From Paenibacillus hemerocallicola (GTDB lineage Bacteria; Bacillota; Bacilli; Paenibacillales; NBRC-103111): a DNA stretch of 64,000 nucleotides. How positions within the stretch are numbered: position 1 is the stretch's first letter; each line of letters starts with the position of its first letter. A model generated the notes under the pieces. It was not told the origin of the DNA and made no database searches. It saw only the letters and a list, made by a program, of their open reading frames with translations. The stretch lies in contig NZ_VDCQ01000038.1 in NCBI RefSeq assembly GCF_006265175.1, positions 1 through 64,000 of the forward strand, written 5' to 3'. Positions 1-64,000 of this stretch are shown one piece after another. Position numbers and translations under genes: made by a program.

Positions 1-2892
1 AATTTGTCGGGGATTTCCGGAGAAATCGATCAGGCGACCGTCCGGCTCCGGCTTACCGGCAATATGACGGTGGCCGGCATGACGAACGAGGCGGAGTGGA
101 TCGAGGACGACAGTTGGTCGGAGTCGGCCATAACGTGGAACAACAAACCGCCCGGTAGCGGCGTAGTGTTGGGAGAGTGGCGGATTCCGACTTCTCCGCG
201 GCTGCTGACCGGAGGCGGCGTCTTGCAGTCGCTCGTCGATTTGGTGGACCGCGATGGCAACGGGAACGAAGGGGCGCCGGGGTACAATCGGCTCTGGCTG
301 GATCATTTCATCGACGCGGCCGATGTATTGGACGGCTATGACTTGTATCCGGTCGCCGATCTGTACCAAAACGTCAAGTTCCGCAAGCTGTTTTCCGGGT
401 TGTATCCGCTGTTGCTCAGCGAAATCTATACGCCGACGATCGGCGATTACGGGAAAACCGGCAATCCGGCCAGGGAAGTGAAGCTGAATACGATGGTCAA
501 GGCGTTTGAGCATTTTGGCGATCCGATTTTCGCGCAGGTCGCCTATATGTTGAACAACCACAGTACGGCCGGGCTTCACGGGGACATTTGGTCGAGCGAT
601 CCCGACGGACTGGCGGATCAAATCGCCGACCGGATCGAGCAATACGGACCGCTGAACCTGCCAAGCGTGAATATGACCGGCTACGGCTTCAGCGCCTTGC
701 GGGACGGCGACAACCCGACCGGCTCATATGGTCTGGTGTACAAATTCCCGGCGCTTGACATCGTACAGCAGAGCGCAAGCGTCAAGCTTTTCGAAGACTC
801 AGGGACCGTGCAATTCGAGGCGACCGCTCCGGGAGAGACGCTGACGTTTTCGTTTGACGTGGCCGCGGCGGATGAATACGAGCTGGCGATATTGCCGTTC
901 AAAGCTGCCTCTTACGGGATCTATCGCATTTCGGTCGACGGGTCCGCCATTGGCCAGCTGGATTTTTACGGTGGCAACGGCACCGGACCGGAAACGATCT
1001 CCACCTTGTGGCTGACGGCGGGCAGCCATACGATCTCTTTTGAAGGCATCGGCAAGCAGCCGTCCGCCACCAACTACAAGATGGGGGTCAAGGATCTGAT
1101 TTTGCTGGACGAGGCCGCCCGGCATCAACGCGACGAGCAGCAGTCGGCGGAAAATACGCTGCGCGATCTGTGGATGTATTACGGCCGGACCGTGTACCAC
1201 GGTCATCGGGACACGCTCAATCTGGGCTTGCACGCCTTCGGTCTGGATCTCGCGCCAGATCTGGGTTACCCGGAGTTCGCCAACGATGCGGACCCGCATC
1301 GTCATCAATGGGTCAATAATACGGTGAGTCATAACACCGTTGTCGTGGACAAAACGAAGCAGCGCAGTCAGTGGGTGGCGACGCCACGGCACTTCGACGA
1401 CAGCGGGCAAGTCAAGCTGATCGACGTCGAGGCGCCGCAGGTTTACCCGGGCACGGAGCTATATCGGCGTTCGACCGCGATGATCCGGGTCGACGAGGCG
1501 AATTCGTACGCGGTTGATTTTTTCCGCGTCGAAGGGGGGAGCGACCATCATTTCAGCTTCCACGGACCGGATGCCGCAGTGACGACGGAAAACCTGAACC
1601 TGACGCCGCAGCCGACGGGAACGTACGCCGGAGAGACGGTCGGGTACGGCGAATGCCCGGGCTGCGCCACCGGGAACTATACGGGCAGCGGATTCCACTA
1701 TTTGAAGCAGGTGCGTCGGGATAACAATCCGGCGGCGGTAAGCATCGACTGGCAGGCCAAGGATACGTGGAACGTGCTGGGGAACGGAGCCGGCGCGCAG
1801 ACGGACGTCCATCTGAGGCTGACGATGCTTGGGGAAACGGATTCAGTGACGTTGGCCGCAGGCGTGCCGCCGCAAAACAAGCCGGGCAATCCCCCGTCAT
1901 TGACCTATATGCTGGCGCACCGGCAAGGCGCGAACCTGAAAAGCGCGTTTACTTCCGTGCTGGAGCCGTACAAGGGGACGCCATTCGTTCAAGCTGTCGA
2001 GGCGGTTCCCGTCAAGGCGGCCGGCGTGCTGATCGACGAGACGGACGATATCCGGGTGCGGGCGGTGAAGGTATCGTTGGCGAACGGCAGGGTCGATTAC
2101 ATCGTCAGCGCGCTCGACCCTACGGTGGAGTATACGGTGGACGACAAGCTGGCGTTCAAAGGATTTTTTGGCGTATATGCCGAAAAGCAAGGACAGCGGG
2201 TGTTCGGCTATGTGCATGACGGCTCGTATATCGCTCCCTTGTCGTCCGCGCCGGTTGACGCAACGGGGCGGCTGGAAGGCGCGATCGTCGACTTCACCCG
2301 GGAGCTTGCGCTGCAAAACCATCTGGATGTGTCGTTCGCCACATACGGGCCCGCGGCGAGTACGCTGGCCGGCCGGTGGATCTATGTGCAGAACGACGGG
2401 GTTCGCAACGCGGCCTATGAAATCCGCGGAGCGGAGACGCTCGGCGGCGGCATTGTCCGGCTTCAACTGGGGGATGCGACGCTCGTTCGCCAGTTTGTCG
2501 ACGCCGCCGATTTTGCGCAAGGGTATGTGTACGATGTAGGGGTTGGACAACCGTTTTATATCCCGCTGACCGTAAGCGAGGGTACGGCGTCCGAGTCCGA
2601 AAGTCCGAACGGAGAGCCGGAGGCGTTATGGAGAGCGCTTGAGGCGCTGGTGCCGAGCTTGCGGGAAAGCGGCGAGCTCGAAGAGACGCTGAGCCGGCAG
2701 TTGGTTTACCGGCTTGGCATTATTGGCCTATTGAAGCAGCAGGGGGCCGGGCAATCCGCCATCGCCTACCTGGAGGATTTTACGGCCTATATACAAGCGC
2801 CGGCCTTGCTGCAGCAAGGGCTGATCGGCGTACAGGCGGTAGCGGAGCTGAATGCCGCCGCGGCAAAATTGCTGGCAAGCTGGCGGAGCTAG
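1..2892 (+). CDS. Heparinase II/III-like polysaccharide lyase, 5'-truncated, with CBM96-like and FIMAH-like domains
   Basis: The frame is open to base 1, so the gene starts outside the window; about 963 residues are visible. The first ~60 residues end in a W..SAITWNNKP segment typical of DNRLRE/CBM96 carbohydrate-binding domains. EGAPGYNRLW (about residue 95) resembles the helical toroid of heparinase/alginate-lyase folds. Residues ~255-370 look like a beta-sandwich insert. SHNTVVVDKTKQ (about residue 440) is the hallmark of the heparinase II/III beta-sheet domain. The last ~85 residues (leucine- and alanine-rich, two helices) resemble the FIMAH domain of Paenibacillus secreted enzymes. Known family members are extracellular lyases of uronate-containing polysaccharides; the substrate cannot be read here. 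The CBM-like part abuts the second half of the toroid directly, which is unusual and could mean a chimera. The convergent neighbour is a YesN regulator. Confidence 0.75.
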   Translation, partial: NLSGISGEIDQATVRLRLTGNMTVAGMTNEAEWIEDDSWSESAITWNNKPPGSGVVLGEWRIPTSPRLLTGGGVLQSLVDLVDRDGNGNEGAPGYNRLWLDHFIDAADVLDGYDLYPVADLYQNVKFRKLFSGLYPLLLSEIYTPTIGDYGKTGNPAREVKLNTMVKAFEHFGDPIFAQVAYMLNNHSTAGLHGDIWSSDPDGLADQIADRIEQYGPLNLPSVNMTGYGFSALRDGDNPTGSYGLVYKFPALDIVQQSASVKLFEDSGTVQFEATAPGETLTFSFDVAAADEYELAILPFKAASYGIYRISVDGSAIGQLDFYGGNGTGPETISTLWLTAGSHTISFEGIGKQPSATNYKMGVKDLILLDEAARHQRDEQQSAENTLRDLWMYYGRTVYHGHRDTLNLGLHAFGLDLAPDLGYPEFANDADPHRHQWVNNTVSHNTVVVDKTKQRSQWVATPRHFDDSGQVKLIDVEAPQVYPGTELYRRSTAMIRVDEANSYAVDFFRVEGGSDHHFSFHGPDAAVTTENLNLTPQPTGTYAGETVGYGECPGCATGNYTGSGFHYLKQVRRDNNPAAVSIDWQAKDTWNVLGNGAGAQTDVHLRLTMLGETDSVTLAAGVPPQNKPGNPPSLTYMLAHRQGANLKSAFTSVLEPYKGTPFVQAVEAVPVKAAGVLIDETDDIRVRAVKVSLANGRVDYIVSALDPTVEYTVDDKLAFKGFFGVYAEKQGQRVFGYVHDGSYIAPLSSAPVDATGRLEGAIVDFTRELALQNHLDVSFATYGPAASTLAGRWIYVQNDGVRNAAYEIRGAETLGGGIVRLQLGDATLVRQFVDAADFAQGYVYDVGVGQPFYIPLTVSEGTASESESPNGEPEALWRALEALVPSLRESGELEETLSRQLVYRLGIIGLLKQQGAGQSAIAYLEDFTAYIQAPALLQQGLIGVQAVAELNAAAAKLLASWRS

Positions 2893-2946
2893 GAAAACCC
2901 GGTAGCGCGGCTTCGCCATAGTCATGTACGGAAACGAAAGCGTATC

Positions 2947-2988
2947 GCAGCCCAGCTTGTCCGGAAAGCGTCGGACAAGCCGGGCTGC
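2947..2988. terminator. Long hairpin between convergent genes
   Basis: GCAGCCC plus AGCTTGTCCG on the left pair with CGGACAAGC plus GGGCTGC on the right around an 8-base loop. It sits between the stop codons of the lyase (2892) and the response regulator (2991), so it can serve both strands. The T-run is weak, so it may act only as an mRNA 3'-end stabiliser. Confidence 0.6.
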
Positions 2989-2990
2989 TG

Positions 2991-4043
2991 TCATTCCTCC
3001 GAACGGCCGGCCAACCCCCGGGTTTGCCCGGGCGAGAAGCCGTATTTCTTTTTGAACAGCTTGGTAAAATGGGAATAGTCGCCGTATCCGACCTGCTGCG
3101 CGACCTCGTACACTTTGGCGGACGGGTCCCGCAACAGCCGCACCGCGCGCTCCATGCGCAGCTCGGTCAAATAGTCGGTGTAGCTCACGCCCAGCTCCGC
3201 CTTGAAGCATTTGCTGAAATGCGAAGGAGAGACGCCGACATGCTCGGCGATTTCCGACAAGGACAACGTTTCCTCCGTATAACGGTCGTCGATGTAAGCG
3301 ACCGCTTTCATGACGAGGTGGTGCACACCGAAGTTGCGCGAGCTTCGGAAGGCGTCGATCAGTTCGCGCACATGGCCCTGCCAATCCGTTCTGTCGGCCT
3401 GTCCGGGAAGGGGCGCCCGCGCTTGAACGGGCTCCCATTGCCCCTCGGCCAGGCGAGCCAACTCGGCATGAAGGCTCATCATCAGGGCCGTCATGTATGG
3501 CCTCGTCCGGTTTTCGGCTCCGCGCGGGGAAGGCACATCGCGCTCCAGCTCGGCCAGCAGTCCGAACGACCGCTCCTCTTGCAGCATCCAGACGGCATGA
3601 GCCAAATGGCCGATCCGGCTTCGCTGCGCGATCAGCCACCCGTTGATGTCCAGCGCCTCTTGCCGGGCGAGGCGTATTTTGTCGCCGGTCCGGCCCAGGG
3701 CGGCGACCACATCGGCGGGAACGAGCGGCTTCAGCAAGTAGTCGACGACACCGAAGCGAAGCGCTTGCCTGGCATATTGGAATTGATCGTGGCCCGACAC
3801 GATCAACAGCTCGATCGCGTCTCCGCGCGCTCGCAAAGCTTGCGCCAGCTCCAGGCCGTCCATGACCGGCATGCGGATATCCGTGATGACCAGATCGGGC
3901 CGCAGCTCGCCGATCCGCTCCAGTCCTTGCGCGCCATCCTCCGCCTCGCCGATGACGGCAAAGCCGGGGGCTTTGCTTTCTATAATTTTTCGCAAGCTTC
4001 GTTTGACCGTTTCTTCATCGTCGATCAGCAGCACGTTAAACAT
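2991..4043 (-). CDS. YesN-type response regulator (REC + AraC DNA-binding domain)
   Basis: 350 residues. The N-terminal receiver domain has the acidic pair at residues 8-9 and the phospho-acceptor Asp55 in VITDIRMPVMDG. The C-terminal ~100 residues are an AraC/XylS double helix-turn-helix (LSEIAEHVGVSPSHFSKCFK, then YEVAQQVGYGDYSHFTKLFK). YesN-type regulators are usually about 500 residues; here the middle linker is short. The start overlaps the stop of the upstream kinase gene by 8 bases (ATGTTTAA), so the two are translationally coupled. It should receive phosphate from the adjacent YesM-type kinase and activate the divergent transporter operon at 6075-10977 (inference from layout). If the kinase frameshift is real this regulator has lost its partner. 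Confidence 0.9.
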   Translation of the reverse strand: MFNVLLIDDEETVKRSLRKIIESKAPGFAVIGEAEDGAQGLERIGELRPDLVITDIRMPVMDGLELAQALRARGDAIELLIVSGHDQFQYARQALRFGVVDYLLKPLVPADVVAALGRTGDKIRLARQEALDINGWLIAQRSRIGHLAHAVWMLQEERSFGLLAELERDVPSPRGAENRTRPYMTALMMSLHAELARLAEGQWEPVQARAPLPGQADRTDWQGHVRELIDAFRSSRNFGVHHLVMKAVAYIDDRYTEETLSLSEIAEHVGVSPSHFSKCFKAELGVSYTDYLTELRMERAVRLLRDPSAKVYEVAQQVGYGDYSHFTKLFKKKYGFSPGQTRGLAGRSEE

Positions 4044-5855
4044 GTTCCCGCCTCCAAGGCAATTTGATTTCCACTTCCGTGCCGTCTGCGTCGGACCGTC
4101 GAATCAGCAGCCCGTATGGCTCGCCGAACGTCAGCCGCAGCCGCGTGTGGACATTCCACAAGCCGATGCTTTTCCCCTCGGAACGGTTTTCCTTCGCAAT
4201 GTCCTCCGTCGTCATGGTCGTAAACATCCGGTTGTACGCTTGCATCGTATCGGGCGGCATTCCTTTCCCTTTATCGACGATCGTCAACACATACAGGCCG
4301 TCGCGCCGTTCGCCGAACAGGCCGACATAGCCGGGCTTTAGCCGATGCTCCTCGTAGCCCCGCGAGTACGCATTTTCCACGATCGGCTGCACCGTCAAGC
4401 GGACGGCGTCCACGGCGGACAAATCCGCTTCGCGGATACGAATATCCGGCCGGAGGTAAGGATAACGCTCCTGCTGGATGTTCAAGTAAAGCGCGACGTG
4501 ATTCATTTCGTCGCGCAGCGAGACGATTTTGTGCGGATCGCCCGCGCTGTAGCGGAACATGCCGGCAATGGAAGCGATCATATGGCTGACGTCGTCGGCT
4601 TCCGCTTCGATCGCCCGGCTGTTGACCGCCTCCAGCGCGTTGTAAAGAAAATGGGGCGTAATTTGCGTTTGCAGCGCGAGCAGCGTCGCTTCCATATGTT
4701 TGATGGTCAATTGCTTTTCCTTCAGCTCGGCAATGTGCACCACCTCGATCAGCCGTTTCAGCTCCGCCACCATCGTGTTGAAGCTGCGGTTGAGGCTGCC
4801 GATCTCGCCGGCTTTTCCGTCGGGGGCCCGCACGTCCAGGTCGCCCTGCTCCGCGCGGTTCAGCAGCTTCTTGAGCAGCAGCAGGGAGCGGGTGATCGAA
4901 ACGGTAAAGCTTCCGATCGTCGCGGCCGCCAGTCCGATCAGGAGCAGGCCGATCACGACCGTCGCCTGGCGCAGCCGGGAGAAGTCGCCGGTCAGTTCCT
5001 CCACCGGCACCTCCATCAGCAGCGTCCAGTCCGTAACCGGCGAGTAATCGTAGACGAGCAGCTTGTCCGTTCCGGAGGAGCTGTCGGTGAAATGCCCGCT
5101 TTGCTTGCCGGCAAGAACGGTGGGAAACGGCTTTGGCGCCTGCGTGCCCCATCTGGCCGCATCCGGATGGTATACGATCTCGCCAGGCGCGTTCATCGCC
5201 CAGACGAAGTGGGTCGGACTGAGCGTCCCATTGTCCAGCATGTCCGAAATCGCCCGGTATTTGAGATCGATAATGAGCATGCCGCTTGTTTTGTAGTCCG
5301 ACATGTCGATAAACCGGCGGGCGACGGACAGCACGGGCGTCGAGTCGATCCAGCGGATGCCCATGATCCTGAAGTTGTTGTCATGAAATGGCACGTTCCG
5401 GTACAGCTCGTATCCTTCTATCGCCACATTTTTTTGAAAGGAGGTGGCCACCTTTCCGCTCGCCGAGACGATGGAGACGCCGGACAGATCGGAACGGCCG
5501 TACAGCAAGTTCGGGAAAATTTCGTTGGACATGCGCTGGGTCAATGCATATTCGTCGTAAGGGTCCATCGTGTCGACCTTCAAGAAGCTTTGGATCAGCG
5601 GGTGTACGGCCAGCGGGAAGGTCGCATTTTGCAAATCGATGAAATAGTTGTCCAGCCTGTCGTTGATTTTTGCCCGATCATTTTCGCGCTGTACCGGATC
5701 GCGCTTTTTTCCATCGCCGCCGTCGATTCGTCATACCAGAGCGTGCCGAACACGGCCAGCGGGGCGCATATGAACAGCATCGCCAAAACGACGAGCCGGG
5801 TATGAATCGACAAGCGGGCAAGCAGGTTGCTCACGGGTCTTGCCGGAACGGGCAA
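4036..5855 (-). pseudogene. YesM-type sensor histidine kinase interrupted by a one-base frameshift
   Basis: Two frames must be joined to give the full ~606-residue kinase. The first 67 or so codons start at 5855 and carry a transmembrane helix (LVVLAMLFICAPLAVFGTL). The rest, from about 5670 down to 4036, carries the extracellular sensor segment, a second membrane helix, a HAMP linker, the His_kinase domain (TQITPHFLYNALEAVNSR, phospho-acceptor His), the N-box (QPIVENAYSRG) and G-boxes (DKGKGMP, SIGLWNVHTRL). The frames meet at a run of five T on the + strand at 5667-5671. Six T would restore the sequence KMIGQ-KINDRLDNYF without any other change. Either the gene is freshly inactivated or one base of the run was lost in the assembly. 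All catalytic boxes are otherwise intact. Confidence 0.85.
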
Positions 5856-5934
5856 AACGATTGTCGGTCAGGGTGGCAATTCCGTTGCTGTTCCTTACTA
5901 TTCGTCATAAAGGCGCCCATTCCTTGACCGCGGC

Positions 5935-5948
5935 TGAAAGCGCTTAAC
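5935..5948. promoter_or_regulatory. Possible cre (CcpA) site
   Basis: TGAAAGCGCTTAAC matches the left half and centre of the catabolite-response consensus TGNAANCGNWNNCA but not its last positions. It lies between the divergent kinase and binding-protein genes, where catabolite control of a sugar-uptake operon would be expected. Weak by sequence alone. Confidence 0.3.
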
Positions 5949-6074
5949 GGTTTCCCATGAAACCCCGCACGCGAACAGCAAAAACCATATTCAAGGCCGG
6001 ACGGTTCCTTTATGATAAAGCTGACCCGAAGTGCTAGCCTTCCGTGTCGACCAGAACAAGGGGGAACGATTGCC

Positions 6075-7663
6075 ATGCAAATCAATCAACGGGGTTGGCG
6101 GGCGACGGCCGGCGCGGCTGCGGTTTTGGCCGCGGCCACGCTGCTGGCCGGCTGCGGCGGCGAAGTCGATTCGCAAAGCTCGCCGGATGCCAAGCCGACG
6201 GAGAAGGAACCGAGAGTCATCACGTTTCTGATGAGCGATCTGCAGAACGCCTACGCCAAGGACATGCAGCCCGGCGATCCGTATGTCAAGGAGCTTTCCC
6301 GGCTGTCCGGCTATTCGCTGAAGTATGAATTTCTCGACCATAACAGCTACAGCCAGCAATTGACGCTGCGCTTCGCCTCCGGCCAGTTGCCGGACGTCAT
6401 CTTTACCGCTTCGATCGATAATCCGAGCCATCCCAATGCGGTGGAGAACGGCATTTTTACCGAACTCGGCCCGTTGATCGACAAGTACGGCCCCAACCTG
6501 AAAAAGCATATTCCGAAGGAGGCGTGGGATAGCCCGAACGTCAGCAAGGACGGTAAAATATATGCCATTCCTTCCTTCTCGGCGGCTTATCCTTCCTCCC
6601 GCGTCATCTATACCCGTCAGGATTGGTTGGATAAGCTGGGCATGAAGACGCCAAAAAGCTTGGACGATTTTCTCGCTTACTTCGAGGCGGTCAAGCAAAA
6701 CGACGTGAACGGAAACGGCGACCCGAACGATGAAATTCCGTTCTACGCGAGGGAAAACCTCGGCTACAGCGAAGCGTTTTTCGGCTACTTCGGCGTCTTT
6801 CCCGGCATATGGACTTACAAGGACGGCCAAATGAGGCCGGATCTGATCGATCCGCGCATGAAGGACGCGGTCTCCTTTTACAAGCTGCTTTACGACAAAG
6901 GGTACATGAACCGCGACGTGTTCACCACCAAGTCGGGCGACTGGTTTAACAATATTAGCGCCGGCAAGGCGGGCATGTGGCTGCATGACGTGCAAAATTT
7001 CATGTCCTCCTTCAATCCGGACACCAAGTTTCCGAACCAGTCCGGCGTCAAGCTCGATATGCTGGGCGGGCCGGTTCGCGCGGACGGCAAAAGCTACCTG
7101 TATCCGGAATCGACCGGCATCAAAAACGTATTTGTCATTCCGTCTTCGGTCAAGCATCCGGAGGAAATGATTCAATTTTTCGACTGGGCGTGGTCGGACG
7201 ATGCGCAGAAGGAGAAGTTTTTCTCTTTCGGCATCAAGGACGTCAATTATACGGAGAAGGACGGCCAGGTGAGTGGGATTCGGCGGCGCCCGTCAACGCG
7301 GATAAAAACGCGATCAGCATCTACCAGCTTGTGCTCAATCCGGTGGGGGACGCCAGGTTGTCCGATCAGCTTATTTCGATCAACCGGTACAAGGATTTGA
7401 TTGCCAAAGGGAAAAAGCTGGCCAACGACGACGCCATGGCGAACGACGCCCTGCACATGCCGGTGTTGAACACGATGAAAACCCACCCCGAGCTTGGCGC
7501 GGGCGGCGGGTCACTGTTTATGGACATGGTCGCCAAGGTCGTAACGGGCAAGGAGGAGGCCGGCCGGGCATTCGACACGTTTGTCGCCGAGTGGAAACGG
7601 CGCGGCGGAGACGAAGCGATCAAGGAAGCGACGGCCTGGTACGAATCGTTCAACGGCAAATAG
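6075..7663 (+). pseudogene. LplA-type extracellular solute-binding lipoprotein interrupted by a one-base frameshift
   Basis: ATG 6075 follows an AGGGGGAA ribosome site and gives a lipoprotein signal peptide ending in LLAGC, so the protein is anchored by a lipidated cysteine outside the membrane. The product would be about 529 residues, usual for the LplA/YtcQ class that delivers oligosaccharides to LplB/YtcP-type permeases. The frame breaks at 7268-7277. Up to there it reads ..NYTEKDGQV, and the next frame continues as EWDSAAPVNADKNAISIY.. to the stop at 7663. One extra G (GTGGAGTGG instead of GTGAGTGG) would join them as GQVEWDSAAP. As with the neighbouring kinase, the lesion is one missing base, so a consensus error is possible. 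Two permease genes follow. Confidence 0.85.
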
Positions 7664-7784
7664 CTCGCGGCGCAGGCCACACATACGTTCGATCTCATTC
7701 GAAAGCCAGGTGAACACGGCGGGGGAGGAAAGCGCTGCCGACGGCCCGCTTCACCGGGCTTTCGCACATAAGGAAGTGGGGAAT

Positions 7785-8684
7785 ATGCCGTTCAAACCGG
7801 GGACGCAAACGTCCCGGGCGCTGCTTGTGATCGCGCTGCCGGCCATTTTGCATTTGCTGCTGTTCAAATATATCCCGTTACTCGGCAATGTGATCGTCTT
7901 TCAGGATTACAACATTTTTCAAGGGATTCGCGGCAGCGATTGGGTGGGACTCAAGCATTTTGTCAATATGTTCACCTATCCGGAGTTTTATCATATTTTG
8001 CGCAATACGCTGCTGCTCAGTTTGTATTCGATCGCCTTCGGATTTCCTGCTCCTTTGATTTTGGCTTTGCTGCTCAACGAAATCCGCTCGTCGCGGTTTA
8101 AAAAACCGATTCAGACGGTTTTGTATTTGCCGCATTTTTTATCATGGGTGATCGTGGGCGGGCTGTTTCTCCAATTGCTTCATTATGACGGACTCGTCAA
8201 CCGGATGGCGAACGGGCTCGGCTTCGCATCGGTCGATTACTTCACGGAGCCCGTCTATTTCCGCGGCCTGCTCGTCTCGATCGGGATTTGGAAAGAAATC
8301 GGCTGGGGCATGATTATTTACTTGGCCGCGCTGGCCGGAATCAACCCGAATTTGTATGAGGCCGCCATGGTGGACGGAGCCGGACGGTTTCGCCAAATGT
8401 GGAGCATCACGCTGCCTTCGCTGCTGCCCGCCATCGTCGTGCTGCTGCTGCTCCGCGCCGGGCAAGTGCTCGATGCGAACGTCGAGCAACTGTTGGCGTT
8501 TTTGAACCCGCTTGTGCGCGATGTCGGCGAGGTCGTGGATACGTACGTCTATCGTGCCGGTTTGCTCGGGGCCCAGTTCAGCTATACGACGGCGATCGGC
8601 GTGTTCAAATCGGTTATCGGTTTCATTCTGATCGTGGGGCTTAATTATATAAGCAGAAAATCGACCGGGGAAAGCATTTATTAG
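7785..8684 (+). CDS. LplB-type sugar ABC transporter permease
   Basis: 299 residues from ATG 7785, chosen because AGGAAGTGGGG stands just before it and the first residues lead straight into a membrane helix (ALLVIALPAILHLLLFKYIPLLG). About six hydrophobic segments and the inner-membrane-permease EAA loop (EAAMVDGAGRFRQMWSITLP) are visible. The FQDYNIFQGI..SDWVGLKHF stretch is typical of the LplB/YteP subfamily used for large oligosaccharides. It follows the binding-lipoprotein gene and is 14 bases from the second permease start, so the three form an import operon. No ATPase gene is present; related systems use a shared MsmX-type ATPase. Confidence 0.93.
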   Translation: MPFKPGTQTSRALLVIALPAILHLLLFKYIPLLGNVIVFQDYNIFQGIRGSDWVGLKHFVNMFTYPEFYHILRNTLLLSLYSIAFGFPAPLILALLLNEIRSSRFKKPIQTVLYLPHFLSWVIVGGLFLQLLHYDGLVNRMANGLGFASVDYFTEPVYFRGLLVSIGIWKEIGWGMIIYLAALAGINPNLYEAAMVDGAGRFRQMWSITLPSLLPAIVVLLLLRAGQVLDANVEQLLAFLNPLVRDVGEVVDTYVYRAGLLGAQFSYTTAIGVFKSVIGFILIVGLNYISRKSTGESIY

Positions 8685-8698
8685 GGGTGTGGACGCAA

Positions 8699-9571
8699 GT
8701 GACGGCTGCAAGCGGGAAGGACCGATGGTTTCCGATTTTGAATCATACGTTTTTTGTGGTTGTCGGGCTGGCGATGGTGGCGCCGATGATTCATTTGCTG
8801 GCGGTTTCTTTCAGTTCCACGGAATTTGTCAATGCGAAGCAGGTTTATTTTTGGCCGAGGGGCTTGAATTTCCAAGTATACGATTCCATTTTCCAACAAA
8901 AAAAGCTGTGGAAATCGCTTGGGGTGAGCGTCTATATTACGGCGCTCGGGACATTGATTGCGCTTTTTTTTACGTCGACGATCGCTTATGCGCTGTCCCG
9001 GCCGCAGATGCCGGCCCGAAAGCTGATTTTGCGGGCGGTTGTGCTGACGTTCGTTTTTTCCGTCCCGCTGATTCCGTCCTATTTGCTCGTACGGACGCTG
9101 CAGATGGACAATACGTTGTGGGCGCTGATGATTCCGGGAGCGCTCGGGGCGTTCAACATTATTATTATGAAAACCTTTTTTCAGGGCTTGTCCGCGGAGC
9201 TGTTTGACGCGGCGCAGATGGACGGCTGCAGCGAATACGGCATTTTTGCCCGGATTGCCATTCCGCTTTCGATGCCCGTCATCGCCACGATTGCGTTATT
9301 CCATGCCGTTGGCCAGTGGAATTCGTATTTCTCCGCGCTGATCTATATTCGCACGAAGGACATGTACCCGTTGCAGGTGCTTTTGCGCAATATGGTCATG
9401 GAGGGGCAGGTGCAGGACTCGATGTCGGCGTCCGAGATGGCGAGCTCGTTTACGCCCGAGCAAATGAAAGCGGGGGTCGTGTTGTTTGCGACTTTGCCGA
9501 TTGTGGTCGTATATCCGCTGCTTCAGCGCCATTTTGTCAAGGGTGCGATGCTCGGCTCTTTGAAGGAGTAG
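8699..9571 (+). CDS. YtcP/LplC-type sugar ABC transporter permease
   Basis: 290 residues. GTG 8699 is preferred over the in-frame GTG 8687 because AGGGGTG at 8683-8689 lies at proper spacing from 8699. Six hydrophobic segments and the EAA-type loop (DAAQMDGCSEYGIFARIAIP) identify an inner-membrane permease. The C-terminus (QRHFVKGAMLGSLKE) is the usual end of the YtcP/LplC family. It is the heteromeric partner of the preceding LplB-type permease. Transport cannot work without a binding protein and an ATPase; the former is frameshifted here and the latter is not in the window. Confidence 0.93.
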   Translation: MTAASGKDRWFPILNHTFFVVVGLAMVAPMIHLLAVSFSSTEFVNAKQVYFWPRGLNFQVYDSIFQQKKLWKSLGVSVYITALGTLIALFFTSTIAYALSRPQMPARKLILRAVVLTFVFSVPLIPSYLLVRTLQMDNTLWALMIPGALGAFNIIIMKTFFQGLSAELFDAAQMDGCSEYGIFARIAIPLSMPVIATIALFHAVGQWNSYFSALIYIRTKDMYPLQVLLRNMVMEGQVQDSMSASEMASSFTPEQMKAGVVLFATLPIVVVYPLLQRHFVKGAMLGSLKE

Positions 9572-9621
9572 ACGGGCCGGAAACAAAAAGCGACGATCTG
9601 AACGCGGGAGGAGAGAGAGGT

Positions 9622-10977
9622 ATGAAATTTGCCGTTGCCAAACAAAGCATTACCCCGTCCCGGCCGGTGTTTATGGCCGGCTTCGGCGGGAGAACGCATA
9701 AAAGCGAAGGGGTGCTCGACGACTTGTTCGTCAAGACGGTATTGCTGTCGGCGGGGCGGGACTTGCTGATCGTCGCTTTCGACGCGCTGGGAGCGGACCG
9801 GGGGTTCGTCCGCGGGCTGAAGCGGGAGCTGCGCGAGCGGTTCGGGCTGGAGGAGGCCGATGTGATGCTGCATTTCTCGCATACGCACGCTTCGCTGTAT
9901 TTGACCGGCGAGGAGGCGGAGGCGCGCCGGGGCAACTACAGCATGGGCCAGGACGACTGGCAGGAGGATTCGGCGGCGATCGATTATACCGAGGATGTTG
10001 CTTATTATCGTTGGATCAGGGAGACGACTGTTGCGCTGGTCGAGCGATGTTATGCCGAACTGCGGCCGGGCCGCCTGAAGCTGGCCGCGGGTCGGACCCG
10101 GGCGGCGGTCAGCCGGCGACGCCTGACGAGCGAAGGGGTGAAGTGGGCGCCGGCGCCTGAGGCGGAAATGGACGACGAATTGGCCGTGCTGACCTTAACC
10201 GACGAGCGGGAGCGGCTGCAGGCGGTATTGTTCCAGTTGGGCTGCCACCCGACGGCGATGGGGGCGGACAACTACCTGCTGTCCGCCGAGTTCGTCGGGC
10301 AGGCGTGCGCGCGGCTGGAGGAGGCGCTGCCGGGGACGGTCGCCGTGTTTTTGCAAGGCTGCGCCGGCGATTTGAAGCCGCGGCACAGCGCGGACGGCGA
10401 CCGGTTCAAGTCGTGCACGGCGGAGCAGATGCGGACCGCCGGCGACGAATTGGCCAGGGAGGTACGCCGGGTGTTGAGCGGAGGCGCGTTCGCCGAACTG
10501 GCCGGTCCGTTCCGGTCGGCGCTCGCCAGCATCGATTTGGCCGTGGCGCCTGACGATGACGAGCATATGGCCAGGCTGCTTGGAGGCGCGGCCGGCGAAT
10601 ATTACCGCCGCGCGGCGCAGCGAACGATCCGGGCAGAGCAAAACGGCACGGTCAAGACGAAGCTGCCGCTGTACGTGCAGACATGGAGGCTGGCGGAGCG
10701 GGTGGCGTTGATCGCGCTGGAAAGCGAAATTCCGACCGGCTATTCACTCAGGCTCAAGCGCGATTACCCGGGCTTCCGGCTGCTCGTGCTCGGCTATACC
10801 AATGGCGTGTATTCGTATATCCCGACCCGGAACATATTGGAGGAGGGCGGCTACGAGGCCGACCATCCGTTCACGATCGGCTTCAAGGGCCGGTTCGCGC
10901 CGGAGACGGAGGATTGCATCTTGGACGAAATCGGCCGGCAAATGGAGACCGTCGGAAGGCCGCCGGAAGACGAATGA
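9622..10977 (+). CDS. Neutral/alkaline ceramidase-like hydrolase (N-terminal domain family)
   Basis: 451 residues from ATG 9622, preceded by GGAGAGAGAGG. The start SITPSRPVFMAGFGGRTHKSEG, the metal-site motif HFSHTHASLY (about residue 92) and GCHPTAMGADN (about residue 211) match the neutral/non-lysosomal ceramidase domain. In Paenibacillaceae this fold is common in short cytoplasmic proteins beside sugar transporters. No signal peptide is seen, so the protein should be cytoplasmic. Being last in a binding-protein and permease operon, it more likely hydrolyses an imported amide or ester of a sugar than ceramide; that is inference. It could equally be an uncharacterised deacylase. Confidence 0.8.
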   Translation: MKFAVAKQSITPSRPVFMAGFGGRTHKSEGVLDDLFVKTVLLSAGRDLLIVAFDALGADRGFVRGLKRELRERFGLEEADVMLHFSHTHASLYLTGEEAEARRGNYSMGQDDWQEDSAAIDYTEDVAYYRWIRETTVALVERCYAELRPGRLKLAAGRTRAAVSRRRLTSEGVKWAPAPEAEMDDELAVLTLTDERERLQAVLFQLGCHPTAMGADNYLLSAEFVGQACARLEEALPGTVAVFLQGCAGDLKPRHSADGDRFKSCTAEQMRTAGDELAREVRRVLSGGAFAELAGPFRSALASIDLAVAPDDDEHMARLLGGAAGEYYRRAAQRTIRAEQNGTVKTKLPLYVQTWRLAERVALIALESEIPTGYSLRLKRDYPGFRLLVLGYTNGVYSYIPTRNILEEGGYEADHPFTIGFKGRFAPETEDCILDEIGRQMETVGRPPEDE

Positions 10978-11297
10978 CACGGCTTTCATCTAAAAAAGAA
11001 GAAGCTGTTTTCTAAACTGGTACCCATAGTCTGGACACTTTGAAAAAAGGTGTTTAGGCTGTGTGCTGAGGGGGCGACTTATCGCCTCCTTTTTCCCGAT
11101 TTGCTGACAACAAAATAAGGGGTGCGCGCGTATACACTGCAAGGCCAAACCGTCAACCTACAGAAAAGGCGTGGATCAGAAGTGAAAAAATGGATGCTGG
11201 GGCCGATAAGCGGAGCCGTTCTTATGGTGTCTACCGCTGCGGTGCCTTCCGAGAATATAGTAAAAATTGTCGAGGGACACGAACTTGGATGCATTGG

Positions 11298-11323
11298 AAT
11301 CCGCGTAGATCGCGGATTTTTTA
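11298..11323 (+). terminator. Rho-independent terminator
   Basis: AATCCGCG and CGCGGATT pair around the five-base loop TAGAT and are followed directly by TTTTTAA. It would end transcripts from the ceramidase-like operon or from the small frame at 11182-11337. Confidence 0.7.
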
Positions 11324-11325
11324 AT

Positions 11326-11377
11326 TTAAGGATATAGGTTCTTGTCCTGGGCCCAGGACAAGAACCTATATCCTTAA
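11326..11377. repeat. 52-bp perfect loop-less palindrome
   Basis: Every base from 11326 to 11351 pairs with 11352 to 11377; the centre is TCCTGGGCCCAGGA. It begins three bases after the terminator T-run. The palindrome is a head-to-head duplication of a 26-bp segment. Confidence 0.85.
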
Positions 11378-11717
11378 CCGTATGGGGACAACAACTTATA
11401 TGCATTGCCGTATCAATATTGGCGTATGAGAGTCAATGCCGGTTATGCTGAAGCTGAAGGCGCTCCTTTACTTCGTTCGGGATGACGTCTCGGGGGAGCA
11501 GCGCTCGTGCTGTATAGAGTGAAGGCTGAGCGACCCACCTTTTTGACGGAATGGTGCTTGGTGCTGTTTTGAGGACCAGAGTGTGGTTCGTCGACCCGTT
11601 GCTCAGCAAGCCGATCATAGTAGTTGAGGAGCTGCGGCGCGCCCTCGAACAAGCATTCTTGCGCAAAGTGGTATACTATGAGCATAGATGCCTTTCCGAA
11701 GAAAGCGAGGTTGCCCC

Positions 11718-13460
11718 ATGCGTTTCATCAGCCTGCGGACCAAATTGATAGCGGCTTCGCTGTGCTTCGTGCTGCTGCCGATTATCGGCATTGGCGCATA
11801 CGCCTATAACGAATTCGAAAACATATTGAGCGCGAAAATCGCCGAGGCGACGTCCGATCGGCTACTGCAGGTGAACCGCAATATCGTGCAGGAGCTGACG
11901 ATGATGGTGAACGCCTCCCGATCGATCGTGCTGGACGAAAACGTACTTGCGGTGCTCGCACGTTCGCCTGACACGAGCCGGGACAAGTTGGACAACGTCG
12001 GGCGGATGGACAAGAAATTTCTGGAGGTGTCGACGGCGATCTTGACCGACTCCCCCCTGTTCACTCTGGTCGACAACGACGGATTCGTCTACACGAATTG
12101 GGGCCAGACGCCGCAAGCGCTGGCTCAACTGCGGCAATCGGACTGGTACCGGCAAGCCGAGGCGGAAAAAGGGTACATGGTGTGGAAGCTGAACCACGAC
12201 AGCTATATCAAGCCGGCGGAAGGCAAGCTGGTGACGCTGGCGCTGGCGATCCGCGACAAAGATTTGCAAAACGTGATCGGGATGCTCGTCATCAGCCGAC
12301 CCGCCGACCAGTTTTTGCGCATGTTGGCGGCTAAAAGCGAAGGCGTGCTCGGGTTTATGGTCGACGAGGACGGGCAGCTGCTGGGGGAGCACACGCCGGA
12401 GCTCGACGCGCTGTATCCGCGCATCGCCGACGGGCTGGCCCGGCATGTAAACGGATTTACTGCCGGAGTGGGGGACAACCGCTTCGAGATCGTCGCTGAC
12501 ACCGTGCCGATCGCCGACTGGCGCGTCGTGCAGGCGGTGTCGTACAATGACATGCTGAAGCCGGTCGCGCAAATCCGTCAAGTCGTATTTGTGCTGCTCG
12601 CAATCAGCATGGTATTGTTTATGTCGATCATTGTCGTCCTTTCCTCGATGGTCACCCGACCGCTGCGCCGGCTGGGCGGCCTGATGAAGCAGGTCCAGTC
12701 GGGACGGTTGGACGTCGCCTTTGAAATCCGCTCGCGCGACGAGGTCGGGCTGCTCGGAATGACGTTCAACCAGATGCTGCTCAAGCTGAGCGATCATCTG
12801 GACCGGGAAATCGAGCTGGAACGCAGCAAGGAGCAGGCCAAGCTGGAAGCGCTGCAGGCGCAGATCAACCCGCATTTTTTGCATAACACGCTGAACACGA
12901 TCAAATGGATGTCGATCATGCGCGGGGCGAAGGATATTACCGACATGCTGCTGTCGCTCGGCAACCTGCTGAACATGAGCATTAACCGGGGGCAGGAAGC
13001 GATCCGGCTGGCGGAGGAAATTGAAAACGTGCGCAGCTTCCTGACGATTCAAAAATACCGGTTTGGTGACACGATACGGGTTGTGGAGAGCTTCGGGACG
13101 GAAACGCTGGACGGCTATGTGCCGAAGCTGTCGCTGCAGCCTCTGGTAGAAAATGTGTACCGTCACGGCTTGTTCATCGACGGAGGGCAAATGACGTTAT
13201 GCTCACGCCTGGACGGGGACGAGCTGCTGCTGCGGGTGGCGGACAACGGCGCGCCGCCCGCCCCCGAGCGGCTGCAGGCGATCGAGGAGCGGCTGGCGGC
13301 TGACGAAAACGGATCGTTTTCCGGAATCGGCATCGCCAACGTGCACCGCCGCATTCAGCTCATGTTCGGCTCCGCGTACGGCTTGCGTTTCGAACGCGAC
13401 GAGGCGGAGGGCACGAACGTGTTTACGATTCATATACCGTTTCGGAGGGATGGGGTATGA
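11718..13460 (+). CDS. YesM-type sensor histidine kinase
   Basis: 580 residues. ATG 11718 was chosen over 11688 because GAGG lies seven bases before it and the protein then opens with a membrane anchor (LIAASLCFVLLPIIGIGAYAY). An extracellular Cache-like sensor region (~residues 35-285) is followed by a second membrane helix (VFVLLAISMVLFMSIIVVLS), a HAMP linker, the phospho-acceptor segment AQINPHFLHNTLNTIKWM, the N-box LQPLVENVYRHG and G-boxes (ADNGAPP, SGIGIANVHRRIQ). Such kinases sense extracellular sugars or the binding protein and phosphorylate the paired YesN regulator. The next gene overlaps by four bases (ATGA), so the two are coupled. The downstream binding-protein-dependent transporter (15223-18370) is the likely target. 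Confidence 0.94.
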   Translation: MRFISLRTKLIAASLCFVLLPIIGIGAYAYNEFENILSAKIAEATSDRLLQVNRNIVQELTMMVNASRSIVLDENVLAVLARSPDTSRDKLDNVGRMDKKFLEVSTAILTDSPLFTLVDNDGFVYTNWGQTPQALAQLRQSDWYRQAEAEKGYMVWKLNHDSYIKPAEGKLVTLALAIRDKDLQNVIGMLVISRPADQFLRMLAAKSEGVLGFMVDEDGQLLGEHTPELDALYPRIADGLARHVNGFTAGVGDNRFEIVADTVPIADWRVVQAVSYNDMLKPVAQIRQVVFVLLAISMVLFMSIIVVLSSMVTRPLRRLGGLMKQVQSGRLDVAFEIRSRDEVGLLGMTFNQMLLKLSDHLDREIELERSKEQAKLEALQAQINPHFLHNTLNTIKWMSIMRGAKDITDMLLSLGNLLNMSINRGQEAIRLAEEIENVRSFLTIQKYRFGDTIRVVESFGTETLDGYVPKLSLQPLVENVYRHGLFIDGGQMTLCSRLDGDELLLRVADNGAPPAPERLQAIEERLAADENGSFSGIGIANVHRRIQLMFGSAYGLRFERDEAEGTNVFTIHIPFRRDGV

Positions 13461-15028
13461 GAATTCGAATGGCCGTCATTGACGACGAGGTGTTTGTCCG
13501 CAAGGGCATTATTTCCAGTGTCGACTGGGACCGCCACGGCGTCGACATCGCCGGGGAGGCGACGGACGGGATCAGCGGCATGGAATTGGTCCGGCGCACC
13601 CGGCCCCATATCGTGCTGACGGATATCCGCATGCCGCATGTCGACGGCCTGGAGCTGATCCGGATGATCAAAAGCGAGCTCCCGTCCTCGCGGATATTGA
13701 TCCTGAGCGTTCTCGAAGATTTTCAAACCGTTCGCGAGGCGTTGAGACTTGGCGTGGTCGATTACGTGCAAAAGCTGCTGATGACGCCGGAGGCGCTGCT
13801 CGCGGCCGTGCTGCAAATCAAGCAAAGCATCGTGGCGGAGCCTCTGCCGTCCGCAGCCGCGCCGGAAGGCGGACTCGGCGAATGGCTATCCGGGGCCGAC
13901 ACCGCGCCGTTCGACAGCTTGTTTGCGGACGTGACATCGTGCATACTCGGTAAAATTGTGCTGAGCGAGCGCAAAGACTCGGCACATGCCGACCCCGAGT
14001 TTTCCCCCGACCGTGGAGACGATGACTGCAAGACGGTGCGGGAATGGCTGAGGCGGTCGCCGGAGCCGGCGCTGAACGCCGCCCGGATCGTGCCGGACAA
14101 GGACGGCGCTTGCTGGGCGCTTATCCCCCGGCACGACGACGGCCTCTCCCGCGAGCGGGTGGTGCGCGCCCTGAGGCAGCTCGCCGAGGCGTGCGCGGAG
14201 GCCGGATTGGCGCTGACAGCCGGATTGAGCCTGCCTTTCGCCGAGCCAAAGGGTCGCCTGGCGGCTCGCGATCAAGCGAATGCCGCGTTGCGGCGGCGGT
14301 TTTATAAGGGCGACGGCGGCGTCTTCGTGTACCGGGAGGAGGATCGTCAGCCGAAGCGCGACGGTCATTTCATCTCGAACGAGTTGCTGAAGTCGTATGC
14401 GAACGGCTTGCGCATCGACGGCGACGAAGCTTCCCTGCTTGCCTGGAGTCGGCTGTTTCCGGAGGAGGCGGACGAGTCGTTTTCGGTAGAGGCGATTCGC
14501 GAAGCGATCTATTTGTGGCTGTCCTCGGTCATGCTCGCCCTCGAGGAAAGAGGCGAGCAGTTGGCGTCCGATCCGGCCGAACCGTCCCTGTTCGAGCAGG
14601 TTCGGCTCATCGATACGTATCCTCGGCTGCGGGAATGGTGCCTGCGCCTGCACGAGGCGGTCCGGCTGACGTTCGGCAAGGCGCAGCCGCAGCATCGTGA
14701 CGAAATCCGCAGGGCGATGGAATACACCCGCAGCCATTACCGGGAGCCGATCAAGGTGAAGGATGTCGCCGATTGGGTCAATTTGAGCGAAAACTACTTC
14801 AGCTATTTGTTCGCCAAGGAAACGGGAAAGCCGTTCGTCCAATATTTGCAGGAGACGCGAATCGAGCAGGCGAAGGAATGGCTGCGGGACGGCAAGCTGA
14901 AATGGTACGAGGTGACGGAGAAGATCGGCTTCGAAAGCCCGAAATATTTCACCAAGGTGTTTAAAAAATACAACGGGATCACCCCGATGCAGTACGCCCG
15001 GGAAAACCGCTCGGGGACGACCAATTGA
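13457..15028 (+). CDS. YesN-type response regulator (REC + AraC)
   Basis: 523 residues, the normal length of this family. The receiver domain has Asp9-Asp10 and phospho-acceptor Asp56 in VLTDIRMPHVDGLEL. A ~270-residue linker domain follows. The last ~100 residues are an AraC DNA-binding domain (VKDVADWVNLSENYFSYLFAKE, YEVTEKIGFESPKYFTKVFK). It is translated with the upstream kinase through an ATGA overlap. It probably activates the transporter and acid-sugar genes that begin 195 bases downstream, since a terminator lies in that gap and the next genes need their own promoter. Confidence 0.95.
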   Translation: MRIRMAVIDDEVFVRKGIISSVDWDRHGVDIAGEATDGISGMELVRRTRPHIVLTDIRMPHVDGLELIRMIKSELPSSRILILSVLEDFQTVREALRLGVVDYVQKLLMTPEALLAAVLQIKQSIVAEPLPSAAAPEGGLGEWLSGADTAPFDSLFADVTSCILGKIVLSERKDSAHADPEFSPDRGDDDCKTVREWLRRSPEPALNAARIVPDKDGACWALIPRHDDGLSRERVVRALRQLAEACAEAGLALTAGLSLPFAEPKGRLAARDQANAALRRRFYKGDGGVFVYREEDRQPKRDGHFISNELLKSYANGLRIDGDEASLLAWSRLFPEEADESFSVEAIREAIYLWLSSVMLALEERGEQLASDPAEPSLFEQVRLIDTYPRLREWCLRLHEAVRLTFGKAQPQHRDEIRRAMEYTRSHYREPIKVKDVADWVNLSENYFSYLFAKETGKPFVQYLQETRIEQAKEWLRDGKLKWYEVTEKIGFESPKYFTKVFKKYNGITPMQYARENRSGTTN

Positions 15029-15086
15029 ACAATAGGTTAGCCTCGCATCCAAGAAACGGGCACGCTTTCGTAGAATCGGACACGAA

Positions 15087-15101
15087 ATGAAAACGTTTTT
15101 A
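15087..15101. promoter_or_regulatory. Candidate cre (CcpA) site
   Basis: ATGAAAACGTTTTTA fits WTGNAANCGNWNNCW except for one position (T for C). It lies between the regulator gene and the transporter operon, where carbon-catabolite control is expected. Confidence 0.45.
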
Positions 15102-15117
15102 TCAACTTCGGAGAATC

Positions 15118-15151
15118 GGCGCCCTTCCTCACAGGAACGGGTGTTTTTTTT
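15118..15151 (+). terminator. Terminator of the kinase/regulator operon
   Basis: CCCTTCCT and AGGAACGGG pair around CAC with one bulged C, followed by a run of eight T (15144-15151). Confidence 0.65.
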
Positions 15152-15222
15152 CGTGAAGCGTTTTCATATGATGAAGAGGCGACAAGATACAACAAACTTT
15201 GACGAAGGAGGGGCAAAATGAA

Positions 15223-16113
15223 ATGAAGTTAAAGCATCATCAGTCGGAGATGCTTGCGGGGTGGCTGTTTATCGGGCCGAGCTTGCTGGGCTTCGGCGTT
15301 CTCACCTTGATCCCGATCGTATTTTCGCTGGCGATGAGCTTCACGGATTGGAACTTCTTGGACGGGATTAAGGGCTTTCGCTTCGTCGGGCTCGACAATT
15401 TTATTTCGATGTGGCACGATCGGTGGTTTACCGACAGTCTGAAGAACAACCTGATCTTCGTGGCGGCGACCGTGCCGGCCATTATGATCCTGTCGCTGCT
15501 GACGGCCGTCGGCCTGAATAACGGCGCATTTCTCAAGACGCCGATTCGGCTGATGGTGTTCATGCCATACGTGTCGAGCGTCGTCGCCGTGTCGGTCGTC
15601 TGGGGCGTGCTGTACAATCCGTCGCAGGGCCCGATCAATGGTTTTCTGCAGAGCATCGGCATCGATAACCCGCCGGGTTGGCTGGCCAGCACGAAATGGG
15701 CGCTGCCCGCGGTGATTGTGATGAACATTTGGTCGAGCATCGGCTACAACATGGTCATTTATTTGGCCGGGCTGCAAAACATCCCGAAAGATTTGTACGA
15801 GGCGGCCAAAATCGACGGGGCGGGGCCGGTCGCCGGATTTTTCCGCGTCACCGTGCCGCTGCTGTCGCCAACGACCTTTTTTATTTTAATCATGAGCATC
15901 ATTCATTCGTTCCAGGTGTTCGTGGCGGTATTCGTCATGACGCAAGGCGGACCCGGCACGTCGACCAGCGTGCTGACGTTTTACATTTACCAGGCGGGCT
16001 TCAGCTTTTACAAGATGGGCTACGCGTCGGCGATGGCCTGGGTGCTGTTTATTTTCATTTTCATCATAACGGCGATTCAGTGGCAGGGACAGAAGAAGTG
16101 GGTCAATTATTGA
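15223..16113 (+). CDS. MalF/UgpA-type sugar ABC transporter permease
   Basis: 296 residues. ATG 15223 has GGAGGGG eight bases before it; an earlier ATG at 15218 is followed at once by a stop. The N-terminus LAGWLFIGPSLLGFGVLTLIPIVFSLAMSFTDW and the EAA loop EAAKIDGAGPVAGFFRVTVP mark the UgpA/MalF-type permease family (CUT1, small oligosaccharides or polyol phosphates). About six membrane helices. First gene of a permease-permease-binding-protein operon that runs into acid-sugar catabolic genes, so its substrate may be an aldonate or an oligosaccharide carrying one (inference). Confidence 0.93.
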   Translation: MKLKHHQSEMLAGWLFIGPSLLGFGVLTLIPIVFSLAMSFTDWNFLDGIKGFRFVGLDNFISMWHDRWFTDSLKNNLIFVAATVPAIMILSLLTAVGLNNGAFLKTPIRLMVFMPYVSSVVAVSVVWGVLYNPSQGPINGFLQSIGIDNPPGWLASTKWALPAVIVMNIWSSIGYNMVIYLAGLQNIPKDLYEAAKIDGAGPVAGFFRVTVPLLSPTTFFILIMSIIHSFQVFVAVFVMTQGGPGTSTSVLTFYIYQAGFSFYKMGYASAMAWVLFIFIFIITAIQWQGQKKWVNY

Positions 16114-16144
16114 AGGACAAGCCGGAAGGAGAGGAGGAAGGGGT

Positions 16145-16993
16145 TTGGCCGGACAGGCGAAAAGCGTAAATAGGGCGTTATGGCCGCGTCTGATTGTGAC
16201 CGTCGTGCTGCTCGCCTTTGCGGTGACGATGGTGCTGCCGTTTTTGTGGATGTTGTCCACCTCGCTGAAAAGGCCGCTGGAGGTGTTCGATTATCCGATT
16301 CAATGGATTCCTTCCGCGTTCGTATGGGAAAACTATAAAGAGGTTTGGTTCGGGGCCAATCCGTTTTGGCTCTATTACTTGAATTCGATCAAGGTGACGG
16401 GCGTTTCGGTGATCGGTACGGTGCTGATCAGCTCGCTCGCGGCATACGGCTTCGCGCGCATCGATTTCAAAGGCAGGGATACGGTGTTTTTCGTCTACCT
16501 GGCCACCTTGATGGTGCCCGACCAGGTCACGCTGATCCCGCGTTTTATTGTGTTCAATTATTTGGGACTTTACAACACGCATTGGGCGCTCATTTTGCCG
16601 GGAGTGTTTACGGCATTCGGCACGTTCATGCTCCGCCAGTTCTACTTGGGGATCCCGAAGGAGCTGTCGGAGGCCGGACGGATGGAAGGCGCTAACCATT
16701 TCCACATTTGGAGCCGGATCGTGTTTCCGCTATCCAAGGCGACGGTCGTGTCGCTGATCATTTTAAGCTTTACGCAGCATTGGAACGAATTCGTCAATCC
16801 GCTCGTGTTTTTGACTGACGACAAGCTGTTCACCGTTCCGCTTGGGCTGACCCATTTTATCGACGAGATGGGCACGCAGTATACGCTGATGATGGCGGCT
16901 TCGGTCAGCGCAATCTTGCCGGTGATTTTACTATTTCTCGCTTGTCAGCGCTTTTTTATCGAAGGCGTCATTTCGAGCGGCGTAAAAGGATAG
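16145..16993 (+). CDS. MalG/UgpE-type sugar ABC transporter permease
   Basis: 282 residues from TTG 16145, which follows the strong purine-rich site GAGGAGGAAGGGG. Six hydrophobic segments and the EAA-type loop EAGRMEGANHFHIWSRIVFP define the second CUT1 permease. It ends with FFIEGVISSGVKG, the usual C-terminus of this family. Spacing of 31 bases from the first permease and 24 to the binding protein supports a single operon. No ATPase gene accompanies it. Confidence 0.93.
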   Translation: MAGQAKSVNRALWPRLIVTVVLLAFAVTMVLPFLWMLSTSLKRPLEVFDYPIQWIPSAFVWENYKEVWFGANPFWLYYLNSIKVTGVSVIGTVLISSLAAYGFARIDFKGRDTVFFVYLATLMVPDQVTLIPRFIVFNYLGLYNTHWALILPGVFTAFGTFMLRQFYLGIPKELSEAGRMEGANHFHIWSRIVFPLSKATVVSLIILSFTQHWNEFVNPLVFLTDDKLFTVPLGLTHFIDEMGTQYTLMMAASVSAILPVILLFLACQRFFIEGVISSGVKG

Positions 16994-17017
16994 ATCAGAA
17001 GAGAGGGGTATCGAACG

Positions 17018-18370
17018 ATGAAGAAATGGGTGTTGGGTTCGATGGCGGTCGGCTTGGCCATGACGGGAGTGCTGGCGGGCTGCTCCGGTAAATCCGAAGA
17101 AAACGAGGCGGGCGGCGCCGCCGGATCGGACAAGGTTGTCACCTTGAAGTTGTGGGGCGCGGTTCCGCCGGAATCCGGCCCGGCGAAGGTCGTCGAGAAC
17201 TGGAACAAAACGCATCCGAACATTCAGGTGGAATATACCCGCTACGTCAACGACGACGTCGGCAACACGAAGCTGGAAACGGCCCTGCTCGCCAATGGCC
17301 AGGTCGACCTGTTCGTCTCGTACCGGACGGACCGCGCGGTTAAGCGGGTGGAGGCCGGAATGACGCAGCCGCTGGACGAATATGTTGCCAAAGACAACAT
17401 CAACCTGACCGAAAACTTCGGTGAGAAAGCGATTACTCGATTCGGCGGCAAGGTGCATTACATTCCCGCCATCATCCTGAACGATTTCGTCTCGCTGAAC
17501 AAGAAGAAGCTGGATGCCGCCGGTTTGCCTGTGCCCCAGTCGTGGACCTGGGACGATTATACGAAATATGCGCAAAAGATGACGAGCGGCGAAGGCCCGA
17601 ACAAAGTGTGGGGCTCCTACATCGGCGGGCCGACGCCGAAAATTTACGAATACATTGTCGACCGCGGCGTCAAGGTGGCGCTTGGTCCGGACATTTTGTA
17701 CAAGAGCGACGGCACGAGCAATTTCGACAACCCGGCATTCAAACAAATACTAGATCATCAGGTCAATCTGGAAAACAACTTGAAGGTGCAAATGCCGTAC
17801 GCCGAAGCGAAGGCGAGCAAAACGCAAGGGGATCAAATTTTCTTGTCGGAAAAATCGGCGATGCTTTGGTGGACGTCGGCGGTGATCCGCAGCATCAAGG
17901 ATACGAAAAATTTCCCGCACGATTTTATTACCGCGTTCGCTCCGGCGCCGAAGCTGCACGCGGACGACAAGTTCATTACCGGAGGCACCGGCTACCTCGA
18001 TTTCGTCTCGATCAACTCCCGCTCCAAGGAGAAGGAAGCGGCGTGGCAGTTTCTCAAATGGTATGTGATGGAGGGCAACGAACCGATGATTCCCGACGGG
18101 CGCGTGCCTTCGTGGAAAAAGGCGGACGTGAACAAGGTGGTAAGCCAAATTTTGGGGGACCAGGCGGAGAAGCTGTTCGACGTGGAATCGTTCAAACGTT
18201 CGTTGTTTTTGGATAAAGAATTTATCGTCGACACCAAGTTCGACAAAATACCGGAACTGCAAAAAATCGTCGAGGAGGAAGCGCAGCGCGCGCTGATCGG
18301 CGAGCAGACGACGCAGCAGGCAGTAGACAATATGAAAAAACGGTCCGATGCGGAATTAAAACAAAAATAA
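17018..18370 (+). CDS. Extracellular solute-binding lipoprotein (family 1)
   Basis: 450 residues. The N-terminus MKKWVLGSMAVGLAMTGVLAGC is a lipoprotein signal with lipobox VLAGC. The mature part reads as a family 1 binding protein (VVTLKLWGAVPPESGPAKVVENWNKT.. at the start of lobe 1 and EKEAAWQFLKWYVMEG near the C-terminus). It should capture the substrate for the permeases encoded just upstream. Placing the binding protein last rather than first is less common. The catabolic FAD oxidoreductase gene starts 13 bases after its stop, so uptake and degradation are probably co-transcribed. Confidence 0.92.
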   Translation: MKKWVLGSMAVGLAMTGVLAGCSGKSEENEAGGAAGSDKVVTLKLWGAVPPESGPAKVVENWNKTHPNIQVEYTRYVNDDVGNTKLETALLANGQVDLFVSYRTDRAVKRVEAGMTQPLDEYVAKDNINLTENFGEKAITRFGGKVHYIPAIILNDFVSLNKKKLDAAGLPVPQSWTWDDYTKYAQKMTSGEGPNKVWGSYIGGPTPKIYEYIVDRGVKVALGPDILYKSDGTSNFDNPAFKQILDHQVNLENNLKVQMPYAEAKASKTQGDQIFLSEKSAMLWWTSAVIRSIKDTKNFPHDFITAFAPAPKLHADDKFITGGTGYLDFVSINSRSKEKEAAWQFLKWYVMEGNEPMIPDGRVPSWKKADVNKVVSQILGDQAEKLFDVESFKRSLFLDKEFIVDTKFDKIPELQKIVEEEAQRALIGEQTTQQAVDNMKKRSDAELKQK

Positions 18371-18383
18371 GGAGATGACGACA

Positions 18384-19781
18384 TTGACGAATTTCGCGGA
18401 AACGGTGAATGTTAGTCGCAAGACCGCCATTGCGGCCGAGGCGGACGTGCTGGTCGTCGGCGGCGGGCCGGCCGGCATCGGGGCGGCGATCGCGGCCGCG
18501 CGCAAAGGAGCGCGGACGGTGCTCGTCGAGCGTTACGGCTTCCTGGGCGGCAACGCGACGGCGAGCCTCGTCGGGCCGTTTATGACCTCGTTCAGCGACG
18601 ACGGACAGACGCAGCTGATCAAGGGCGTGTTCGACGAGTTGGTGCGCCGGATGGAGCGGCTGGACGGCGCGGTTCACCCGGAGAAGGTGCGAAATCTGAC
18701 CGCTTACGCCGGTTACCGCAAGCATGGTCACGATCACGTGACGCCGTTCGATCCCGAGGTCATGAAGCTGGTGGCGATGGAGATGATGGAAGAAGCGGGC
18801 GTGAGGTTGTTCCTGCACACGTTCCTGGTCGATGCGATTCGCGAGGGAGACCGGGTGGCGGGCGTGCTGATTGCCAGCAAATCCGGGCTTCAGGCAATCC
18901 GGGCAAACGTGGTGGTGGATTGCAGCGCGGACGGCGACGTCGCCTATCGTGCCGGCGTGCCGATGAAGACGGGGAGAGCGTCGGACGGCCTGACGCAGCC
19001 GATGACGCTGTTTTTCCGGATGGCGAATATCGACGACGACGCGGTGGACGCCTACCGTGCCGAGCACCCCGAGGAAGGGGAGCGGCTGTTCGCCGGCATT
19101 ATCGACCGCAAGCGGGAAAGCGGCGAGTGGACGGTGGCGCGCGACAAGGTGGCGATGTACAAAACGCCGCAAGACGGCGTGTGGCGGTTCAACATTACGC
19201 GCATCCAGCAGCTGGACGGTACCAGCGTCGAGGATTTGACCCGCGCCGAGCTGGACGGGCGGCGCCAAGTATTTCAGTTGGTGCGGTTTTTCCGAGACTG
19301 CTTGCCGGGCTTTGAGCGGGCGATTCTGATCGATACGGCGGCCCAGGTCGGCGTGCGGGAGACGCGGCGCATTACCGGCGAATATGAGCTGACGCTGGAC
19401 GATCTGATCGCGCCGACCGCGTTTCCGGACGTCATCGCGCTGTGCGGCTATCCGGTCGATATCCACAGCCCGACCGGAGCGGGCGGCGGCTGCACGGACG
19501 AGTTTCCGACCGCGAACGCCTACGAGATTCCATATCGCTCGCTCGTTCCGGTCGGGCTGGACAATCTGCTCGTCGCCGGCCGCTGTATATCGGCCACGCA
19601 CGAGGCGCTGAGCGCCGTGCGCGTCATGCCGCCGTGCTTCGCCATGGGGCAGGCCGCGGGCGTGGCGGCCGCTCTATGCGCCGAACGGGGGACGGCGCCG
19701 CGGAGAGTCGATGTGAACGAGCTGCAGAGCGAGCTGTTGAAGCAGAATGCATATTTGGGCGCACGATTCGCGGCCGTGTAA
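18384..19781 (+). CDS. FAD-dependent oxidoreductase (FAD_oxidored family)
   Basis: 465 residues from TTG 18384, which stands nine bases after AAGGAG; the ATG at 18375 directly abuts the ribosome site and is less likely. VLVVGGGPAGIGAAIAAARKG (about residues 22-43) is the FAD-binding Rossmann motif. TCISATHEALSAVR.. and MPPCFAMGQAAGVAAAL near the C-terminus close the FAD site as in this family (PF12831). Family members are often placed in polysaccharide and acid-sugar clusters, with substrates mostly unknown. Here it lies between an importer and LarA/PdxA2/DUF1537 genes, so it may oxidise or desaturate the imported sugar acid; that is inference. Confidence 0.85.
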   Translation: MTNFAETVNVSRKTAIAAEADVLVVGGGPAGIGAAIAAARKGARTVLVERYGFLGGNATASLVGPFMTSFSDDGQTQLIKGVFDELVRRMERLDGAVHPEKVRNLTAYAGYRKHGHDHVTPFDPEVMKLVAMEMMEEAGVRLFLHTFLVDAIREGDRVAGVLIASKSGLQAIRANVVVDCSADGDVAYRAGVPMKTGRASDGLTQPMTLFFRMANIDDDAVDAYRAEHPEEGERLFAGIIDRKRESGEWTVARDKVAMYKTPQDGVWRFNITRIQQLDGTSVEDLTRAELDGRRQVFQLVRFFRDCLPGFERAILIDTAAQVGVRETRRITGEYELTLDDLIAPTAFPDVIALCGYPVDIHSPTGAGGGCTDEFPTANAYEIPYRSLVPVGLDNLLVAGRCISATHEALSAVRVMPPCFAMGQAAGVAAALCAERGTAPRRVDVNELQSELLKQNAYLGARFAAV

Positions 19782-19893
19782 AGCGTAGGCGAAGAAGGAA
19801 GCGGGGCATTCGGAACTTGTCGCGAGCCGGCGCCCCGCGTTTCGAGGGTGGAAGCATTAGGAGGCCGGATGACGGCTGGAGGGAGACTGGCGA

Positions 19894-21171
19894 ATGGACA
19901 CGGGATTTCCCCGCATGGTGAAAATCAGGCAGCGTTTCAGCGGACCGAAGGTGGACGATTTGGAGGGAGCAATGGCAGAACAGCTTAGTCGGGTCGGTCT
20001 GGCTCGGCTCGTGAAGCCCGGCATGAGAGTGGCGATCACCGCCGGCAGCAGGGGCGTCGCGAACATCCCCGTCCTGATCCGCTCCGTCGTGCGCGAGCTG
20101 AAGAAGCTCGGGGCGGAGCCGTTTATCGTGCCGACAATGGGCAGCCACGGAGGAGCGACAGCGGAAGGACAAGTCGAGGTGCTGCATGGCCTCGGTGTGA
20201 CGGAGCGGGCTTGCGAAGCGCCGATCGTCTCCTCGATGGAGGTCGTGCAAATCGGCGAGACGCCGGACGGCATGCCCGTCTATATGGACAAGCATGCCCA
20301 TGAGGCGGACGGGGTCGTACTGATGGGACGGGTGAAGGTGCATACCGACTTCAAATCGCCGATCGGCATCGAAAGCGGCCTGATGAAGATGGCGGCGATC
20401 GGCATGGGCAAGCATAAGCAGGCGCTGCTCGTCCACAGCTACGGCGTGCAGGGCATTCGCGACAAGATGCCGGAGGTGGCAAAGGTCGTGCTGGATCGGG
20501 CGAATATATTCTGCGGCGTGGCAATCATCGAAAACGCCTTCGAGCAAACCGCGTTGCTCGAAGCGATCGCCAAGGAAGACATTATGCGCCGCGAGGCGGA
20601 ACTGCTCGATTTTTCCGCTTCGCTAATGCCGAAGCTGCCTGTCGACGAGATCGATGTATTGGTCGTCGACGAAATCGGCAAAAACTACAGCGGCACCGGC
20701 ATGGACACGAATATTATCGGCCGCATGCGCATTCTGGGCGTGGAGGAGCCGGCGAGCCCGCGGATCAAATACGTAATCGCCAGCGACCTGAGCGAGGCTT
20801 CGCACGGCAACGGGCTCGGGATCGGATTGGCCGACCTGACGACGCGACGGCTGTTCGACAAGCTCGATTTGCCGGTTATGAATGAAAATGTGATCACCAG
20901 CTCGTTCCTGCACCGGGCGATGATTCCGCTCATCGCCGGCAGCGACCGCGAGGCGCTGTCCGCCTCGCTGCGCTGCAATTGGGGCGTCCGTCCCGAAGCG
21001 GCGCGGATCGTGCGCATTCCGAACACGCTGCATCTCGAACACTTGTACGTGTCGGAAACGCTGCTGCCGGAAATCGGTTCGTTGCCTCACATCGAAGTAA
21101 TCGGGGAAGCGGCCGAATTTGAATTTGACGCGGACGGTTACTTGCACAAAAGCGATTTTTCGCACGCTTGA
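19894..21171 (+). CDS. LarA-family nickel-pincer-dependent isomerase (group 22-like)
   Basis: 425 residues from ATG 19894, after GGAGGGAGA. KPGMRVAITAGSRGVANIP, FIVPTMGSHGGATAEGQ and VKVHTDFKSPIGIESGLMK are characteristic of the lactate-racemase-domain proteins now called nickel pincer cofactor-dependent isomerases. LarA-type enzymes racemise or epimerise alpha-hydroxy acids by hydride transfer to a Ni-pincer nucleotide. With a DUF1537 kinase and PdxA2 next door, it probably epimerises a four-carbon or longer sugar acid into the form the kinase accepts (inference). The cofactor genes larB, larC and larE are not in the window and must be elsewhere if the enzyme works. The exact subgroup is from memory of the family and is not proven. 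Confidence 0.75.
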   Translation: MDTGFPRMVKIRQRFSGPKVDDLEGAMAEQLSRVGLARLVKPGMRVAITAGSRGVANIPVLIRSVVRELKKLGAEPFIVPTMGSHGGATAEGQVEVLHGLGVTERACEAPIVSSMEVVQIGETPDGMPVYMDKHAHEADGVVLMGRVKVHTDFKSPIGIESGLMKMAAIGMGKHKQALLVHSYGVQGIRDKMPEVAKVVLDRANIFCGVAIIENAFEQTALLEAIAKEDIMRREAELLDFSASLMPKLPVDEIDVLVVDEIGKNYSGTGMDTNIIGRMRILGVEEPASPRIKYVIASDLSEASHGNGLGIGLADLTTRRLFDKLDLPVMNENVITSSFLHRAMIPLIAGSDREALSASLRCNWGVRPEAARIVRIPNTLHLEHLYVSETLLPEIGSLPHIEVIGEAAEFEFDADGYLHKSDFSHA

Positions 21172-21227
21172 ACGCGGAGCGATAGGCGCAGCACGATTGG
21201 ACCAAGACAGATCGGGAGGTGTTACGT

Positions 21228-22235
21228 TTGCCGTTCGAAAAACCGGTAATCGGTATTACGATGGGCGATGGCGCCGGGGTTGGACCGGAAATTATTATGA
21301 AAGCTTTGCGGGACGAAGCGGTTTACGACGCATGCGTTCCGCTCGTGATCGGCGACGCCGCCCTGCTGGATCGGGCCGGACGTATTGTCGGGGCGGACCT
21401 GCGGGTACGCGCCGTGTCCGGGCCGACGGAAGCCGGGGGCGAATACGGCGTCGTCGATTGCCTCGATCTCGCCCTGCTTCCGGCCGACCTGCCGTTCGGG
21501 CAAATTTCGGCGAAAGCCGGCAACGCGGCGTACCGCTATTTGGAGAAGGCGATCCGGCTGGCCAACGGAGGCGAGCTTGACGCCATATGCACCGCTCCGT
21601 TAAACAAGGAAGCACTGCACAAGGGCGGCCACCTGTATCCGGGGCATACGGAAATATTGGCTTCTCTGACTGGCACCGAAGATTACGCAATGATGTTGAG
21701 CGCTCCCCGCTTGAAGGTCATCCATGTGACGACGCACATCGGGATTATCGACGCGATTCGCAGCATCCAGCCGGACCGGGTGTACGAGGTCATACGACTA
21801 GCCGACGAGACGCTGAAAAAAGCAGGTTATGCCAAGCCGCGCATCGCCGTATGCGGCATCAACCCGCATGCCGGCGAAAACGGCTTGTTCGGCTACGGCG
21901 AGGAAGAGGAAAAAGTCGTTCCCGCCGTCGAGCGGGCCCGGCGTGAAGGCATCGAGGCGGTCGGTCCGCTTCCGGCCGACACGCTGTTTTTCCGCGCGAC
22001 GCGCGGCGATTTCGATATCGTCGTGGCGATGTATCACGATCAGGGCCACGGACCGATCAAGGTGCTCGGGCTGGACGCCGGCGTGAACATCACCGTCGGC
22101 TTGCCGATCATCCGCACGAGCGTGGACCATGGCACGGCATTCGATATTGCCGGCAAAGGCGTGGCCGACGAAGCGAGCCTGAAGGAGGCGCTGCGCCAGG
22201 CGGTTGAGCTGGCGCCTAAGCGGGCGGGGCGATAA
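21228..22235 (+). CDS. pdxA2: PdxA2-type 4-phosphate dehydrogenase (D-threonate/D-erythronate 4-phosphate)
   Basis: 335 residues. TTG 21228 is favoured over GTG 21219, because GGGAGGTG at 21214-21221 is the ribosome site. GITMGDGAGVGPEIIMKAL, TAPLNKEALHKGG and MYHDQGHGPIKVLGLDAGVN are PdxA family motifs; His residues in VTTHIG, HDQGHGP and elsewhere bind the divalent metal. PdxA proper makes a vitamin B6 precursor. The copies beside a DUF1537 kinase are PdxA2, which oxidise and decarboxylate a four-carbon acid sugar 4-phosphate to dihydroxyacetone phosphate with NAD. The neighbouring kinase gene fits that role. A terminator overlaps its stop codon. Confidence 0.88.
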   Translation: MPFEKPVIGITMGDGAGVGPEIIMKALRDEAVYDACVPLVIGDAALLDRAGRIVGADLRVRAVSGPTEAGGEYGVVDCLDLALLPADLPFGQISAKAGNAAYRYLEKAIRLANGGELDAICTAPLNKEALHKGGHLYPGHTEILASLTGTEDYAMMLSAPRLKVIHVTTHIGIIDAIRSIQPDRVYEVIRLADETLKKAGYAKPRIAVCGINPHAGENGLFGYGEEEEKVVPAVERARREGIEAVGPLPADTLFFRATRGDFDIVVAMYHDQGHGPIKVLGLDAGVNITVGLPIIRTSVDHGTAFDIAGKGVADEASLKEALRQAVELAPKRAGR

Positions 22236-22258
22236 GCGGCACGGAGGCCGCCTTTTTG
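22233..22258 (+). terminator. Terminator after pdxA2
   Basis: GCGGC and GCCGC pair around ACGGAG and are followed by CTTTTT. It starts at the pdxA2 stop codon and would make the downstream kinase gene depend on partial readthrough or its own promoter. Confidence 0.6.
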
Positions 22259-22416
22259 GAATGGCGTGTCTATAAAAGAATGGAGTTCCGCTGTTTCTCG
22301 CATTCAGTCTTGGGGAGGCGGCTCGGACGGACTTAACGGAATAGGATTCCGTGAATCCATGGACGAAACGAAACCGGAATCGAAAAGCGGTTATACGAAA
22401 GCGGAGGCGATGCTTC

Positions 22417-23973
22417 ATGGAACGTTTGGCAATTATCGCCGATGACTTGACGGGTGCTGCCGACGCGGGCGTTCGTTTTGCCCGGCAAGGGCTAACGACG
22501 ATCGTGACCTGGGGGGCGGAAGCATTGGCGCCGTCCCTGTCGCACCCGCGTCCGCTCCCGGACGCGGACGTGATAGTGTTTAATACGGACAGCCGCGCCT
22601 TGACGGCGGAAGAGGCGTACGCCTGCGCGAAAGCGGCTGCCTTGCGGTTGAAGGCGTCCGGCTACCGGCAAGTGTACAAAAAGATCGATTCCACGCTGCG
22701 CGGCCAGTGGGGGGCGGAGGTCGACGCCGTGATGGACGTGTTCGACTGCGAACTGGCGGTAGTCGCCCCGGCCTTCCCACGTTTGGGGCGCACGACGGCG
22801 GCGGGCGTCCACTATTTGCACGGCGTACCGGTTGCCGAAACGGAAATCGCCCGCGACCCGAAATGTCCGGTCGGCGACTCCAACCTGGTTCGATTGCTGT
22901 CCGCTCAAACGCAGCGATCGGTCGGCCTTGTCCACCGTGACCCGGCAAGTGGGACAGAGTCGCCGGCCGGCGCGACGGCGATAAACGAGCAGGTGGAGCG
23001 ACTGACGTCGCGGGGCGTCCGGCTTCTCGTTTGCGACGCGCAAACGGAAGACGATCTGGCGCGCATCGCCGGCGCATTTGCCGGCCGCTCGTATGCCGCG
23101 CTTTGGGTCGGCTCGGCCGGCCTCGCGGAGTATTGGCCGGCGCCGACGGTTGCCGCCCCTGACGAGGGGGCGGCGGGCAGCTTCCCGTGCCAAGCCGAGC
23201 CGGACGGTTCGGCGGTTCCAGTCGATCGACGCGATGCGATCACTTTGACCGGAGCCCCAAGCGCGCAGAGCGCTTCGCACATCGCTCCGGGTGAACGTGC
23301 CGCCTCGCCCTCGTCGCCTTTCACCCCAGCCGCCGATCTTCGGCCCGTTCCGTCGATCGGCGACGCGGTCATGCTCGTTGCGGGCAGCATGTCCGGCGTC
23401 TCGTTCGGACAGATCGCCCGCATGAAGCTGGAGCCGAATGTAATCGGCGTCGATTTCGATCCGTCGGCGGTGGCTCGAGGTTCGGACACCGCCGCCATAG
23501 AAATCGATCGTTGCCGCGGGGAGATCGGGCGGGCCATTGCCCTCGGGCTTGATGTGGCGTTTCATGTCGCCGTCACTCCCGCCTCAGTCGCCGCTTCTCG
23601 GGCGGCCGCCGTGGCCCGAGACGTTTCGCCTATGGAGCTGGCAGCGGCCATTTCGAACGCCTTGGGCGAGGTCGCCGCCGCAATCGTCGGCGGGCATCGG
23701 ATCGCGGGGCTGATCCTGACCGGCGGCGACACCGCGATCGCCGTCTGCCGGGCGCTGTCGGCCGACGGACTGCGTCTCGTCGCCGAACTGGAGCCGGGAA
23801 TTCCACTTGGTGCCATTGCCGGAGGCGATGCCGACGGTTTGCCCGTAGTCACGAAGGCAGGGGCGTTCGGCAGCGCGGACACATTCGTACACGCGCTTGA
23901 TGCATTGAAGGGAAGGCGTGGTATTGAGTCTCCACGGCGGCCCAATATAATCGTTCGGCACGACGAAGACTGA
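22417..23973 (+). CDS. dtnK: Four-carbon acid sugar kinase family protein (DUF1537; D-threonate/D-erythronate kinase)
   Basis: 518 residues from ATG 22417 after GCGGAGG. The N-terminal substrate domain opens with IADDLTGAADAGVRFA and contains YKKIDSTLRGQWGAE. The C-terminal ATP domain has VAGSMSG and LILTGGDTAIAVCRALSADG. These are the two domains of the DUF1537 kinases, which phosphorylate the terminal hydroxyl of acid sugars. Beside PdxA2 the expected substrate is D-threonate or D-erythronate. Usual length is ~420-450; here a 65-75 residue proline-, alanine- and serine-rich stretch (about residues 245-315) separates the two domains. The last ~15 codons may be replaced sequence. A membrane-protein remnant begins at the stop codon. 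Confidence 0.85.
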   Translation: MERLAIIADDLTGAADAGVRFARQGLTTIVTWGAEALAPSLSHPRPLPDADVIVFNTDSRALTAEEAYACAKAAALRLKASGYRQVYKKIDSTLRGQWGAEVDAVMDVFDCELAVVAPAFPRLGRTTAAGVHYLHGVPVAETEIARDPKCPVGDSNLVRLLSAQTQRSVGLVHRDPASGTESPAGATAINEQVERLTSRGVRLLVCDAQTEDDLARIAGAFAGRSYAALWVGSAGLAEYWPAPTVAAPDEGAAGSFPCQAEPDGSAVPVDRRDAITLTGAPSAQSASHIAPGERAASPSSPFTPAADLRPVPSIGDAVMLVAGSMSGVSFGQIARMKLEPNVIGVDFDPSAVARGSDTAAIEIDRCRGEIGRAIALGLDVAFHVAVTPASVAASRAAAVARDVSPMELAAAISNALGEVAAAIVGGHRIAGLILTGGDTAIAVCRALSADGLRLVAELEPGIPLGAIAGGDADGLPVVTKAGAFGSADTFVHALDALKGRRGIESPRRPNIIVRHDED

Positions 23974-24060
23974 ATCGACCAAGGAGCTGGCCGCTAACCA
24001 GGGCTTGTACAACGGCTTTTTGGCGGGGTCTGGGCTCGTTCATCCGGACGAGAACGGTCA
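23972..24060 (+). pseudogene. Remnant of a DUF1304-type membrane protein
   Basis: Read from 23972 the sequence gives ESTKELAANQGLYNGFLAGSGLVH, close to the signature TK.LAANQGLYNGFLAAGL of the small DUF1304 integral membrane family (PF06993). The preceding helix and the rest of the ~120-residue protein are missing and there is no start codon. It overlaps the stop of the kinase gene, so the kinase 3' end may lie at a deletion junction. Confidence 0.55.
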
Positions 24061-24069
24061 GGACTATGG

Positions 24070-24207
24070 ATGGCACGGTACATTTCACTTGGTTGTGAGG
24101 CCGAGATCGAGAAGGAGCTCTTTTCGTTCTGGACCGTGCTCTCGCCGCGGTTCGGCCGCGACTACGCGATCCGGGTGCCGCGAAGGGAAGAAGCGCAGCC
24201 GTCTTAA
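24070..24207 (+). CDS. Short unknown ORF, possible gene fragment
   Basis: ATG 24070 gives 45 residues starting MARYISLGCEAEIEKELF and ending at TAA 24207. Codon use looks like that of real genes in this region (KELFSFWTVLSPRFGRDYAI), but I recognise no family and there is no clear ribosome site. It may be the tail of a larger lost gene. A strong terminator follows 22 bases later. Confidence 0.3.
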   Translation: MARYISLGCEAEIEKELFSFWTVLSPRFGRDYAIRVPRREEAQPS

Positions 24208-24228
24208 CCGGGGCTGCTCGACAAAACG

Positions 24229-24267
24229 TACCGCCGCGATCGTATGATTGCGGCGGTCTGTTTTTTG
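24229..24267 (+). terminator. Strong rho-independent terminator
   Basis: ACCGCCGCGATC and GATTGCGGCGGT pair around GTAT (one G-T pair), followed by CTGTTTTTTGTT. It ends the acid-sugar operon or the gene remnants behind it. Confidence 0.85.
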
Positions 24268-24947
24268 TTGCGGCGAAACGTCGCTATTCGAGAGGCTTCA
24301 TCGAGCGAGCCTTCTGCTCGTCAGGGGTGAAGAATAGCGTCTTTTGCTTATAAGGACAGAAGGTTGTAATAGGAACCCATGTAGCTGTCGTTATGACATT
24401 GATCATTGGACACTTTGACCGTCAATACAACGGATGAAATTCGATGAAGAAGTGCTAATTGAAACTGAGAGATTATGGAAGTCCTGCGTGATTTAATTCA
24501 GTGTAATGATATTTATCATCGCACTAACGGTACGATAGTTGAATCCTAGCAAGGCCGCCGATTACTTCGACGGCCCTTTGTCTGCTTCTGTCTCTGCAGG
24601 GTGATGTAACATCATAAAAATTTATATGTGCCAAAATACTTTACAGAATGTCCCCTCTTCCTTTCGAATTCAGGTTAGGCGTTGTTCTCAACGTATTTCC
24701 AAGGACGTTGGTCCGATAACCGGACTATTCTTTCTGCGTACGACATGGCGCACGGTTTTCCTTCATCCGGCTTTCCGATGTTCTTCTTTCTTCCGCGTTA
24801 CGGTAATTTCCTAGCTAGCGAGTTTCTTTAATCCCACAAGCTGTGCCGCGATGGCCGCTTGGCGAGACTTGCCGTGTTTTCTACGACGATTGCGCTTCTT
24901 ATTCCAGAACAGCGTGAGGCGCTTTCGGATGTACCAGTCGATTTTGT
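24268..24947. other. AT-rich gene-poor region
   Basis: No credible gene. CGCTATTC at about 24284 and GAATAGCG at about 24332 form a wide inverted repeat. TTGGACACTTTGA at about 24408 repeats the motif seen near 11033. A partial copy of the CCCGTTAG element family lies at 24522-24580. The abrupt fall in GC compared with the acid-sugar genes suggests inserted DNA. Confidence 0.5.
24522..24580 (-). repeat. Partial CCCGTTAG-type element with hairpin
   Basis: On the minus strand it reads hairpin GGCCGTCGAAGTAATCGGCGG-type stem (24553-24575), then AACTATCGTACCGTTAGTG (24522-24540). The second part matches the right core CTATCGTACCCGTTAG of the elements at 61.3-63.7 kb with one C missing. The other core is not recognisable. 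It shows that the element family is dispersed in this genome and not confined to the right-hand island. Confidence 0.6.
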
Positions 24948-25151
24948 TCAGGAATTTGTCGGGTAAGGAATCGATCCCGTATAGAGGAACAGCTTGTCGC
25001 CGGCGCGGTCATCGAGCACCCGCTTCTTCACCTCGATCGTCTCGCCGCGGAGAGTTGTTTGGTCTACAAGCAACATGCAGTATTGATCATTAGTTTCCAG
25101 AGTCTTTAATACTTTAACGCGATACTTCTCAAAATTGCGGATTTTGTACAT
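24948..25151 (-). CDS. Small unknown protein
   Basis: 67 residues, MYKIRNFEKYRVKVLKTLET... to the stop at 24948. It is hydrophilic and rich in charged residues, with no membrane segment. No ribosome site is visible before ATG 25151, and the reading may be part of a decayed gene whose 5' end was cut at the hairpin just upstream. I recognise no family. Its strand matches the small gene at 25265-25616. Confidence 0.35.
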   Translation of the reverse strand: MYKIRNFEKYRVKVLKTLETNDQYCMLLVDQTTLRGETIEVKKRVLDDRAGDKLFLYTGSIPYPTNS

Positions 25152-25163
25152 ATGTCTGAATTA

Positions 25164-25188
25164 CAAAAAAAAGCCCCATTAGGGCTTT
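25164..25188 (-). terminator. Terminator of the small minus-strand gene
   Basis: On the minus strand AAAAGCCC, loop TAAT, GGGGCTTTTTTTT. It lies 77 bases beyond the stop of the frameshifted gene at 25265-25616. Confidence 0.7.
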
Positions 25189-25264
25189 TGATTATTAGTA
25201 TTTTCTAAGTTGTATTATTATGTTTTCCATACTTACACTATAATATACTTCCGACTCAATCATC

Positions 25265-25616
25265 TTAGTCCTCATTATTAAGCAAGTCAGATATTCTCTT
25301 TTGTGTGTTTGTTACTGCTTTTTCAATTTGGGTATATGCCCGAATGACTTCTAATCGATAGAACATACCTGAGATATTATTCTCACGATCCTTACCTTTC
25401 ACGGCATATTCCAAAAAGTTATCTATTGCATTCTGATGAGTCTGCACGTCTTCAGCTAAGTCAATTTTATGATAAATATTTTGCAAAAGTTCCTTAGAGT
25501 ATTGAGTAATTTGATCTAGAACATTCTTCTTTTCTTTTAAAAATAAGCATTGTCAACAGAGAAAATACTAACAATGATGTTAATAAGGCAATAGTTAATA
25601 TTCTACTCTTGATCAT
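25265..25616 (-). pseudogene. Small membrane-anchored protein, frameshifted
   Basis: ATG 25616 follows CAGGAA and gives MIKSRILTIALLTSLLVFSLLTMLIF, a single N-terminal membrane helix. After codon ~27 the frame shifts in a run of four A (minus strand; + strand about 25546-25550). Without one of them the protein continues KEKKNVLDQITQYSKELLQN and ends DLLNNED at 25265, about 116 residues in all. The cytoplasmic or extracellular part is helical and coiled-coil-like. AT-rich codon use differs from the flanking genes and suggests transfer. No family recognised. Confidence 0.6.
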
Positions 25617-25761
25617 TAATTTTATTCCTGAATTGTATTCACTTGTGTTCACCAATATTATACAACAGATAGGAGTCGGAAAAATTCCCCTTTCCCCGGC
25701 GGCTCGAATCATGTAAAATGATGTAGGTAATCGACAACCGAATACGGCGGATGAAGGTTCA

Positions 25762-26034
25762 AGGAGAGATTGCCTCGCCCCGGATATTTCCGATCAGGAT
25801 ATCGGATATTGGGGAGGGACGGCGGCGCCGAAGGAGTAAGCCGCTGGATGGCGGTGAATCTCTCAGGCAAAAGGACTTGACCCGGACGCGACTCTGGAGA
25901 GCGTTCGACCCACCCGGCGCGCAAGCGGCGGAGCGAGGGGAGCGGACCACCCACGGGGTAACTTTGCGACGGCGGAAACAGCGGTATTCGGCGCTTGGGG
26001 AACTCTCAGGTACAAGGACAGGGCAAAAGGACGT
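25762..26034 (+). promoter_or_regulatory. Tandem glycine riboswitch
   Basis: Two glycine aptamers in series. The first (25762-25880) has GGAGAGATT.. closing with GAATCTCTCAGGCAAAAGGAC, and the core GCCGAAGGAGTAAGCC. The second (25890-26034) has ACTCTGGAGAG, then AACTCTCAGGTACAAGGACAG. The short linker between them is typical of the cooperative tandem form. The second aptamer 3' side overlaps the stem of the terminator downstream. Glycine binding would be expected to prevent termination and switch on the glycine cleavage genes that follow, so the cell degrades glycine only when it is abundant. Confidence 0.95.
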
Positions 26035-26083
26035 AAGCTTACCACATCGGTAAGCCTGCTTCGTTTTGCCGTGTCCTTTTTGC
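26014..26083 (+). terminator. Riboswitch expression-platform terminator
   Basis: AAGGACAGGGCAAAA (26014-26028) pairs with TTTTGCCGTGTCCTT (26064-26078) and a run of T follows; a nested hairpin GCTTACC/GGTAAGC sits inside. The left arm is shared with the 3' strand of aptamer 2, so ligand binding and termination exclude each other. Confidence 0.85.
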
Positions 26084-26144
26084 GCTTATGCGCATGCCCG
26101 GAGTGAAAGCTGCCGTTTTGAGGAAAACTAGTCCCAAATTCCCG

Positions 26145-26182
26145 GGTTGTTGAAAAGGCAATGTTGCAGATTTTCAAAAACC
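26145..26182. repeat. Small inverted repeat resembling the ends of the MITE-like elements
   Basis: GGTTGTTGAAAA (26145-26156) and TTTTCAAAAACC (26171-26182) pair at 11 of 12 positions. The same GGTTGTTGAAAA begins the element at 52047 and ends the one at 48431. It lies between the riboswitch terminator and gcvT. Confidence 0.5.
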
Positions 26183-26237
26183 TGAGCTTCCCCCGGCTTG
26201 CGGGGCGGCATCTTAACATTCCAATCGAGGTGAACGT

Positions 26238-27341
26238 ATGACGTCCTTGAAACAAACACCGCTTTACCCCGTATACGCGAAGCATGGCGCGAAAACGATC
26301 GATTTCGGCGGCTGGGATTTGCCGGTGCAATTCGGCGGAATCCAGAACGAGCATGACGCGGTGCGGGAGCGCGCCGGTCTGTTCGACGTATCGCACATGG
26401 GCGAATTTTGGGTTACCGGCGCTGACGCGGAAGCGTTTCTGCAGCGGGTTACGACCAATGACGTGTCCAAGCTGGAGACGAACCAGGCGCAGTATAGCCT
26501 GCTGTGTTATCCGGACGGCGGAGTGGTGGACGATCTGCTCGTATACAAGCTGGCCGGAGATCGGTTCATGCTGGTAGTCAACGCATCGAACATCGACAAA
26601 GACTTCGCGTGGCTGGAGAAGCATGTCCAAGGGAACGTGAAGCTCGAGAACGTTTCCGACGATACGTCTCTTCTGGCGCTGCAAGGACCGCTTGCGGGAG
26701 TCGTATTATCCAAGCTGACCGAAGCGCCGATCGGCGAATTGAAGGGCTTCCGGTTTCTGCCCGACGTGAACGTTGGCGGCGTGCACGCTCTCGTGTCGCG
26801 TACCGGGTATACGGGAGAGGACGGCTTCGAGCTGTATGCAAGCGCCAAGGAAGTGATCCGGCTGTGGGATTTGCTGCTGGAAGCGGGCAAAGAGCATGGC
26901 TTGGAGCCGATAGGCTTGGGCGCGCGCGATACGCTGCGCTTCGAAGCGCGCCTGCCGCTGTACGGCCAGGAGCTGTCCGCCGACATCAGCCCGCTGGAAG
27001 CGGGGCTCGGCTTCTTCGTCAAGCTGGATAAAGGCGACTTTATCGGCCGCGACGCGTTGGCCGGGCAGAAGGCGCAAGGGCTGCCGCGAAAATCAGTCGG
27101 CATCGAGATGATCGACCGGGGCATCCCGCGCTCGCATTATCCGGTGTACTCGCTGGACGATCGCCGGATCGGCGAGGTGACGACCGGCACCCAGTCGCCG
27201 ACGTTCAAGCGCAACGTAGGTTTGGCTCTTATCGAGACGGCTTATACAGCCAACGACACCGAGGTGCTCGTCGAGATCCGCGGCAAGAAGCTGCGGGCGA
27301 AAGTCGTGCCGACGCCATTTTACAAACGGCCGAAGGCTTGA
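26238..27341 (+). CDS. gcvT: Glycine cleavage system T protein (aminomethyltransferase)
   Basis: 367 residues from ATG 26238 after GAGGTG. It transfers the aminomethyl carbon from the lipoyl arm of H protein to tetrahydrofolate, releasing ammonia. Conserved family segments include [16 protein letters not shown] near the start, [55 protein letters not shown] and [18 protein letters not shown]. The C-terminal barrel is complete. First gene of gcvT-gcvPA-gcvPB, controlled by the upstream glycine riboswitch. Confidence 0.97.
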
Positions 27342-27491
27342 GTCGGGCGTTCCGAACGGAATGCCCCGGCTGCCACCGTGCTTGCCGTATAGGTACCGCA
27401 TACCGGGTTGTCGTCAATGGAAGACGAGCGTTTTACCGCATGAACAAATAGATTGCCACAGCAGCCCCATATCCGAAAGGAGCATCAAGCG

Positions 27492-28844
27492 ATGAAACAC
27501 CGCTACTTACCGATGACCGAGCAGGACCGCAAGGACATGCTCGCGGCTGTCGGCGTCGCCTCCGTCGACGAGCTGTTCGCCGACATACCGGCGTCCGTCC
27601 GTTTTCAAGGCGAACTCAACATTTCCGAAGCGCTGAACGAGCAGGCGATGCTGCGCCATATGCGCACGCTATCCGGCCGCAACGCCGATTTTGACCGGTA
27701 CGCCAGCTTTCTGGGAGCCGGCATGTACGACCATCATTTGCCCGTTGTCGTCAATCATGTCATTTCCCGTTCCGAATTTTATACGGCTTACACGCCTTAT
27801 CAGCCGGAAATTTCGCAAGGCGAGCTTCAAGCCATCTTCGAATTCCAATCCTACATTTGCGAATTGACCGGCATGGCGGTAGCGAACGCTTCGATGTATG
27901 ACGGCGCGACGGCGCTGGCCGAAGCCGGCGCATTGGCGCATGGCGCGACCAAACGCCGGCAAATCGTCGTATCGCGCGCCGTACATCCGGAAGCGCGGGC
28001 TATTTTGCGGACGTCTGCCCGGGGATTGAACCTCGACGTCATCGAGGTCGGATATGCCGACGGCGTAACGAACGTCGAAGAGCTCAAGTCCGCCGTCGGC
28101 GCCGATACCGCCGCGGTTATCGTGCAATCGCCGAATTTCTTCGGCTGTATCGAGGATGTAGCGGCGATCGAGCCGATCATTCACGGCGCGGGCGGACTGC
28201 TCGTGGTCAGCTGCAACCCGCTGTCGCTGGGCTTGCTCGAGCCTCCCGGCAAGCTGGGCGCCGACATCGTCGTCGGCGATACGCAGCCGTTCGGCATTCC
28301 CGCTTCGTTCGGCGGCCCGTCTTGCGGTTACTTCGCTGTCGCCGACGCGTGGATGCGCCGCATGCCCGGCCGGATCGTCGGCCAGACGGTCGACCGCGAC
28401 GGCAAGCGCGGCTTCGTGCTGACGCTGCAGGCGCGGGAGCAGCACATCCGACGCGAGAAGGCGACATCGAACATATGCTCCAACCAGGCGCTGCTCGCCT
28501 TGTGCGCTTCCGTCTATTTATCGACATTGGGCAAGCAAGGCATCCGTGACGTAGCCGGACTGAACGTTCAAAAAGCGCATTTCGCGGCCAAAGCGATCGG
28601 CTCTCGCAATAAGCTGAAGGTTGCTTTCGCATCGCCGTTCTTCAACGAATTCACGGTGAAGCTGGGTGAAGGCGCGGATGTGGGCGCGATCAACTCCAAG
28701 CTGCTGGAGCACGGCTTTATCGGCGGCTACGATCTCGGTCGAGACTACCCCGAGCTGAAGGGCCATATGCTGATTGCCGTAACGGAGCAGCGCACGAAGG
28801 AAGACATCGAACAGTTTGCCGACAGATTGGAGGAGCTGCTATGA
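27492..28844 (+). CDS. gcvPA: Glycine dehydrogenase (decarboxylating) subunit 1
   Basis: 450 residues. ATG 27492 follows AAAGGAGCATC; the earlier in-frame start at 27453 lies before that site. [21 protein letters not shown] and [12 protein letters not shown] are typical of the N-terminal half of P protein. With GcvPB it forms the split P protein of Bacillota that decarboxylates glycine and loads aminomethyl onto lipoyl-H protein. It overlaps gcvPB by four bases (ATGA), as expected for a heteromer made in equal amounts. Confidence 0.97.
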
Positions 28845-30358
28845 GCACGACGAGCCAAACGGAAACGATACAGGCGGGCGAAGCCCAGCAGTCGCAGCCG
28901 GTGAAGCACGACAAGGCGTTGATTTTCGAATTGAGCAAGCCGGGCCGCGTAGCTTATTCGCTGCCGGAATGCGACGTGCCCGAGACGCCTGTGGAGGAGC
29001 TGATCCCGCAGAAGCTGCTGCGCACGAAGCCGGCCGAGCTGCCGGAAGTATACGAGGTCGACGTCATGCGCCACTACACGGCGTTGTCGCGCCGCAACTT
29101 CGGAATCGATAACGGCTTCTACCCTCTCGGTTCCTGTACGATGAAATATAACCCGAAAATCAACGAAGACGTGGCACGGTTTGCGGGAATGGCGAAAATT
29201 CATCCGTACCAGCCGGAGGAATCGATCCAAGGGGCATTGGAGCTGCTGTATACGCTGCAAAACGACTTGGCCGAGATTACCGGCATGGACCGCGTTACGC
29301 TTCAGCCGGCTGCGGGAGCCCACGGCGAATGGACCGGTCTGATGCTGATCCGCGCCTATCACGAGAGCCGCGGCGAGAAACGGACGAAGGTCATCGTACC
29401 CGATTCGTCGCACGGCACGAACCCGGCCAGCGCTACGGTCGCGGGCTTCGACACGATTACGATCAAATCCGACGACAGAGGGCTTGTCGATCTCGACGCG
29501 CTCCGCGCGGCGGTAGGCTCCGACACGGCGGCTCTCATGCTGACGAACCCGAATACGCTGGGCTTGTTCGAGGAGCAAATCGTGGAAATCGCGCGAATCG
29601 TCCATGAGGCGGGCGGCCTGCTCTACTACGACGGTGCGAATTCGAACGCCATTCTCGGCATCGCGCGTCCGGGCGACATGGGCTTCGACGTCGTTCACTT
29701 GAATTTGCACAAAACGATGAGCACTCCTCACGGCGGCGGCGGCCCCGGCGCGGGTCCGGTAGGCGTGAAGCAGAAGCTAGTTCCGTTTCTGCCGGCTCCG
29801 AACGTGGCGCGCAGGGCGGACGGCACTTATTATCTCGATACCGATTATCCGCAATCGATCGGCCGCGTCAAAGCGTTTTACGGAAACTTCGGCATCCTTG
29901 TTCGCGCTTATACGTACATTCGCACGCTCGGCGGCAAAGGCTTGCGTCAAGTATCCGAGAACGCCGTCCTGAACGCCAACTATATGATGAGACGGCTTGC
30001 CTCCCATTACGACGTGCCGTTCGACCGTCCGTGCAAGCACGAATTCGTCATGTCGGGCAAGCGGCAGAAGAAGCTGGGCGTACGCACGCTGGATATCGCC
30101 AAGCGGCTGCTCGACTTCGGCTACCATCCGCCGACGATCTACTTCCCGTTGAACGTGGAAGAGTGCATCATGATCGAGCCGACGGAAACGGAGAGCAAGG
30201 AAACGCTCGACGCTTTCATCGACACGATGATCCAAATCGCCAAGGAAGCCGAAGACAATCCGGAGCTCGTCGTAAACGCTCCGTACACGACCGTCGTCAA
30301 GCGGCTGGACGAAGCGCAAGCGGCACGCAAGCCGGTGCTGAACTGCACTTGCGGCTGA
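28841..30358 (+). CDS. gcvPB: Glycine dehydrogenase (decarboxylating) subunit 2
   Basis: 505 residues, the C-terminal half of the split P protein. The PLP-binding lysine is Lys291 in [31 protein letters not shown] (about residue 98) and HPYQPEE are also conserved. The first ~25 residues ([19 protein letters not shown]) are an unusually long polar leader compared with most homologues. The gene ends with a C-terminal NCTCG. No gcvH gene follows, so H protein must be encoded elsewhere. Confidence 0.97.
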
Positions 30359-30459
30359 AGCCGAAGCGGCATTCCGTACACAGCCGTGGGTCGGACTTTT
30401 GTAATTCCGGACAAAACGTAGTACGATAAAATAGAACAGCTTGCTTGTACGAAGGAGTA

Positions 30460-30491
30460 CCCGCGGGATTGTCCGCGGGGCTTCTTTTTTT
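30460..30491 (+). terminator. Terminator after gcvPB
   Basis: CCCGCGG and CCGCGGG pair around GATTGT and are followed by GCTTCTTTTTTT. It separates gcvPB from lipM, whose ribosome site starts at 30492. Confidence 0.8.
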
Positions 30492-30506
30492 GAGGGGGAC
30501 GAAACG

Positions 30507-31358
30507 ATGCCGGAATCGGTCTGGAGATTTATAAAATCGGGAAACGGAACGCCCGCCGACAATATGGCGATCGACGAAGCGATGCTGATCGCGCACAGCG
30601 AAGGGAAGACGCCGCCGACAGTGCGCTTCTATGGATGGGACCCGGCCACGCTATCCATCGGTTACTTTCAGAGGGCGGAGGATGAGGTCGATTTCGAGGA
30701 GCTGCGCAAGCAGGGAATCGGCTTCGTCAGACGGCCGACGGGGGGGCGGGCGGTGCTGCACGACCGCGAGCTTACCTACAGCATGATCGTCTCGGAGGAC
30801 TACCCGGACATGCCGACGACGGTTAACGAAGCGTACCGCGTATTAAGCGAAGGACTTCTGCACGGATTCCGCAACTTGGGACTGCGCGCGGAGATGGTCA
30901 ATCTGGGAGCGGAAGAGGAGAAGGCGAAATACGCCTCGACCGCGGGATCGGCCGCCTGCTTCGATTCCCCTTCCTGGTATGAGCTCGTCGTGGAAGGGCG
31001 GAAAATCGCCGGAAGCGCCCAGACCAGATCGCGGGGCGTCATTTTGCAGCACGGCTCGATATTGCTCGAGATGGACGTGGACCAGCTGTTCTCGCTGCTG
31101 CGCTTCTCCAACGAGCGCGTGAAGGAGAGGCTGAAGCAATCGTTTCATACGAAGGCGGTATCGATCGGCGACATATGCCGGGCTATGGGGAGACCGGCCA
31201 TCACTTATTCGCAGGCGGAGGCGGCGTTCCGTGACGGAATCGGCGAAGGCTTGGGCGTCCTTCTCGCGGAAGGGGAGCTGACACATTACGAGAAGGAGCT
31301 GGCCGCCCAGCTGGCCGCGGAAAAATACGGGAGCAGCGACTGGAGTCACAGACGCTGA
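30507..31358 (+). CDS. lipM: Octanoyltransferase LipM (lipoate-protein ligase A family)
   Basis: 283 residues from ATG 30507 after GAGGGGGAC. RRPTGGRAVLHDRELTYS (about residues 75-92) is the lipoyl/octanoyl-binding motif of the family. Cys151 in AACFDSPSWYEL and Lys166 in GRKIAGSAQTR match the catalytic Cys and conserved Lys of Bacillus LipM. LipM moves octanoate from acyl carrier protein to GcvH, the first step of lipoate synthesis. Its place behind the glycine cleavage genes fits, because GcvH is both its substrate and the partner of P and T proteins. A lipoate scavenging ligase is the alternative, but the Cys argues for LipM. Confidence 0.88.
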   Translation: MPESVWRFIKSGNGTPADNMAIDEAMLIAHSEGKTPPTVRFYGWDPATLSIGYFQRAEDEVDFEELRKQGIGFVRRPTGGRAVLHDRELTYSMIVSEDYPDMPTTVNEAYRVLSEGLLHGFRNLGLRAEMVNLGAEEEKAKYASTAGSAACFDSPSWYELVVEGRKIAGSAQTRSRGVILQHGSILLEMDVDQLFSLLRFSNERVKERLKQSFHTKAVSIGDICRAMGRPAITYSQAEAAFRDGIGEGLGVLLAEGELTHYEKELAAQLAAEKYGSSDWSHRR

Positions 31359-31377
31359 GATCGATGCGAATCCGATA

Positions 31378-31410
31378 AAGCTCTGCGGCATATTCCGCAG
31401 AGCTTTTTTT
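31378..31410 (+). terminator. Terminator after lipM
   Basis: AAAGCTCTGCGG and CCGCAGAGCTTT pair around CATATT and run into TTTTT. The arms are symmetrical, so it may also work for minus-strand transcripts. Confidence 0.9.
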
Positions 31411-31504
31411 CTCAGCGCAAGCATAATGCGCGTTCAGAAGAGTATGCATCGTATGATCGGTGAAGGCTTTCCGCCTGTGCCGGCGCTCGCGTGACCGATA
31501 ATCC

Positions 31505-31705
31505 AGACAATAGCGGAACTGGCGTCTCTTATTGACCCCACAGCCCGTGTCAGTCGCAAAATAACGGAAAACAGCTCCGCTATTCCGCTGTTCCCTACAC
31601 CTTTTCACCCCGAAAGTTCCAATTAACGGAAGCCTGTGCCGTTATATTCAGGAGTGCCATGAAATCTGGACAATAACGGAAATCAGTTCCTTTATTTATG
31701 GCAGC
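31505..31705. repeat. Four degenerate copies of a ~25-bp palindromic intergenic repeat
   Basis: CAATAGCGGAACTGGC.. (31507), AAATAACGGAAAACAGCTCC (31559), CAATTAACGGAAGCCTGTGCC (31617) and CAATAACGGAAATCAGTTCC (31669) are variants of one short palindrome, ending in TTAT or TATT. Relatives occur at 35265-35410, 47995-48200 and 51865-52045. No gene lies between 31359 and 31786. Confidence 0.5.
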
Positions 31706-31786
31706 ATGTTGCACCGCTTCATTAAAAGGCTTCCAGGTTGTATCGAACTATGCACCCGCCGGCCTTCTCCTTGAATCGGACACGGT

Positions 31787-33652
31787 CTAAATCCACCAAG
31801 CTTGAGCGCTGCGCGGAGATAGCGCGACTTCGTCGCCCGGGGGCATCTCGCATGGGTCCCCGCTCCAGAATTCGGTCCAACGGGCCGCTTTCCCGCGAAA
31901 TGGCTCGGGCAGCTTCTGCACGCGAAAGTCGTCGCCGAGATTGAACAGGACTAGCAGCTTCCGGCCGCTGCTCTCGGCAACCACGATCGGCAGCTCGTCG
32001 CCGTCATGCTCGAACATGTTGACCGGTTTTCCCGGAGCTACATCAGCCTCCAGCAGACGGCCGAGCAGCCCGGTGCCGACGGCATTCAGCTTGCCGAGCG
32101 CATCTCCGAGAATGAGATCTCCGCCGCTTACGAGACAGGCGAGCGTCAGCGTCTTGGCCTCCTCGAGATTCATCTCGCGGCCGCTGCCCCAGTTCGCGCC
32201 AGCTCTCCACGGGTTTTGTCCCTGCCGCCGGTTGAAGGCGGGATCGTCCGACGTTTCCTTGCAGCGGACGATAGCGAAGTCGGGGTCGGTATTGCCGAAC
32301 GTCCCCTGCATCCACCATCGCGCCATCATCGAACGGATGTTTTGGCGGATATGGCTCCAATAGTTATGGATGTCTCCCGTCGTCCGATGGGCGTCCGCTA
32401 CCCCGGCAACCGCCTCGTACGGGGCTCCGCAGGCCAGTAGATAGGAATCGCCGATGGCGGTCCGAATCGTCTCGAACAGTTTGCGCAGCATGCCCGCATG
32501 CGAAAGGTCATTGACCGCGAACGACGATGCGCCGAGAAGCATCTGCGCAAAGTCGCATTTGAAATAAGTAAACCCGTCCCGGCGCAGCCTGGCGAATTGT
32601 TCTCCGATATGCCGGACGACCTCGTGGTGGGTAATATCGAGCTGCGCCATGCTGCCGTAGCTGAAGTTTTTCACATAGACGTTGCCCTGTCCGTCGCCGA
32701 CGAACCAGTCGGGGTGATCCCGGTATAACGGCGTATAGACGCTGACCATCAGCGGAGCCGTCCATATGCCCGGCTCATAGCCGGTTTTACGGATTTGCGA
32801 GCACAGCCCGGTCAAACTGTCGGGAAATTTCCAACCGCCTTCCCATACTCCCCATTGGCATTCGTAGCCTTCGTCCACGACCATGTACTGAAGCGCATCG
32901 CCGTATGTATTGCGCGCCTCGTGGGCATTGGCGAGAACGTCGTCGCTGCTGACGGCGCCCGCATAATAATCCCATGAGTTCCATCCGGCGACGCGCTTCC
33001 TGAAACGCAGCGAACCGTCCAGCCTTTCGCGGACCAGCCCGGCATACCGCCCGAGCAATTCGGTCCCATCCGGGCCCTCCAGCACGATCAGATGGGCCAG
33101 CGTTTCCGAGCGACCCGGGGCGAACTGTCTCGGCGACTGCAAATGAATGCCGACGCCGAAGGCGCCGTCGCGATGAGGCTTATCGTGCAGCACGGGAAAG
33201 TCCGCGAAGCAATCGCCGTAAGGCGGCAAAGCGCCGATCAGAACCGCGCTGCCTCCGCTTCTGCGGGAAAATACAGTAACCATCGCCGAAGCATCCGCTG
33301 GCTCCGACCATTCGTTCGGGCGATGTACGGGACGAACGCCGGAAAGCTTGGAAAAATCCCGAGAATGATACAGCTGCATATAGTCCCTGGCATCGAGAAC
33401 GGGAGTAAACCGCCCCGCAGGCCACTCGATACAGATGCGCTGAAGGTGGAGAGGGAACGGGCCGTCATTCCGGAGCGAGACGGCATATACGCCCTTGTCG
33501 CCGCGATCCAAAGATAAGGACACCGAGTCCCAACGGTAAACGGTTCCGTGCTCCGACGATTCCTCCGATGCTTCGCTGCCGCGATATGAGCGGCCCGAGC
33601 AAACGATTTTTACGACTGCTTTGCCGAACTGGATCGATTGTAGGAAATTCAT
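31787..33652 (-). CDS. GH36-like alpha-galactosidase
   Basis: 621 residues from ATG 33652 (GGATGG lies before it; an in-frame GTG is two codons upstream). An N-terminal beta-sandwich (~residues 1-215) precedes a TIM barrel that opens with VAGWNSWDYYAGAVSSDD. Asp367 in TYFKCDF is the expected nucleophile and Asp427 in HRTTGD the expected acid/base, as in clan GH-D (GH27/GH36). A C-terminal beta domain closes the protein. No signal peptide, so it acts on imported alpha-galactosides or related sugars. It is divergent from an AraC regulator gene that probably controls it. Other GH-D specificities, such as alpha-N-acetylgalactosaminidase, cannot be excluded. Confidence 0.85.
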   Translation of the reverse strand: MNFLQSIQFGKAVVKIVCSGRSYRGSEASEESSEHGTVYRWDSVSLSLDRGDKGVYAVSLRNDGPFPLHLQRICIEWPAGRFTPVLDARDYMQLYHSRDFSKLSGVRPVHRPNEWSEPADASAMVTVFSRRSGGSAVLIGALPPYGDCFADFPVLHDKPHRDGAFGVGIHLQSPRQFAPGRSETLAHLIVLEGPDGTELLGRYAGLVRERLDGSLRFRKRVAGWNSWDYYAGAVSSDDVLANAHEARNTYGDALQYMVVDEGYECQWGVWEGGWKFPDSLTGLCSQIRKTGYEPGIWTAPLMVSVYTPLYRDHPDWFVGDGQGNVYVKNFSYGSMAQLDITHHEVVRHIGEQFARLRRDGFTYFKCDFAQMLLGASSFAVNDLSHAGMLRKLFETIRTAIGDSYLLACGAPYEAVAGVADAHRTTGDIHNYWSHIRQNIRSMMARWWMQGTFGNTDPDFAIVRCKETSDDPAFNRRQGQNPWRAGANWGSGREMNLEEAKTLTLACLVSGGDLILGDALGKLNAVGTGLLGRLLEADVAPGKPVNMFEHDGDELPIVVAESSGRKLLVLFNLGDDFRVQKLPEPFRGKAARWTEFWSGDPCEMPPGDEVALSPRSAQAWWI

Positions 33653-33925
33653 GGGCACACCATCCGTTTGGGAAATTGGACTATGCCCGGGTCTGGCCCT
33701 CCGCGGGTTAGTCTACGCGAAGCATACGTCATATTGCGGCAAGCGGCCATAGAATATGGTGACTTGGACATGGAGAAATGTAACTTGACGGAACGGGATA
33801 CCCGGAAGGAGGAGGCTGCAACTGTCGTACTCCCGGCCGTACGCAAAATGAGCGGTCCACATATACGGCCGCACGTTGTACAATGAAAGCGAATCGAAGT
33901 CAGGAACGGGAGGGGCTGAGCCTAT

Positions 33926-34810
33926 ATGAGTGCGGAGCAATACGGAGTCTCCATCAATCCGTTCCCCAGACCGGGGGAGCTGACGGTGCTGTTCGCCGGA
34001 AGCAATCAAACCGCGCCTTTGCATCAAGTTGGCCCCCATGCGCTGGACTATCATTTGGTGCATTTGATCGTTTCGGGCAAAGGCAGCTTTACGTGGAGAG
34101 GGCAACGGCGCGAGTTGAAGGCGGGGGATTGCTTTTTCATTTACCCGGGCGAGCTGACCGGTTACTCGTCCGACGGTGCGGACCCGTGGAGCTATAGCTG
34201 GATCGGCTTTCGGGGAACCGAAGCGGATAAATTGCTCAAGGAAGCGGGAATCAGTCCGGATAGTCCGGTTGCGGTCGGGTCGGCGGAATCGGGAAGCCGC
34301 CTCTTGCGAACCTTGTTCGGCCGGACGCAGCAAACGCTTCGTTCGGGAAAGGCCGGCAGCGATTTGAGGGCGGGAGCGTACTTGAGGCACATTTTCGGCG
34401 AATTCGTCGATCGTATAGCGGCGCCGCCCGAGGAAGCCGGGGAGCATCCTTCGGAAGCCGAGCTGCGGCGACGCATCGGTCTGGCGATCCGTTGGCTCGC
34501 CCTGCAATACCATAGGCCGGTTTCCATCGAGGAGCTGGCCAAGGAGTCCGGGTACCATCGCGCCTATTTGACGAGAATGTTCAAAAAAGCGACGGGGCTA
34601 AGCCCCGCCCGATATTTGCTGAAGCTGCGCATGGAGCGCGCCCTGCTGCTGCTTCGGGAGCCGCTGACCGTCTCGCAGATTGCGGCTTCGGTAGGGTACG
34701 CAGATCCTTTCCACTTCTCCAAGCAGTTCAAGAAGTGGCACGGCCGGTCCCCGACCGAGCTGCGGGGCATCCGTCCCGGGATGGAGCACTTTCAGCCGAG
34801 GGAGGAGTAA
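33926..34810 (+). CDS. AraC-family regulator with cupin sensor domain
   Basis: 294 residues from ATG 33926. The N-terminal ~130 residues form a cupin-like arabinose-binding domain (DYHLVHLIVSGKGSFTWRG, LKAGDCFFIYPGELTGY). The C-terminal ~100 are the AraC double helix-turn-helix (VSIEELAKESGYHRAYLTRMFK, VSQIAASVGYADPFHFSKQFKKWHGRSP). Regulators of this build (MsmR/RafR-like) activate alpha-galactoside genes when they bind the sugar. Its target is probably the divergent GH36-like gene; the 273-base gap between the two starts should contain the operator, which I could not pick out. Confidence 0.9.
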   Translation: MSAEQYGVSINPFPRPGELTVLFAGSNQTAPLHQVGPHALDYHLVHLIVSGKGSFTWRGQRRELKAGDCFFIYPGELTGYSSDGADPWSYSWIGFRGTEADKLLKEAGISPDSPVAVGSAESGSRLLRTLFGRTQQTLRSGKAGSDLRAGAYLRHIFGEFVDRIAAPPEEAGEHPSEAELRRRIGLAIRWLALQYHRPVSIEELAKESGYHRAYLTRMFKKATGLSPARYLLKLRMERALLLLREPLTVSQIAASVGYADPFHFSKQFKKWHGRSPTELRGIRPGMEHFQPREE

Positions 34811-34827
34811 ATATAGCGCAGCTTGTA

Positions 34828-35082
34828 TCGGCCACGATAGGCCGAATTGCCCTAAGGCCAAACCTCTTTAGGCCGAACCGCGCTAGAGCTTGAACCGTGC
34901 TGGAGCTTGAACCGTGCTGGGGCTTGAATCGCGCTGGGGCTTGAATCGCGCTGGGGCTTGAATCGCGCTAAGTCTTGAATCGCGCTGGGGCTTGAACCGC
35001 ACTAAGACTTGAACCGCACAAGAGCTTAAACCGCCCTAGTGCTTGAATCGCCCTAGGGCTTGAACCGCTCTTAGGATCGAAC
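34828..35082. repeat. 17-bp minisatellite, about 15 units
   Basis: Eleven well-matched units of consensus CGCGCTGGGGCTTGAAY run exactly in phase from 34879 to 35065, with about three degenerate units before and one after. Seventeen is not a multiple of three and no reading frame spans the array, so it is non-coding. It begins 17 bases after the AraC regulator stop codon. Confidence 0.9.
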
Positions 35083-35665
35083 CTCCACGACATCGCCCCG
35101 CGGCATTACGGGACTTGTACCTACGTGGAGATAAATGTCAAGTTGTCGAGCCTTGCGACGCGTCGTGCGCGGCTTTTGAGAAAGAGGGACGAGATGGAGG
35201 GCCACGAAAATTCAACAGCCATGCATGAACTGTAAAAGATGCCGTTAATTTTTGTAATCATGCGATATTCGTCGAATTAAATGGAAAATATGCAGGTAAA
35301 TAGCACTTTAGCCGCCATATGGTCGGAAACGAACGAAATAACGGGACATTTTCCAGCTAATTATGCGCAACCGACAACTCATCCCTCAACTAACTGCATG
35401 TTTTACAGTTCATTCGCATATTCCACGACCCTTTGGAAGAAATGTGCAATCTGACACTTTTCCGGCACGCTTATGTAAGCAAATAGCCGTCTCTAGCAGC
35501 TCTTATATGCCGTAAAGATTAGCGGGAGCTGGAAATAGTGGATGTTCGGAGCTCTTACATCGGGGCGAGTTGGGCGAAAACGGGACATTGCCCCCAAGTA
35601 AAAGCCCCAAACATCTCTTAACGTCCGGAAATTTCGGGTTATATCCAAAATAAGGTGCAAAGGAC
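35083..35665. other. Gene-free stretch with short interspersed repeats
   Basis: No gene on either strand. ATTAAATGGAAAATATGCAGG (35276) and AAATAACGGGACATTTTCCAG (35336, reversed sense) belong to the short palindromic repeat family also seen at 31.5, 48.1 and 51.9 kb. ACTGCATGTTTTACAGTTCA and AGCAGCTCTTATATGCCG are weaker relatives. Confidence 0.5.
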
Positions 35666-35794
35666 CTCTATGCGTTTTATTCCTCTCCGGGAGACGAACT
35701 GCGTAAAGCTCTATGCGTTTTATTCCTCTCCGGGAGACGAACTGCGTAAAGCTCTATGCGTTTTATTCCTCTCCGGGAGGCGAACTGCGTAAAG
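35666..35794. repeat. Three tandem copies of a 43-bp unit
   Basis: The unit begins CTCTATGCGTTTTATTCCTC and ends ACTGCGTAAAG; copies start at 35666, 35709 and 35752. The first two are identical and the third differs at one base (GGAGGC for GGAGAC). The array ends three bases from the stop codon of the minus-strand GntR-SBP gene, so it forms the 3' untranslated part of that mRNA. Confidence 0.92.
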
Positions 35795-35797
35795 CCC

Positions 35798-37165
35798 CTA
35801 CAGCTTCTCCTCCAGCCGTTCGAGAACGGTGTCCAAATCCTCCAGCTTGGACCAGTAGTAGCGCATTTCGTTGCGGATGGTCATCATCTCGCTCGTAGTC
35901 CAGTTCAAATCCGAATACAGCCGGAACGTATGGATCAGCTCGCGGTACATGTGAAACCGATAAGGGCGCCCTTTCTCCGGCTCGTCGCCGACCCATTCGG
36001 CAGCCCTCTTCAAGCTCGGCAAATTCAGCGTATTTCGGCGAATGCGGAGCTGGGTGTCGTAGGAGAGCAAATAGTCGACGAACCGTTTCGCCTCTTGTTT
36101 GCGCATCGACGTTTTGTTGATGGCAAGACCGATGACGACGAGCAGCGTGCGAAGCTCCTTCAAATGGGGGAGCGGCGCGATGTCGTACTCGAAGTCCGCT
36201 TCTTTCAGCGCGTTCAGGTTGGAATAGCTGGCCATGATGATCGACGCTTTCCCGCGCAAAAATAACGACAAGACGTCGAAATCGTTTTCCGATAGGTGCG
36301 ACGGAAAATGCTTGTTGACGATGTCCATACACGTTTGGAACGCCTCCCGGACAAGCGGAGCGCGCATATCGTAACGCCCTTCCGCGTCTCGTTCGAAGCG
36401 GACTCCGTTTTGCAGCAGGAAGATCGGCCAGCGGTTTTCCGACATGAGGTGGAAATAAAAGCCGAGCCGGTCATTTCCCGCCGACAGCTTATCCGCGGCG
36501 GCGCTCAAATCGTCCCAGGTCCAGCCGCTGTCCGGCTCCGCAAGCTCGGCCTCGCGAAAATGCTCCTTGTTGTAGCACAATACGACCGGCGTGAACACGA
36601 ACGGGAGGACGTACTGCCGCCCGCCTGACGAGAAAGGCGCGTTAAGGAACGGAAACAAATCTTCGCGGGCATCGAGCGGCTCGAGCATGCTTTTCTCGGG
36701 AGACTCGCTGCGGATGTACTCGTAATTGTACAGATTGACGGTCATGACGTCGAAGACCATGCCTTCGCTCAAATATTTGCCCACCGCTTCCTGATTCCGG
36801 GGATAGCCTACCGGGATCGGCTCGACCCGGATGTCCGGATTGTCCTCGTTGAACCGGTCGACCAGCTCCAGCAGCTGTACCTCCATATCGAGCGTCGGGT
36901 AATAACCGAACCGCAGCACCTCGCCCGAGCTTTGCTTTTTGCGGATAATGCGGGCGCCGATCCGCGGCACTTTCTCGATGTATCCGTCCGCGACCAGCCG
37001 GTCCAATCCTTTGCGCACCGTATTTTTACTGAGCGAATACAACTCCCCGAGATCCAGCTCGGAGGGAAGGAACTCCCCTTCCGCCCGTTTCCCCGTCAGG
37101 ATGTCCTCCTGTAGCGTAGCTACCATGTCGTCGAGCCGATTTCTTGAAGACGTCCGTTTTGACAT
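35798..37165 (-). CDS. GntR-type DNA-binding domain fused to an extracellular-solute-binding-protein fold
   Basis: 455 residues. ATG 37165 was chosen because GGAGGAGCAACGGTT precedes it and the GntR domain starts there. Residues ~1-75 are a winged helix (LPSELDLGELYSLSKNTVRKGLDRLVADGYIEKVPRIGARI). From ~80 on the protein reads as a family 1 binding protein: LRFGYYPTLDMEVQLLELVDRFNEDNPDI, then VLPFVFTPVVLCYNKEHFREAEL and MASYSNLNALKEADFEYDIAPLP. There is no signal peptide, so the sugar-trap fold is cytoplasmic and probably serves as ligand sensor, like the PBP domain of LacI regulators but from a different class. The divergent binding-lipoprotein operon at 37906 is the likely target, perhaps through the inverted repeat at 37387-37449. 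Confidence 0.88.
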   Translation of the reverse strand: MSKRTSSRNRLDDMVATLQEDILTGKRAEGEFLPSELDLGELYSLSKNTVRKGLDRLVADGYIEKVPRIGARIIRKKQSSGEVLRFGYYPTLDMEVQLLELVDRFNEDNPDIRVEPIPVGYPRNQEAVGKYLSEGMVFDVMTVNLYNYEYIRSESPEKSMLEPLDAREDLFPFLNAPFSSGGRQYVLPFVFTPVVLCYNKEHFREAELAEPDSGWTWDDLSAAADKLSAGNDRLGFYFHLMSENRWPIFLLQNGVRFERDAEGRYDMRAPLVREAFQTCMDIVNKHFPSHLSENDFDVLSLFLRGKASIIMASYSNLNALKEADFEYDIAPLPHLKELRTLLVVIGLAINKTSMRKQEAKRFVDYLLSYDTQLRIRRNTLNLPSLKRAAEWVGDEPEKGRPYRFHMYRELIHTFRLYSDLNWTTSEMMTIRNEMRYYWSKLEDLDTVLERLEEKL

Positions 37166-37386
37166 AACCGTTGCTCCTCCTGCAATGCTGCCATTGTGCC
37201 TGCTTCCAATAACGACGTAAAAAAATCGATTGGTATACTTATAGTCAAAAATAGTTCGGATTCGATAGATGTCATCTCTGTAATTATAGCTTATTTGGCT
37301 CATTTCGTCACTTTAATACGAGAACGATTCGGAAATTGGCCCTGAAAAATCCCGTTGACAGAAATGGGAACGAAAAATATAATCAA

Positions 37387-37449
37387 AAGTGAACCAGTTT
37401 TGAATTGAATTTTAATTAATACTATCGTTCGAATACAATTGGTTCACTT
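37387..37449. promoter_or_regulatory. Candidate operator: split 10-bp inverted repeat
   Basis: AAGTGAACCA (37387-37396) and TGGTTCACTT (37440-37449) are perfect inverted copies separated by 43 AT-rich bases. They lie between the divergent GntR-SBP regulator and the binding-lipoprotein gene. The spacing places the two arms about five helical turns apart, which suits a looping or double-dimer operator. Assignment to this regulator is inference. Confidence 0.5.
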
Positions 37450-37727
37450 ATAGTTAATATTTATTCGGAAAAGATTGGCTTGCGAAGCAAATGCAACCGC
37501 TTCCCGGCCGGACGGGGCGATCGGGACGCATAAGCGATATTCGGTTTTGATTCGCCGCCAAGTCGGGATTGCTTCGCGATTTGTCCGGGAATGAGGCTGA
37601 CGTCGGAAACGGCTTTCGGCCATGTCCATATCGTTTTATAAAGGGGAACGACCATTCCGAAGGCGAAGGGGGCGCGAGCAGGCTGTCCGAGCACGGCTAA
37701 CGGCTGTGCTTCGGATTGGCCGGAACG

Positions 37728-37853
37728 GAAGAAAAGAAAAGTAAAGGTAAAGTAAAGTAAAGTAAAGTAAAGTAAAGGAACGGAAAGGAAAGTGAAGGAA
37801 AAAAGTAAAAAAACGTAAAGAAAGGAAAGAAAAGGAAATAAAAGGAAAGGAAA
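37728..37853 (+). repeat. Polypurine tract with GTAAA microsatellite
   Basis: About 125 bases in which the + strand is nearly all A and G. Its core is six successive GTAAA units (about 37748-37777), followed by looser GGAAA and AAAGG variants. It lies in the leader of the binding-lipoprotein gene, 53 bases before its start. Confidence 0.85.
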
Positions 37854-37905
37854 TCTATGTCTGCAACAACGCATGGAAACAAATGACGAGAAGGGATTGA
37901 AGAAC

Positions 37906-39207
37906 ATGAAGAAAGCGGTTACATATTCGGTTTTGTCGGCTTTTCTGCTGCTGGCCGGATGCGGGGGCGGTAATACGGGAGAAACGAAAGGCAAAGAAGG
38001 CGAGGCGGCCAAAGAGACGAAGCCTGTAGAGAAAGCGACCGAACCGGTTACGTTGTACATGTACGACGTGCAAGTATTTACGGATGATGATTTCAAACGC
38101 CTGATCACGGACCCGGTCAAGAAGAAGTACCCGCACATTACGGTCGAGCGGCTGAACAAGCAAAACAACGCGATCGACAACGTCATCGCGACGAAGCAGC
38201 AGCTGGATTTGGTCACTTTATGGCACGGCGGGATGCCGGCGCAAAACCTGCTCGACTATTTGGAGGATATGACGCCTCTGATCCAGACGCACAAGTTCGA
38301 TTTGAACCGCTTTGACCCGAAAGCGCTCGATGCGGTTCGGAAAGTATCGAACGGCGGCTTGTTCGGCATCCCGTACAATGTCAATTTCAATGCGCTTTAC
38401 TACAACAAAGACATCTTCGACAAATTCGGCGTCGCTTATCCGAAGGACGGCATGACTTGGGACGAGACGATCGAGCTGGCGAAGAAGCTGACGCGCAACG
38501 AGGGCGGCGTCCAGTACAAAGGGCTCGACCCGGACGGCCACGTCCGAATGATGTTCCCGCTCTCGCTCAATCTCGTCGATCCGAAAACGAGTACGGCGAA
38601 TATCAACGCGAACGATTTATTGAAGCGGGTTTTCGAGATGGGCAAAGCGATCAACGACATTCCCGGCAATGCGCAGCAGGGCTCCTTCTTGAACGTTTTT
38701 CCGAAGGACCGTACGATCGCGATGCTCGCGACGAGCAATTTTACTTCGTTTTTCCGCGACGCCCTCGGCTTGAACTGGGACATGGCTCAATATCCGAGCT
38801 ATAAGGACCGGCCGAACGTATACGGCATGTACGACCTGCACGTCATGGCCGTGCCGAAGACGAGCAAGCACAAGGACGACGCCTTCAAGGTGGTCGAGGT
38901 GCTGATGTCCGACGACGTGCAGATGGAATCGGTCAAGGTGACCGGCCGGGTGTCGCCGCTGAAGGACCAGAAGCTCAAAGACAATTTCGGCGCGGATCAA
39001 GCCGGATTGAAAGGTAAAAACATCCAAGCCATTTTCAAGAGCAAGCCTGCCGACGCGCCGGAGTTTTCCAGATTTTATACGGATGCGAACGCGGTCGTGC
39101 TGGCCGAATACAAAGAGCTGCTGGCCGGCAAAAAAGATGTCAACAGCGCGCTGCGCGATGCGGAGGAAAAAATTAATCAAGCGATCAAGGCGAAGCTGGG
39201 CAAATAG
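37906..39207 (+). CDS. Extracellular solute-binding lipoprotein (family 1)
   Basis: 433 residues. ATG 37906 gives the signal peptide MKKAVTYSVLSAFLLLAGC with lipobox LLAGC; the upstream in-frame ATG 37873 would add 11 polar residues. Mature-domain landmarks are EPVTLYMYDVQVFTDDDF and NALYYNKDIFDKFGVAYPKDGMTWDE. The same FDKFG.AYPKDGMTWDE segment occurs in the protein at 50260-51597, so the two are paralogues. No permease gene follows; the gene leads instead into two dehydrogenases. Either permeases lie elsewhere or the protein acts as a sensor. Confidence 0.92.
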   Translation: MKKAVTYSVLSAFLLLAGCGGGNTGETKGKEGEAAKETKPVEKATEPVTLYMYDVQVFTDDDFKRLITDPVKKKYPHITVERLNKQNNAIDNVIATKQQLDLVTLWHGGMPAQNLLDYLEDMTPLIQTHKFDLNRFDPKALDAVRKVSNGGLFGIPYNVNFNALYYNKDIFDKFGVAYPKDGMTWDETIELAKKLTRNEGGVQYKGLDPDGHVRMMFPLSLNLVDPKTSTANINANDLLKRVFEMGKAINDIPGNAQQGSFLNVFPKDRTIAMLATSNFTSFFRDALGLNWDMAQYPSYKDRPNVYGMYDLHVMAVPKTSKHKDDAFKVVEVLMSDDVQMESVKVTGRVSPLKDQKLKDNFGADQAGLKGKNIQAIFKSKPADAPEFSRFYTDANAVVLAEYKELLAGKKDVNSALRDAEEKINQAIKAKLGK

Positions 39208-39362
39208 TCGAGCCGGGTCAAGCGCCGGAGTCGGTTCCCGGCAAGCAGTCCGGCTCGGACGACTTGATCCGACTTACTGTGCCGGCAACATCGCTGTCGG
39301 AGGCGCAGGCGGTTGGAAGGCCACAGCCTTCAACACCTTACATAAATCGGAGGAGAACGGAC

Positions 39363-40349
39363 ATGAGAATCGTGCTGCTGCAAGGAAAAGAACAGAGAGA
39401 GCGGATATTTCGGGATAGCCATTTGGATCGGCTGCGCCAACTCGGCGAGGTCGTCGTCAACGGGCAGCGGGGTGTTCCGAGCGAGGAGCTTCTGCGGACG
39501 CTGATCGATGGCGCGGACGTGGCGATCACGTCTTGGGGATGCGGACCGTTGACCGCACGCGTGCTGGAGAAAGCGCCGAACTTGAAGCTCGTTCTTCATG
39601 CCGCCGGGACGGTGAAGCCGATCGCGACGCCGGAGCTGTGGGAACGCGGCATCCGCGTATCGAATGCGACGGAAGCGCTCGGCAAAGGCGTCGCGGAAAC
39701 GGCGCTTGGGTATACGATCGTTTCGCTCAAGGACATGTGGAGGCTCGCCGCGCAGACGCGGGCGGGCGGCTGGGGGCCGGTATCGCGCGTTCGGGAAGTA
39801 TACGGGGTAACGGTAGGCGTAGTCGGCGCAGGCCGGGCGGGGTCGCACTATATCAAGCTTTTGCGCAATTTCGACGTTCGCATCGCTTTGTATGATCCGT
39901 TCGTCAGCGAAATCAGGGCGAAGGAGCTGGGCGCGGAGAAGGTGACGTTCGAGAGGCTGCTCGCGGAAAGCGATGCCATCTCGATCCACGTGCCGTCGCT
40001 TCCCGAGACGCGCCATATGTTCAATGCCGCGGCTTTCGCCCGGATGAAGGACGATTGCGTGCTGATCAATACGGCTAGAGGCTCTCTCATCGACGAGACC
40101 GCGCTTGCGGCCGAGCTGGAAAAGGGACGCTTCTTCGCTTGTCTCGACGTAACCGATCCGGAGCCGCCCGCCTCCGATCATCCGTTCCGCAAGCTGTCCA
40201 ATGTCGTGCTCACCCCCCATATCGCGGGGGCGGTTAACAACGGGCTGGAACGGATCGCCCAATTCGTCATCGACGATTTGTCGGCGTACGCAAGCGGACG
40301 TCCGATGGCCGGCGAAGTATGGGCCGAGCAGATGAATCAGCTTGCCTGA
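39363..40349 (+). CDS. D-isomer-specific 2-hydroxyacid dehydrogenase
   Basis: 328 residues from ATG 39363 after GGAGGAGAA. The NAD domain has VGVVGAGRAGSHYIKLLRNF (about residues 142-161). NTARGSLIDETALAAEL (about residue 238), carrying the conserved Arg region, and TPHIAGAVNNG (about residue 285), carrying the catalytic His, are D-2-hydroxyacid dehydrogenase hallmarks. It would interconvert a D-2-hydroxy acid and the 2-keto acid with NAD(P). Together with the adjacent Gfo/Idh/MocA protein it suggests catabolism of a sugar acid; the substrate is not evident. Confidence 0.93.
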   Translation: MRIVLLQGKEQRERIFRDSHLDRLRQLGEVVVNGQRGVPSEELLRTLIDGADVAITSWGCGPLTARVLEKAPNLKLVLHAAGTVKPIATPELWERGIRVSNATEALGKGVAETALGYTIVSLKDMWRLAAQTRAGGWGPVSRVREVYGVTVGVVGAGRAGSHYIKLLRNFDVRIALYDPFVSEIRAKELGAEKVTFERLLAESDAISIHVPSLPETRHMFNAAAFARMKDDCVLINTARGSLIDETALAAELEKGRFFACLDVTDPEPPASDHPFRKLSNVVLTPHIAGAVNNGLERIAQFVIDDLSAYASGRPMAGEVWAEQMNQLA

Positions 40350-40372
40350 AGAAAAGGAGAGCTCTCGAAATC

Positions 40373-41698
40373 ATGAACATGCAACCGACAAACGAATGGC
40401 AATGCGATCGTCCCGTCACCGTTATTATCGTGGGGGCCGGCAACCGGAGCATGAAATACGCCGCTTACGCCTTGCGCCATCCGGAACGGATGCGGGTGGT
40501 CGGAGTCGTCGACCCCGATTCGCTCCGCAGGCATAATACGGCCGAGAAATACGGGCTAACCGAAGAGATGTGCTTCGAAAGCGTAGAGCGGCTCGTCGGC
40601 CTTCCAAAGCTGGCGGACGCCGTCATTAACGGTACGATGGACCTTATGCACGTGCCGACGAGCTTGCCCCTGCTGCGCAAAGGCTACGACCTTATGCTGG
40701 AGAAGCCGATCGGCGTATCGGAGGCGGAGGTGCTCGAGCTGTACGACACGGCGACCGCCCACGGCTGCAAAGTGATGGTTTGCCACGTATTGCGGTACGC
40801 GCCGTTTTATGCGGAAATTCAGAAGGTCGTCGCGGAAGGCGGAATCGGCGATATCGTGCATATACAGACCGAGGAGAACGTGAGCTACCATCATATGGCT
40901 ACCGCATTCGTCCGCGGCAAATGGGGAAATACGGAGATAGGCGGCTCCTCGTTCCTGATGGCGAAATGCTGCCACGATCTCGACCTGCTCACCTGGTTCA
41001 AGTCGGGTTCGCGCCCGTTGAAAGTGAGCAGCTTCGGCCGCCGTTCGCAGTTCCGCGCCGATAAAGCTCCCGCAGGAGCGGGTACGCGCTGTCTGACCGA
41101 TTGCAAGATCGAGGAGAGCTGCACGTACTCGGCCAAGAAGCTGTATCTGGATCAGCCGCTATGGAGCGGGTATGTATGGCCGGATCATATTCACGGCGTC
41201 AGGCTCGATCCGGAGCAGAAACGGAAGCTGATCGAAACCGACAGCCCGTACGGGCGGTGCGTCTGGAAATGCGACAACGATATCGTGGACCATCAGGCGG
41301 TCCTCATCGAATTCGCCGACGGCTCCACCGCTGTCCACAATCTGGTCGGCGGCACGGCCAAGCCGAGCCGGACGATCCACATCATCGGTACGAAGGGCGA
41401 GATCGAGGGGGAAATGGAGTCGGGCGAGTTCATCATCCGCACGCCGGACCCGAGACCGAATCGCGAATACGAAGTGAAGCGGATCAAGCTGAACGTGTCC
41501 AAGGATATGCACGGCGGAGGCGACGTGCGGATCGTCGAGGATTTCGTCAATGTCGTGCGCGGCGCCGCCGATTCCCGGTTTGCCACGTCGCTCGACAATT
41601 CCATACTCGGCCATTTGTGCGGTTTTAGGGCGGATGCCTCCCGTCTGGAGGGCCGGACGATGACGATCGGCTGGAAGGAGGCGATGCCGAGGCCGTAA
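40373..41698 (+). CDS. Gfo/Idh/MocA-family oxidoreductase
   Basis: 441 residues. VTVIIVGAGNRSMKYAAYAL near the N-terminus is the NAD(P) fingerprint, and GYDLMLEKPIGVSEAEV carries the EKP motif of the family. The C-terminal domain contains HDLDLLTWFKSG and, unusually, several cysteines (TRCLTDCKIEESCTYSAKK, RCVWKCDND) in a ~60-residue insert. The insert could bind metal. Family members oxidise or isomerise sugars and inositols. It follows the hydroxyacid dehydrogenase by 23 bases and is probably co-transcribed. Cytoplasmic; substrate unknown. Confidence 0.9.
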   Translation: MNMQPTNEWQCDRPVTVIIVGAGNRSMKYAAYALRHPERMRVVGVVDPDSLRRHNTAEKYGLTEEMCFESVERLVGLPKLADAVINGTMDLMHVPTSLPLLRKGYDLMLEKPIGVSEAEVLELYDTATAHGCKVMVCHVLRYAPFYAEIQKVVAEGGIGDIVHIQTEENVSYHHMATAFVRGKWGNTEIGGSSFLMAKCCHDLDLLTWFKSGSRPLKVSSFGRRSQFRADKAPAGAGTRCLTDCKIEESCTYSAKKLYLDQPLWSGYVWPDHIHGVRLDPEQKRKLIETDSPYGRCVWKCDNDIVDHQAVLIEFADGSTAVHNLVGGTAKPSRTIHIIGTKGEIEGEMESGEFIIRTPDPRPNREYEVKRIKLNVSKDMHGGGDVRIVEDFVNVVRGAADSRFATSLDNSILGHLCGFRADASRLEGRTMTIGWKEAMPRP

Positions 41699-41803
41699 CG
41701 GTCTCATGAACGGTTTCATGACGGTTGCGTTTTGGTTGCGGCAGTGCCCGAACGGCAGTCCGAATATCCCGTTCGTTACATTTCGGGAAAGCGGGGATGC
41801 AGT

Positions 41804-43690
41804 ATGATGGACAACGGCTCGAACAATAAAGCAAGCGCCGAGAAAGCGGAGGGACGGCACGTAAGCCGTCGCAAGGCGCTGGCCGCGCTCGGCGCCGGCA
41901 CGATCGCCGCGGCGGGGGCGGCGATGCTGCTGCCCAAAGGGATCGTCTTCGGCGAGACCGTATCGGAGTCCGTGTACGGCGAGGGCGACGGCTGCTGCGG
42001 GGCGATTCCCGTCACGATAGCCGAGCTGCGGTCGGATTCCGCCACGGCGGTCGTCGGTACGGTTTACTATGTAACGGATGCCGGCCGCGAGGGCGAGCTT
42101 TATTACGATCCGGCCGATACCGGTACGGTGGACGATAACGGCACCGTGTTCGTCTCGGTTTCAGGCAAGCGGTTCAAACGGTCGACGGGTCGGTTTCCCG
42201 CCAATCTGTACAATGTCAGATGGTTCGGCGCGAAGGGCGACAATACGGCCGACGACAGCGCGGCGTTCCAGGCGGCGATCGACAAGGCGCAGCAAAATTA
42301 CGCGGTCGACAAAACCGGAGGCACGGTCTATGTTCCCCCCGGCAAATATAAGGTGTCGGGATTGACGGTGCGAGAGCCCTATATTACGATTAAGGGCGAC
42401 GGCTACGGCGCTTCCATTCTGATGAATCATTCCACTTCCGCCGCGGTGCTCGACATCCAGCGGGAGACGGGCGTGACAAGCTCGATGAACAGTTTCGAGC
42501 TGCGCGATCTGATGATCAAAAATAATGTCAACCGGCTGGCCGGAGACTATCCGCTTGTCAGTGCGAGGCAGCTCGTCTCCTCGCGGTTCACGAATGTCGT
42601 CTTCCGCAATTCGAATGCCTTCGAGGGCGGAAACGGGTACAACGGCTCGGGACTGAAAATTTTGAACGGCTTCGAGCTGACGTTTACGAACTGCGCGTTC
42701 AGCCATTTCCTGAAAGGCTACGCCGTAGATTTGCCCAGCCAGAGCCTGAACGTCGGAAACGTCCATTTCCTCGATTGCCTGTGGATGTATTGCGCGCACG
42801 GTCTGCTCATCGGCCGGGGAACCAGCTCCATGCATAATTCGACGCTCCTCTCCAATCCGAAATTCGTCGGCTGGCAAGGCGGGAATTACGTGAAGGAAGG
42901 CAAAGTGAAATATGCCCAGACGACGGTCGTCTCCACGCCTGCCGCCAATCAGGTTACGCTTGCCGACCCGACCCGCTTCGAGAGCGGGCAGGTCGTGCTT
43001 GTCGGCAGCGAGAGCCGGCTTGCGCCTGCGCTTATTACGGCCGTGAGCGGCAGCACGATTACGTTGGACCGCAGCGTCTCTCCCGCTCCCGCGGCAGGCG
43101 ATACGGTGCTGCAAGGGACGGTAGCCGTGCTCAGCGGATGGTGCGCTCAGGAGGTCAAGCTGAATATCGGACACTTCGAGGGCTATGACGTCGGACTGCT
43201 GGCGAGCAATCATCTGGGCTTGATTACGTTGGACGGCGTTCATGCCGGCAACAGCTCCAACATCGTCGTCATCGACGATGAGGTAAAAAGCTTGACGCTG
43301 CAGAACAGCCGCGTCTTTGCGACCGATACGGCGGGCCTGTGGCCGAACTGGTTCACCGCGATCCGGATTACGAAGCTCGACAGCAACGACAATATGATCA
43401 TGCTCGACAACAACATCATCGAGGGCGGCGGCGCGTATGTTTCGTATGCCGGACGGGAGATTGTCAACCAGACGAATTTCGAGCCGAAGGTGCGTATTCG
43501 GGACAGACGGAACGGGGCGGTCTATTCGGGAGCGTTCGACCAGTCGTTCAGCGGCAACGTGACGATCGGAGGGACATGGAACGGTCCTCATCTGATCATG
43601 GGAACTTATCATTTATGGATCGACGCGACCGGAGCATTGCGCACGAAAAACGGGGTGCCGACAGGCGACCTGGACGGCAATCCCGTCTGA
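41804..43690 (+). CDS. Tat-exported right-handed beta-helix protein (pectate_lyase_3/GH55-like)
   Basis: 628 residues from ATG 41804. SRRKALAALGAGTIAAAGAAMLLP (residues ~21-45) is a twin-arginine signal, so the protein is exported folded. NVRWFGAKGDNTADDSAAFQAAIDKA is the typical opening of the pectate_lyase_3 beta-helix fold, and GGTVYVPPGKYKVSGLTV follows as usual. Repeated turns with N-rich ladders cover residues ~150-550. Such proteins bind or cleave surface polysaccharides. It lies between a sugar dehydrogenase and an SGNH esterase, so a pectin-like or acetylated glycan is plausible. Confidence 0.87.
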   Translation: MMDNGSNNKASAEKAEGRHVSRRKALAALGAGTIAAAGAAMLLPKGIVFGETVSESVYGEGDGCCGAIPVTIAELRSDSATAVVGTVYYVTDAGREGELYYDPADTGTVDDNGTVFVSVSGKRFKRSTGRFPANLYNVRWFGAKGDNTADDSAAFQAAIDKAQQNYAVDKTGGTVYVPPGKYKVSGLTVREPYITIKGDGYGASILMNHSTSAAVLDIQRETGVTSSMNSFELRDLMIKNNVNRLAGDYPLVSARQLVSSRFTNVVFRNSNAFEGGNGYNGSGLKILNGFELTFTNCAFSHFLKGYAVDLPSQSLNVGNVHFLDCLWMYCAHGLLIGRGTSSMHNSTLLSNPKFVGWQGGNYVKEGKVKYAQTTVVSTPAANQVTLADPTRFESGQVVLVGSESRLAPALITAVSGSTITLDRSVSPAPAAGDTVLQGTVAVLSGWCAQEVKLNIGHFEGYDVGLLASNHLGLITLDGVHAGNSSNIVVIDDEVKSLTLQNSRVFATDTAGLWPNWFTAIRITKLDSNDNMIMLDNNIIEGGGAYVSYAGREIVNQTNFEPKVRIRDRRNGAVYSGAFDQSFSGNVTIGGTWNGPHLIMGTYHLWIDATGALRTKNGVPTGDLDGNPV

Positions 43691-43751
43691 CGGCGACTCG
43701 GGGAGGAAGATGCCCGATCGCCGATATTAAAGGTATAAAGGATTGGGTGTC

Positions 43752-45926
43752 ATGAACCGACAACAGATCGGCTCGCTTCCCCGCGCCATGCGAATCGCTT
43801 TTGCGGGAGACAGCATTACTTGGGTGGACGGCATGCTGGACGACGGCTTCGTCGGAGAAGCCGACCTTTTCCTTCGCGAGACATTCGCGGAGACGATCAT
43901 GCACGACCGGTTGACGATCTTCGGCCATGCGGAGACGATCCGCAGCCGGAAGTTCTACGGAGAGAGCGGCGTTCGGCTGACCGGGCAGGGCAGCGGAGCG
44001 GCGTTCGAATTGGGCGGCGATGAATTGAGCGTCGTACAAGCGTTGGAGCGGGGCAACGAGTCGGCGGCGCTAATCGACCTGTACGTGGACGGGGAGCTGT
44101 ACGACACGTTTACGAACCGGAACGATTCGCCGTCGGGTGAACATAAAGTCAGTTTCATCGGGGACGGCGTCAAGCATACGTTTGATTTGGGACGTCCGTT
44201 TACATATGGGCACCGTGTCACGGTGGATGGAGCGGAAGTGGCGGGCGAGCTGAACAGCCGCGGCTACGGCGCCGCATTTCCCGCGAGCCTCGATTACAGA
44301 ATTATCCGCCAATATGAGCCCGGACCGGATGGCGAACCGGAAGTGCGCCACGTGCTCCGTTTTCGCGAGCCGGTGTCCGAGGGCGCGGTGATCGAAGTGA
44401 CCTATCGGTTCGGGGAAACGATCGCGTATGCGAAGACGACTATAGGAGAGACGGGGGAGCGTATCGGCTCGCCGCTGGAAAGCCGTTACGGCGAAGGCGG
44501 AGTCGCCTTCGACCCGGCCCGTCCGGTATCGGTGAGCAGCGGACTCGATTTTCGCTCGACCGACGAGCGGGCAGTCCGGACATGGCGGTTCCCGCATGCC
44601 GCGCGGCGTACGTTCGAGCTCAAAATCCGCGGCTTCGATCCGCATGGCGGGGGCGAGGGAGAGCCGTATGTTCTGCTCAACTTCGTGACGAACCGGTTCC
44701 ATCATGTCATGAACGCGGGAATCGGCGGCTAGACGGCCAATTTGTTCAACAACGACCAAGGCTTGCGGAGCACGGGCCATTTGACGGCGTGGAAGCCGGA
44801 TATCGTCTTCATCGGCTTGGGCACGAACGACGACTGGGAGGCGGGCAACGGATTTGTCGCCAGCAGGCGGGTCGAAGGGCTGAAGGAAGAGGACGTCCGG
44901 CGGCTGCCGGTGCTGTTCGTGAGAAATTGCCGCTGCGATGGACCGGACCGTTACAGCATCGATACGGCTGACCTTGTCGTATCGGCGGCAACCGAATATA
45001 GCGTATCGATAGACGGGGACGGAGCCGAGCTCGGCGACGTGAAGCCCGGCGATCTTGTCATCGTCGGCGACTATTTCGGTGATAATCGGAACGTGCAGAG
45101 CCGCATTATCGGGAGCTGGGACCCGCTGACCCGTACCGCCCGGTTCGACGAACCGCTCGCGCCTACGGTCATTACGCCTAATGTCGGCCGGTACGTCGGG
45201 CAGGCGATCCGGATCAAGCGGGTCGACGGCTATGCCGCCGCCCTGGAGCGGATGATCGGAACGCTGAAGCGGGACTGCCCGCAGGCGCGTCTGGCTTTGT
45301 TCGAGACCGGGCTGAGCAACTTCCATACGCGGCTGTTGACCGGATATCCCGAAATGATCCGGCGCATAGCCGAGCGGAACGGCCTCGAACGGGTGGACAT
45401 ATACCGTCCGTTGTTCGAGTGGCAATATAGTCAGCCGTGCGACAAACGTGCCTATATCGGCCCGGACGAAGCCGTCTTCTCGACAGGCGCGGCCGAGTAC
45501 CCGCTGCTCTCCTCCTCCGGCAAGGACATCGGGGAAGAAGCGGGGTACCAGCTGCGCAATTGGTCCGTCCGAGTAGACGGGCGGGAGCGTTTCGGAGACG
45601 GCTGCCGCATCGAAGGCGGCTATGCGATCGCATTCCGCAACGATCTGGCGGCCGACGGATTGACGATCGAGGAGTGGAACGGCAGGTCCCGCAATCCGAA
45701 GGTGGCGTACCGGTTCATTCCATCCAGGCTCGTATTTGCTCAAGACGTCCCCGAGCGGGGAGCCGCCATCGAGGTGAGCGTATCGTCGGGCAAGTGGAGC
45801 TTGGACGATGCCCATCTCAACTTGCCTGGAGGCAAAGCCGTATACGGCCGGCAGGTGAAGGAGACGCTGCGGCGTATGGTGGCGCAGGCTTCACCGGAGC
45901 AGCAGTCGGACGCGTCCGGATCATGA
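43752..45926 (+). pseudogene. SGNH/GDSL hydrolase interrupted by an in-frame amber codon
   Basis: One frame runs from ATG 43752 to 45926 (about 724 residues) except for TAG at 44730-44732. Block I (AFAGDSITW, catalytic Ser) lies before the stop; block II is GIGG directly before it. Block III (GLGTNDDW) and the catalytic Asp-His (DDAHLN near the C-terminus) lie after it. The triad is therefore split and neither half alone can be active. The codons on both sides read as normal coding sequence (NAGIGG-stop-TANLFNNDQG), so the change is recent, or the codon is read through, or it is a base-call error. A single base turns TAG into TGG or TCG. The protein has no evident signal peptide. Likely a carbohydrate esterase. 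Confidence 0.85.
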
Positions 45927-45958
45927 TCGGTTTGCAGCCTGCAAGTCACTGGGAATAG

Positions 45959-46016
45959 CGAAAGCCCCTTCTGTGCAAGCTTCGGAGTATTCCGCAGCCT
46001 GAGGAGGGGCTTTTTC
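45959..46016. terminator. Bidirectional terminator
   Basis: AAAGCCCCTTC and GAGGAGGGGCTTTTT form the outer stem with A and T tracts on both sides. It separates the SGNH gene from the convergent spermidine-synthase-like gene. Confidence 0.8.
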
Positions 46017-46055
46017 CCTGTGTGTATTTTTATCGCAGTCGCAGTACCGCTTTTG

Positions 46056-46871
46056 TCATTTTGCAGCTTCTCCAACCCCGTCCAAGATCAAATGTCCCGG
46101 ACCCGGAGCGAACTCCGCGAAGCCGGCCATGTGGCGAGCCTGAAACCGGATCGGTTTGCCGCTGCCCATCATAATGATATTTTTCGCATCCGTTATCCGA
46201 TTGGAGGGCATGGAGAACGAGACGGTATGCGGAAAATGCTCGCTAAGCGTCGTATGAACGGCGTTGATCAGCCGGTCGTTGTCGCCTCTTCCGATCAGGT
46301 TCATTAGGATTGAGCCGCCTGCATGGAGCTTGTCCCGGGCGATGCGGAAAAACTCGCTGGAGATCAGGTGCCGTGGAGTGCCTTGTGCGTTGAAGGCGTC
46401 CAAAACAATATAATCGTACGTATCCGGCTTCTCCATGCAGAGAAGCTGCCGTCCGTCACCGATCACGACATGATCGCCGCTGCAGCCGAACCAGGCTTTG
46501 CTTATCTCCACGACTTTATCGTCCAGCTCCGCGACCTTGAATCGCTTCTCCGCAAAATAGCCGGCGATCGTCCCGATCCCGTGCCCGATCGCAAAGACGT
46601 CCTCGAACGCCGGATCGTTCTGCTTCATCAAATGAATAATCGCTCTCGGATATTCGAACACGATACGCTCCGGACGCTCCAGATCCATCGCCCCCTGAAC
46701 CGCTTCGCCCGAAAATTGCATGATCCGGAAGCTTCCCTTCTCGCCGTACAATTCCGATGTGTCATAGATCTCGATGCCCGCATTCGGGCCGGATGTTTTA
46801 TACCTCAATTGCAAGCGATCGTACTCCTTTGACGCGCAAGTAATAGTCGTGCCGGTAGTTATCCTTTCCAT
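46056..46871 (-). CDS. Spermidine-synthase-like SAM-fold protein
   Basis: 271 residues from ATG 46871. EIYDTSELYGEKGSFRIMQFSGEAVQGAMDL and FAIGHGIGTIAGYFA (the SAM/dcSAM-binding glycine loop), then VAELDDKVVEISKAWF, DGRQLL and DYIVLDAFNAQGTPRHL, are those of the spermidine synthase fold. The family is often called spermidine synthase-like; the substrate is uncertain because the N-terminal polyamine-binding part is short. No decarboxylase partner is close. A better ribosome site (AAAGGAG) lies downstream at about 46827, so the true start may be later. Confidence 0.8.
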   Translation of the reverse strand: MERITTGTTITCASKEYDRLQLRYKTSGPNAGIEIYDTSELYGEKGSFRIMQFSGEAVQGAMDLERPERIVFEYPRAIIHLMKQNDPAFEDVFAIGHGIGTIAGYFAEKRFKVAELDDKVVEISKAWFGCSGDHVVIGDGRQLLCMEKPDTYDYIVLDAFNAQGTPRHLISSEFFRIARDKLHAGGSILMNLIGRGDNDRLINAVHTTLSEHFPHTVSFSMPSNRITDAKNIIMMGSGKPIRFQARHMAGFAEFAPGPGHLILDGVGEAAK

Positions 46872-46949
46872 CGTGCCGGCGCGCCTCGGCCTTGTCGTCT
46901 ACGCCCCTTTCCAATCGGGACATTCGGCGGCCAAAGATGTCCGGTTCAC

Positions 46950-47897
46950 TCACCTTTTGTCTGCTATACTAACCCCAAGATGGCCATGATGGACCCGGTA
47001 TTGCTCTGGCGTCATTCCGGTTCTCTGCACGAACAGCTGACGGAAATGCGGCGTCGCCCGATAGCCGACTTCCTCCGAGATTTGCTGCACGGACATCCCG
47101 CTCATGCGCAGCAGCTCTTTGGATACTTCGATCCGGTTGTCGAGCAGCTTCTGTTTAAAGGACATGTTGTAATATTGCTTCAGTACGCGATTGGCCTGTT
47201 TCGTGCTCAAGTTCAATTGTTCGGCCAACATTTCTATGGTCAAGCTTTGCCTGTAATGGCTGAAAAACAAATCGATGATGCGAAATCGCATCTCGTCATG
47301 GATGCGTTGAGGGAAAGGGCTCGATTCGTTCCTCTTCCCGTCCGGATGGAGCAGGCGCACGACTTGGACGATCAATTGCGAGAACAGGCTCTGCACGTTC
47401 GCATAAGCGCCGGTTGACGGCGTTTCGATCTCCGAGCGGATTTCCTCCATCAGCAGGATGATCTTCCGATTGCTGTCGACGTCGCGGAATTGCCTGTAGG
47501 TTACGTTCGAGAGCGAATCGGCAATTTGCTCCGACTCCGACCGGGGATACCAGGCATCGGACAAAGGCGAAGAGTGGAACGAAAACTTCATCGTCGAGCG
47601 GACGAAAGAGGCGCCCTCGTCCGGTCTGAACGAGTGGAACACGTTCGGTCCGATCAAATGCAGCGAGCCGGGAAGCATGTCGAACTCGCTGTCTCCGATC
47701 GCCAATACGCCCGCACCCGAAATGATCGCATGCATTTCAAACGCCGAATGCTTGTGGCTCGTCAAATTGCGTTCCACCCGGTTGGGCACAAACGTGGCGT
47801 CCAGCATAATATCGAATTGGAGCGAGCCGATCCGGATTTTGATGTTCAGCTGCTCCCAGAAGCTTCTGCGAAGAGTACGGTTGTCCAGGTAGACCAA
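46950..47897 (-). CDS. AraC-family transcriptional regulator
   Basis: 315 residues. TTG 47897 is favoured because AGAGGAGGAA stands nine bases before it. The N-terminal cupin domain has ERNLTSHKHSAFEMHAIISGAGVLAIGD and MLPGSLHLIGPNVFHSF. The C-terminal double helix-turn-helix is LTIEMLAEQLNLSTKQANRVLK and VQQISEEVGYRATPHFRQLFV. The partner ligand is probably a sugar. The gene is monocistronic and lies 78 bases upstream of the spermidine-synthase-like gene on the same strand. Confidence 0.88.
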   Translation of the reverse strand: MVYLDNRTLRRSFWEQLNIKIRIGSLQFDIMLDATFVPNRVERNLTSHKHSAFEMHAIISGAGVLAIGDSEFDMLPGSLHLIGPNVFHSFRPDEGASFVRSTMKFSFHSSPLSDAWYPRSESEQIADSLSNVTYRQFRDVDSNRKIILLMEEIRSEIETPSTGAYANVQSLFSQLIVQVVRLLHPDGKRNESSPFPQRIHDEMRFRIIDLFFSHYRQSLTIEMLAEQLNLSTKQANRVLKQYYNMSFKQKLLDNRIEVSKELLRMSGMSVQQISEEVGYRATPHFRQLFVQRTGMTPEQYRVHHGHLGVSIADKR

Positions 47898-47994
47898 TGT
47901 CAGATTCCTCCTCTTATGTCGGGACTGACTGGTACAAACATGACGGCGATCCGCACCCAATAGGCGCGCACGCAGCTTACACCGAGAGATAGTG

Positions 47995-48200
47995 GGCGTT
48001 AGATGGAAAATACGCCGTTATTCTCGACACGAATGCGAAATACCGGCTTTGGAATGGAAAATATGCAGTTAATTACGCACGTATCGGACATATCCGGCCG
48101 CATACTTGGAAATAGCTGTACTTTTTCCAGTTACCGTCGGCAACAAACCTCCCTCATCCCAAATAGCTGTACTTTTTCCAGTTGCCCACGGTAACGGGGC
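47995..48200. repeat. Interspersed ~25-bp palindromic repeats
   Basis: GATGGAAAATACGCCGTTATT, ATGGAAAATATGCAGTTAATT, and two inverted copies AAATAGCTGTACTTTTTCCAG (48112 and 48163). The two inverted copies are identical over 22 bases. They belong to the same family as at 31.5, 35.3 and 51.9 kb. Confidence 0.65.
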
Positions 48201-48235
48201 AGCTATCCATGTAAATAACGGTATGTTTTGAGGCG

Positions 48236-48427
48236 GTTGAAAAAGTCTGCAAAGAGAGGAAGCGCCGGAGACAAGAGGTGGGAGAAGGCGCTCCATATAT
48301 CCGTTAAAATCGTGTTGTTTTTAAGACTTTAGGTGGTTACAACACGATTTTAAAGTCAACCGCTTCGCTTTCCGCACACTTCCCCCATCTTTTTGTATGA
48401 CAATTCTCTCTTTTTGACTTTTTCAAC
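48236..48427 (+). mobile_element. MITE-like element, copy 1
   Basis: A 192-bp segment starting GTTGAAAAAGTC and ending with the inverted form GACTTTTTCAAC; the ends continue as CAAAGAGAG and CTCTCTTT. The middle has a strong hairpin (AAAATCGTGTTGT with ACAACACGATTTT). No coding capacity. An inverted copy occurs at 52050-52239. Confidence 0.85.
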
Positions 48428-48431
48428 AACC

Positions 48432-48798
48432 ATATTTTTCCGGTTCGACACCCGCACCTTCAAAGAAGCAGAACGTTCAACGTATATCGCTTCGAACGGC
48501 GAGAATCAGCCAAACAAAGCGGGACACGGGATTATCCATGGCTTGTACTAGTATACTATCATCCCGCTATGACATTGCCAATACGGTTGATGGCTGCGGA
48601 ACGACATGGCGGTTCGGTACCGCGCATTTTGCCTTTGCACAGAGAGGAGGTGATCTTTCTTAACGACCGACGCGAAGTGCCTGATTCTTTCTCGAGATGC
48701 ATGAAAATGCGCCTTGCGATCGCTGATCGAGCAATGATCAAAAGTAGCGGAAAGTCGTCAGAGGGCGGGAATCGATTTCAAAAAGGGGAGGGTGTAAG
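48432..48798. other. Leader region of the sialidase-like gene
   Basis: No confident gene. TAGTATACTA at 48549-48558 is a perfect palindrome in the setting TGTACTAGTATACTATC and may be an operator of GntR-type. AGAGGAGGTGATC at 48642-48654 is a very strong ribosome-site sequence followed by a 70-codon frame with no recognisable product. Confidence 0.4.
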
Positions 48799-49782
48799 AT
48801 GGAAACCTATATCGCAATCGACAATGTATGCGCTTGGCCGAATTTGACGCTGCTGCCGGACGGTACGATCGCGGCGGTACTGTTCAACAAGCCGAATCAC
48901 AGTTTGGCCGAAGGCGAAGTGGAGTGCTGGGTCAGCTCCGACGGCGGACGCTTGTGGCGGAAGCAAGGGGTGCCTGTTTCCAGTCAGCCTGGAGACAACA
49001 GGATGAATCATGCTGCCGGATTGGCTCATAACGGCGATTTGATCGTGTTGTGCTCGGGATGGACCCCGGCGCAGCCGCCGAGAAAGGTGCTGGAGCCGGT
49101 CGTATGCCGCTCTCGCGACGGCGGCTGCACTTGGGTGCAGGAAGGAGACGTCGGGAAGCCGGAACAATCCGCGAGCATGATTCCTTACGGGGATATTGTC
49201 CGAGGCGGCGACGGCTTGCTCGGGGCAAGCTTTTACTCCTACAACGAAAGCAACGGCCAGATGTTCAACTATTTTTTGCGGAGCTACGATGACGGCAGAA
49301 CATGGGTCGAACCGGTGCGGATCGGTCAGAAAAACGACGGAACTCCGATTCCGGGCAATGAGACCGCGCTGTTGTGCATCGACGGGAAGCGGCTGGTCGC
49401 CGCCGGCCGGACGAAAAAGGAAAGAAATCTGGAGCTGTACGCTTCGGAGGATTTCGGCAAGACGTGGACCCATCAAGGCGCCCTGACGCTGGGCAATCAG
49501 CACCCGGCCCACCTTCTCATGCTGGAGGACGGCAGACTGCTGCTCACTTACGGCATGCGCAACAAAGGGTTTTACGGCATAGGCGCAAGAGTCAGCCGAG
49601 ATTTAGGGGCAAGCTGGGACTTCCCGATTCATCTGGTCCGTTTCGAAATCGCGACGGACGGGGGATATCCGTCGAGCGTGCAGTTGGACGACGGCACGAT
49701 TGTCACCGCCTACTACAGCGATAAAGTCCCGTTTCATCACCGGTATCATATGGGAGTGGCGCGTTGGAAACCGGACATGTAG
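48799..49782 (+). CDS. Asp-box (BNR) sialidase-like protein
   Basis: 327 residues from ATG 48799 after GGGGAGGGTG. Five Asp-box repeats are visible: SSDGGRLW (~residue 46), SRDGGCTW (~106), SYDDGRTW (~163), SEDFGKTW (~215) and SRDLGASW (~265). This is the six-bladed propeller of the sialidase/neuraminidase superfamily. There is no signal peptide, so it would be cytoplasmic. Specificity cannot be told: many such cytoplasmic proteins of Paenibacillaceae act on other acidic sugars. A decayed relative follows at once. Confidence 0.85.
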   Translation: METYIAIDNVCAWPNLTLLPDGTIAAVLFNKPNHSLAEGEVECWVSSDGGRLWRKQGVPVSSQPGDNRMNHAAGLAHNGDLIVLCSGWTPAQPPRKVLEPVVCRSRDGGCTWVQEGDVGKPEQSASMIPYGDIVRGGDGLLGASFYSYNESNGQMFNYFLRSYDDGRTWVEPVRIGQKNDGTPIPGNETALLCIDGKRLVAAGRTKKERNLELYASEDFGKTWTHQGALTLGNQHPAHLLMLEDGRLLLTYGMRNKGFYGIGARVSRDLGASWDFPIHLVRFEIATDGGYPSSVQLDDGTIVTAYYSDKVPFHHRYHMGVARWKPDM

Positions 49783-49784
49783 GA

Positions 49785-50211
49785 GCCGGCGATTCAGTTC
49801 CTCATCAATGATTTGGCGCTGCGGAAATAGTTCCAACATCAACCGGTTCCGCCTCCAATACGATGACGGGGGTGTGACGTACTCCTCCTCCTGCTGTCCC
49901 GATGTGGTGAAAGACCGGCAAAGCCGGATATTTTTCATCGGGGTAATCAACGACGACAATTCGAACGGGAATTTGCCGCGTTATCCGTTGAGCATCGCCC
50001 GATTGGATACCGATTCGCTGTCGATCGTCAGAACCGGGTCGCGGTAATCGATGCCGTACGCTCGTGGCACGCAGTCGATAGCGAGAGAACTGCCCGCTAT
50101 CCGGTAGATTATTCCACCCATTAGCCTATTTGGATGCAAGCGGGGAAAAATCGTCGTGCCTGCGCCATATCGGGCCGATCTCGATCAATTTGAAACCGTT
50201 ATCAACAAATA
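49785..50211 (+). pseudogene. Decayed C-terminal part of a sialidase-like gene
   Basis: Three frames carry coherent protein in succession: NRFRLQYDDGGVTYSSSCCP and LPRYPLSIARLDTDSLSIV (to about 50045), then VIDAVRSWHAVDSERTARYP VDYSTH, then KIVVPAPYRADLDQFETVIN with a stop at 50211. Joined, they read like the last ~140 residues of a BNR-type glycosidase. The N-terminal two thirds are gone, and at least two frameshifts are needed. The upstream intact sialidase-like gene may be a paralogue that replaced it. Confidence 0.6.
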
Positions 50212-50259
50212 GGAGATCCAATTGCATTGTTAATCGAATATCCGAAGGGGGAATCTCAC

Positions 50260-51597
50260 GTGTTCGCGACAAAAATGAATACAATGATTGCCGTAATGGC
50301 TGCGTGTCTTTTGGCGACGGGGTGTACGGGTGGGAGCGGGAGAGGAGAGACCGCGGAATCGGAGCGCGGTCCGACCGAACAAAAGGCCGATCCGAGGAAG
50401 ATAGAGGAAACGCCGACCGAGCTTACCTTCACGCAGCCCGGTCTGTCGGAGGAGCTGTTCAACCAGCGATACGGCGACCAGCTCCGCAAAAAATTTCCTA
50501 ACTTCAAAATTACGTATATATCGACGACCGCAGCCAACTTTGCCGATACGATTGCCAGCATCCCGACGCTCGATGTAATGTTCGCCTCCGCCTCGGGCAT
50601 GCCGCAATATTTGACCGGCTATAGGCTGGAGAACGATATAAGCGACCTGATCAAGAAATACAAGTACGACGTATCCAAGCTGCAGCCCGTGCCGATCGAT
50701 GTGCAGCGGACGCTGAGCGGCGGGAGCATATACGGATTTCCGACGCATATCGGTACGCTTGTATTTTTGTACAACAAAGATTTGTTCGACAAATTCGGGA
50801 TCGCTTATCCGAAGGACGGCATGACTTGGGACGAAATATACGAACTCGCCCGCAGAATGACGCGGAGCGACGGCGGCATCCAGTACAAGGGGCTGAGCAT
50901 GGCATGGGAGCATGTGGTCGGCTGGAATCAGCTGTCCGCCCTTTATTTTGATCCGCAGACGGAAAAAGCGCAATATACGAATGACGGCGTGAAGCGGGTG
51001 TTCGAGAATGCCGCAAGGTTCTGGACGATCCCGGGCAACGAGCCGCCGAACCGAAAGTACGGCTTGGGCGCGATCCGCGACTGGTTTCTCAAGGACCAGA
51101 CGACGGCCATGTATTTGGATGCGGACGGCTTGATCCGGATGACCGCCGATGCATTGAAAAATTGGGATTTGGCGCGATACCCCGTCTTCTCCGACAATCG
51201 GGACACGGGACCGGCGCCGAATCCGACGTTCGGTTTTATTACCGGCAAGAGCAAGCAGCGGGATGCGGCGTTTCTGGCGCTCGCCTATTTGACCTCCGAG
51301 CAATATCAGGAATGGGCGGCCAAAACGTTGGGCTCCCTGCCGTCCTTGCGCAATGCGGAGCCGTTGATCAAAAATTTCGGGGAGAGCATCCCGAACTTTG
51401 CGGGCAAAAACGTCCAAGCGCTGCTGTTTCCGAAGAGCGCGCAAATGCAGCAGACGTCCCCGTACTATAATTCCGTAGGCGTCAGGGAAATAACGACCGC
51501 GATCAACGATTATTTGGCCGGCAAAGACGCCAACACCGTATTGCGGGAAGCTTCCGAGCGGGCCGACAAAAAAGTGGCCGAGGAGAAGGCGAAATAA
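50260..51597 (+). CDS. Extracellular solute-binding lipoprotein (family 1), orphan
   Basis: 445 residues. GTG 50260 follows AAGGGGGAATCTCAC and gives a lipoprotein signal ending LLATGC. ELTFTQPGLSEELFNQRYGDQLRKKF begins the mature binding domain and LVFLYNKDLFDKFGIAYPKDGMTWDE is shared with the 37906 protein. No permease or ATPase gene is near. Together with the upstream sialidase-like genes it suggests an uptake locus that has lost its permeases, or one whose permeases are supplied from elsewhere. Confidence 0.9.
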   Translation: MFATKMNTMIAVMAACLLATGCTGGSGRGETAESERGPTEQKADPRKIEETPTELTFTQPGLSEELFNQRYGDQLRKKFPNFKITYISTTAANFADTIASIPTLDVMFASASGMPQYLTGYRLENDISDLIKKYKYDVSKLQPVPIDVQRTLSGGSIYGFPTHIGTLVFLYNKDLFDKFGIAYPKDGMTWDEIYELARRMTRSDGGIQYKGLSMAWEHVVGWNQLSALYFDPQTEKAQYTNDGVKRVFENAARFWTIPGNEPPNRKYGLGAIRDWFLKDQTTAMYLDADGLIRMTADALKNWDLARYPVFSDNRDTGPAPNPTFGFITGKSKQRDAAFLALAYLTSEQYQEWAAKTLGSLPSLRNAEPLIKNFGESIPNFAGKNVQALLFPKSAQMQQTSPYYNSVGVREITTAINDYLAGKDANTVLREASERADKKVAEEKAK

Positions 51598-51649
51598 CAT
51601 GGCGGCCGGAGCGGTCGCCGGTCCAAATGGAGTATAGGTTCGGGAATCG

Positions 51650-51685
51650 GCTGCCTGAAGCATCATCCGGGCAGCTTTTGTTTTG
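51650..51685 (+). terminator. Terminator after the binding-protein gene
   Basis: GCTGCC and GGCAGC pair around a 17-base loop and are followed by TTTTGTTTTG. Confidence 0.55.
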
Positions 51686-51864
51686 CCTTGCGGTAACGAT
51701 AACGACGGCTTGGCTGCTGCGTAACCCCGAACAGTCCTTTTTTGCCATTCGTATCCGGTCATGAACGGTTTCTTCAACGAAAATCGGCGGAATTCTGCAA
51801 CTAAACGGCACCATCCGTTCGTCTAATGGGAGAAGGGTTCTTCCAAGACCGGTGAATAAGTCGA

Positions 51865-52045
51865 TCAAACTGGAAAACATGCATTTATTTTAGGGGAGAG
51901 CGTCATTTTTCTGTTGTTAACTGGAAAAACTCCAGCTATTTTCTCGTGTTTCGACCATTTAGCGATTTGGCGGCGAAATAACTGCAGAATTTCCATTTAT
52001 TTCGGCGAGTACAGCCTGATTCCTGAGATTAACTGCATCAATTCA
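51865..52045. repeat. Interspersed ~25-bp palindromic repeats
   Basis: AACTGGAAAACATGCATTTA, AACTGGAAAAACTCCAGCTA, ATAACTGCAGAATTTCCATT and TTAACTGCATCAATTCAGG are further copies of the short palindromic family. They directly precede the second MITE-like copy, as the 48.1-kb group directly precedes the first. Confidence 0.6.
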
Positions 52046-52049
52046 GGTT

Positions 52050-52239
52050 GTTGAAAAGTCAAAAAGAGAGATTTGGAATACAAAAAGAGATGGGGGAAAT
52101 GTGCGGAAAGCGAAGCGGTTGACTTTAAAATCGTGTTGTAACCGCTAAAATCTTACAAACAACACGATGTTAACGGATGTGGAGCGCATTCCCCCACCTC
52201 TTGTCTCCGGCGCTTCCTCTCTTTGCAGACTTTTTCAAC
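52050..52239 (-). mobile_element. MITE-like element, copy 2 (inverted)
   Basis: 190 bp, the reverse complement of the element at 48236-48427 with scattered differences. It starts GTTGAAAAGTC and ends GACTTTTTCAAC; the flank GGTTGTTGAAAA (from 52047) matches the other copy. The internal hairpin is AAAATCGTGTTGT and ACAACACGAT, less perfect than in copy 1. Confidence 0.85.
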
Positions 52240-52355
52240 AGCTTCATCAATTACAGTTAGTACGCGGAGGGCAGACTTCTAATTGTCCGCCGTCGGCCCT
52301 TGCAGGACGCTCCGCAAATTCATTCTCCGGACTATCCGGAAAGGGGAAGGAACCC

Positions 52356-52868
52356 ATGAAACAAACGATCTTCGCAATGGTATCGCTCTTCCTCCTCCTC
52401 CTCGTTTCGACGGTCCCGGCCTACGGACTATCGTGCGCACAGCCGTCGCGGGCAAGCGAAGAGTTTGACACGAGCGAATCGGTGTTCCGGGGAACGGTGA
52501 CCGGCAAAAAGCGGACGGCGTCCGGTACGGCGGTTACGTTCAAAGTACACGAAGTTTGGAAAGGCTCGCCTGCCCGGGCGGCTGAATTGTTGGAGAGCGA
52601 TATGTGGCTGACCTTCGAGAAAGGCAAGCAATATTTGGTGTACGTCGATACGGACAAGGACGGCCGACGCGCCAATTTATGCGGGAACACGAAGCCGTGG
52701 GAGCTCGGCAGAACGGACGCGGCCACATTCGGCGCGTCTTCAATCGCGCTGTATGATGAAGAACGACCGGGATTCCCCGGCTGGGGAATCCCCGCTGTAG
52801 TCGGAGCGACAGCGATATCGGCCTATTTCGCGTTCAGGTTTTGGCGAGGCCGGGCATCGAGGCATTAG
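52356..52868 (+). CDS. Secreted or membrane-anchored TIMP/NTR-like domain protein
   Basis: 170 residues. ATG 52356 follows GGGGAAGGAA and gives the signal peptide TIFAMVSLFLLLLVSTVPAYG. CAQPSRASEEFDTSESVFRGTV, with HEVWKGSP and NLCGNTK, resembles the netrin/TIMP-like OB-fold domain (cysteines near residues 27 and 109). GWGIPAVVGATAISAYFAF near the C-terminus is a membrane helix followed by positive residues, so the domain faces outside. In bacteria this domain is of unknown function. Confidence 0.75.
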   Translation: MKQTIFAMVSLFLLLLVSTVPAYGLSCAQPSRASEEFDTSESVFRGTVTGKKRTASGTAVTFKVHEVWKGSPARAAELLESDMWLTFEKGKQYLVYVDTDKDGRRANLCGNTKPWELGRTDAATFGASSIALYDEERPGFPGWGIPAVVGATAISAYFAFRFWRGRASRH

Positions 52869-52937
52869 AACAAGCCGGGATCGACTTGCTTTCCTGGAGA
52901 TGCGCTTGCCAAATAACCGACTTGGAAGGAGATGCGA

Positions 52938-53369
52938 TTGGGACAAATGACCCGTTATTTGTTCATGTGGCTTGCGTTCGTCATTTTATACAGTGTCGCC
53001 GTTACAGGACTGGAAGTATGGGAAGGAAATAAAATTACGACGACCGAGTATTACGGCCTGCGCAATATCGGGCTTATTTACTTGGCCGTAACAGTCTTGC
53101 CGGCCATCGGACTGTATCCTGTAACGTTGCTGCCCTTGTCCGTCTTGATCGGTAAAGTTATCAAACCGATGCCGGTTCGGCTGCTCTTATATTGTGCGGC
53201 GGGATGTTTCGGCGGAATATGGATATTCCGCAGCCTGTACGACGATTATTTCGTCAAAGGATACGGCTTGAACATAAGCAGCGCCGTATTGGTCTTCGGT
53301 GCGTTCGGCCTCGCCTATGCGCTGGCCGATCACTATATCGCGTCGAGACACCCGTCGGAAAGACGGTGA
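52938..53369 (+). CDS. Four-helix membrane protein of unknown function
   Basis: 143 residues from TTG 52938, six bases after AAGGAGATGCGA; ATG 52932 abuts the ribosome site and ATG 52947 is possible. Hydrophobic segments are YLFMWLAFVILYSVAVTGL, NIGLIYLAVTVLPAIGLYPV, LLLYCAAGCFGGIWIF and ISSAVLVFGAFGLAYALADH. The C-terminus is basic (SRHPSERR). I recognise no family. It follows the TIMP-like gene by 69 bases and may be co-transcribed. Confidence 0.7.
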   Translation: MGQMTRYLFMWLAFVILYSVAVTGLEVWEGNKITTTEYYGLRNIGLIYLAVTVLPAIGLYPVTLLPLSVLIGKVIKPMPVRLLLYCAAGCFGGIWIFRSLYDDYFVKGYGLNISSAVLVFGAFGLAYALADHYIASRHPSERR

Positions 53370-53402
53370 TTTGAAGCGAAGCTTGCGAAGAATGCAAGTT
53401 CT

Positions 53403-53756
53403 TTACAGGCCCAATGATTGTTTCTCCGCTCTCGTCAATTTACGGGCGACAAGCGCGTACGAATGGTCGATCATGGCGCGGATTTCTTCGTCGGGTACCG
53501 TTCCGTCCATTACGACGGTGTTCCAATGCTGTTTGTTCAAATGGTAGCCCGGTTTGACCGCGGCGTACTGCTGACGGAGCAAATAGGCCGTCTCCGGCTC
53601 GCATTTCAAGGCAATGTTGTCGAAGCCGCCTTCGTCGGAGATGAGGGCGAACATTTTGGAGGCGACCTTCATGACGAGCGGGTCCGGGCCGAACGGATAA
53701 TCTTCCCTGGCGCCTGTTTGGGTCAAGCAATGGGCGGCGAGCTCCTTTTTGTTCAT
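53403..53756 (-). CDS. MmcQ/YjbR-family protein
   Basis: 117 residues, the full length of the family (PF04237). EDYPFGPDPLVMKVASKMFALIS, NIALKCEPETAYLLRQQY, VKPGYHLNKQHWNTVVMDG and IDHSYALVARKLTR are diagnostic. The fold resembles a DNA-binding CyaY-like sandwich; function is unknown, although YjbR has been proposed to bind DNA. The gene is convergent with the membrane-protein gene and lies 41 bases downstream of dat on the same strand. Confidence 0.9.
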   Translation of the reverse strand: MNKKELAAHCLTQTGAREDYPFGPDPLVMKVASKMFALISDEGGFDNIALKCEPETAYLLRQQYAAVKPGYHLNKQHWNTVVMDGTVPDEEIRAMIDHSYALVARKLTRAEKQSLGL

Positions 53757-53797
53757 CGGCGACTAACGCCTCCTAGTCCGGAATTCGTACACTTGCT

Positions 53798-54628
53798 CTA
53801 TGACGGAATGGTCGCTTCGAAAGACTGCTGCAGCCGGCGCGTGACCGGACCGGGTTCTCCGACGCCTACAGGCAATCCGTCGATTTGGACGATCGGAACG
53901 ATCTCCATCGTCGTGCCGGTCAAAAATGCTTCGTCAGCAGCCCGGAGTTCCTCGAGCGTAAAAGCCCGCTCCCGCGCGTGGATGCCTTGCTCCCCGGCGA
54001 GCCGCAGCACGACTGCTCTTGTAATGCCGTGCAAAATAAGATGATCGGCCGGATGCGTCAGTACGGCGCCATCCTTGACGATCATCAGGTTGGAGGCGCT
54101 ACATTCGGTGACAATCCCGTCGCGGTGCAAAATGACGTCGCCGGCTCCTTGGTCGGCAGCCTCTTGCTTGGCCAGGACGCTTCCGAGCAGGTTCAGCGTC
54201 TTCAGATCGCAGCGCAGCCAACGGATATCGGGCCGGGTAACGGCGGAGATCCCCGTTTGCATCATATGTATGGGGCGGGCCGCATCGCTGCAATAGGCCA
54301 GCATGACGGGCTTCGCATCGGCGGGAAACGGGTGCGACCTCGGTGCGACGCCGCGCGTAACCTGCATATAGACAGTGCCGTTTTGCACATGTTCCCGTTC
54401 CAACAGCAGACGGAGTATATCGTCGATTTCTGTTCTCGCATAAGGCAGCCCGAGTCCGATTTCCCGGGCGCTTCGTTCGAGTCGATCGTAATGAGCATCA
54501 GCCTCATACAGATGTCCGCCGTATACGCGGAATACTTCATAGATGCCGTCGCCGAAATAGTAGCCCCGGTCCGAATAAGAAACGGAAGCCTCCGATTCGG
54601 GAACTAAGCGGTCGTCGAGCCATATCAC
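53798..54628 (-). CDS. dat: D-amino-acid transaminase (class IV aminotransferase)
   Basis: 276 residues. GTG 54628 was chosen because CGAGGTG precedes it and the protein then starts MIWLDDRLVPESEASVSYSDRG, as homologues do. Lys143 in RCDLKTLNLLGS is the PLP lysine (Lys145 in the Bacillus enzyme). GDGIYEVFRVYGGHLYEADAH and EECSASNLMIV-type motifs (TECSASNLMIV) complete the fold IV site. It makes D-glutamate from D-alanine and 2-ketoglutarate for cell walls. Branched-chain aminotransferase is the alternative, but length and the YSDRGY motif favour D-amino acids. Confidence 0.9.
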   Translation of the reverse strand: MIWLDDRLVPESEASVSYSDRGYYFGDGIYEVFRVYGGHLYEADAHYDRLERSAREIGLGLPYARTEIDDILRLLLEREHVQNGTVYMQVTRGVAPRSHPFPADAKPVMLAYCSDAARPIHMMQTGISAVTRPDIRWLRCDLKTLNLLGSVLAKQEAADQGAGDVILHRDGIVTECSASNLMIVKDGAVLTHPADHLILHGITRAVVLRLAGEQGIHARERAFTLEELRAADEAFLTGTTMEIVPIVQIDGLPVGVGEPGPVTRRLQQSFEATIPS

Positions 54629-54761
54629 GGGCAAGCACCTCGGTTCGCGGAATAACATTGCATGCAATCTGGTATGCTACGAAATATAGTATCAATCCGA
54701 GAGCCTGAAGTCAAAAAACAATCCGCCAAAATCGAAGTTTAAATCCAGTCGCTCATACGGA

Positions 54762-54776
54762 ATGAAAACGTTTTCC
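54762..54776. promoter_or_regulatory. Possible cre-like palindrome
   Basis: ATGAAAACGTTTTCC contains the perfect palindrome GAAAACGTTTTC and fits the CcpA consensus except at the last base. It lies in the gap between dat and nrdJ, an unexpected position for catabolite control. Confidence 0.3.
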
Positions 54777-54989
54777 GCATCCGCCTAACGGACTGTTTTT
54801 ACGCTGCAAACCGTTGCCGAAATACAAGGAATAATCGGAATTTGTCGACAACTCGTGGCGGTCCCTTTCTCTGAAAAAAGGAGATCGATAGAGAAAAACG
54901 CAGATTTCGCGAAGCTAGTCCGATTTTTCCGCCCATTTCCGATCCTATCCCGATAGATGCACAACATGTAGTATTGTATAATGAAAATC

Positions 54990-55007
54990 TCACCAATATA
55001 TTGTGGT
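54990..55007. promoter_or_regulatory. Candidate NrdR box
   Basis: TCACCAATATATTGTGGTGA (54989-55008) is a near-palindrome close to the NrdR consensus ACACWATATWTTGTGT over AATATATTGTG. It lies about 105 bases upstream of nrdJ. A weaker partner (ACATGTAGTATTGTAT, ending at 54979) precedes it, but the distance is not the usual one. NrdR repression of ribonucleotide reductase genes is general in bacteria. Confidence 0.5.
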
Positions 55008-55110
55008 GAATGCGGGGCAAACGCACACGAGTTGCGAACAGCTTTACATAGCATGCAGTATACGTTATTCGCACTTATGCGCCTGAATTTCTAATCCGGG
55101 AGGGCTACCA

Positions 55111-57729
55111 TTGGAGACGGTTCAAGTGAAGCGACTGGAAGGACTCAGCGAAAAAATATTTCTCGATCGGTACGCGATGAAAGACGCCGATACGGAAAAT
55201 ACGGTCGTGGGCGATATGGTTCTCGTCCTGACGAAGGACGATCCGAAATTTCCGAGCAAGGAAGTCGGGGAAGTCATCGCTCGCACAGGCAGACAAGTAA
55301 CGATCCGGCTCCGCAGTGGAGAGCTGTTCGAATCAAGCATAGAGAAGTTGACGCTGACGAAGGAGAAGACGCCGGATCAGCTGTGGGACCGTTTGGCTGC
55401 CGCAATGGCATCCGTCGAGGCTACTCCGGAGAAGCAGAAGGAATGGAAAGACAAATTCCGCTACATTTTGGACGACTGGAGGCTCGTTCCGGGAGGGCGG
55501 ATTGCGGCAGGCGCCGGCGCAAGCGACGAGCTGACGCTGTTCAACTGCTACGTCATTCCTTCGCCGCACGACAGCCGCGGTGGCATCATGTCCACGCTGT
55601 CGGAGATGACCGAGATCATGTCGCGCGGAGGCGGCGTCGGGATCAATTTGTCGTCTTTGCGTCCGCGTCGCTCCGTTGTCAGAGGAGTTAGCGGCTCTTC
55701 GAGCGGTGCCGTTTCCTGGGGCGGGCTGTTCAGCTATACGACCGGACTGATCGAGCAGGGAGGCAGCCGCCGCGGCGCTCTCATGCTCATGATCAACGAC
55801 TGGCATCCGGACCTGCTCGACTTCATCACCGTCAAGTCGACGATGGGCCAAATTACGAACGCCAATCTGTCCGTTTGCGTCAGCAACGGGTTTATGAAAG
55901 CCGTGAAGGAAGATCTCGACTGGGAGCTTGTGTTCCCGGATACGACCGATCCGGAATACGACGAAATTTGGGACGGCAACCTTGACAATTGGAAGGCGCT
56001 GGGCAAAAAAGTAAAGGAGTACCGCACCGTCAAAGCACGCGAGGTGTGGCACACGATCATCGAATCCGCATGGCGTTCCGCCGAACCGGGCGTCGTGTTC
56101 ATGGAATATTACAACCAGATGTCCAACAGCTGGTACTTCAATCCGATCATTTGTACGAACCCGTGCGGAGAGCAAGGGCTGCCGGCATGGGGCGTGTGCA
56201 ACCTGTCCGCGATCAACCTGTCGAAGTTTTATGACGAGGAGAAGCATGACGTCGCCTGGGACGATTTGGGCAAGACGGTCCGCTATTCCGTCCGTTTCCT
56301 GGACAACGTCATCGACAAGACGCCTTATCATTTCGAGGAAAACGAGAAAAACCAGAAGAGCGAACGCCGCGTAGGCTTGGGTACGATGGGACTTGCCGAG
56401 CTGATGATCAAGCTGAAGGTTCGGTACGGCAGCGCGGAATCGCTCGTGTTCCTCGATAAATTGTACGGATTCATGGCGAAGGAAGCTTACTTGTCTTCGG
56501 CGGATATCGCCGGGGAGAAAGGCTCGTTCACCCAATTCGACGCCGACAAATTTCTTCAGAGCGGCTTCATGAAGCAGATGACCAAGACATTCCCCGAAGT
56601 CGGCACGTCGATCCGGAAAAAAGGAATGCGCAACGTTACGGTCATTACGCAAGCGCCGACGGGAAGCACCGGTACGATGGTCGGTACCTCGACCGGCATC
56701 GAGCCGTACTTCGCCTTCGAATATTTCCGTCAAAGCCGGCTCGGCTACGACAAGCAATATGTGCCGATCGCGCAGGAGTACAAGGACCAGCATCCGAACG
56801 AGGAGCTGCCGGACTACTTCGTAACGTCGATGAGCTTGTCGGCGGAAGACCATATCCGCGTGCAGGCCGCCATCCAAACGTGGGTCGACAGCTCGATTTC
56901 CAAGACGGCCAACTGTCCGTCCGATTTCACCGTCGAAGAAACGAAGAACCTGTATGAGCTCGCGTTCGACCTCGGCTGCAAAGGCGTGACGATCTATCGT
57001 GACGGAAGCCGGGACGTGCAGGTGCTGTCGACCGAGAAGAAAGAGGAGAAGAAGGAAGAGGCCAAGCCGGAGAACGCGAAGGATGAAGCGGTTCAGACGA
57101 TCAAAGAGCAACCGGCCGCCGGAGCCGGGGACTCCACGGCGCTGACTCAGCTGTCCGAAACGCTGTCTACGGGCATCGACCAGCAGACGAAGCAAGTATT
57201 CGACAAGCAATATAAAAAACGTCCGCAAACGCTCCGCGGAGCGACCTATAAATTCAATACGCCGTTCGGCATGGCGTACATTACGATCAACGATATGAAC
57301 GGCACGCCGAGCGAAATATTCATGAACGTTGGCAAAGCCGGCTCCGACGTGTTCGCAATGTCCGAAGCGCTCGGCCGCGTCTGCTCCTTGTTCCTGCGTT
57401 ACGGCGACCACGGCGACAAGGTGCAGCTGCTCGTCAAGCACCTGAAGGGCATCGGCGGCTCCGGCGCCATCGGCTTCGGCGCCAACCGCGTCGAGTCGAT
57501 CGCCGACGCCGTCGCCAAAGCGCTCGAAATGCACAGCGGCGACGAATCCGAGCCGTACATTACGGCGACCCAGGAAATCACCGCAACCGTCGAGAGTGCG
57601 CCCGTGAAGCCTCACGTCCACTCCGGCAGCATCTCGACCGACCTGTGCCCATCGTGCGGCACCGCCTCGCTGGTCAATAGCGAAGGCTGCAAAAACTGCA
57701 CAAACTGCGGATACAGCAAATGCTCGTAA
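55111..57729 (+). CDS. nrdJ: Adenosylcobalamin-dependent (class II) ribonucleotide reductase
   Basis: 872 residues from TTG 55111, after CGGGAGGG. Reduces ribonucleotides to deoxyribonucleotides with coenzyme B12 as radical source, in all oxygen conditions. Key residues are Cys146 (TLFNCYVIP), Asn350-Cys352-Glu354 (TNPCGEQGLP) for the thiyl radical and general acid/base, and QAPTGSTGTMVGTSTGIEP for the phosphate site. A charged linker (~residues 645-690, EKKEEKKEEAKPENAK) leads to a C-terminal TSCPD-like domain and a final Cys cluster (LCPSCGTASLV..CKNCTNCGYSKC), which relays electrons from thioredoxin and/or binds zinc. No nrdAB/EF genes are near. Confidence 0.97.
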   Translation: METVQVKRLEGLSEKIFLDRYAMKDADTENTVVGDMVLVLTKDDPKFPSKEVGEVIARTGRQVTIRLRSGELFESSIEKLTLTKEKTPDQLWDRLAAAMASVEATPEKQKEWKDKFRYILDDWRLVPGGRIAAGAGASDELTLFNCYVIPSPHDSRGGIMSTLSEMTEIMSRGGGVGINLSSLRPRRSVVRGVSGSSSGAVSWGGLFSYTTGLIEQGGSRRGALMLMINDWHPDLLDFITVKSTMGQITNANLSVCVSNGFMKAVKEDLDWELVFPDTTDPEYDEIWDGNLDNWKALGKKVKEYRTVKAREVWHTIIESAWRSAEPGVVFMEYYNQMSNSWYFNPIICTNPCGEQGLPAWGVCNLSAINLSKFYDEEKHDVAWDDLGKTVRYSVRFLDNVIDKTPYHFEENEKNQKSERRVGLGTMGLAELMIKLKVRYGSAESLVFLDKLYGFMAKEAYLSSADIAGEKGSFTQFDADKFLQSGFMKQMTKTFPEVGTSIRKKGMRNVTVITQAPTGSTGTMVGTSTGIEPYFAFEYFRQSRLGYDKQYVPIAQEYKDQHPNEELPDYFVTSMSLSAEDHIRVQAAIQTWVDSSISKTANCPSDFTVEETKNLYELAFDLGCKGVTIYRDGSRDVQVLSTEKKEEKKEEAKPENAKDEAVQTIKEQPAAGAGDSTALTQLSETLSTGIDQQTKQVFDKQYKKRPQTLRGATYKFNTPFGMAYITINDMNGTPSEIFMNVGKAGSDVFAMSEALGRVCSLFLRYGDHGDKVQLLVKHLKGIGGSGAIGFGANRVESIADAVAKALEMHSGDESEPYITATQEITATVESAPVKPHVHSGSISTDLCPSCGTASLVNSEGCKNCTNCGYSKCS

Positions 57730-57738
57730 AAGAGGAGA

Positions 57739-57762
57739 GCCCGGGGGAACCCGGGCCCCTTG
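57739..57762 (+). terminator. Hairpin after nrdJ
   Basis: GCCCGGG and CCCGGGC pair around GGAA, ten bases beyond the stop, followed by CCCCTTGTG. There is no long T-run. AT-rich DNA begins immediately after, so this hairpin marks the border of the GC-rich chromosome. Confidence 0.55.
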
Positions 57763-57796
57763 TGTGAAATTCCAAAATCATTTAGAATTGTTTCAT

Positions 57797-57831
57797 AATT
57801 CGTTAGACAATTTGTTGCAGAATTCGTTAGA
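57797..57831. repeat. Direct repeat AATTCGTTAGA at the edge of the AT-rich island
   Basis: AATTCGTTAGA occurs at 57797-57807 and 57821-57831, 24 bases apart, in otherwise AT-rich DNA that starts right after the nrdJ hairpin. A looser third copy (TTTAGAATTGTTT) stands just before. Repeated sites of this spacing are typical of transposase-binding sites at Tn7-like ends. The CGTTAG core is also found in the CCCGTTAG elements at 61-64 kb. Confidence 0.5.
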
Positions 57832-57926
57832 TTGAAATTTTATACGGTCAATTGAATAAAAATACACTAATGGCAGCTGAGATCTTTTCAGTTGCCTTTA
57901 TTTTTTATAAAGGTGGGCATCGATTT

Positions 57927-58841
57927 ATGAATAAATGGCGGTTGTCACGACGACCAAGTATGATCGAAGACGAATCACTTGAAGGTTTTTTAGTGCGTGT
58001 CTCTCAAATAAATGGTTACGAAGACATTGATGATCATTCCAAATTTCAATATCACTATTCGCCTGTGCTAAATGAAATAAAAAATAATAAAAAATACATA
58101 CTGAATATATTATATGACTTGGCGGAGGTGCTAACAGGGCAAGAAATAATTAGACGTAATCATGATAGAAAATATCTTAGCAGTAGAGGGTTATTATTTG
58201 GGCACGGGTGTGTATGGTATCCACGATTAACTCGATATTGTCCATTATGTCTTCAAGAGAGTAAGTATCATAGGATTCAATGGTCTATGATTCCAGTTTT
58301 AGTTTGTGATAAACATTTGTGCTTTTTAAGACATAAATGTCACGAATGTGATCATTTCACTAACCTAAAAGCAACTATTACAGGGATTTGCAATAGATGT
58401 GAGAGGGATATTACAGTACAATATGACAAAGTAACTAGAGAATTTTTGTTTGAACATCCCTTTTTAGTTAATATAGATTATCTGAGTGATAAGAGAGTAT
58501 TTCTTCATCTTACAGGGGAAAATTTATTTAAACTGAAAAAATGGCTAATATTTTGTATTGTAAATATCAATGATATGAAGAAAAAAAGTTTATGGATACA
58601 ATATTCAACAAAGTCAACAGTCATACGAATCACTGATTTTGACATAGAAAAGATAAATGATTATCTAATTCTGACTGATAACTTGATAAGCAATTGGCCA
58701 GAGAACATTATCAAATATGCTAATAACAATATGATTTTAGAGGAACGACAACATTTTATTAATACATTTTTTAAAAGAAAACATTCCTATGGTAACATGG
58801 ATATTATTAATTTTTTGAATCGGATAAAAGTTAACTCATAA
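57927..58841 (+). CDS. TniQ-family protein
   Basis: 304 residues from ATG 57927, after AAAGGTGGG. RRPSMIEDESLEGFLVRVSQINGY is the TniQ N-terminal signature (P..DESL.G.L.R....NGY). Zinc-finger residues are Cys105, Cys108 (RYCPLC), Cys127, His130 (CDKH), Cys138, Cys141 (CHEC) and Cys155, Cys158 (CNRC). TniQ/TnsD proteins choose target sites for Tn5053- and Tn7-like transposons. No transposase (TnsA/B, TniA) or AAA partner (TnsC/TniB) is in the window, so this copy is orphaned. Codon use is AT-rich, quite unlike nrdJ next door; the gene was acquired by transfer. The C-terminal half has no recognisable domain. Confidence 0.85.
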   Translation: MNKWRLSRRPSMIEDESLEGFLVRVSQINGYEDIDDHSKFQYHYSPVLNEIKNNKKYILNILYDLAEVLTGQEIIRRNHDRKYLSSRGLLFGHGCVWYPRLTRYCPLCLQESKYHRIQWSMIPVLVCDKHLCFLRHKCHECDHFTNLKATITGICNRCERDITVQYDKVTREFLFEHPFLVNIDYLSDKRVFLHLTGENLFKLKKWLIFCIVNINDMKKKSLWIQYSTKSTVIRITDFDIEKINDYLILTDNLISNWPENIIKYANNNMILEERQHFINTFFKRKHSYGNMDIINFLNRIKVNS

Positions 58842-59066
58842 TATAATCGTATAAGCCTTTTATTGAGCTATGGATGTTCTTGAAATTAGAATGTTGATCA
58901 TGCGTATTTTGTGAATGAAAATCGGAGCATTCGAATTTAGTAAGCTGCAACGGATCGGTGTGTATCCGGGCCCGGCCAATTAGTTTATACAATTTTATTT
59001 CGGAGGAAGGTCAAACTAAACGCTCGACCTCCACATCCGCTGGCATGTTCCTCCCTATTTCTCAGG
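58842..59066. other. AT-rich gap behind tniQ
   Basis: No gene seen. TTCGGAGGAAGG at 58998-59009 resembles a ribosome site but no sustained frame follows. Confidence 0.4.
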
Positions 59067-59234
59067 TCACGTTCTATTTCTATCTTCGGACAATGCCATC
59101 AATATATTTTCCTTGGAACCGTTTTCGAAATAATAATGAAACATAGCTTTATCTGGCTCAGTGGCACTTTTTAATATAAACTCTTTGCTTTCAAAAAAGA
59201 TTCTTCTGATAACGTAATCAATGTCAAAGCGAGG
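59067..59234 (-). pseudogene. Gene remnant of unknown family
   Basis: The minus strand reads 55 coherent codons (FDIDYVIRRIFFESKEFI.. to ..LMALSEDRNRT) ending at TGA 59067. The frame has no start codon and is preceded by TAG. It is plausibly the C-terminal end of a protein whose 5' part was lost, perhaps when the recombinase gene arrived at 59286. I recognise no family. Confidence 0.45.
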
Positions 59235-59285
59235 CTACGACTCTTAACGGCAGTCCCGTCTTAGTTGAGAAGGGACTTACGGTCA

Positions 59286-60128
59286 CTAAAAATAACGCCT
59301 ATACAATTCCCTTCGTCGTTCTCCTCGTAACTGAGCATAGATCTGTGTAGTGGATGCTTTCTCGTGGCCCAACATCCCTTGGATAAAATCTAAAGGTGCA
59401 CCATTATCAAGCAAATGACAGGCATAGGTATGACGGAACCGATGAGGGTGCACGTTTACGGCAACCTTTCCACGGGTTGCGAGCTTTTTTATCGAAAAGC
59501 TTATTGTGGGAATTGTCATTCGTCGGACAGGGTGAGTTTCCGTCACAAAGAGGGCTTTACAAGAATCCTCACGCTCCTCAAGGTATCTCTTTAACCAGAC
59601 CTTACACTCTGTCGTAAAATAAACTTCTCTTTGCTTAGAACCTTTCCCATTCACAATTGCGGAGCAGTTTTCCCAGTTGATGTCTTCAACATTTAATCTG
59701 TGAACCTCACCGACACGGCATCCAGTACAGTATAGGAATTCCAAGAGTGCATGCTCGCGCGGAGAATCACAGGTAATCTTGAGATGAATAATATCCTCCT
59801 CTATCAAAAACTTTGGGATCCGTTTTTCCATCTTTGGTTCTCTCAGTTTTAAAGTTGGATTTTTAGTGACGTGACCTTCTTCGAATGCAAATCGAAAAAG
59901 GGATCTGACGAACCGAATTCGATGCCCTAGGCTGCTTGGCTTTAATCGCTCCGACTGTTTCGCCAGATAGCTCTTCAGCAAAATTAGGGAGACTTCTTCG
60001 ATTTCAAGGTTGCCGATTTCTCGGACCAGAACATTTAACTGGAGGGAGTATGCTTTCAAGGTGTGCGGGCTAAATCCCAAAATGCGCTTATCAGCCTCAT
60101 ACAACATCCACAGATCCATCAATCTCAT
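59286..60128 (-). CDS. Xer-like tyrosine recombinase
   Basis: 280 residues. The SAM-like N-terminal domain (residues ~1-95) is followed by the catalytic domain: Arg138 (TGCRVGEVHRL), Lys162 or Lys165, His229-Arg232 (HPHRFRHTYA), His255 (GHEKASTTQIY) and nucleophile Tyr264. All catalytic residues are present. Size and order fit the XerC/XerD family; the extra helix of integron integrases (IntI) is not evident. It lies directly beside a 15-bp inverted repeat (60131-60188) and at one end of a run of small gene cassettes, so it may act on those sites (inference). The start may be ATG 60119 (MDLWM). Confidence 0.92.
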   Translation of the reverse strand: MRLMDLWMLYEADKRILGFSPHTLKAYSLQLNVLVREIGNLEIEEVSLILLKSYLAKQSERLKPSSLGHRIRFVRSLFRFAFEEGHVTKNPTLKLREPKMEKRIPKFLIEEDIIHLKITCDSPREHALLEFLYCTGCRVGEVHRLNVEDINWENCSAIVNGKGSKQREVYFTTECKVWLKRYLEEREDSCKALFVTETHPVRRMTIPTISFSIKKLATRGKVAVNVHPHRFRHTYACHLLDNGAPLDFIQGMLGHEKASTTQIYAQLRGERRRELYRRYF

Positions 60129-60130
60129 AT

Positions 60131-60188
60131 ATTAAACCCTCCCAATGGCTTATTATCCTTAGCTTCGCTTTGCTTGGGAGGGTTTAAT
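60131..60188. repeat. 15-bp perfect inverted repeat before the recombinase gene
   Basis: ATTAAACCCTCCCAA (60131-60145) and TTGGGAGGGTTTAAT (60174-60188) are exact inverted copies with 28 bases between. They begin two bases from the recombinase start codon. The arrangement suits an autoregulatory operator or a recombination core with two recombinase arms. Confidence 0.8.
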
Positions 60189-60218
60189 CATTCCTTTCCA
60201 AAATAATGGTTCTCGTCG

Positions 60219-60240
60219 CTAGTGTATCCATTAGCGGAGC
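60219..60240 (+). repeat. Half-element resembling the right core of the CCCGTTAG repeats
   Basis: CTAGTGTATCCATTAGCGGAG matches the right core CTATCGTACCCGTTAGCGCAA at about two thirds of positions. It stands 31 bases beyond the inverted repeat at the recombinase gene and no hairpin or left core precedes it. Confidence 0.45.
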
Positions 60241-60656
60241 CGTAGTAGCTTTGATTTATTCTCTTTAATACAATACCTGGCGAGACGGAGTACCTTGGAA
60301 ACTGTTCCCCCCTTACAGTTCTTATGTCTTAAAAAATCTTCATTCCATCATTCCTGCTGAAAATGAAAATGACCCCTCGAAAGGGGTCATGGTATTAGGA
60401 CACAAATATGATAGATGTACCAATGACTGCTTGAATCAGTTTTAAGCTACACGAGCACAGATTAACGAAAAAAAAACTGGCACAAATACAGTTAACCAAG
60501 TGACCAAATACAAAAAAGGATATCCCTAAAAAAGATACAGATAAATACTATCTTATAAAAAAATCGAACATAAGTGTATTACTTTTTTTGAATAAATTGT
60601 ATGTTATTAATGCGGCCGCAACGCAGTATGAATAGGGATGACGGGAGAAGAGCTAT
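60241..60656. other. AT-rich gap with a hairpin
   Basis: No gene seen. TGACCCCT and AGGGGTCA at 60369-60388 form a tight hairpin with loop CGAA; on the minus strand T-rich sequence follows, so it could terminate transcripts moving toward the recombinase. A NotI-like GCGGCCGC at about 60613 stands alone in AT-rich DNA. Confidence 0.5.
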
Positions 60657-61133
60657 ATGATTACACTCAGGAAGATCACACTGGAAAACCGGCGTGCCAT
60701 GTTTAACTTGGAGGTTACAGAAGACCAACGGCGCTTTGTTGCATCCAATCTGTCAAGCGTGGCTTCGTGTTATGTCCTTTCAACCAATGGAGGACATCCA
60801 TTTCCATTTGTCATCTACGCTGATGAGCAGCCGGTCGGTTTTGTCATGTTGGCTTATGGAATCACAGGTTACGAAGATCCGTCAATCGCAGAAGACAACT
60901 ATTGTATCATGCGACTGATGATTGACAAGCAATACCAGAACAAGGGCTATGGTCGGGAGGCTATGAAAAAGATTTTGGAATTTATTCGTACCTATCCAGC
61001 AGGGCCAGCACATTATTGCTGGATTCCTTATAAACCTGAAAACATCGCTGCCAAAAAACTTTATGAAAGCTTTGGCTTCCGTGACAACGGTGAAATTTTC
61101 AACGACGAGTCAATAACTGTGTTGCATCTCTGA
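60657..61133 (+). CDS. GNAT acetyltransferase (spermine/spermidine type)
   Basis: 158 residues from ATG 60657 after GGGAGAAGAG. MITLRKITLENRRAMFNLEVTEDQ, FVASNLSSVA and RLMIDKQYQNKGYGREAMKKIL (acetyl-CoA loop Q-N-K-G-Y-G) are those of the BltD/PaiA-like GNAT group that acetylates polyamines or similar amines. It is the only gene of the array on the plus strand. It resembles the minus-strand GNAT at 63119-63571 (shared ITLRKI/ISLKEI start, VPSNL/VASNL, RLMIDEQYQGKG), so the two are paralogous cassettes. Confidence 0.9.
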   Translation: MITLRKITLENRRAMFNLEVTEDQRRFVASNLSSVASCYVLSTNGGHPFPFVIYADEQPVGFVMLAYGITGYEDPSIAEDNYCIMRLMIDKQYQNKGYGREAMKKILEFIRTYPAGPAHYCWIPYKPENIAAKKLYESFGFRDNGEIFNDESITVLHL

Positions 61134-61172
61134 TTTGCTGCCAAACCGTTGAAGACGTAGGATCAAAGAAAG

Positions 61173-61195
61173 GGCCATCCCGCAAAAGGATGGCC
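61173..61195 (+). terminator. Hairpin after the GNAT gene
   Basis: GGCCATCC and GGATGGCC pair around CGCAAAA; no T-run follows. Confidence 0.5.
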
Positions 61196-61262
61196 GTAAT
61201 ACTTGCCGTTACAGACAGCGCGGAGAATCTTATCATAGTTTAAAGCGTGTGATTGCGTTATT

Positions 61263-61343
61263 CTTCCCGTTACTTCAATGAAGAAGGGAGCAGTTGCCAT
61301 GGCGATCTGCTCCCTATCTAATTTCACTATCATCCCAGTTAAA
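61263..61343. repeat. CCCGTTAG element E1
   Basis: Left core TTCCCGTTACTTCAATGAAG, central hairpin GGGAGCAG/CTGCTCCC, right core CACTATCATCCCAGTTAAAC. The hairpin is almost the same as that of E2, but the rest differs. Confidence 0.75.
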
Positions 61344-61401
61344 CAGATAAATTGGAATTTTCAATTATCCGATTGTCTTCTGATCTTCGACTTAAAGAGT
61401 A

Positions 61402-61686
61402 TTAAGTTTTCCTATTGGATAATTTCTTATAAATATAGACAATTGGAAACCACAAAAAAATGGCGTGCATGAGTCCGACAAACGAAGCAATTAATACGGA
61501 AGCTGGAACGCTTATCAAACCTGCGTTAACGCCTCTCGTAATTACTTTTTCGCCACTTTGAAAAACTATTTCATCCGAAAAGAAAGAAGCTATCAGTAAT
61601 CCAATTCCAACAATTAATCCAAAAATAGTATAAATCAAAACTGTTTTCCGTATAACTTTTTTCAACATCCCAAATTTATACTCCAT
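61402..61686 (-). CDS. Small two-helix membrane protein
   Basis: 94 residues, MEYKFGMLKKVIRKT then the membrane helix VLIYTIFGLIVGIGLLIASFF, a short external loop, and a second helix SVPASVLIASFVGLMHAIFLW. The C-terminus is basic. No family recognised. It lies between elements E1 and E2 and is transcribed toward E1. AT-rich codon use like the other cassettes. Confidence 0.7.
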   Translation of the reverse strand: MEYKFGMLKKVIRKTVLIYTIFGLIVGIGLLIASFFSDEIVFQSGEKVITRGVNAGLISVPASVLIASFVGLMHAIFLWFPIVYIYKKLSNRKT

Positions 61687-61727
61687 TCCGTTTGTTGATA
61701 TTAATTACTTGGCGGAATGACTGAATG

Positions 61728-61813
61728 CTGCCCGTTACTCCAAGGAAAAAAGGGAGCAGTTGCAGCGGCGATCTACTCCCGTCTAATTCCACTATCGTAC
61801 CCATTAGTTCAAT
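61728..61813. repeat. CCCGTTAG element E2
   Basis: Left core CTGCCCGTTACTCCAAGGAA, central hairpin GGGAGCAG/CTACTCCC, right core CACTATCGTACCCATTAGTT. The stop codon of the kinase gene (61809) lies inside the right core. Confidence 0.8.
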
Positions 61814-62372
61814 CGCTCAATCTTTGCTTTAATACTTTGAAGGCATTTAAATGAGAATTATCATGCAAATACTGTTTGATTTGCTGTGCACACTCATGAG
61901 TTTTATTGAGTTCCGTATTTATTTCTAAGTCGTAAGTGCCATGTGTATGAACCAGATTATACTGATAATTTGCAAGACCAATATTCCGATCTCCTCTTTC
62001 CCTTTCTCTTCGTTGAAGTTCTTCTAACGAACAATTTACTGAAACAAACAACACTTTGTAATCCGCTAACAACATAACACATTCATCTAACCACTGTCTT
62101 TCTTGGAGTACATGGTCGACAATTATGTTATTCCCAGTAGCAACTAATGCGGAAAGTGCATGATGCATTCCCTTTGCAACTTTCAACATCGCATCTTTAG
62201 TTTTATCCGCTGGTTTACTTCCATTAAGGTATTCAACTGGAAGCATATGAAAAAACTTATCTGCAGATATGTGTAAGTATGGTTCGTCTAAAATTCGTTG
62301 TAATTCTAAGGAAATACTGGTTTTCCCCGAACTCGAAGTTCCATTTAAAAATATAACTGTCCCTAGTTGCAT
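61809..62372 (-). CDS. Chloramphenicol phosphotransferase-like kinase
   Basis: 187 residues. FLNGTSSSGKTSIS (P-loop Gly11 to Thr18), Asp38 in LHISADKF (equivalent of the catalytic Asp37), VDHVLQERQWLDEC and LFVSVNCSLEELQRRERERGDR match the CPT family (PF07931), which phosphorylates chloramphenicol's 3'-hydroxyl. Cassette-borne copies may protect against other antibiotics or modify unknown small molecules. It lies between elements E2 and E3 in the minus-strand series. Confidence 0.88.
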   Translation of the reverse strand: MQLGTVIFLNGTSSSGKTSISLELQRILDEPYLHISADKFFHMLPVEYLNGSKPADKTKDAMLKVAKGMHHALSALVATGNNIIVDHVLQERQWLDECVMLLADYKVLFVSVNCSLEELQRRERERGDRNIGLANYQYNLVHTHGTYDLEINTELNKTHECAQQIKQYLHDNSHLNAFKVLKQRLSD

Positions 62373-62407
62373 TAAACATTACCCTCTTTCCGTTGACTTA
62401 AAGTTAA

Positions 62408-62482
62408 CTGCCCGTTAGTGGAGTGAGGCCGCTGCTTGATCCCGCGGCAACCCCATTGAGCTATCGTACCCGTTAGCGCAAT
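62408..62482. repeat. CCCGTTAG element E3
   Basis: Left core CTGCCCGTTAGTGGAGTGAG, central hairpin GCCGCTGC/GCGGC (loop TTGATCCC), right core CTATCGTACCCGTTAGCGCA. The two CCCGTTAG cores are identical and in the same orientation, about 58 bases apart. Confidence 0.85.
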
Positions 62483-62495
62483 AATGCGAGTGTGC

Positions 62496-63026
62496 TCAAC
62501 TCAGTTCTACCTTGTGCTGCCGTAACAGTGCCGAAATATCGACGCCGTTTATCGTCAACCCTTCAATATCGCAACCTTCGATACTGACGCCTCGTAAATT
62601 AGTTTCGCGAACGACGGCATCCTCCAAATTGCATGAAGTGATTTGTACTGGAGGGTTCGCAGCAGTATGCCCGTTCTCAAGTTGATCCTTGTTCCCGTAG
62701 CCGATATGCTTAAAATGTGCGCCACCCCATTGCGCGCCGTCGATTGACATTCCCGTCAGATTAGCGTCCGAGATACTTAATCCCGACAAATTAACATCAA
62801 ACAAAGTAATTCCACTCATGTTTGCGTTATTTATTTTTGTCTTTGCCAAGCTTACATTATCGATATCAAGCTCCTCAGCTCTGACCTCCTGCCACTTAGA
62901 CCCTGAAATATCTGCCCTTTGCAAATCCAAATGTTCCACCTTTAAGCTCATCTGGTTATCCGCCTTATTAAAATGAATTGCTCTCTTTACTTCAACGCGC
63001 ACCCCAATATTTCCTGCATTATCCAT
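62496..63026 (-). CDS. Pentapeptide-repeat protein
   Basis: 176 residues. A(D/N)(L/I/M)xx-type repeats run over most of the length (LDLQRADISG, AKTKINNANMSGITLFDVNLSGLSISDANLTGMSIDGA, CNLEDAVVRETNLRGVSIEGCDIEGLTINGVDI), broken by a ~30-residue loop. The fold is a right-handed quadrilateral beta-helix. Some relatives (Qnr, MfpA) protect gyrase from quinolones, but most have no known function; this one is not clearly Qnr. It fills the cassette between E3 and E4. Confidence 0.88.
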   Translation of the reverse strand: MDNAGNIGVRVEVKRAIHFNKADNQMSLKVEHLDLQRADISGSKWQEVRAEELDIDNVSLAKTKINNANMSGITLFDVNLSGLSISDANLTGMSIDGAQWGGAHFKHIGYGNKDQLENGHTAANPPVQITSCNLEDAVVRETNLRGVSIEGCDIEGLTINGVDISALLRQHKVELS

Positions 63027-63035
63027 TAAACTAGC

Positions 63036-63085
63036 CTGCCCGTTAGCGTAACAAGCTGCCGTTTAGCACACGGCCTTGTCATGGT
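63036..63085. repeat. CCCGTTAG element E4, partial
   Basis: Left core CTGCCCGTTAGCGTAACAAG and a short hairpin GCCGT/ACGGC are present; no right core is found before the next gene. It is probably a degenerate element. Confidence 0.6.
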
Positions 63086-63118
63086 GTGAATTAATGTTCT
63101 ATGAACCCGATCAAGAAT

Positions 63119-63571
63119 TTATTTTATCTTAAGTTCGTCGACAGGCCCATCGGGCTTTGATTTTAGTTCGTTTCGCTTAAACCCTAAGCTTGCATATAGC
63201 CTTTGTGCAGCAACATTATCCGGTTCGTAGCTAACCTGTATTCCTTTACAATCATTTTTTTGTTTGATAATGTTAATGACTGCTTGAAGCGCACGTTTTG
63301 CGATCCCTTTTCCTTGATATTGCTCATCGATCATCAATCGAGGTATTACATAAACCCCGTTATTTGGAACATCATCCCACATAATAAATCCAACCATAGT
63401 CTCATCCAAATAAATCGCAAACGGTACAAACGAATAATATTCAGTATTTTGGTACTTGGCTTGTACAAGAGAATAAAGATTTGAAGGTACAAAATGCTCT
63501 TGTTCTTTTTTAACCTTTAATTTTATACATTCTTTCCAATTTCGATGGTCGATCTCTTTTAAGGATATCAA
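63119..63571 (-). CDS. GNAT acetyltransferase
   Basis: 150 residues. MISLKEIDHRNWKECIKLKV, FVPSNLYSLVQ and RLMIDEQYQGKGIAKRALQA (acetyl-CoA loop Q-G-K-G-I-A), then YEPDNVAAQRLYASLGFK, are diagnostic. It is closest in build to spermidine/spermine-type GNATs and paralogous to the gene at 60657. Minus-strand cassette between E4 and E5. Confidence 0.9.
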   Translation of the reverse strand: MISLKEIDHRNWKECIKLKVKKEQEHFVPSNLYSLVQAKYQNTEYYSFVPFAIYLDETMVGFIMWDDVPNNGVYVIPRLMIDEQYQGKGIAKRALQAVINIIKQKNDCKGIQVSYEPDNVAAQRLYASLGFKRNELKSKPDGPVDELKIK

Positions 63572-63657
63572 CTGTTCCCCACCTTCCTAATTCCCCATCA
63601 ACCTTACAATTGAAATCTAAATTTTTCTTGAGAATATATCGTTATCAATTAACTTTT

Positions 63658-63747
63658 CTGCCCGTTAGCTTAATGAAAACGGCAGCCGATCTTTGAACTG
63701 GCCGGCTGCCGTTGTGTCTATTTTTAACTATCGTATTCGTTAGTTTA
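63658..63747. repeat. CCCGTTAG element E5
   Basis: Left core CTGCCCGTTAGCTTAATGA, central hairpin CGGCAGCCG/CGGCTGCCG, right core AACTATCGTATTCGTTAGTT. It is the longest member (cores 75 bases apart) with the strongest hairpin. Confidence 0.85.
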
Positions 63748-63757
63748 AACGAATAAT

Positions 63758-64000
63758 TTAATCCCGAGTTAATGTAAGAATTGGATTGTTAGAACTAACC
63801 AACTCTTTATTTGCGTTATAATACATATCCTCAAGAGTAATTTCATTTTTGTTTTTAATTGTATATTTGAAAATTAATTTATCGTTAGGTGCATAGACTC
63901 GCTGTAATGTCCAAACCATAACAGACCCCGTAATAAATTCATATTGCCCTTTAATCTCCACATCACTAGAATACAAATATACCATTGTCATATCTTCATT
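63758..64000 (-). CDS. 3' end of an unknown protein, truncated by the window
   Basis: The frame is open to the last base of the window; 81 residues are visible, ending LTLTRD at 63758. The region is beta-rich (VEIKGQYEFITGSVMVWTLQRVYAPNDKLIFKYTIKNK). No family recognised. It is the next minus-strand cassette gene, directly after element E5. Confidence 0.6.
   Translation of the reverse strand, partial: NEDMTMVYLYSSDVEIKGQYEFITGSVMVWTLQRVYAPNDKLIFKYTIKNKNEITLEDMYYNANKELVSSNNPILTLTRD

Follow-up and report, generated by a model that had tools for sequence, protein, structure and literature searches.

Which described systems come closest to the locus studied here? In integrons, IntI goes with an attI site and each cassette consists of a gene plus its attC; clusters of attC sites without an integrase are termed CALINs. 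Complete integrons hardly occur in Bacillota: the IntegronFinder 2.0 report (PMC9024848) gives one, in Limnochorda pilosa, plus a few CALINs, and in our analysis 1 of 299 Bacillota genomes had an IntI match above the curated cut-off. The dif modules of Acinetobacter plasmids, which recombine through XerC/XerD at pdif sites, have an 11-6-11 site geometry and two classes of module, according to PMC13141974. The window considered here (i.e., the whole stretch of DNA that was analyzed) comprises 64,000 nucleotides of Paenibacillus hemerocallicola (GCF_006265175.1, NZ_VDCQ01000038.1, positions 1-64,000), and an array occupies its positions 60219-64000. An earlier note on this DNA had proposed a distinct gene-cassette capture system of Bacillota; the proposal is supported by oriented arrays in Paenibacillaceae genomes and on Bacillales plasmids, and the observation as first described is partly confirmed. 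Judging from sequence, we think it very likely that the locus is a gene-cassette array of the chromosome with a simple tyrosine recombinase dedicated to running it, which we call Int.

By position matrices, each core site is an imperfect palindrome of 28-29 bp (11-bp arm, 6-7 bp spacer, 11-bp arm). An element runs from an L core (spacer CTGCCC) through a hairpin to an R core (spacer GTNNCC), and the gene slot extends from the R core to the following L core. The first reading had missed both the 28-bp palindrome within each core and the core at 60213-60240 before the integrase gene. The features of the window are as follows:

59260..59270, plus strand: degenerate L half-core (CTTAGTTGAGA) 3' of the int stop; found by eye, absent from the matrix scan
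59286..60128, minus strand: Int, 280-aa tyrosine recombinase (Pfam Phage_integrase 5.1e-34)
60131..60188, minus strand: int leader hairpin, 15-bp perfect stem (inverted repeat; fold z -4.64)
60213..60240, plus strand: attI-like R core before int (matrix score 17.2)
60657..61133, plus strand: cassette 1, GNAT acetyltransferase, oriented opposite to the other cassettes (frame and Pfam search)
61252..61279, plus strand: L core 1 (matrix score 28.4)
61280..61320, no strand: hairpin module 1 (GGGAGCAG...CTGCTCCC; sequence and fold)
61321..61348, plus strand: R core 1, degenerate; found by eye, under the matrix-scan threshold
61402..61686, minus strand: cassette 2, 94-aa orphan (no Pfam match)
61717..61744, plus strand: L core 2 (matrix score 16.3)
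61786..61813, plus strand: R core 2 (matrix score 36.6)
61809..62372, minus strand: cassette 3, CPT-like kinase (Pfam CPT 7.7e-50)
62397..62424, plus strand: L core 3 (matrix score 27.7)
62455..62482, plus strand: R core 3 (matrix score 41.9)
62496..63026, minus strand: cassette 4, pentapeptide-repeat protein (Pfam Pentapeptide 3.2e-14)
63025..63052, plus strand: L core 4, R partner not recognized (matrix score 34.2)
63119..63571, minus strand: cassette 5, GNAT acetyltransferase (Pfam Acetyltransf_1 6.7e-16)
63647..63674, plus strand: L core 5 (matrix score 31.5)
63675..63721, no strand: hairpin module 5 (AACGGCAGCCG...CGGCTGCCGTT; fold z -4.56)
63722..63749, plus strand: R core 5 (matrix score 31.7)
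63758..64000, minus strand: cassette 6, orphan, continuing beyond the window end (frame and Pfam search)

The cassette array in the window belongs to something larger, of which it is the edge, and the L core that follows cassette 6 lies at about position 64206 of G000:C100. At the position of the L half-core after the int stop, intact relatives mostly read CTGCCC-TTTAGTT...; the int-side arm of the attI-like R core ends in CTAGT in the window and in CTAGC in most relatives. All five elements first described (at 61263, 61728, 62408, 63036, and 63658) are present, and their strings are less regular than had been claimed. The string said to mark one end of every element, CTGCCCGTTAG, is perfect in three (62408, 63036, and 63658), with one mismatch at 61728 and two at 61263; when two mismatches are allowed, the whole window holds 19 copies against 14.6 expected, i.e., chance level. 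Its counterpart at the other end, CTATCGTACCCGTTAG, is perfect only once, at 62461, with one mismatch at 61792 and two at 63728, and does not stand at every right end: in the first element the right core is degenerate, and in the fourth none was recognized. With up to three mismatches, however, CTATCGTACCCGTTAG occurs five times in the window against 0.29 expected (0/100 shuffles reach five), and four of these matches fall in the array. The octamer CCCGTTAG is not significant as a stand-alone marker in the window (4 found, 1.6 expected). A further element copy near 24.5 kb had been reported; no core was found there, the matrix scan is blank, and the nearest string, CTGCTCGTCAG at 24314, has two mismatches. 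As described, five of the small genes are minus-strand genes flanked by a right and a left core, but the first (the GNAT gene at 60657-61133) is on the plus strand.

How regular are such arrays beyond the window? The matrix scan found 768 cores in 80 stretches from 9 genomes, against 3 matches in reversed or complemented controls. Core orientation is uniform within stretches (760/768), and the longest frames run opposite to it, i.e., toward int, in 501 of 574 cases. Neighboring cores alternate (L-R or R-L) in 453 of 675 pairs; alternation is broken (R-R or L-L) in the other 222, some of which reflect weak cores missed by the scan. Between 53 and 63% of R cores, depending on the threshold, have no L partner at 10-60 bp. 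Four named loci (L164, L206, L237, and L241) are the same contigs as unnamed stretches and were removed as duplicates; the gene-pair counts, the attI test, and the GTTRRRY count were redone without them, with the loss of two same-locus gene pairs and no change in the readings.

By its sequence, Int carries the residues R-K-HxxR-H-Y, the motif of tyrosine recombinases. It is Xer-like, as the first reading had it, but forms its own clade (support 100/99), separate from IntI, in a tree built without phage-type rows. The NCBIfam models for XerC, XerD, and XerA give it 197, 195, and 189 bits, all below their curated cut-offs (335, 330, and 220), and a separate XerD gene in the same genome scores 402.5 bits. 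The IntI model TIGR02249 gives 93 bits against a cut-off of 265 and matches only over 12-181 and 241-301; in the alignment, the IntI-specific insert in the catalytic domain is absent from Int. In 56 of 80 named loci, an R core whose distal half varies precedes int by 50-110 bp; it is absent at that distance in 24, one of which has only 94 bp of upstream DNA. Past the int stop, an L core follows at 14-61 bp in 32 of 58 loci, and 26 have none just after the stop. The 3' arm of the int leader hairpin contains GGGAGGG, a Shine-Dalgarno-like run, and six consensus pairs are kept in most of 42 leaders.

Which pieces of these arrays move? Near-identical genes, hairpins, and int genes occur in unrelated contexts, with homology stopping inside the cores. 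A gene module includes the right half of its R core at one end and the left half of an L core at the other; in the second slot, bounded by L-right and R-left, there is either a short hairpin or an int gene. Alignments of homologous segments in differing contexts show that module ends, as judged from identity, fall inside cores: in 15 R-left, 14 L-right, and 12 R-right pairs, per-base identity mostly stays at 0.8-1.0 over the gene-side arm and drops inside the core, and the 8 L-left pairs are noisier (0.62-1.00). After removal of duplicate loci, 36 pairs of segments were fully homologous at 90% identity or above. Among the 13 R..L gene pairs whose flanks could be read on either side, the flanking DNA differs on both sides in 9, is shared on the right in 3, and is shared on both in 1. 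Int modules behave similarly: of 17 pairs, 16 have different DNA on both sides and one differs on the left alone. Hairpin pairs with at least 90% identity have different DNA on both sides in 109 of 112 cases, which are not independent because 66 elements lie behind them; between the L spacer and the left arm, identity drops from 0.93 to 0.36, and inside the R spacer it goes from 1.00 to 0.43. Some pairs lie within single contigs of 5.4 and 6.3 Mb, so assembly error is unlikely there. Some cassettes are 98.7-98.8% identical between species that show 72-76% identity in a reference gene. The earlier note had proposed to check whether pairs of elements enclose single genes that vary from one close strain to another; in comparisons across loci and across species they do so, with the junctions inside cores. 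Three kinds of module, each assorting on its own, can be told apart (gene, hairpin, and integrase), with the int gene in the slot of a hairpin between cores. Single genes seem to be inserted, moved, and swapped between species, with the joints inside the sites. Moved cassettes stand at attI in 4 of 21 cases against 35 of 626 segments (p = 0.03), a difference carried by four segments. A comparison for extra segments between adjacent conserved segments gave seven matches, one with 1-3 extra (L231 versus L209, two extra), a number too small to build on.

Could the locus be a true integron with divergent sites, in which L-hairpin-R corresponds to an attC that recombines in folded, single-stranded form, L-left pairing with R-right and L-right with R-left? 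Int adjoins the attI-like R core as IntI adjoins attI (the attI function being putative), yet it lies outside IntI, lacks the IntI insert, and has cores on both sides of its gene. The arrays are long and oriented, with small, mostly single-gene cassettes and accessory cargo, but their genes oppose the core orientation and point to int. The compound site resembles attC in being two simple sites around a variable hairpin, whereas its arms are 11-bp palindromes. An attC has the ends RYYYAAC and GTTRRRY; the latter motif occurs in 19 of 791 R cores, in agreement with the first reading, by which the cores do not fit it. Across 121 non-redundant hairpins, folding is better than in shuffles (median z -2.2, 53% below -2), but the L-right/R-left (d/e) arms fall below shuffled partners in complementarity (z -2.65), and the L-left/R-right (c/f) arms do not significantly exceed them (p 0.12). 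Covariation of the cassette's first bases with the far arm, an integron signature, gave no signal; attC-like folding with paired R/L boxes finds no support in arm covariation, d/e pairing being below chance. In the window, the single-strand fold of 63640-63760 has z -4.56 (0/200 shuffles fold as well), and the other four elements have z -1.88, 0.47, -1.24, and -0.38; only the fifth is far below its shuffles. Hairpin and gene moved together in a few segments where an inner core was lost (e.g., L037/L133 and L162/L163), but hairpins mostly do not travel with genes, unlike an integron cassette with its attC. We regard a true integron as unlikely.

Shuffling by host XerC/XerD, with Int as a passenger gene, would fit the likeness to dif modules: 11-6-11 sites (the spacer here being 6 or 7 bp) and two module classes, as PMC13141974 describes, with junctions inside sites and single modules swapped between contexts. 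It would also fit the site-rich genomes G002 and G035, which have many sites and no Int at E <= 1e-60, as does G047. However, pdif neighbors are inverted, whereas neighboring cores here are direct by spacer, with 760 of 768 in one orientation, and L and R spacers differ in kind. The arrays here are chromosomal, comprise dozens of cassettes, belong to Bacillota, and include a dedicated integrase gene; in most loci this gene has a core on either side, at a distance that varies little. Int also tends to occur where sites are many (7 of 10 site-rich relatives versus 8 of 49 others, p = 0.0015, the site-rich cut-off having been set after the counts were seen). We consider this explanation by host XerC/XerD improbable. 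G002 and G035 recall CALINs, but their sites are not attC by sequence. Finally, the elements could be repeats or terminators scattered among ordinary genes and propagated by homologous recombination. The many solitary cores and the several cores at contig ends would agree with this, but uniform core orientation, breakpoints inside cores, and the rarity of TTTT after the stem on both strands make this explanation very improbable.

How might a dedicated Int run the array? Int most likely binds both inverted 11-bp arms of a core and would exchange strands in the 6-7 bp spacer, thereby performing the module exchanges, presumably on double-stranded DNA. New genes would enter at the attI-like R core before int and at other cores. 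Exchange of R by R, L by L, and occasionally L by R over at least two events could decouple genes from hairpins; R spacers vary even beside one hairpin family, so strict spacer matching is hard to uphold. The effect would be a mobile library of small accessory genes common to Paenibacillaceae. About even, in our estimate, are the chances of a broader reading: that this is a third type of gene-cassette system, of independent origin, on Bacillales chromosomes and plasmids, in which a double-strand, dif-like recombinase builds integron-like arrays and the integrase gene is an exchangeable module replacing the hairpin between cores. Our guess is that the hairpin takes part in a paired L/R complex. 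TTTT follows the stem in about 1/47 and 2/39 hairpins on the two strands, so hairpins are not typical terminators. Hairpin lengths peak near 31 and 41 bp; a helical phase is suggestive only, because two peaks cannot fix a period, and 12-13 bp scored slightly above 10.5.

Soil Bacillota carry an apparently undescribed counterpart of the integron, with a dedicated recombinase and short palindromic sites. Titles and abstract openings in the open-access literature held no description of it; preprints and most subscription journals lie outside that scope, and an earlier description is possible. How large-genome soil Paenibacillus collect accessory genes and trade them would be explained by a parallel system with a recombinase of its own; its cassettes would form an additional pool, one probably overlooked by attC-based tools. 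For the question of how Xer-like recombination gave rise to integrons, whose sites are folded single strands, it would also offer a double-strand case for comparison.

What do the arrays carry, and where else do they occur? Cargo includes GNATs, glyoxalases, APH-family phosphotransferases, and orphans. PADLOC, run on 140 cassette proteins, gave no sign of a defense-rich array: eight families matched, VakA in two proteins and each of the seven others in a single protein, with three of these falling on one and the same protein. No stretch of viral contigs matched the Int patterns, which detect close relatives only, and phage records yielded one remote Int match (33% identity). Rfam matches in three array stretches were limited to two group II introns, both of them on the plasmid. 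Related arrays are carried on Bacillales plasmids, and a plasmid copy with the same layout has an Int that is 49.6% identical.

The array operates like an integron and, in the logic of its two classes of module, like dif modules, and judged by the defining features of each that we compared it is a member of neither. How is it laid out in the window? Its int-proximal end occupies 60213-64000, and it extends beyond the window, the next L core lying at about position 64206 of G000:C100, the contig that continues it. The cores described in the earlier note are present, each more exactly a 28-bp imperfect palindrome, with two 11-bp arms around a spacer that distinguishes the L and R types. The R consensus is ATTGAACTATC-GTACCC-GTTAGCTTAAT, with spacers of 6 or 7 bp, and the L consensus is ATTAAACTATC-CTGCCC-GTTAGCTCAAT; several positions vary in each. 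Along the core orientation, the order and surroundings are as follows:

55111-57729, conserved 872-aa frame, our reference gene, apparently a class II ribonucleotide reductase
57852-58841, gene with a TniQ domain, close to the int module
59260-59270, degenerate L half-core, first along the core orientation, read by eye
59286-60128, minus strand, int, following the degenerate L half and antisense to the cores
60131-60188, hairpin in the int leader
60213-60240, R core before int (attI-like); beyond it one gene, then the five L-hairpin-R elements and the genes that separate them

All five elements of the earlier note have the order L core, hairpin, R core; its claim that each is bounded by a core at both ends went too far on the R side, where the first core is degenerate and the fourth was not recognised.

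How numerous and widespread are the cores? We scanned 80 stretches, chosen because sites had already been seen on their contigs: the window's genome supplied 20 and eight relatives the other 60. The matrix scan gave 768 cores versus 3 in the same DNA reversed or complemented, a figure that is no measure of density elsewhere, as the matrices were trained on the same data and the stretches were site-selected. Orientation agreed with the stretch majority in 760 of the 768. We also surveyed the window's genome and 58 relatives (59 in all) with one 16-bp pattern, allowing up to 2 mismatches; since the pattern matches only cores with a 6-bp spacer, it undercounts genomes whose spacers are 7 bp. Ten were site-rich—defined by at least 10 matches and three times the reversed-pattern control, and hand-scored after the counts had been seen—and Int was found at E <= 1e-60 in 7 of these 10 versus 8 of the 49 others (Fisher p = 0.0015). 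The genomes G002, G035, and also G047 are rich in sites and lack Int at that threshold; their arrays are possibly integrase-less. Because cores lie less than about 300 bp from contig ends in draft assemblies (G001:C59, G001:C50, G000:C130, G000:C40, and G000:C42), public sequences probably truncate the arrays.

Do genes move between cores as exact units? We compared inter-core segments all against all and profiled the junctions of pairs at least 85% identical in differing contexts. At the gene-side ends of R cores (15 pairs), per-base identity mostly stays at 0.8-1.0 across the gene-side arm and last spacer bases and then declines; at L cores (14 pairs), it is kept in the left arm and invariant centre and drops in the far arm. 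Segments ending in R cores (n = 12) behave similarly, and those starting in L cores (n = 8) are noisier. A larger set of 159 stretches or loci, reduced to 155 with 885 segments once four loci holding the same contig twice were removed, yielded 36 fully homologous pairs at 90% identity or above. Fourteen are gene segments (R..L), of which nine differ on both sides, three have the same right side, one is the same on both, and one is at a contig edge. Seventeen are int modules (16 identified by size, and one more, L232/L242, by position), 16 differing on both sides and one on the left only. Three other L..R segments all differ on both sides, and the last two pairs are one L..L and one R..R. Some copies share a contig (1206 bp at 99.7% in genome G018; 1837 bp at 99.5% in G023). 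Others link Paenibacillus eucommiae with FJAT-28004 (2325 bp, 98.8%), Paenibacillus sp. H1-7 with PL91 (995 bp, 98.8%), and P. terrigena with FJAT-28004 (544 bp, 98.7%); in the same species pairs, the loci of the reference 872-aa frame are 72-76% identical over aligned pieces. One copy sits directly at the attI-like core in 5 of 12 moved pairs (four attI segments altogether); that position is held by 4 of the 21 moved segments and 35 of the remaining 626 (p = 0.03).

The hairpins are modules too. Among 295 L-hairpin-R elements, 112 hairpin pairs are at least 90% identical—not independent, as they stem from 66 elements—and in 109 or 110 of them, by two counts, the DNA beyond the element is unrelated on either side. 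Across the L spacer's six bases identity is 0.84-0.99, ending at 0.93, and one base further on it is 0.36; in the R spacer it is 1.00 at the second base and 0.43 at the third. Gap lengths peak near 31 and 41 bp, in clusters of about 28-33 and 39-44 bp (312 elements, 121 non-redundant), separated by about a helical turn, as though the two cores were required to face one side of the DNA. The hairpins fold more stably than shuffled sequence (median z -2.2); they are not typical terminators. For 53-63% of R cores, depending on threshold, no L partner lies at 10-60 bp; such cores (336) nevertheless fold more strongly on the side where a hairpin would lie (mean -12.7) than on the opposite side (-6.7).

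These module ends fit a tyrosine recombinase exchanging strands within the core spacer. R would recombine with R and L with L, every event moving one gene and one hairpin, and two events of unlike kind would leave a gene beside new hairpins on both sides. The same two-event logic underlies the cointegrate-and-resolution route that has been put forward for single dif modules (PMC13141974). One and the same gene end meets a core of R type in G023 and one of L type in G001, which suggests that L-by-R exchange also occurs. From the strong palindromes and the absence of arm covariation, we infer action on double strands.

Which sites flank the integrase? Among named genomes we confirmed 152 relatives and analysed the best 80 of the 152 loci, from Paenibacillus, Cohnella, Brevibacillus, some hosts labelled Bacillus, and one MAG. 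In 56 of the 80, an R core on the strand opposite int precedes the int start by 50-110 bp, and in 24 none lies there; the int-side arm of this core is ATTNAACTAGC or near, the diagnostic position being G in 45 of 56, and its far half is variable. For the DNA past the int stop we used the 58 loci whose open frame reaches 260 aa or more: 32 have an L core at 14-61 bp (24 of the 32 with a half-site starting TTTAGTT), 11 have their nearest core farther away, and 15 have none, four of these with 81 bp of DNA or less there. Thus, with R before the start and L after the stop, int often occupies the L-int-R slot held elsewhere by hairpins. The leader hairpin is conserved, and its 15-bp stem covers a Shine-Dalgarno-like run; int translation is therefore probably controlled, the hairpin likely serving as a switch.

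We built a tree from the window's Int, those of 14 of the 80 loci, three plasmid relatives, IntI1 of R100, a Bacillota IntI, and XerC/XerD. Int and the plasmid relatives form one clade (support 100/99), separate from XerC/XerD and from IntI1, which groups with the Bacillota IntI (100/100); long branches leave the deeper order uncertain. Profile match and alignment found no IntI insert in Int, a feature that PMC8138268 calls essential for integron function and not fully conserved in its own subgroup. Integrons are recognised by IntI and attC, and IntegronFinder 2.0 reported one complete integron in Firmicutes (PMC9024848). Our searches of the open-access literature listed no description of the array.

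Int relatives (37-55% identity, E <= 1e-40) occur on nine plasmids, and we examined sites on four. CP053689.1 has 30 cores one way and 2 the other (score over 9; controls 2), alternating as L (CTGCCA), hairpin, and R (GCATCA or GCATGC); here too int lies between an L and an R core, in inverted orientation. The layout recurs on a smaller scale on the Sporosarcina (9 and 2 cores; controls 3) and Cytobacillus (7 and 0; controls 0) plasmids; the Peribacillus plasmid has 3 cores only (controls 1). The Int and sites of CP053689.1 are like those found on Bacillales plasmids, and its label, Arthrobacter citreus, may be mistaken. Inside its array (locus L261, 21316-23221) lie two Rfam group II intron matches and an ltrA gene. 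Their position near recombination sites is reminiscent of the group IIC introns of integrons.

What do the cassettes carry? Segments starting at an R core have a median length of 778 bp, and in 501 of 574 the longest frame of at least 80 aa opposes the core orientation, reading towards int. A random draw of 140 from 340 cassette proteins contained 101 Pfam families, including GNAT (14 for its commonest model), glyoxalase (7), APH (4), AraC (3), and NUDIX (2). Two of the 140 match DEDD_Tnp_IS110 (alignment A1), and an IS110-family transposase is annotated inside or beside the array of the Sporosarcina plasmid (locus L260, 11986-13188).
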